A stretch of DNA of 23,675 nucleotides from a virus. This document shows, piece after piece, positions 1 through 23,675 of this stretch. The notes under the pieces were generated by a model. The model did no database searches. It saw only the letters and a list, made by a program, of their open reading frames with translations, and was not told the origin of the DNA. Position numbers and translations under genes: made by a program. Numbering within the stretch: the stretch's first letter is position 1; every line of letters begins with the position of its first letter. The stretch is taken from positions 1-23,675 of IMG/VR virus record IMGVR_UViG_3300046371_000107; one strand, 5' to 3'.

Positions 1-3000
1 CTGCTGTTCCTGTTGTATAAATTGCAGGATCATAAGGCACTTTGTATGAAAGCTCTCTTTCTGCTTCTGATAACAGTTTCATTTTAGCTGGATCAAAGAT
101 TTCTAAATCAAGAATTTTTGTATCATCTTCTGTATCGTATAATGAAATACGTTTAAACTTATCAATGTCAACTGTCTGTGGTTGTGAGCCAATAATGTTT
201 AGTGAATTTTGTCCTTCAGTTTTTTCAAATAATCTAACTGTACCTGTTTTAGGTCCATCGAATGCAATGTCAACTCCGTGCGGTGCAGGTGATATAAAGT
301 TGGGTGATCCAACTACTATAGCATTTCTTGTAGCATATAAACTAAATCCAAATGATTCATTTAAAGAAAGTGCTTCGTCAATTTTCTCTGATAAGAAGAA
401 CTTCTCATTTGTACCCTTTTTCTCAAATACATATACTGCCCCAGCAAACCCATCAAAGTCTCTAAACGTAGTTCTATTACTATCGTATGATGTTTGTGAA
501 GCATCAAATCTAGTTTGCAATACATACGGAGAGTTAGTTGCACCAATTGCAATTATTTCTGTGCCGCTTGATATTGAAATATCTTGGCCAAACATTTCAT
601 TTGGATAATCTGAATAACTTGTTAATTTTTGTTTTAGTCTATAAGCAAATTCTGTTGAGTCAGTATCAAACTTGAATACATAAGCACTACCTTGATTCTG
701 GAAGTTCTTGTCTGCTAATGGACTAGTTACAACTAATGTATTACCTGAATAGTCTAAGCCAATTGCATAACCAAACTTATCACCTGAACTAATTACTTCG
801 CTTGGATCAAGATCACTTAGGTATGGTAAAGCATCTGCGTTTATTTGTTGTAGTAATCTATAAACTCCAGCAGTGTTCTTTTTGTAAATGTAAACTTTAC
901 CTGAAGCAACACTTGTACTGTCACCCACGTTAACCCAAGGTTCGCCAGCATCTGGTGCTTCGTTGTAACTTCTGATTGTACTATCTGCACCTACTGCACT
1001 TGGTCCTAGATTTTGTAACTGATGATACCCGCCCTGATACTTAACTGTATCTCCTTGTGCATATTCGTAGTTAGGTCTCCAGTGGCCTTTATAGTTTGTA
1101 AAATATTGTCCATCACTGTTAGGTGCGCCTACTGCTAGTACTGTCCCGTCATAGTTCATTGCTAAAGAAGTACCAAAGCGATCATCTACTTTAATTAATT
1201 CAGTAAGTTGTTGATCATCAAGTAGTCCAGCATCAAGTGTTGAGCCATCATCGTTAGTCGCAATTGACATTGGAAGCGAAGCACCTGTTGTTACTTCGTC
1301 TAGTAGTACCCAATCATTTGATCCAGTTGTTAATGAACTTCCGTCTGCAACATTGTCAACTAATGCTTTCCACATATCACCATTTGAAAATACAATTGAA
1401 TCCTTAGGATAAAAAGTAGAATCATCAGCAGCATAAATGCCTTTGTAATTTTTATTGTAGTCTAAGTGCCAGCCATCTGTTGTATCATATGTGTAAAGAT
1501 ACACACGACCTTTTGCATCTTGTGAGCCAGGTGCTGATACTGACATGTAATAAGGTCCTGTACTACTTGCTTGACTAACTGCAATCTTCTGACCAAATCT
1601 TTCGTTGTCATAAGTTCTAGGACTTACTTGTATGTCATGTAAGTTCCACTGTTGAGACTGGTATTGGTAAATGAATATTACCCCTGTTTCAAAACCGCCT
1701 GTATTTGAACCATCTTGTTCAGCTTCAATTTTTTGTACTTCAACCCATTCGTTGCTGTATACATCAATAGTACTACCATCACCATTAATATTATCTTGTG
1801 CTTTGTAAAGTCTTCCTGAGAATAAAACAATATCGTTGACTATGTAGTTTGCGTTTACATCAAACAGCCCTTTGTATCTACTAGGAATACCACTTGCTGT
1901 GTGTGCGCCAACCATTAACCAATTGCTATCTGGGCTTAGTGCTAGTTCAAGACCAAACGATCCTGTAACATCTGTTGTTAACCATGTTGGTGGTTCAAGC
2001 AATTGCTTAGACGATAGACCAGTTGCACCTTGAATATAAACTCCTACCCTTGCTACATCAGGTATACCAACTATAACTTGTTTAAGTGTATCACTGTAAA
2101 CTGTTTTTGTACCAACACTTGTTGGATCGATGATACCAAAGTCAATAATTTTCTTACCTGTAAACTGTTTTTTCTTTTCAACAACTTCCCAACGTGAATT
2201 GACATTTGAATCTACAAATAGTTTCGCCCCGTCACTTAATAGTGCTAACTTTTCTGCATCAATATCATCGTAAGTAGTAAAACGTGATTCTGTTAGTAAC
2301 ATAGGATAAGCACCTGTGCTAGGCTCAAATCCTTGATCTGCATCATACTTTTCTGTATGCTGTACTGTAACTGTATTAGTTGTTGCTGCTTTTACTTTCC
2401 AAAACTGATTTAAGCCTGCTATTGTTTTGATACCAAATATATCATCAACTTTCAGCAAGTGTGTTTTTTCAAAAGTAAAAATTACTTCGTTATCATCATT
2501 ACTTTCTAAGTTTGTAATTTTTAAATCGTATACTGTATTTGCTCTAAGAACAGTCCATGAAGGTCCATCGAATGTAACCCATATATGATTATTGTCTTGT
2601 ACTGATGCAATTGCAAGATTTAATATTTCATCTCTGTTTGTAACTGTAAAGTCTGTTTGGCCTACTGCTACATACCCTGGTGTTAACATAGGCTTAGAAT
2701 CATAACTAACAGGATTAATTGCTGTTGTAAATGGCGTAGGACCAAATTCAAAGTTAGTAGAATCAACTCTATAGTATCTATCAACTTTATCTTGTGCTGA
2801 TGCTTCAACTAATACAGGTTGAGGATTTAATTTAAATTTGTCAGTGTCTAGTCTAATTTCAAGTCTTTCTGATTGATCAACGCCGCCTATCTGTCCTAGT
2901 CTGAAACCCCATTCCTCATTTAAGTCAACAGCAGCAGTAGAAGTATTATCACCTAGTTTTGTAAATAATTTGGTAATTGCATTAGGTGTACCTTTCTCTC

Positions 3001-6000
3001 TAATGAATCCTTGATACAATTTAAATTGTGTTGTTGGATCTTCGGATAAGTTTTCTAAATATGTTCTGCTTTGATATCCTACAGTATGTCTTGCAAGATC
3101 TCTTTGGCTTTTTCCTAAGCCTTCAGATGCTACATCAAAGTAATCTTCAATTTGATTAATTCTGTAATCAAAGTTAGGAATAAGTTGCTTTTCAGGTTCT
3201 GAATCTAGTTGTGTCCAATTAGCATCATTAAACTCTTCACCACTAGTATGGTTACCTCTTGCAGTATATTTGTATGCTCTATAAGATACAATGTCGCCTA
3301 ACTTATAATCGTAGTAAGGTGTCCAGGTTGCAAATGATACATTATCAAATAAGAAACCTGGGCTAGTATAATCACCGTCCCAATCTGTTGTTCTAAATCC
3401 TTGAGCTTTAATTCTTTCTTGTCTATAACCTGTTGCTTTATCAAAGATAGTATCATTGAAAACTGTTTTATCGTCAAACACAACAACGTGTTCTTTTAAA
3501 ACATAATTTAGTTTTAGTAAGTAGATACCTTCAGTTGTATTTGTTGTACTAATCGATATGTTTTGAAAGTCTCTCGAAACGTTTATAAACTTAGGATCTA
3601 TTGCTGAACCGTCTGCTTTTAAAACACTGTAGTCATAAAAACTATCTAGTAAATTATCAGCAACCCCAACTGCTAGTTTAACGTCCATATTCGTTGCACC
3701 TGGACTAACTGATAGCACAGAACCTACTGCCCAGTTGTGGACTGTCCAATACATAAATTCTTTTGATGCTGTTACAAAGTCTTGTACTACTTGATTAGTT
3801 CCATCGTAATTTGCAAAGTTAAAACCTAAACTTTTTAAGTGTGCTTGATATCCTAACAAGAAGTCAACAACGTCTTGTATAGTATTGTATTCTGTTCCGT
3901 AACTTACTTTCTTAACTTTGAAAGTATTAAAATTTCTACGCTGTTGAGCAGTAACAGCATTTGCAACTGGTAAGTCAGGTAGCTGTACTAAGTTACTTTT
4001 ATCAAACGTTTCTCCAGAGGTAAATGTTTGTGTTGCTCTATAAAATGATCCTCTGTATTCAACAATACCGCCGTTATTAAATCTTTTTTCTTTTTCCCAT
4101 GTTGCAAATGGTTCTGAAGTTCCTGCAACAGATATAACAGGATCTTTTTGTTGTGGGAATGTTTCAAATGTATTAAAGTAAGGATTAATGTCATCGTACC
4201 CATTAACTACCCAACCTTGTGTAGTTTTCTCAAAGATAACGCCACTGTATGTTACTGAGCTAATTGGCGAACTTACGTTAAAGATAATGTCATAGTTTTC
4301 TGGTGGAATAAACACACTTGCACTTGCTGAACTAGGATTTTTACTATCAAGCAAATACTTCTGCTGTTGTTTATCAACAAACCCGCTTACTCTTGAACTT
4401 AGTCTAACATTAATACAATCAATGTTCTTTTGTGCTTCAGCAACAGAAGCACCTTTAGACTTAATATAAGAAGCAATGTACATTGCAAGTCCTGCAACTT
4501 GTGTTTTTCCTGCTACAGGAAATTTTAAATCTGTTGGTGTTAAGAATGTATCTGATGTTACATTTACTAACTGATTTATAATGTTTCTTTTAGTTACAGA
4601 TCTATCAAAGTTTAATATTAAATAATCAAATGGCTTTAACAATGCTAATGCTGTTGTTACTGCAAAAGCATATTCTGAACTTGTTTTCCATGCGTTTTCA
4701 ACTGGACTGTCATCGCCTAATTTAAATGGTCCTCTGTTATTAACAAGCTGGAAGTTTCCTGCAAGACCTGATGTTAACGGATCAACAAGTTTACCATCAC
4801 AATCACAAGGAATATGATTTAAAATAGTTGTTCTAGCATATCTTGGATATATTCCTGCTCGTGTACCTTGAGCAATTTTACCTTGTGCAATATCTTCCCA
4901 TAATACTAAGTTACCGTTTGTGTAAGGTGCAACACCATATTCTGTATCCCACCAACTAGGTTTAATACTAAAGCCTAACATTTCCCAAGGGTGTGTATGA
5001 GGTCTATCAGTGTCGTAGAAGTGTTTGTAAACACCTCTCCAATATCCAGGCAAGTTTTCTTTGCCTGTAGGATCAGTCATGTTAGAATATGTATATGTAA
5101 ATGGTTCTGTATCTACAAAATAATCATTTGTTGTATAACCTAGGTTAGTATTTTGTACCCAAGATAAAAACTCTTGATTAATTACATTATCTAGTTCTTC
5201 TTTTGTAAATGTACTATTACCATAATATCCACCTAACGCTTTTTGTACATCAAAGATTTCAGGATCATATTCTTGTTTAATATTATTAAAAATACGTTTT
5301 TCAAATTCTAAAAGTAAGTCATCTCTATAATCATCGTATGCTGTAGTTTTACTTCCATCATGTCCTTGGATTATATTTTTAGGTACTCTATAAGTATCAT
5401 CTAAATATTTTATAGGCTCATACTTAGGATAAAGTCCTAAAGAACTAGGAGTTGGTGGCACATGGCTAAATGCTGTTGATACATATTCTCTTATTTCAAT
5501 TCTATCACCTGGTACAAGAGTTCCTGTTATTGTAATAAAGCCTAACGCACCATTAACTTCGTAATCTTTTCCAACAATAAGTTGTACATCGTTAAGGTAA
5601 ACATATGCTGCTTTCCTACTTAATGTTTCTAAATCAAAATTTTCATTAAGTGTAAAATTCTTAATACCAGGATCATCAACTACATATTCAGTTTTAGTAA
5701 ATGCTCCAGCACCTATCATATCTGTGTCTGCAAAAGGACTTTCGATAGTTTTAGTTTTTGTAATATTTTCTATAATATTATCTAAAAAGTCTGAAGTATT
5801 CTCGTTAAAGTCAACTTCGGTTGCTTTCTTAATAATATTTTGTTTAAAAATTGTATATGCTTTTTTAGCATATCTAAGAGACTTTACAATGTTAACATCT
5901 TTATCATTGACCAGTAACGTAGAAACTGCTGCGAAGCCTGAGTGCTTCATAAATCTTGTTGAGTTCTTCTGATAACCGTCTACGTCTCTTAGGTTTGAAA

Positions 6001-8470
6001 CTCCTGGAACAGATCCTACAACTCTCCTATCAAATTCAAGAGATGATTTTAAATGGTCAGTTGCTTGTCCTAGTGTAAATGTTTTTAACTGTTCGTTGAG
6101 AGGATTTTTTTCTAGCCCTGCTGGTATTTGATAGTAACCTTGATCAGGCTTAACTGCTGCAACTACTTTTACAGATAGTACATCATTTATACTAAATGTT
6201 CTATCAAACGTAAATTGATTTGCACTTCTAGTATATGTATTAGTAATATACTCGCCATTTAGATAAAAATTAATTAGTGCATCGCTTGGAAGTGTTTCCC
6301 AATCAACAGTATTAAATATTCCTATTGAATCTGCTGTATTAAATGTATACTGATCAATAATTGGCTGTATGTAAGTTTTATCAGTTGCTATCCAACCGTT
6401 AGCATATACTCCATTAATTTTATAGAATCCTGTGTTGGTGTTCTTGGTATATTGTTTTTGCAATAATGTGTAAACAAATTTTTCTGTTTCAAAACTCCAA
6501 TCAAATACAATATCACCTACGTTATTAATGTTTGCATATGTTAATGCAAATCCTAATTCTGTGTCTACAACACCACTACCAATCTTATAACCTAAAAGGT
6601 TACTACCTACAAAACTTGATACAGGATATGTAGTTTCGTTTGAAAATGCAACTCCTGTAGAATCATACAATTCAAATTTAGGTGCTTGGTTAGCACTAAT
6701 TTTTTCTTGACTACGTTTCCAAGTCGACCCGTCATAATGATACATCTTACCAGAGTTAACTGTACCTCGTCTTACTAATACGCCTTCGTTAAATGCTGAC
6801 AATGTATCAGTAGTTTCTTTTAAGTTAATTTGTGTTGTATTGTTGTGTCTTACAAACTTTACTTCATAAATTCTATTGTTTGCTAGACTATCTGTATCTG
6901 CAATAACTAAAACTCTTGCACCTTCAAACAAAAATTCGCCATCAATGTTATAACCTTGCGAACCTTCAATTTTAGAAAAGACATCATCTGTAAATGTATC
7001 TACATAGTCAACTGTTTGTTTTGCAACGCCACCGTGATTATATAATTGTATATCAGGAAGGAATTCAATAATAGGTCTTTTAGCTCTAGCTGACTCCAAC
7101 GAATCAAAGTCTTGATTTCTAAGTTTGTATGCTGACTCTAAAACAGTTCTGTGGAACCATCTATTATATCTGGACCACGGGTTTGAGTCTTGGCTGTTTC
7201 TAGAAATTGTAATATAATCTTTATTACCAGGATACTGTGACGCATCGTCAAAAGGCTGTGTATCAAATCCTTGATTGTCAAATAGTATATCAGGAGAGTC
7301 TGTGTCTAATGGCGGTGGTACTAAGTCAGCAAATCTAATTAATTTAATTTCACTTCCTACACCTTCAATTAACCACTGTCCTTCTGCATACTTAGACGGC
7401 TGTACTTGTCCTCTAAACTCTACAACTAAACCGTTTGTAAATTCAAGTCCATCTGCTGTTGTGTAATTTACTTTACCTACAATTTCTTTATCAACATCAA
7501 TAAAAGTATTTGTGTCAATATCCGCAATAATAAATCTTCCTAGTCTATTAGGAGTAACATCACTTTGATAATATAAAATATCTGGTGAGTTTTGTGGAAC
7601 TTTAAATGTAACTGTTCCTACTTTTGCGCCGTTACCTTCTACTCCATCATTGTATAGTAGTGATGCAAAGCCTGCATCATTTGAAACTAGTTTCCAATCT
7701 TGTGAATCAATTGTAATACTGCTTCCGTCTAACGGACTAGTTTCATTAACACACTTCCAAAGTTGTTTATCGAATACTGCTAGTTCTCCTGGAAAATATG
7801 CTTTGTTAGCATTAAATTCTAATGAACCTGTGTCGTAATTATTTCTAATATAGAAACCTTCTGCGGGAGAATTAATTTCAAATTTGTACTCTTGCCCTCT
7901 ATACAAAGTAATGTCGGGATTGTTAGTTACGCTATCTGGTGTAACTATCCAACTGTTTATTCCTGTTCCTACTTTATATGTACTTTGAATATTTGCTGCT
8001 TGTCCGTATACATCTATAGATGGTGGACCTCCAGGAATCCAATAGTATTCTCTATAGTTAACAAACTTGTCCCATATAATAGGTGGGTTCCAGCTGTAGT
8101 GTTCCTGCTCTGTAGTTTTATCATCTCTCTCATTAGCATTACCGAAAAATTCGATCATGCTTTTAAGATCAATATAATCTTTAAACTTTAAAATTTCTTG
8201 GTTTTCTTCAACCGTAACCGCTGGCTCAAGTTGATAGCGACTTCTTAGAGTTTGATCTGTATCAAGATAAACATCTTTACCAGTAAATGTTTTTCCGTAA
8301 CGCTTACCGATGTAACCTACAGTTTTATCAACAACACCTGGTTGAACTAGTGGATCAAGTACACCTGATAAAAATTTATCATTGGCTGGCGTTTGAAAGA
8401 CATTAGGTAGTAAGTCTTTACTTTTTCTAATAGGTATTTCACTGTTAGGAAACTTTTTGTTATCTGCCAT
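1..8470 (-). CDS. Giant baseplate/tail structural protein, partial (C-terminus beyond window)
   Basis: This frame is open from an ATG at 8470 to the left edge: 2,823 codons with no stop, so the protein is larger than that. It starts inside the gp6 stop (TAATG), with GGAGGT 11 nt upstream. In T4 the gene after gp6 is gp7 (1,032 residues), a baseplate wedge protein. The position suggests a wedge or peripheral baseplate role here, but I see no gp7 signature. Visible modules: segments resembling chitin-binding CBM5/12 domains (aromatics around 'GDxVxYxGxxYxA' and a late Trp) near residues 216-259, 1456-1501, 1716-1756, 2201-2243, 2336-2391 and 2458-2516; and FG-GAP-like propeller repeats ('RFGTSLAMNYDGTVLAVGAP' type) near residues 2165-2724. 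A Trp-rich conserved-looking stretch (HPWEMLGFSIKPSWWDTEYG) lies near nt 4945-5005. Together these suggest glycan or surface adhesion (inference). Late expression is expected from the operon. Confidence 0.85.
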   Translation of the reverse strand, partial: MADNKKFPNSEIPIRKSKDLLPNVFQTPANDKFLSGVLDPLVQPGVVDKTVGYIGKRYGKTFTGKDVYLDTDQTLRSRYQLEPAVTVEENQEILKFKDYIDLKSMIEFFGNANERDDKTTEQEHYSWNPPIIWDKFVNYREYYWIPGGPPSIDVYGQAANIQSTYKVGTGINSWIVTPDSVTNNPDITLYRGQEYKFEINSPAEGFYIRNNYDTGSLEFNANKAYFPGELAVFDKQLWKCVNETSPLDGSSITIDSQDWKLVSNDAGFASLLYNDGVEGNGAKVGTVTFKVPQNSPDILYYQSDVTPNRLGRFIIADIDTNTFIDVDKEIVGKVNYTTADGLEFTNGLVVEFRGQVQPSKYAEGQWLIEGVGSEIKLIRFADLVPPPLDTDSPDILFDNQGFDTQPFDDASQYPGNKDYITISRNSQDSNPWSRYNRWFHRTVLESAYKLRNQDFDSLESARAKRPIIEFLPDIQLYNHGGVAKQTVDYVDTFTDDVFSKIEGSQGYNIDGEFLFEGARVLVIADTDSLANNRIYEVKFVRHNNTTQINLKETTDTLSAFNEGVLVRRGTVNSGKMYHYDGSTWKRSQEKISANQAPKFELYDSTGVAFSNETTYPVSSFVGSNLLGYKIGSGVVDTELGFALTYANINNVGDIVFDWSFETEKFVYTLLQKQYTKNTNTGFYKINGVYANGWIATDKTYIQPIIDQYTFNTADSIGIFNTVDWETLPSDALINFYLNGEYITNTYTRSANQFTFDRTFSINDVLSVKVVAAVKPDQGYYQIPAGLEKNPLNEQLKTFTLGQATDHLKSSLEFDRRVVGSVPGVSNLRDVDGYQKNSTRFMKHSGFAAVSTLLVNDKDVNIVKSLRYAKKAYTIFKQNIIKKATEVDFNENTSDFLDNIIENITKTKTIESPFADTDMIGAGAFTKTEYVVDDPGIKNFTLNENFDLETLSRKAAYVYLNDVQLIVGKDYEVNGALGFITITGTLVPGDRIEIREYVSTAFSHVPPTPSSLGLYPKYEPIKYLDDTYRVPKNIIQGHDGSKTTAYDDYRDDLLLEFEKRIFNNIKQEYDPEIFDVQKALGGYYGNSTFTKEELDNVINQEFLSWVQNTNLGYTTNDYFVDTEPFTYTYSNMTDPTGKENLPGYWRGVYKHFYDTDRPHTHPWEMLGFSIKPSWWDTEYGVAPYTNGNLVLWEDIAQGKIAQGTRAGIYPRYARTTILNHIPCDCDGKLVDPLTSGLAGNFQLVNNRGPFKLGDDSPVENAWKTSSEYAFAVTTALALLKPFDYLILNFDRSVTKRNIINQLVNVTSDTFLTPTDLKFPVAGKTQVAGLAMYIASYIKSKGASVAEAQKNIDCINVRLSSRVSGFVDKQQQKYLLDSKNPSSASASVFIPPENYDIIFNVSSPISSVTYSGVIFEKTTQGWVVNGYDDINPYFNTFETFPQQKDPVISVAGTSEPFATWEKEKRFNNGGIVEYRGSFYRATQTFTSGETFDKSNLVQLPDLPVANAVTAQQRRNFNTFKVKKVSYGTEYNTIQDVVDFLLGYQAHLKSLGFNFANYDGTNQVVQDFVTASKEFMYWTVHNWAVGSVLSVSPGATNMDVKLAVGVADNLLDSFYDYSVLKADGSAIDPKFINVSRDFQNISISTTNTTEGIYLLKLNYVLKEHVVVFDDKTVFNDTIFDKATGYRQERIKAQGFRTTDWDGDYTSPGFLFDNVSFATWTPYYDYKLGDIVSYRAYKYTARGNHTSGEEFNDANWTQLDSEPEKQLIPNFDYRINQIEDYFDVASEGLGKSQRDLARHTVGYQSRTYLENLSEDPTTQFKLYQGFIREKGTPNAITKLFTKLGDNTSTAAVDLNEEWGFRLGQIGGVDQSERLEIRLDTDKFKLNPQPVLVEASAQDKVDRYYRVDSTNFEFGPTPFTTAINPVSYDSKPMLTPGYVAVGQTDFTVTNRDEILNLAIASVQDNNHIWVTFDGPSWTVLRANTVYDLKITNLESNDDNEVIFTFEKTHLLKVDDIFGIKTIAGLNQFWKVKAATTNTVTVQHTEKYDADQGFEPSTGAYPMLLTESRFTTYDDIDAEKLALLSDGAKLFVDSNVNSRWEVVEKKKQFTGKKIIDFGIIDPTSVGTKTVYSDTLKQVIVGIPDVARVGVYIQGATGLSSKQLLEPPTWLTTDVTGSFGLELALSPDSNWLMVGAHTASGIPSRYKGLFDVNANYIVNDIVLFSGRLYKAQDNINGDGSTIDVYSNEWVEVQKIEAEQDGSNTGGFETGVIFIYQYQSQQWNLHDIQVSPRTYDNERFGQKIAVSQASSTGPYYMSVSAPGSQDAKGRVYLYTYDTTDGWHLDYNKNYKGIYAADDSTFYPKDSIVFSNGDMWKALVDNVADGSSLTTGSNDWVLLDEVTTGASLPMSIATNDDGSTLDAGLLDDQQLTELIKVDDRFGTSLAMNYDGTVLAVGAPNSDGQYFTNYKGHWRPNYEYAQGDTVKYQGGYHQLQNLGPSAVGADSTIRSYNEAPDAGEPWVNVGDSTSVASGKVYIYKKNTAGVYRLLQQINADALPYLSDLDPSEVISSGDKFGYAIGLDYSGNTLVVTSPLADKNFQNQGSAYVFKFDTDSTEFAYRLKQKLTSYSDYPNEMFGQDISISSGTEIIAIGATNSPYVLQTRFDASQTSYDSNRTTFRDFDGFAGAVYVFEKKGTNEKFFLSEKIDEALSLNESFGFSLYATRNAIVVGSPNFISPAPHGVDIAFDGPKTGTVRLFEKTEGQNSLNIIGSQPQTVDIDKFKRISLYDTEDDTKILDLEIFDPAKMKLLSEAERELSYKVPYDPAIYTTGTA

Positions 8471-11400
8471 TAGTAACTAGAACCTCCGCTGCTAGAAGAA
8501 CTTGATGAACTAGAGCTGGATGAACTAGAACTGGATGAACTAGAACTGGATGAACTAGAACTGGATGAACTAGAACTGGATGAACTAGGACTGGATGAAC
8601 TAGATGTGGTATTTGCCGTTGAGCCAACTGTTATAGTTGTTGTGCTGGAACTAATTTCGGCAGCAGTAATACTTGCTACAATTTCAATATCATCAACAGT
8701 GGCACCACTAACAAAAATTTCGTCTGGTTTACTTTGTATTTCAAACAGGCTACCAAATGCCTGTGATGGCTGTCTTGGCAATATAACAAAATTTGATATA
8801 TCAGGCGAAACTACATTTAGTATGTAAGTTGAAAGTTCGCTTAGATAGAATCTATCTCCAAAGTCCCAGTTATTAACATCAAAGAACTGATTCATTGCTG
8901 TTATGATTCTTACTTTTAAATCATTATTGTTAAGATTTCTTGTAGGATTTTTAACTACTTTAAACTGAGCTTGTACCTTAGTATCAGCAGTACTGCCAAA
9001 CAACACTTTGTACTTCACAGGATGGTAAACAACTTCATCACTGATCGACTTAATAGCGTTTAGTCCTGTACCAAACGTTACCCTAAGTTCGTCATTTGTC
9101 GGTGCAGTCGGCTCTGTTGTACGAGCACCTGCTAGAAAATTTCTAAATTCTGTATCATAAGATCTAGTTAGAAGGTAAAGGTCAATAATGTTTGTTACAC
9201 TAGGATCAATTCTTCTATCTTCGCTGGCTGAATGTGTGTATTGAAACTTAATATTGTCTCTACCAATATTTGCTCTGTATGTAGGATCTAATATAAGTGT
9301 ATTAGTTGTACTGTCAACACGTTTAACTCTGTTTTCTGCACTATCATAAAAGTATATTAACTGCCCATCTGTATAATTGTTAACATTAACCAATGATTCT
9401 TTTTCAATTACTAAGATAGGAGTTACTGCTGGGTCAACTAAGTTGAATACTGTCGTACCATAATTATCTTTCTCTGATTTAAAGAAAAGAAATTTTAAAT
9501 CAAGATCTTCACCGACAACATTAACAAATGACTCTGGATTGTCAATAACACCGTCTTGATCAGAATCTCTAAATCCTAATCTAATTTCTTTTGTACTTTC
9601 ATAACCGTCGTCAAACTTGATTACATCTGCAACTTCAAATGGATAATCTCGTACTAAAGATCCTGTGCCAACATTTTTAGAATTAATACCTAAAACATTT
9701 ACAACATCTTTTTCAACCTTACCTGTTAAACTGTTATATGCTTTTTCATTTTTATCAAAGTAAAATCTATTTTGCTTTTTACTACCAAACACATAGTTAA
9801 GTGTACGTGTTCGTACAATATATTGATCGTTGTCTTTTACAAATGCCATAATCCAAGAACTATCTAGGTTATTATTTGTTACGTCACCTGATTTACCTAA
9901 ACTAAATGGTGAAGTTAAGTCTAAGTTTTGATTTTGAATAATTTTCCAACTAGAATCTGTATCATCGTATCTCAACCCAAAGTTTAAATTTGCAAAGGCT
10001 TGATTAACCATTGACGATTCAAGTGCATCTGAAAGATCTGTTACAAACTTAGGAACAATTCTTGAAGCAACTGCATCTGAAGGTACATTATCATTAAACA
10101 CAATAGGTCCAATGCCTTTTGCATTGGCTCCTGTGCCTGCGTTTGTTCCGTCACCTGCAACACTAATAACTTTTGTCCAGATAAAATCCGTTGCACCAGC
10201 ATGATCAGCAGCGCCATTCATAAGTGTTCCGTCAGGCATGAAGTGCTTGCCTTCTGGTGCAACAAATTTAACATTTGCTCCTGCTGTAATGTACTTTAAG
10301 TTATTAGTAGAATACGTGCCTACTTTAAGTAGCGATAAATCAACTTTGTTTTTAAAATAACCAGTACCTTGATTAATACCGTTTGTAGACGCATTCCATA
10401 CAATATTATCGCTTGTAAATAAAATGCTGTCGTATTTTGTAAAGTAAAAATTGTATACATCTGTTTCTGTAAAGACACCTTCTACTTTTTGTTTAATAAA
10501 GTTAATAATGTCTGATCTGTTTGTAAATTTAAAAGCAAGTGACTTTTCATCTTCTTCTTTATACATATAACCGTCTGTACCAAATACATTAACAGAACTA
10601 TATTTTCCACTTGCATCAATAAGATCAAAGTTACGTGATAAACCACTTGATGTTCTATTTGATGCTTTTACTTTTAAAATGTTTTGTGATGTTGATAGAG
10701 GTGCAAGATTATAATCTTCACCAGTAATCATTCTATTTTGTGTGTAATAATTTGCAGGTGCATTCTTTTTAATAGATGCAACTGACTCTGTAGGAGTTGC
10801 TGTTGCAACAGTTGACTGTAACGCCATTCCAATTGTTAATGTATGTGCAATGCCTGCTTGGTTAATATACTCAACTGAGATATTAACGTTTTTCATTTCA
10901 CTAGGTGAAATCGTATAACTTAATCCATTACTAATTCTATAATAAGTTCTAAAAGAACCTTTAGGTAAGTTACCATACACACCGTCAGCAAAAGTTAAAT
11001 CAATCATATCGGTTTGTTTAGTTTCTACACCGTAAATATTTCTGATATCTCCAGTCAAGCTATTGTAAGCAATATTGTTTCCTGTAAGGCTTGATACTTT
11101 TGTCCACTCTTGAGCTTGGCTTCCGTTTGCAAGTAATTCAAACAACCAAACGTCATCGTTGTTAATTCCTTTTGCATCAACTGCAACTTTTTCATTTGTT
11201 GATGGCGCATCAATTGTAAAGTCTGCTAACTCCAAAGAACCTTGTTTGAAGTGCATAAAAAATCCTGTATTAGGACTTGCTGGACCTTTGTTGTCCTGTC
11301 TGTAAAGAAATCCTAGTTGGTTACCAGGTGTAGGTGCTTCCTCGTAAATCTCTTCTGCACCTTTGAATGTTGTACTTAAAATTTCAAACACCATTTGTCT

Positions 11401-12021
11401 ACCTGCAACAGTTTTTGAAAAAGTAAACATTGGCACATCAGTACTAGCAGTTCTAAATCTATATTGTTCTGTTGGAATGCTTTGAATAACATCTGTTCCT
11501 TGGCTTCTACCAAACTTTGTGTTATCAGACATAGCAGCATCAAGAAGCAAAACAAACTGTTCTGCCCAGTTTGTATTAGTTGGATCGTTCCATTTAATTG
11601 TTTGACTTGCTAGGTTACGTCCATTACTGTCAAGTAACTGTTCTGTAGTTGAAACTGATGTAAATTTAAGTAAGCCTTTTGCTGGCATGTTACGCTTTGC
11701 ATTGTAACTAAGCATTTTAGCAATACGTAGTACACTTTCTTTACGCTCAGCAAGTTCAATAAAGTTTTCTCTACTTGCTAAATCAATACGGAAGGATAAA
11801 CTTTGTCCTAGAAAAGCAATAGCATCAATTAGTGCAAGGTACTCTGAGCTTTCAATATAATCGTTAAAATCTTCTGGATAGTTTTCTCTTAGATAGGTGA
11901 TGATCACACGTCTTAGATTCTCAAAATCATAAGATTTGAAATCAGCATTAGCGAAAGTCTGGTATATACGTGTCCAGTCTTCGTTAAGTAATAAATTATT
12001 TTGTCTTGACGTTGTGCTCAT
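8470..12021 (-). CDS. 6: Baseplate wedge protein gp6, with C-terminal serine tail
   Basis: 1,183 residues, against 660 for T4 gp6. gp6 forms the inner ring that joins baseplate wedges to each other. The N-terminus (residues about 33-117, 'YLRENYPEDFNDYIESSEYL' followed by 'SRENFIELAERKESVLRIAK') is the typical gp6 start. The conserved end, around residues 1031-1100 ('MNQFFDVNNWDFGDRFYLSE'), resembles Baseplate_J/gp6 C-termini. Oddities: an acidic loop D819-x-D821-x-D823-G-x-x-D827 typical of calcium sites, and a C-terminal tail of about 50 residues that is almost all serine, encoded by 15-nt tandem repeats and ending GGSSY. The start ATG has AGGAA six nt upstream. The stop overlaps the start of the giant downstream gene by one base. 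The 41-nt gap upstream is the only intergenic space in the operon after gp48. Confidence 0.9.
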   Translation of the reverse strand: MSTTSRQNNLLLNEDWTRIYQTFANADFKSYDFENLRRVIITYLRENYPEDFNDYIESSEYLALIDAIAFLGQSLSFRIDLASRENFIELAERKESVLRIAKMLSYNAKRNMPAKGLLKFTSVSTTEQLLDSNGRNLASQTIKWNDPTNTNWAEQFVLLLDAAMSDNTKFGRSQGTDVIQSIPTEQYRFRTASTDVPMFTFSKTVAGRQMVFEILSTTFKGAEEIYEEAPTPGNQLGFLYRQDNKGPASPNTGFFMHFKQGSLELADFTIDAPSTNEKVAVDAKGINNDDVWLFELLANGSQAQEWTKVSSLTGNNIAYNSLTGDIRNIYGVETKQTDMIDLTFADGVYGNLPKGSFRTYYRISNGLSYTISPSEMKNVNISVEYINQAGIAHTLTIGMALQSTVATATPTESVASIKKNAPANYYTQNRMITGEDYNLAPLSTSQNILKVKASNRTSSGLSRNFDLIDASGKYSSVNVFGTDGYMYKEEDEKSLAFKFTNRSDIINFIKQKVEGVFTETDVYNFYFTKYDSILFTSDNIVWNASTNGINQGTGYFKNKVDLSLLKVGTYSTNNLKYITAGANVKFVAPEGKHFMPDGTLMNGAADHAGATDFIWTKVISVAGDGTNAGTGANAKGIGPIVFNDNVPSDAVASRIVPKFVTDLSDALESSMVNQAFANLNFGLRYDDTDSSWKIIQNQNLDLTSPFSLGKSGDVTNNNLDSSWIMAFVKDNDQYIVRTRTLNYVFGSKKQNRFYFDKNEKAYNSLTGKVEKDVVNVLGINSKNVGTGSLVRDYPFEVADVIKFDDGYESTKEIRLGFRDSDQDGVIDNPESFVNVVGEDLDLKFLFFKSEKDNYGTTVFNLVDPAVTPILVIEKESLVNVNNYTDGQLIYFYDSAENRVKRVDSTTNTLILDPTYRANIGRDNIKFQYTHSASEDRRIDPSVTNIIDLYLLTRSYDTEFRNFLAGARTTEPTAPTNDELRVTFGTGLNAIKSISDEVVYHPVKYKVLFGSTADTKVQAQFKVVKNPTRNLNNNDLKVRIITAMNQFFDVNNWDFGDRFYLSELSTYILNVVSPDISNFVILPRQPSQAFGSLFEIQSKPDEIFVSGATVDDIEIVASITAAEISSSTTTITVGSTANTTSSSSSPSSSSSSSSSSSSSSSSSSSSSSSSSSSSSSSSSGGSSY
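8501..8605. repeat. 15-nt tandem repeat, seven copies, coding for polyserine
   Basis: Seven consecutive 15-nt units (plus-strand ctggatgaactagaa). The four units from 8516 to 8575 are identical and the outer ones carry single changes (cttgatg..., ...agg..., ...gat). Each unit encodes five serines on the minus strand, using AGT, TCA, TCC, AGT and TCT. Because the period is a multiple of three, slippage or recombination would lengthen or shorten the gp6 serine tail without breaking the frame. One unit (8576-8590) has a base change that gives the single proline in the tract. Confidence 0.95.
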
Positions 12022-12036
12022 TATTGGTTCCTATAC

Positions 12037-12046
12037 TGTATTTACC
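12037..12046 (-). promoter_or_regulatory. Possible T4-type late promoter for gp6
   Basis: The 41-nt gap between gp25 and gp6 reads GGTAAATACAG on the minus strand. This shares TAAATAC with the T4 late consensus TATAAATACTATT. A start about six nt downstream would give a leader of roughly 12 nt containing the AGGAA ribosome site. The match is weaker than at gp48, and the gap could simply be a spacer. Confidence 0.35.
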
Positions 12047-12062
12047 CATGTATATAATATGA

Positions 12063-12500
12063 TCAGTTTATAACGGAGTTATCTCTGTCGAAATTAAACT
12101 TCATTCTCTCGCTAACATTGAACGGTATATATGTTACATCGGCTTCGATTCTAATTCCTTGTTCGGTACTGTCTACTCCTACAGCATTTACCTGTATTCT
12201 TGGGTCATAATTGATAATATCTTGTACATCTTTAGCAATCATTTCTTTAACTTGTGGTGTAAATTGCTCAAATATCATGTCCCAAATAATAGTTCCGAAG
12301 TTTGGATTTTCTAATTTTTCACCTTTTCTAATATAAAAGTGATTGATAATATCTTGTTTTACTAAATCTATATCATAGAGCTTGAAGTTATCAACTGCAT
12401 TTGCTGAACTAAATCCTTTATACGCATAACTTTTTGCGCCTACCTGCCCTACTGATGCTTGGTTTGCTGATACAGTTTTTTGATTGTATAACTTAGCCAT
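12063..12500 (-). CDS. 25: Baseplate wedge protein gp25 (GPW/gp25 family)
   Basis: 145 residues, close to T4 gp25 (132). gp25 is a small lysozyme-fold-like wedge protein at the inner baseplate that contacts gp6 and gp53 and helps start the sheath. The family core 'IRKGEKLENPNFGTIIWDMI', followed by 'EMIAKDVQDIINYDPRI' and a C-terminal strand region 'GIRIEADVTYIPFN', is clear. The N-terminal 30 residues are a variable extension. The start has a strong AGAGGAG site, and the ATG overlaps the last 8 nt of the upstream gp5 frame, which suggests translational coupling. Confidence 0.92.
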   Translation of the reverse strand: MAKLYNQKTVSANQASVGQVGAKSYAYKGFSSANAVDNFKLYDIDLVKQDIINHFYIRKGEKLENPNFGTIIWDMIFEQFTPQVKEMIAKDVQDIINYDPRIQVNAVGVDSTEQGIRIEADVTYIPFNVSERMKFNFDRDNSVIN

Positions 12501-14283
12501 CTTGTTTCTCCTCTCTATCTGTTGCTAGTGCTGTAACAAACTGAGGTGCTTGGTTTTCATGCAGTAACCACGGCTCATGCATAGGAACACGCCTCATGAT
12601 AGATGTTATTGTTCCGTCTTGCCATTTTGTAGTAGCCCAGTCTTTTAATGGGTTTACTAATGGGTTATCGTATTTAATTAAATCTGTAATTGTTAATGCT
12701 GTGTCAGCTTGTGCTGCTCCTGTTGCAGCTGGACCGTTAAGGTGTATGTTAGGACTTGCTGACATAATGATGTCTCCGCCTGATGCAACTTCTGTATTTG
12801 CGCCTGATGTTAAGTAATTGTAACCGCCTGTATTAATATCCCAGTTTGCTTGTGTATCTGATCTATCACCAATTGTTTGAATATCAGTAGTTCCGCCAAC
12901 GAAGTGTCTGTGGTTGCCAGCAACTGAAATATCTAAATCTCCAGAAAGAGGAAGATCTTCTGCATTTGTATACATTCTTGTTTCAATTTTTCCGTTAGCA
13001 CCAATTAATATATTAGTGTTAAATGCACTCTCTATTTGTACTCTACCATTTTCTTGTTTAAGAGCATCTTCAATTTTTGCATCTTGATGTAAACTGTCAG
13101 GTGCTTGATATTCAGCGGTTGCTTTAATGTTTACATTACGACCAGCTTCCATGTTGATATCTCTATCTGCTTTAATATTAATATCATTCATTGAGTGAAC
13201 ACTTACACTGTCGTTCGCAAACACATCTACTTTACCATTAGATGTTAACTCAACCCATGAAGTTCCTTTTGCATTACCTATGTAAATTAAATCTTCTGAA
13301 TTATGTAAAAGAAGTTGATGGCCTGTTCTTGTTCTAAGTCTTGTGTACTCATTATATGGCAAGTCAAGTAATCCTACGTTAGGATTTGCATCTGTTGCTT
13401 CAACATATTCTACTGGTCCGTCTTGTGGTGAAGATTTTCTAATGTAACGATCATCACCATCGTCCATGACAAACTGTGTTCCGCCTAATCTTGTAACAGG
13501 AATTTCAACACTTAGATTTTCTTTTGTACCACGCCTCATGCGTTTACCGTTTGGACCGTAGTCTAAAGGACCTGGAGTACTAATACCAAATACTGCATTA
13601 GGATTATTACGTCTACTAGATGTAGTAGTAACCCCTCTTACATCATCTTCTAATAATCCTTGGAAGAAAAATCTATCTGTTATAGGATGTACGGGCTTTG
13701 GAATCTTTTCAGCATCAATTTCGTTCTCGCCATCTGTAGAACCATTTATTCGTTTGTTGATTTCACCAACTGGCAAAGGCATTTTTGTATTGAACTTTTT
13801 CTTGTCATCTTCTGATAATGCAGCTAATGACGCTCTATTACTTGTTTGATCTTCACCCCTAGCACCTGTTGGTTCTGTATCTGCTGCACCAATAGCAGGT
13901 ACCATGTGATTTGCAAACCTTGGAGGAACACATGCAAACCAATAACCTGATGCAGGATTACCTTCAATAAACATTACCATAACGGTTACACCAACATCTG
14001 GTGGAACTGCCCACATACCATAACTTTGTTGTGTATCTTTAAAGTCGTCTTTGTTCATTCCTAATGCTTCGTATGGTGTGTGTCCGAAGAATGGAGATGC
14101 ATAATTTACAAGATATGTTTGTCCGTCAACATTACCCGCGTTACCTTGATCTCGCAGTAACGAAACTTTTAATCTACCATTAAATGTAGGATCAAGTACA
14201 TCGATTACCGTAGCAAGATAAGCACCAGATCCTAATGTGCCTCCTACTTGGGTATTATATCTGGTTCTCTTTTCAACTGGCAT
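12493..14283 (-). CDS. 5: Baseplate hub/spike protein gp5 without lysozyme domain
   Basis: 596 residues. The N-terminal OB-fold typical of gp5/VgrG spans roughly residues 18-125 ('AYLATVIDVLDPTFNGRLKV' ... 'WAVPPDVGVTVMVMFIEGNP' ... 'GYWFACVPP'). The C-terminal half (about 320-515) has the short alternating pattern of a trimeric beta-helix needle ('NDINIKADRDINMEAGRNVN', 'GNHRHFVGGTTDIQTIGDRS'). T4 gp5 (575 residues) carries a lysozyme domain between these two parts. Here residues 130-310 are low-complexity linker and unassigned sequence with no T4-lysozyme catalytic motif that I can see, as expected for marine T4-like phages. The spike should therefore pierce the outer membrane mechanically, and any wall-digesting enzyme would be elsewhere. 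The start is TAATG-coupled to the preceding hub gene, with GGAG 10 nt upstream. Confidence 0.85.
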   Translation of the reverse strand: MPVEKRTRYNTQVGGTLGSGAYLATVIDVLDPTFNGRLKVSLLRDQGNAGNVDGQTYLVNYASPFFGHTPYEALGMNKDDFKDTQQSYGMWAVPPDVGVTVMVMFIEGNPASGYWFACVPPRFANHMVPAIGAADTEPTGARGEDQTSNRASLAALSEDDKKKFNTKMPLPVGEINKRINGSTDGENEIDAEKIPKPVHPITDRFFFQGLLEDDVRGVTTTSSRRNNPNAVFGISTPGPLDYGPNGKRMRRGTKENLSVEIPVTRLGGTQFVMDDGDDRYIRKSSPQDGPVEYVEATDANPNVGLLDLPYNEYTRLRTRTGHQLLLHNSEDLIYIGNAKGTSWVELTSNGKVDVFANDSVSVHSMNDINIKADRDINMEAGRNVNIKATAEYQAPDSLHQDAKIEDALKQENGRVQIESAFNTNILIGANGKIETRMYTNAEDLPLSGDLDISVAGNHRHFVGGTTDIQTIGDRSDTQANWDINTGGYNYLTSGANTEVASGGDIIMSASPNIHLNGPAATGAAQADTALTITDLIKYDNPLVNPLKDWATTKWQDGTITSIMRRVPMHEPWLLHENQAPQFVTALATDREEKQDG

Positions 14284-17150
14284 TAAGTTTTAACTCCGTC
14301 AAGTATTTTAGGATCATAAACTCTAATAGTATTTCCATCTCTATCTTTACTTTCTGTAAATGGTTTGGTTCTATCAATATTAAAGTTAACTAATGAACCG
14401 TTGGCTTGTCTTCTATATTCTTTTAGGACAGGTTTCTTAGGTTTAGATTTAAACTCGCCATCACCTTTAGGTAATTTTGCAGCAAATTTTTCTATACTAT
14501 CTAAGTTTAAGCCAAATTTAGCAAGAACATTATTAGCAAACTGCTCTCCTGCTTTTTCTACTTCTTCAATTGTTATTGTCCTATCAACTTTTACTGGTGG
14601 AGGAGTTTCTCCAACTTCTGTTTTTTCTTTTTGTGCGGAACCAATTTCTGTTTGAAATCCTTCTTTAGAACCATCTGGAATTTTACCACCGTAATCAATT
14701 GGTTGACCTGACATTCTAATACATCTAAGTTTTTGTGTAAACTGCCCGCCTTTAAATTCACTTTCACATTTCAATACTTTATAAATTCCGCTAAAAGGAC
14801 TTGGATTTTCATTTGCGAATTCATAAAGTCCAGTGTCAGTATTTGTATCAACAGGCGTTCTAAAACTAATAAAGATATAAATTTCGCCTCCTGTGTAATT
14901 AGCTTCTCCGCCATCAGTTGTCTGCGAACGTGGTGCTGCTCCGTCTATGTGATTTCCTTGGCCGCTTTCAACCATCCAGTACGTATCGCCGAGTATATCT
15001 AAATCAATTGTAATCAAGTCACCTGCGCTGTTGTCAATAAATGCTTTCTGGAAATTTTCAGCAACCAATTGTTCAACATCTTTGAATCCGCTACCACCTT
15101 TCTGACTTTCGTGTAATATAGATACATCACGTTTTAGTTTTTTCTTACCTAGGTTAGGTGCTTTTGCTTCTGCTGTACCCTCTGGAGTGTTTGTAGTTAA
15201 TGTTGTGTTAGTACCTGTACCGTTAATATTTTTGTTAGATTCACTTGAAGTATTAGCTTCAGGGGTTGGTCGAGAACCTGCAAAGAATAAATTATTAATC
15301 TTGATATCAAATTTAAGTACGTCAACGTTTTGTCCTGAATATATGTAGTCGTATCTTTTAGCAATTGTTTTTTGTAATGCTGCTGTGTCAACTCCTTCGC
15401 CAGGCGCTTTAAAAATACTGTGATGCACAAAATATGGAACAATTCTAAATGTATATTGTTTAGCAAAGTCTCCTATCTGTGGATCGTAATCTAAGAACGC
15501 TACTTGAACATCAATTTTAAACCACTTAATATATCCTTCTGGTGTAAGGTTATGGTTATCAGGAGTTCCGCTAATAGCGTCTTTTGCATATCTTGAACTT
15601 AATATAGTCTGTGTAATAACATCAGTTAAGGGCTGTTTCTGTGTAAAGAAAAATTCACGCTGTTTAGGATCTAATTGCATTTTATAACGATCAATACGAC
15701 CTGTTTCTTCATTGTACTTAGAATCTCCTGCTCTATACATTGCAGAACTTTCCCAGTTAAAGTTACCACCTGATGTTGAATCAAAACCAAACGTTGATTT
15801 TCCTATATGATTAGATTCGAAAGATGATAAAGTTGTTTGAGCAGGTGATGCATTTTTTCCAAATGCTTTAAAACCGCCTGGTGGGGGGTTGTCTGCGTCT
15901 ACTGTTGCAAAAGGATTTGGTGATTCTTCAGAAGCTGTTGCTCTAGCACCTGTTACAAAGTCTGTCGACTTCTCAGGAAAATCAATGATGTAAACATCTG
16001 GAATTGAATATGCTCCTGATTCTATTAACAATTTTTCATTATCATTAAGTACTTTCTCTAAGCTCTTAGGTCCTGTTTTTAACATTTCTTCAACTGTACC
16101 TTTTTCCGGAGCAGTAACTGAAATATCATTAAACAGCATATTAACTGTGTCCAAGTAAGCAGAATGATTGTAAGGAAACGCTTGAACCTTGTAGTTGGTT
16201 CCTGATTCGTTTGTATCAAAAGTAACTCTCTTTAGTTTCATTACAAAGTACTTTGGATTTAATCCTTCTTTGTTTATAACTTTTTCTTCTGTTCCATCTG
16301 CACTGAATCCTACAAAGTCTAAACGCAATACAAACGGAGCATCTAGGTAGTTAGGATACCCTGCTTTAAGTGCAGAAACTTGCAACGACTCCAATAACAA
16401 TCCCATGCTGTATGGTTCAAATATATCAAATTCAAAGTTAATTGCATTTGTATTACCTGTGTTTTTTGTTGCTGACATTACTGTGGTCATTTTAAAGTTG
16501 TCAACAAAATATTCAGGTGATTTGCCACCTTGGATTTTTGTTCTATATTTGTCGCCACGCCCTGCGGCAGAAAAAACAATTCCGGATTTAACTGTTATGC
16601 CACCACCTTCAAAATCTTGTCCTGCAAATCCTAGATCTCCTGTCCTATAAGAACTTGGATCATTATACTGCATTGGTGTTAGCACAGCCATCGTCCATAA
16701 CGAACTAACTGTTGAAAACTTTTCTAACGGATTTTGAATTAGATTTGGTGTTTCTGAATCTCTTCTAGGACTTGGTGTTCCTGGTCCTACTGGTGCCGAT
16801 CCGTTTTTGTCTTTTTCATCTGCATTAGCAACAGCGGCATCAACTGTTTTAGTTTCGTCATTTATTATTTGAGCTACTTTTGATTCTGCAAGTTCTATTG
16901 TTTCTAACTGAGCATCAAGACCGAAAACTTTTATTTTCTCTCTTAGTTCTGCACTTCCTACAGGAATATTTGATGCTTGAAAAGTATTAGATGCATTAAT
17001 TGTTGGCGAACCGTCTGGCTTTTTTATATCTGCCGGAACAACAAAACTTTTTCCGTTTATGTTTCGAATTTTTTCGCCAGTCTTCAAAGTTCCTTTGAAA
17101 GGCTTTAACTTATTGTTTGGTGTGCTTGGAGGTCTAGTAAAAACAGTCAT
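14283..17150 (-). CDS. Large baseplate hub-type protein (gp27 position)
   Basis: 955 residues, between gp53 and gp5. T4 gp27 (391 residues) is the hub trimer that holds gp5. This protein is much longer but has hub-like features: a segment near 216-254 ('INFEFDIFEPYSMGLLLESL') and, near 790-820, 'IYKVLKCESEFKGGQFTQKL' followed by 'RCIRMSGQPIDYGG', which resembles the 'Y.V..V...F..G.F.Q.L...R' end of gp27/gpD-type hub domains. The first 130 residues are polar and probably disordered. Residues about 640-690 are a Thr/Asn/Glu-rich linker, and the last 120 residues are a charged tail with a short helix. One base separates the gp53 stop from this ATG, and AGGAT lies seven nt upstream. Assignment as the gp27 equivalent is inference from position and these motifs. 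It could instead be an unrelated hub-associated structural protein. Confidence 0.7.
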   Translation of the reverse strand: MTVFTRPPSTPNNKLKPFKGTLKTGEKIRNINGKSFVVPADIKKPDGSPTINASNTFQASNIPVGSAELREKIKVFGLDAQLETIELAESKVAQIINDETKTVDAAVANADEKDKNGSAPVGPGTPSPRRDSETPNLIQNPLEKFSTVSSLWTMAVLTPMQYNDPSSYRTGDLGFAGQDFEGGGITVKSGIVFSAAGRGDKYRTKIQGGKSPEYFVDNFKMTTVMSATKNTGNTNAINFEFDIFEPYSMGLLLESLQVSALKAGYPNYLDAPFVLRLDFVGFSADGTEEKVINKEGLNPKYFVMKLKRVTFDTNESGTNYKVQAFPYNHSAYLDTVNMLFNDISVTAPEKGTVEEMLKTGPKSLEKVLNDNEKLLIESGAYSIPDVYIIDFPEKSTDFVTGARATASEESPNPFATVDADNPPPGGFKAFGKNASPAQTTLSSFESNHIGKSTFGFDSTSGGNFNWESSAMYRAGDSKYNEETGRIDRYKMQLDPKQREFFFTQKQPLTDVITQTILSSRYAKDAISGTPDNHNLTPEGYIKWFKIDVQVAFLDYDPQIGDFAKQYTFRIVPYFVHHSIFKAPGEGVDTAALQKTIAKRYDYIYSGQNVDVLKFDIKINNLFFAGSRPTPEANTSSESNKNINGTGTNTTLTTNTPEGTAEAKAPNLGKKKLKRDVSILHESQKGGSGFKDVEQLVAENFQKAFIDNSAGDLITIDLDILGDTYWMVESGQGNHIDGAAPRSQTTDGGEANYTGGEIYIFISFRTPVDTNTDTGLYEFANENPSPFSGIYKVLKCESEFKGGQFTQKLRCIRMSGQPIDYGGKIPDGSKEGFQTEIGSAQKEKTEVGETPPPVKVDRTITIEEVEKAGEQFANNVLAKFGLNLDSIEKFAAKLPKGDGEFKSKPKKPVLKEYRRQANGSLVNFNIDRTKPFTESKDRDGNTIRVYDPKILDGVKT

Positions 17151-17151
17151 A

Positions 17152-17451
17152 CTATAATCCTAAAAACTTTTTAAGATTTGACATCTTAGGAATGTATATT
17201 GCTGTTCCTGCTTTAAAATCGTATATAGGATCTTTGATTGTGTCCATATTTCTTTGTACAAACACCCACCAAAGTTTAGGATCTTCGTAAAGATCAAATG
17301 CTAACAAGTCAGGTCTATTATTATAGTGTGCTTCGATTGTGTATAATACATCACTAGCCGATGCTGGTACAGCTCTAATATTTAATAATTCTAAATACAT
17401 AGAATTTTGGCCTGTATCTCTATACGGAGAATTATTTTTATAAACAGCCAT
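17152..17451 (-). CDS. 53: Baseplate wedge protein gp53, short, LysM-like
   Basis: 99 residues, about half of T4 gp53 (196). gp53 clamps wedges together around the hub and contains a LysM-like fold. The conserved part is visible: 'SDVLYTIEAHYNNRPDLLAF' then 'DLYEDPKLWWVFVQRNMDTI' and 'GTAIYIPKM', where the double Trp and the Ile-Pro end are typical of LysM/gp53. The domain that makes T4 gp53 longer is absent. The start overlaps the gp48 stop (TAATG) and has a strong GGGAGGA site about eight nt upstream. Confidence 0.82.
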   Translation of the reverse strand: MAVYKNNSPYRDTGQNSMYLELLNIRAVPASASDVLYTIEAHYNNRPDLLAFDLYEDPKLWWVFVQRNMDTIKDPIYDFKAGTAIYIPKMSNLKKFLGL

Positions 17452-18620
17452 TAAATAAATCCTCCCATTGTTCCTGTTTGCCCTTTAGCATATTGTTCTA
17501 ATGAAAATTTGCGTAAACTTTCTCTGTTGTAAATTGGTTGTGCTGTAATACTAATATTACTTTTTCTTGGTACCCAAGTTGGTCTGCTACCTTGGCTCGC
17601 TTCTGTACATCTAATATAGTCAACATCAGTAGGTAGTGTAACTGAGAAGTTTTTAATTACAACCGGCACACCGTCAAACACGTTTGCACCATAACCATAC
17701 AGTCTACATATGATAGGCGGATTACCTGCTAGGTCGCCTGTACCAAAGAACATTTTAGTTGATGTTTTAAAGAATGTTGTTGCCGCAATCCAATACGCAG
17801 CCTGTGAACTTGACTCTGCTGTAAAGTCTCCTGAAATTTGTATCTCGTCCACTTGTGAGTTCTTGTAAGCCTGGAAGGGATAATTATTATGTACAGGATC
17901 TATTTGTGTATAGTTTGCGGTTGTTGAAAATGTTATTTCTGGCAAGTATGGAAAAATTACTCCTCCAGTATCTTCTAGAATTTTAAATAACGGATTTGCA
18001 CCAAAGTGTGCAAAGTTAGCATTAATTTTTACCCGCCAATCATTTGGATTCTGAGGATTTAGTTTAACCCCGGCGCCTTCAGAGAATTCAAAAAGTTCGC
18101 CACCAGCAGGGAGATTTGCACCTCTTTTGAGACTTAACAAATTATTTAACACACCAGCTGCTTTGCCGACATTTGACGCAAAGTCTTGGAAACCAGATGC
18201 TAAGTTGCCTCCAATACCTAATTTAGATATTGCAGATGATATTTCAGCTGTAGTTCCAGCTACTGCATTAAGTCCATCTTGTGCAGCACCAAATGCTGTT
18301 CCGACATCATCAGCAAGATTACTTATGGAACCACTACCAACTTTAGATGTTATCGTAGATCCCAGTTCGCCAGCAGCACTAACTACACCGTCAACACTGA
18401 ATGCAGCATCTGCTGCTGCCAAGGCACTGTTTAGATCGCCTGACGCTTGGTTTAGTGCTGACCCAATATCACCGCCTAGATCGCTAGTCAACTTGTCCAA
18501 ATCGCTTTTGGCTTGGTCCGAAACCTGTTTGAGATTGGCTTGGTTCTTCTGTTGCTGGTCAACGGCGACCGCAACGCCAGCTACAAGTACGGCTAAAGGT
18601 GCTATTTTTGGTAAACTCAT
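17451..18620 (-). CDS. 48: Baseplate tail-tube cap protein gp48
   Basis: 389 residues (T4 gp48: 364). gp48 sits on top of the hub and, with gp54, starts tail-tube polymerisation. The C-terminal half (about 165-389) is tube-like beta sequence, with 'FGTGDLAGNPPIICRLYGYG' near 291-310, then 'VPVVIKNFSVTLPTDVDYI' and 'NISITAQPIYNRESLRKFSL'. The first 165 residues differ: they begin with a hydrophobic run (IAPLAVLVAGVAVAV), followed by Ala/Ser/Gly-rich predicted helices, and their DNA is GC-rich (34 of 60 bases in 18361-18420) compared with the surrounding genome. First gene of the baseplate operon; AAGGAA lies about nine nt before the ATG, behind a late promoter. gp54 is related in function, but length, order (next to gp53) and motifs favour gp48. 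Confidence 0.78.
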   Translation of the reverse strand: MSLPKIAPLAVLVAGVAVAVDQQQKNQANLKQVSDQAKSDLDKLTSDLGGDIGSALNQASGDLNSALAAADAAFSVDGVVSAAGELGSTITSKVGSGSISNLADDVGTAFGAAQDGLNAVAGTTAEISSAISKLGIGGNLASGFQDFASNVGKAAGVLNNLLSLKRGANLPAGGELFEFSEGAGVKLNPQNPNDWRVKINANFAHFGANPLFKILEDTGGVIFPYLPEITFSTTANYTQIDPVHNNYPFQAYKNSQVDEIQISGDFTAESSSQAAYWIAATTFFKTSTKMFFGTGDLAGNPPIICRLYGYGANVFDGVPVVIKNFSVTLPTDVDYIRCTEASQGSRPTWVPRKSNISITAQPIYNRESLRKFSLEQYAKGQTGTMGGFI

Positions 18621-18642
18621 TTTGGTAAAATTTCCTTTTAAT

Positions 18643-18655
18643 AATACTATTTATT
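18643..18655 (-). promoter_or_regulatory. T4-type late promoter of the baseplate operon
   Basis: The minus strand reads AATAAATAGTATT, which matches 11 of 13 bases of the T4 late consensus TATAAATACTATT. It lies 22 nt upstream of the gp48 ATG, so transcription would begin about 15-20 nt before the start codon and include the AAGGAA ribosome site. T4 late promoters need only this -10 type element and are recognised by polymerase carrying gp55, whose gene lies immediately across this intergenic region. Confidence 0.75.
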
Positions 18656-18667
18656 TCTGTAATTATG

Positions 18668-18676
18668 TGCTATTAT
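18668..18676 (+). promoter_or_regulatory. Extended -10 promoter for gp55
   Basis: TGcTATTAT (TG at 18668-18669, hexamer at 18671-18676) is an extended -10 element for the host sigma-70. There is no good -35 at the usual distance, where the DNA is occupied by the divergent late promoter. The predicted start near 18683 gives a leader of about 20 nt with GGAGA before the gp55 ATG. Confidence 0.5.
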
Positions 18677-18704
18677 ATTACTTATATAACCGGAGAAAAT
18701 ACTC

Positions 18705-19541
18705 ATGACAATTGGGCAACCAAAAAAGATAAAATATCTAACAAATAAGGATTTATTAGCGGAAATACACCGCAGTAAAGCCACTTTCTGTTCCTACACT
18801 GACGATAGCTATGGTCAGTACGATATTATACTGCCATCACTAGAAAAAGTTAACATTAGAACCGTAGCTGAAGCAAAACGTAACCGTGCTGCTAGGCTAT
18901 CTAAACTTGCACATGCTGAAGCAGTTGAAGCCGCAGGTAAAAAGATGCCTGCAAAAGGTTTTGAAATAGACTATCGTAAAATGCAAAAAGAAGATTTAGT
19001 TTTCAGAATTATGACATTTGATCATGTTCCGTTAGAGCCTGGTCGTAAAAAGACTGTTAAGACTGTAGCAGATGCACATGAGAAAGTAAACTTTCCGCCA
19101 TTCCAACATTGGAAGTTTGATGACAAAGGAAACCTAATTTGTGTAGGTAAAAGTCATTGGGTAGGAGGTATGGAGAATGGATACTTTGATAAAAAATGTG
19201 GACAAATGACAAACGACCTTGCAAGAATGTTTATGAAGTTGTGTGATAGATATGCAACTAGAGGTAATGTTAGAGGATACACATATAATGACGAAATGAA
19301 AGGACAGGCTATACTACAATTAGCACAGATTGGTTTACAATTTGATGAATCAAAAAGTAACAATCCATTTGCTTATTATACTGCGGCTGTAACAAATAGT
19401 TTTGTTAGAATTATTAATATTGAAAAACGCAATCAAAACATTAGAGATGACATTTTAGAAATGAATGGTATGAATCCAAGTTGGACAAGACAAAATGCTG
19501 ATTCACATCCTAGTAAACCCAAAGAAAAGAAAAAGACTTGA
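18705..19541 (+). CDS. 55: Late-transcription sigma factor gp55 with long N-terminal extension
   Basis: 278 residues (T4 gp55: 185). gp55 is the phage sigma factor that directs host RNA polymerase to late promoters such as the one facing the other way next door. The sigma region 2-like core is in the C-terminal part, about residues 164-250: 'MTNDLARMFMKLCDRYATR', then 'GYTYNDEMKGQAILQLAQIG', 'NNPFAYYTAAVTNSFVRIIN' and 'IEKRNQNIRDDILEMNG', close to the T4 pattern ('SSNPFAYFTQ'). The first 160 residues are an extra region with an Ala/Lys-rich helix (about 53-82) and 'FPPFQHWKFDDKGNLICVGK'. The C-terminus is basic (KPKEKKKT) and lacks the hydrophobic/acidic sliding-clamp-binding end of T4 gp55. 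GGAGA lies about nine nt before the ATG. Confidence 0.88.
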   Translation: MTIGQPKKIKYLTNKDLLAEIHRSKATFCSYTDDSYGQYDIILPSLEKVNIRTVAEAKRNRAARLSKLAHAEAVEAAGKKMPAKGFEIDYRKMQKEDLVFRIMTFDHVPLEPGRKKTVKTVADAHEKVNFPPFQHWKFDDKGNLICVGKSHWVGGMENGYFDKKCGQMTNDLARMFMKLCDRYATRGNVRGYTYNDEMKGQAILQLAQIGLQFDESKSNNPFAYYTAAVTNSFVRIINIEKRNQNIRDDILEMNGMNPSWTRQNADSHPSKPKEKKKT

Positions 19542-19566
19542 CAAGCTGCCTAAAGTTAGTTATAAT
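19538..19566 (+). promoter_or_regulatory. Perfect sigma-70 promoter for gp47-gp46
   Basis: TTGACA at 19538-19543, a 17-nt spacer, and TATAAT at 19561-19566: an exact host sigma-70 consensus at optimal spacing. The -35 contains the gp55 stop codon TGA (19539-19541). The predicted start is near 19573, only about 10 nt before the gp47 ATG (19583), so the leader begins at or inside the AAGGAG ribosome site (19572-19577). A strong early promoter is expected. Confidence 0.85.
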
Positions 19567-19582
19567 AACATAAGGAGTAAAA

Positions 19583-20605
19583 ATGCCGTTATTTAAGAAA
19601 GCAGCCTGCTTCACTGATATACACTTTGGTATGAAAGGTGGAAGTAGAACGCATAACATGGACTGCGAGGAATTCGTAAAGTGGTTTTGTGACGAAGCAA
19701 AAGCCGCTGGTGCTGAAACTTGCATATTTTTAGGAGACTGGCATCATAACCGTGCGACTACAGATGTTAGCACGATGAACTATACAGTTTCTAATTTAGA
19801 AAGAATTAACGAAACATTCGAAAAGACTTACTTTATGGTAGGTAATCATGATTTGTTTTATAAAGACAAACGTGAAATTAACTCTATTGAGTTTATGAGA
19901 TTGTTTCCTAACATCATTCCTATTACAGATGTTTTCACAGAAGGCGAAGTAACATTGTTACCTTGGCTAGTAGGTGAAGAATGGAAGATGGTTCCTAAGA
20001 TCAAAAGTAGATATGTTTTTGGTCATTTTGAACTTCCACTGTTTTACATGAATGCTATGGTACAGATGCCTGATCACGGAACACTACAAGCTGATCATTT
20101 TGTAAATCAAGAATATGTTTTTAGTGGACACTTCCACAAAAGACAAACCAAAGGTAATGTAACATATATTGGTAATGCATTTCCACACAACTATGCAGAT
20201 GCATGGGACGATGAACGTGGTATGATGTTTTTAGATTGGGGTGGAACTCCTGAATACAAAACATGGCCTAAACAACCAGTGTTTAGAACATTTAAACTTA
20301 GTCAACTACTTGAAGATCCTGATAAAAACTTAGGCGAAAATATGCATTGTCGTGTTACTATCGATGTGCCTATTAGTTTTGAAGAAGCAAACTTTATTAG
20401 AGAAACTTTTATTCCACAATACAAACTTAGAGAACTAAGCCTTATTCCAGAAAAGGTAGAGATAGAATCAAATGTTGATCCTATTGACCTTACATTCGAA
20501 AGTGTTGATACAATTGTTATGAATCAGATTGAAGCAATTGATAGTGATACTATTGACAAACGTATGCTAGTAGAGATATATAGGGACCTCGGACGTAATC
20601 AATGA
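19583..20605 (+). CDS. 47: Recombination nuclease subunit gp47 (Mre11/SbcD-like)
   Basis: 340 residues, essentially the T4 length (339). With gp46 it forms the Mre11-Rad50-type complex that resects DNA ends for recombination-dependent replication and helps degrade host DNA. All metallophosphoesterase motifs are present in order: D12-I-H14, G51-D52-W-H-H, G87-N-H-D90, G147-H148-F-E and G182-H-F-H185-K-R. The C-terminal part after about residue 235 would be the capping and gp46-binding region. AAGGAG is five nt before the ATG. The last four bases (ATGA) overlap the gp46 start, so the two subunits are translationally coupled. Confidence 0.95.
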   Translation: MPLFKKAACFTDIHFGMKGGSRTHNMDCEEFVKWFCDEAKAAGAETCIFLGDWHHNRATTDVSTMNYTVSNLERINETFEKTYFMVGNHDLFYKDKREINSIEFMRLFPNIIPITDVFTEGEVTLLPWLVGEEWKMVPKIKSRYVFGHFELPLFYMNAMVQMPDHGTLQADHFVNQEYVFSGHFHKRQTKGNVTYIGNAFPHNYADAWDDERGMMFLDWGGTPEYKTWPKQPVFRTFKLSQLLEDPDKNLGENMHCRVTIDVPISFEEANFIRETFIPQYKLRELSLIPEKVEIESNVDPIDLTFESVDTIVMNQIEAIDSDTIDKRMLVEIYRDLGRNQ

Positions 20606-22377
20606 TAAAAATTAAAGATGTAACTGTAAAGAATTTTATGAGTGTGGGTAACCAGACTCAAGCAATTAACTTTGACAAAGGTGAACTTACTCTTGTGCTA
20701 GGTGAAAATCTAGACTTAGGTGGTGACGATAGTGGTTCCAGAAACGGCACTGGTAAAACTACTATCGTCAACGCAATTAGCTACGCAATATATGGCAATG
20801 CACTAACAAACATCAAACGTGATAATCTTATTAACAAGATTAACGGTAAAGGAATGCTTGTTACAATTAACTTTGAAAAAGACGGTATTGACTATAAGAT
20901 TGAACGTGGTCGAAAGCCTAATATTACAAAGTTTACAATTAATGGCAAGGACTTTGAAGAAGACTCTGATGAGAGTCAAGGTGATAGTAGAGAAACACAA
21001 AAAGTAATTGAAGAACTATTTGGTATGTCGCATGATATGTTTAAGCATCTTATTGCATTAAACACATACACTGAGCCTTTCCTTGCATTAAAGAATAATG
21101 ATCAACGAGCAATCATTGAACAGTTGTTAGGTATTACACTATTATCTGAAAAAGCCGAATGTCTCAAAGAAGAGATGAAGATTAATAGAGATGCAATGAG
21201 CTCTGAAAATACAAGAATTGAAACTGTTAAAATATCTAACGAAAAGATTCAACAAAATATCGAATCATTAGAACGCAAACAGCGTATGTGGGAAGATCAA
21301 AAGACAACCGCTTCTAGTGAACTTGAGTCAAGTATTAAGATATTACAAGAAATTGATATTGAATCAGAGATTGAAGCACATAAATGTTTAGATGATTTTA
21401 ATAAAAAGCAATCTTTAATATCAGAAGCAAGACGTTGGATTGCTAACATTGAAGCAGATGATTCTAAACAAGAAAAACTGATTGAAAAATTAGATAGCGA
21501 AATTGTTTTACTTAAAGAACACAAGTGTCATACATGTGGACAAGATCTGCATGATAAAAAGCAAGAAGAAATTCTTAATGCTAAGGAACAGCAAAAGCAA
21601 GAAGCGTCTGAACAGATTGTTAATAACAACAAACAACTAGAAGAACATCAAACTGTTATTGCAGACATTGGCGAGCTAGAAGGCTGTCCGCCTACACAAT
21701 ATGATACACTAGAACAAGCATTACAACATAGAAGTACTGTTGAAGGTTTAGAAAAAGATTTACAAGCAAAGAAAGATGATGTTAATCCTTACAGTGAACA
21801 AATTACAGAACTAAAAGATACTGCAATACAAGAAGTAAGTTTTGATTTACTTAATGAACTAACAAAAGTAAAAGATCATCAGGATTTCTTATACAAACTA
21901 TTAACAAACAAAGACAGTTTTGTTCGTAAGAAAATTATTGAGCAAAATCTTGCATACCTAAATCAGCGTATCACATACTACTTGGCAAAGATTGGTTTGC
22001 CACACATTGTTGAATTCCAGAACGACTTAACTGTTGTAATTACACAGCTAGGACAAGACTTAGACTTTGATAATTTAAGCAGGGGTGAACGTAATAGACT
22101 TATTTTATCTATGAGTTGGGCATTCCGTGATGTTTGGGAGAGCTTATATCACAGTATTAACTTGCTGTTCATAGATGAACTAGTAGATAGTGGTATGGAC
22201 AGTGCTGGAGTAGAATCTAGCATTGGTATTCTTAAGAAAATGACTAGAGAAAGACAGAAAAATGTATTCTTGATCAGTCATAGAGATGATTTAACAAGTC
22301 GTGTTAATCATGTACTAAAAGTAATTAAAGAAAACGGTTTTACATCTTACAGCAACGATGTTGAAATTGTGGAATAG
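20602..22377 (+). CDS. 46: Recombination nuclease ATPase subunit gp46 (Rad50/SbcC-like)
   Basis: 591 residues (T4 gp46: 560). ABC-type ATPase partner of gp47. Walker A is GSRNGTGKTT at 45-54, preceded by an Asp/Gly-rich insertion (LDLGGDDS). Coiled-coil arms run from about 185 to 300 and 315 to 400. The zinc hook C309-H-T-C312 lies at their tip. The signature LSRGE is at 492-496, Walker B LLFIDE at 521-526, and the switch His is H560 (LISHRDD). All catalytic elements look intact, so the complex should be active. The start overlaps the gp47 stop by 4 nt and its own ribosome site is weak, consistent with coupling. Confidence 0.95.
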   Translation: MIKIKDVTVKNFMSVGNQTQAINFDKGELTLVLGENLDLGGDDSGSRNGTGKTTIVNAISYAIYGNALTNIKRDNLINKINGKGMLVTINFEKDGIDYKIERGRKPNITKFTINGKDFEEDSDESQGDSRETQKVIEELFGMSHDMFKHLIALNTYTEPFLALKNNDQRAIIEQLLGITLLSEKAECLKEEMKINRDAMSSENTRIETVKISNEKIQQNIESLERKQRMWEDQKTTASSELESSIKILQEIDIESEIEAHKCLDDFNKKQSLISEARRWIANIEADDSKQEKLIEKLDSEIVLLKEHKCHTCGQDLHDKKQEEILNAKEQQKQEASEQIVNNNKQLEEHQTVIADIGELEGCPPTQYDTLEQALQHRSTVEGLEKDLQAKKDDVNPYSEQITELKDTAIQEVSFDLLNELTKVKDHQDFLYKLLTNKDSFVRKKIIEQNLAYLNQRITYYLAKIGLPHIVEFQNDLTVVITQLGQDLDFDNLSRGERNRLILSMSWAFRDVWESLYHSINLLFIDELVDSGMDSAGVESSIGILKKMTRERQKNVFLISHRDDLTSRVNHVLKVIKENGFTSYSNDVEIVE

Positions 22378-22379
22378 GT

Positions 22380-22649
22380 ATGGCAACAGATTCACATGAC
22401 CAAATGATTGAAGCGTTTCAAAAATACTTTAAGTGGCAAGAACGCTTTGAGTATCATGGTAGTGATGAAGCAGGAATTAAGGCAAGATTTTGGCTGAGTG
22501 AAATTAGAAAACATGCAAGTCAACGAAGGCTAGAAGTACAAGAAAAACGATCAGAGAGAAAATTAGCCAGAAAGGGCCAGGTCGGACGTCCAAAGAAAGT
22601 AACTACTAATGATGACGTCAGAATGGACCTACCAGAAGAAGAAGATTAA
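22380..22649 (+). CDS. Small basic protein with AT-hook-like motif, unknown function
   Basis: 89 residues, starting two bases after the gp46 stop in the same operon, with GGAA six nt before the ATG. Residues 1-50 look helical ('DQMIEAFQKYFKWQERFEYH', then 'ARFWLSEIRKHASQRRLE'). Next come a highly basic stretch (EKRSERKLARKGQ) and GRPKK at 69-73, which resembles the core of an AT-hook, and then an acidic tail (DLPEEED). A small protein of this shape downstream of gp46 occurs in marine T4-like phages as I recall them, but no function is known to me. Nucleic-acid binding is inference from the basic motif. Confidence 0.75.
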   Translation: MATDSHDQMIEAFQKYFKWQERFEYHGSDEAGIKARFWLSEIRKHASQRRLEVQEKRSERKLARKGQVGRPKKVTTNDDVRMDLPEEED

Positions 22650-23049
22650 AGAACTTCCAGAAGATTGCGAAGGGTTCGTCTACCTGATTACAAATATCAC
22701 TAACGACAGAAAATACATAGGCAAGAAACTAGCAAAATTTAAAAAAACACGCCCGCCACTCAAGGGCAGAAAAAATAAAAGACGTTCAAAAGTAGAAAGT
22801 GACTGGAGAGACTATTGGGGATCCAGTGAGCATTTACTAGCAGATGTAGAAGAGTTAGGCAAAAACAAATTCACAAGAGAAATAATACATTATTGTCCAA
22901 GCAGAGGCGTACTTAGTTACTTAGAGGCTAAAGAACAGTTTGATCGTAGAGTACTAGAATCAGACGAATACTACAATGGCATAATCAACGTAAGAGTAGG
23001 CAGTTCTAAAGTGTTAAAAGAAGAATTAAAACGATTAAATGAGTCTTAA
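22609..23049 (+). CDS. GIY-YIG nuclease-domain protein (Seg-like)
   Basis: 146 residues. The GIY-YIG signature is visible as G22-F-V-Y25 and Y36-I-G38-K-K. Downstream come 'SDWRDYWGSSEHL' (65-75) and 'SYLEAKEQF' (103-111), whose Glu could be the metal ligand. GIY-YIG proteins of T4-like phages include the Seg homing endonucleases. This one is the short single-domain kind, without a recognisable DNA-binding tail, so it may be a stand-alone phage nuclease rather than a mobile element. The start chosen (tandem ATGs at 22609 and 22612) overlaps the upstream gene by 41 nt in another frame. It has only a weak ribosome site, but 'EWTYQKKKIKELPEDCEGFV' looks like a genuine lead-in to the domain. Confidence 0.8.
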   Translation: MMTSEWTYQKKKIKELPEDCEGFVYLITNITNDRKYIGKKLAKFKKTRPPLKGRKNKRRSKVESDWRDYWGSSEHLLADVEELGKNKFTREIIHYCPSRGVLSYLEAKEQFDRRVLESDEYYNGIINVRVGSSKVLKEELKRLNES

Positions 23050-23056
23050 TTTACAT

Positions 23057-23085
23057 TTTATACAGAACCACAACTAATACATAAT
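23057..23085 (+). promoter_or_regulatory. Possible promoter for the right-end noncoding RNA
   Basis: TTTATA at 23057-23062, a 17-nt spacer and CATAAT at 23080-23085 resemble a sigma-70 promoter (4/6 and 5/6). Transcription would begin near 23092, just ahead of the structured stretch. In AT-rich DNA such matches are common, so this is tentative. Confidence 0.35.
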
Positions 23086-23434
23086 ATATCCCTAGGCAAA
23101 TATACACCGTTAAATAAGCCCGCCACGGCGCTATCATGTGGTCCTAAGTCCGTTCTGATGTGTGACGGTAAGGAATTCTGGTTAACGGCAGAGGTATAAC
23201 AGCACTATCCTTAACAGGACGCTGATCGGATACGCCTAAGCAGAACCGATTTGCTGTATATTAATAGAAGTAATTTAAATAGGCTAAATGAGCGAGTAAT
23301 TCTCGCAGGTTTATTATATAAGTTAGCGTTTGTATAGTAAACTGCCGTTGTACATAAGATACTAAGACGGATTGAGTAGGTAACGGATAACCGCCTACGC
23401 TATGTAATTTAAGATACATTGTAGATCTAACGCT

Positions 23435-23528
23435 ATTGTGACTGTGCGAACTCAGATAATGTTCAAAACACACCTTTGGCCCCGACAACGGGCTAATTGT
23501 GACCATACAATCTAGATAATGCTAAAAC
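23435..23528 (+). repeat. Imperfect direct duplication inside the noncoding region
   Basis: 23435-23469 and 23496-23528 share the order ATTGTGAC, then variable bases, then AGATAATG, then AAAAC. The variable parts differ in sequence but each supports a hairpin (GAAC/GTTC in the first copy, ATTGT/ACAAT in the second). The CCCG-ACAA-CGGG hairpin lies between them. Confidence 0.5.
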
Positions 23529-23621
23529 TGCTTCGCAGTTAATAGTTAAAATAATTTTAACACTTGAATACTTTCGCATAAGTAATAGCGAAGCAAGTGC
23601 GTTGAGCGATAGCGAAAACGC

Positions 23622-23644
23622 AGAACAGCTTTAGCTGTTCTTTA
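23622..23644 (+). terminator. Hairpin terminator at end of the noncoding region
   Basis: A perfect 8-bp stem AGAACAGC / GCTGTTCT (23622-23629, 23634-23641) with a TTTA loop, followed by TT and an A/T-rich run. The U-tract is short, so efficiency may be moderate. It separates the right-end noncoding region from the next gene, whose late-promoter-like element begins at its edge. Confidence 0.6.
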
Positions 23645-23657
23645 AATAAATACATAT
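23645..23657 (+). promoter_or_regulatory. Late-promoter-like element for the next plus-strand gene
   Basis: AATAAATACATAT resembles the T4 late consensus TATAAATACTATT (ATAAATAC exact). It sits directly behind the terminator hairpin. ATGs follow at 23658 and 23667 without a clear ribosome site, so the start of the downstream gene cannot be fixed within the window. Confidence 0.5.
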
Positions 23658-23675
23658 ATGATTTACATGGAACTA

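Follow-up and report, generated by a model that had tools for sequence, protein, structure and literature searches.

A probable full-length Polynucleobacter-1 RNA with twin identical loops at the end of a T4-like phage gene cluster

The window analysed here, which is the whole stretch of 23,675 bases of the virus record IMGVR_UViG_3300046371_000107, carries T4-like genes and contains a region that is best explained as a single structured noncoding RNA about 440 nt long. It is rather probable that this RNA represents Polynucleobacter-1 (RF01718) at full length and acts in trans by means of two identical loops. The conserved structure, the fixed genomic place and the twin loops are shown at the level of sequence comparison. 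What has been curated as an RNA family, with no function assigned to it, turns out to be a fragment. The extent of the RNA, its pseudoknot, its loop-loop contact and its twin loops offer a way towards its function, the loops marking a candidate partner site. The RNA is widespread in uncultured viral contigs, where at least 271 distinct cores passed a profile filter. The Polynucleobacter-1 motif dates from 2010 (Weinberg et al., PMC2864571) and occupies one table row in the main text of that paper, whose Table 1 assigns it to Burkholderiales and to fresh water and estuary, with “y” for cis-regulatory and “?” for switch. Among open-licence PMC papers “Polynucleobacter-1” occurred in one only, and no title or abstract beginning among those listed pointed to the extended RNA. 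Relative to these sources, the RF01718 5′ domain was known, while the full extent, the pseudoknot, the loop-loop contact, the phage locus and the twin loops are new.

The preliminary description of the window, made from its letters, had reported positions 23050-23645 as a structured region free of genes. This observation is confirmed, and the interpretation given to it is partly supported. The sole listed ORF of at least 40 aa inside the region is an 81-aa frame on the minus strand (23261-23506), and the folding of the region beats 20 of 20 dinucleotide shuffles (z −2.66). A coding gene was considered and rejected, as there is no notable ORF and the substitutions follow the structure; the longest ORF within the RNA region measures 20-79 aa in 230 of 252 relative sequences. 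The GC content of about 49% claimed for the first 150 nt is nearly reached at 23110-23259 (48%), but literally the first 150 nt, 23050-23199, have 40.7%, the value for the window being 35%. Promoter-like elements, one of which was thought to precede the region, occur at chance level (three found, 3.3 expected). The terminator hairpin suggested for the other end does exist as a strong 3′ hairpin, but its U tract is weak and a terminator scan did not flag it; the fold of 23590-23650 has a z of −2.75, with 2 of 200 shuffles equally good. The scan flagged P9 instead, an internal hairpin of the RNA. The improved bounds place the RNA from 23104 to about 23545, followed by hairpins to about 23645 (Table 1).

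Table 1. Genes, RNA domains and structural elements of the window that bear on the RNA
Feature	Positions	Strand	Basis
Late sigma factor, T4 gp55-like, first gene of the cluster	18705-19541	+	PHROG 12791, E 1.9e-77
gp47 (SbcD-like) recombination nuclease subunit	19583-20605	+	PHROG 100, E 7e-64
gp46 (SbcC-like) recombination nuclease subunit	20602-22377	+	PHROG 77, E 5e-105
Hypothetical 89-aa protein	22380-22649	+	No Pfam or PHROG match at E ≤0.001
SegE-type GIY-YIG endonuclease, upstream of the RNA	22609-23049	+	Pfam PF19835, E 4e-35
RNA stretch in the 76-sequence covariation alignment (RNA proper about 23104-23545)	23104-23560	+	Alignment A1
RF01718 (Polynucleobacter-1) domain, model 1-141 of 141	23117-23261	+	60.2 bits, gathering score 37
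Helix P1, closes the 5′ domain (23107-23113/23182-23188)	23107-23188	+	Complementary in the window; covaries in relatives
Helix P5 (23199-23204/23252-23257), encloses P6 and P7	23199-23257	+	Two-sided changes in 5/6 pairs, 97.4% paired
P9, internal hairpin	23292-23306		Flagged by terminator scan
Hairpin P10, outside the Rfam model, loop carries PK1	23309-23342	+	Two-sided changes in 10/10 pairs, 86.2% paired
Pseudoknot PK1, P10 loop with the segment after P12	23323-23436	+	Two-sided changes in 7/7 pairs, 98.6% paired
PK2, loop-loop pairing (23349-23351/23387-23389)	23349-23389	+	Two-sided changes in 3/3 pairs, 98.2% paired
Twin hairpin 1, stem GAAC/GUUC, loop AGAUAAU at 23454-23460	23448-23464	+	Window letters
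Helix H3, between the twin loops	23475-23497	+	Two-sided changes in 2/8 pairs, 83% paired
Twin loop 2, AGAUAAU, identical to loop 1	23514-23520	+	Window letters
Hairpin AACUGC-UUC-GCAGUU, closes the core	23526-23540	+	Window letters; covaries in relatives (helices 16 and 17)
Probable 3′ end hairpin of the transcript	23622-23641	+	Fold; weak U tract

The RNA sits at the 3′ end of a cluster with the order gp55-gp47-gp46-(hypothetical)-GIY-YIG. The best named relatives of the gp46 of the window belong to jumbo phages, with less than 50% identity, and the best named match is the gp46 of Sinorhizobium phage Phosso. The PHROG family nearest to the GIY-YIG protein, phrog_447, is named “NAD synthetase”, and the same name stands on many phage records; since Pfam identifies a SegE GIY-YIG endonuclease, this is probably a misannotation that has spread. 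Elsewhere in the window, a minus-strand ORF (8470-12021) has a terminal long serine run (8470-8627). No tRNA or tmRNA was found in the window.

It had been stated that the region bears no recognisable family signature. This is wrong for the first third of the RNA, since the Rfam search gives a match to the whole RF01718 model there. Over model positions 1-141 the RNA of the window is the same as Polynucleobacter-1, scoring above the gathering score and keeping the 5′ helices with compensatory changes; it differs in being a phage RNA that ends a gene cluster, whereas the row in PMC2864571 lists a probably cis-regulatory motif of Burkholderiales. In the search of the window region against all of Rfam, RF01718 was the sole match at E ≤1, with no GOLLD, ROOL, group I or group II intron among the results, and the region proved to be neither a decayed gene nor a known intron. 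An Rfam search of 20 relatives gave one snoRNA match, which was far below its threshold.

The Rfam model spans only the first third of the RNA, and about 290 nt more lie beyond it, including P9, P10, PK1, PK2, H3 and the twin loops. With the GIY-YIG protein as a query, at least 80 related viral loci were collected, and RF01718 was present in 6 of 80 records among the matches listed. The seven sequences having an RF01718 domain (the window included) align far beyond the end of the Rfam model, and a profile made from them finds the 3′ part in 24 further loci. The cores that passed the profile filter come from pattern scans of viral contigs; weaker cores outside the filter looked genuine by eye, and 17 of them were added. 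A profile of the RF01718 region, built from the same seven sequences and applied at E ≤1e-3, is matched by 77 of the 264 cores with enough upstream sequence, among the matches listed. All 77 have AGAURAU loops, while the remaining 187 have no RF01718-region match, which indicates that the conserved 3′ domain follows 5′ domains of different kinds. At the GIY-YIG loci the 3′ domain likewise occurs mostly without the RF01718 domain. Judging by the alignments, the 5′ domain is exchanged between phage groups and the 3′ domain is conserved. A blastn search with the RNA of the window and three relatives against 50,697 phage records gave no match, nor did R1, a covariance model of the core whose only pairs are seven in H3, when it was run with stricter filters on 11 named phage records (Melnitz, PA5oct and Atu_ph07 among them).

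The proposal of a dedicated structured RNA is borne out by covariation in relatives. The comparison of homologous intergenic regions behind the GIY-YIG gene, which had been recommended in the preliminary description, used MAFFT and counted pairs in place of R-scape; its outcome was strongly positive. Alignment A1 comprises 76 of the 77 profile-positive full-length relatives, one without its start having been left out. Its structure has 77 pairs in 17 helices, and 91.1% of the cells are standard pairs. Two-sided changes occur in 53 of the 77 pairs and amount to 853 cells, compared with 269 on average in 500 shuffles and 94-170 when the structure is slid by 1 to 3 columns. The structure was drawn from the same sequences and the slid controls thus favour it; the two-sided changes are the stronger evidence for it. 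In helices 2, 3 and 5 of A1, which belong to the 5′ domain, 96.8-99.8% of the cells are paired and 14 of 17 pairs show two-sided changes. Helix P1 begins before the Rfam match and is partly misaligned in A1 (77% paired), and H3 is partly misaligned as well.

Two longer-range pairings of 7 bp noticed earlier in the window may be P1 and PK1, both of which are complementary. The alignment columns of PK1 correspond to 23323-23329/23430-23436, while the window itself pairs 23324-23330 with 23429-23435, and base 23330 also stands at the foot of the P10 loop. The match of R1 in the window extends over 23446-23547. In one relative (L114, 8260-8603) the RNA lacks the first loop and H3 but has the 5′ part and the second loop, a defect that may be a natural deletion or an assembly fault. 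In relatives of the GCAUGAU loop class (L009, L018, L020, L024 and others) a hairpin CATAACTTCGTTATG replaces TGCTTCGCA on the 3′ side of the second loop.

The place of the RNA is fixed. At E ≤1, R1 matches 57 of 80 GIY-YIG loci, among the matches listed, always in the sense orientation and on the downstream side of the gene. Among the loci with at least 500 nt downstream it matches 57 of 71 and misses 14, again among the matches listed, and its weakest matches (L055, L056, L075 and L077, E 0.13 to 0.39) lean on position as much as on score. Among the matches listed, 225 loci extend more than 1200 nt upstream of the 3′ domain, and in 210 of them a GIY-YIG gene on the same strand ends less than 1200 nt before it. 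At five of the 16 exceptions listed this place is taken by a related nuclease-like gene, and the two of these that were tested (L390 and L305) are PDDEXK_15/RusA-like. Measured from the GIY-YIG stop codon, the start of helix P1 lies between −11 and +67 nt in 73 profile-positive loci, and between −11 and +17 nt in 65 of these; the RNA of the window starts 57 nt past this codon, which ends at 23049. Nineteen larger contigs gave a match at E ≤0.1; in 18 of them the core was found a single time, and the 19th has a weak second match.

Both 7-nt loops are identical in 53 of 58 aligned cores (the window included), among the matches listed. The 58 loci were chosen by the GIY-YIG gene and not by loop sequence; several are near-duplicates, many are close kin, and at least eight (the window, L011, L014, L016, L028, L036, L044 and L049) are also in the training alignment of R1. 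Four of the other five cores (L055, L056, L075 and L077) have the same six letters in both loops, shifted in the alignment, and at the phage locus L021 the loops differ by one letter. The three positions preceding the loops are identical in only 0, 0 and 2 of the 58 cores, and the position following them in 44. As the loops contribute to the score of R1, the 14 loci that it missed could include RNAs whose loops differ. In a set of 117 cores obtained with patterns leaving loop 1 free, the full heptamer agrees in 116 (the core with differing loops is L187) and the two strongly variable positions agree in all 117; this set is without L114 and without eight cores too near the contig end. In a larger set, partly biased by the patterns, the strongest mutual-information pairs include the identity pairs between loop 1 and loop 2. 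The second loop position of both motifs was fixed as G in one pattern and as C in another, and the larger sets are therefore biased there. Alignment A2 consists of 78 of 123 representatives, 22 of the 100 listed having been removed by hand, including the defective L114. On a tree of one of the pattern-biased larger sets, built without the loop columns, loop 1 has 22 changes and loop 2 also 22, against 23 joint ones; few independent changes fall on supported branches (4, 5 and 2 concordant, 0 discordant, 1 unchanged), and none is significant at p 0.05.

Eight loop sequences occur in phages, AGAUAAU, AGAUGAU, ACAUGAU, ACAUGAA, GCAUGAU, AUAUGAU, UGUGAA and GGUGAA, and there are thirteen in phages and bacteria together. 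Pairing of the loops in cis was considered and rejected, since no conserved cis complement was found. Six-letter complements within RNAs of the same class were found in at most 6 of 100 (AGATAAT), 2 of 35 (AGATGAT), 1 of 44 (ACATGAT) and 0 of 77 (ACATGAA); the exception is TCATAT, present in 2 of 2 ATATGAT RNAs, a word that is common elsewhere too. The five-letter TCATG occurs in 3 of 121 RNAs with ACATGAT or ACATGAA loops versus 30 of 135 with AGATRAT loops, and other five-letter complements are common everywhere, for example ATTAT in 47 of 100 AGATAAT RNAs. As no cis complement is kept, the loops are presumably exposed. In the neighbouring phage sequence of four classes the loop complements show no class-specific enrichment, so that a protein or a distant RNA is as likely a partner as a nearby RNA.

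The same architecture is found in bacteria. In one genus, probably Polynucleobacter, RF01718 is above the cut-off in 19 of 186 genomes, with 24 copies of 70-104 bits; it is above the cut-off in 2 of 200 genomes of the family and in none of 398 genomes of the phylum. The same 3′ continuation follows RF01718 in all 23 bacterial copies that are intact at the 3′ end. The H3-type hairpin and both loop motifs are present in these 23, the 24th (L515) being cut by a contig end. The loops are identical in 20 of 23 copies (AGCGAAA in 13, AACAAAA in 2, AUCAAAA in 2, AGAGAAA in 2 and GGAGAAA in 1); in L501 they differ by one letter and in L509 and L514 by two. One genome (G1109) has two copies with different codes, each internally identical (L499 AGAGAAA, L512 AGCGAAA); this coexistence counts against a single, fixed host partner and favours one that the element carries. 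A PK1-like pairing of at least 7 bp is listed for all 24 copies, not always at the expected place and as a count without a chance control, so that only the pairs at the expected place count as support (for example GCCACUUA with UAAGUGGU, and a changed pair in L496). L492, the single copy whose neighbourhood was read, has a gene with a phage-integrase domain on either side. R1 misses the bacterial RF01718 copies (at most 14 bits in L492 and L493) and found nothing in 398 genomes of the phylum; being blind to these copies, it shows little by its misses elsewhere.

A role in trans, the binding of a partner, was among the functions considered in the preliminary description, and it is the best reading of these data: the loops change together, the positions preceding them do not, and no complement is conserved, which points to action in trans. 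The RNA starts near the stop codon of the last cluster gene and is therefore probably made as the 3′ end of the gp55-gp47-gp46-nuclease transcript, which the hairpin at 23622-23641 would end. It folds into the 5′ domain and a 3′ domain with the pseudoknot, the loop-loop contact and a core in which the twin loops flank a helix. The twin loops would present the same recognition sequence to a single kind of partner, in two copies or as a symmetric dimer, and this partner, a protein or an RNA, would travel with the mobile element and set the loop sequence. If the loops do form a co-inherited recognition code, we know of no parallel to this mode of recognition in other large bacterial RNAs. A more far-reaching and rather unlikely version describes a mobile-element RNA that carries a short recognition code twice, on two hairpin loops of a pseudoknotted scaffold. 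As the code varies by element and both copies of it are identical, each element would have its own specificity, and two RNAs with different codes could share one genome. The boldest form, a dual-loop specificity RNA for a recombination enzyme, is suggested by the DNA nuclease and recombinase genes beside the phage copies and L492.

An assembly of RNA only, a homo-oligomer like GOLLD or ROOL in which the twin loops are subunit contacts, is unlikely. According to PMC12286853, GOLLD is a large phage or prophage RNA with a conserved 3′ region and a less conserved 5′ region, and ROOL and OLE are large ornate RNAs of bacteria and phages whose function is unsettled. The RNA of the window is likewise large, ornate, phage-borne and pseudoknotted, with a conserved 3′ and a variable 5′ part. 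However, it is smaller than GOLLD and lies in a window without tRNA genes, and the window region has no match to GOLLD, ROOL or OLE at E ≤1. In a search of 22 records the GOLLD model (RF02032) had no match at the RNA, one match above the cut-off (in Phosso) and one weak match elsewhere (G469, 13.8 bits). The loops, besides, are identical and not complementary, with a self-complementary stretch in some classes only, so that in general they cannot pair with one another. The GOLLD RNA of the 469-kb Phosso record (L487) is at 33533-34001 with 186.6 bits, and R1 finds nothing there.

The RNA could also be a scaffold or guide of the neighbouring GIY-YIG enzyme, or of the nuclease standing in its place, in the manner of omega-RNAs, which are RNA partners of the IscB and TnpB nucleases. 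Like HEARO and the TnpB RNAs, it is a noncoding RNA adjoining a mobile-element nuclease gene, and its start at the stop codon of a GIY-YIG gene that is present in most loci, the nuclease-like genes in five of the exceptions and the integrase-type neighbours of L492 are consistent with such a partnership. Nevertheless, this reading is quite unlikely. The RNA has no Rfam match to an omega-RNA and shows no evidence of a guide; the loop complements are not enriched in the nearby DNA; close relatives of the GIY-YIG enzyme occur where R1 detected no RNA, at the 14 missed loci and in the Melnitz record, in which the relative stands beside nrd genes; and no GIY-YIG was found among the seven ORFs of at least 90 aa around L492.

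The entry in Table 1 of PMC2864571 would suggest a cis-regulatory 5′ leader, for example a riboswitch, of the downstream gene, and in 137 of 172 loci the first downstream ORF of at least 150 aa indeed shares the strand of the RNA. This explanation is improbable, since in the other 35 of 172 loci that ORF is on the opposite strand, the RNA adjoins the stop codon of the upstream gene, the proteins encoded downstream vary between phage loci, and an unsystematic look revealed no switch-like alternative pairing with the start region. The position next to the stop codon, together with the downstream strand counts, makes the RNA look 3′ untranslated or co-transcribed and not like the leader of a particular gene. 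The twin motifs are short direct repeats close together, but it is very improbable that gene conversion or recent duplication, rather than a common partner, has made them identical, because the identity is confined to about 7-8 nt, the preceding positions differ, and it persists over thirteen loop sequences in phages and bacteria.

A further pair of stretches was found in alphaproteobacterial sequence (L290, 4590-5020, and L291, 205-640 on the minus strand). No Rfam match above threshold was obtained at this site, and the R1 scores are weak (34 bits for L290, 23 bits for L291); a search of 385 genomes of the class matched none but the one from which the stretches come. The pattern scan that includes them is estimated to give a few chance matches, and three of its five matches look like chance matches in coding sequence. 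The stretch of L291 lies near two resolvase genes. The two stretches align with each other over about 430 nt and have the same layout of loop, hairpin and loop; they are possibly distant relatives of the RNA, a lead that is kept apart from the counts given above.
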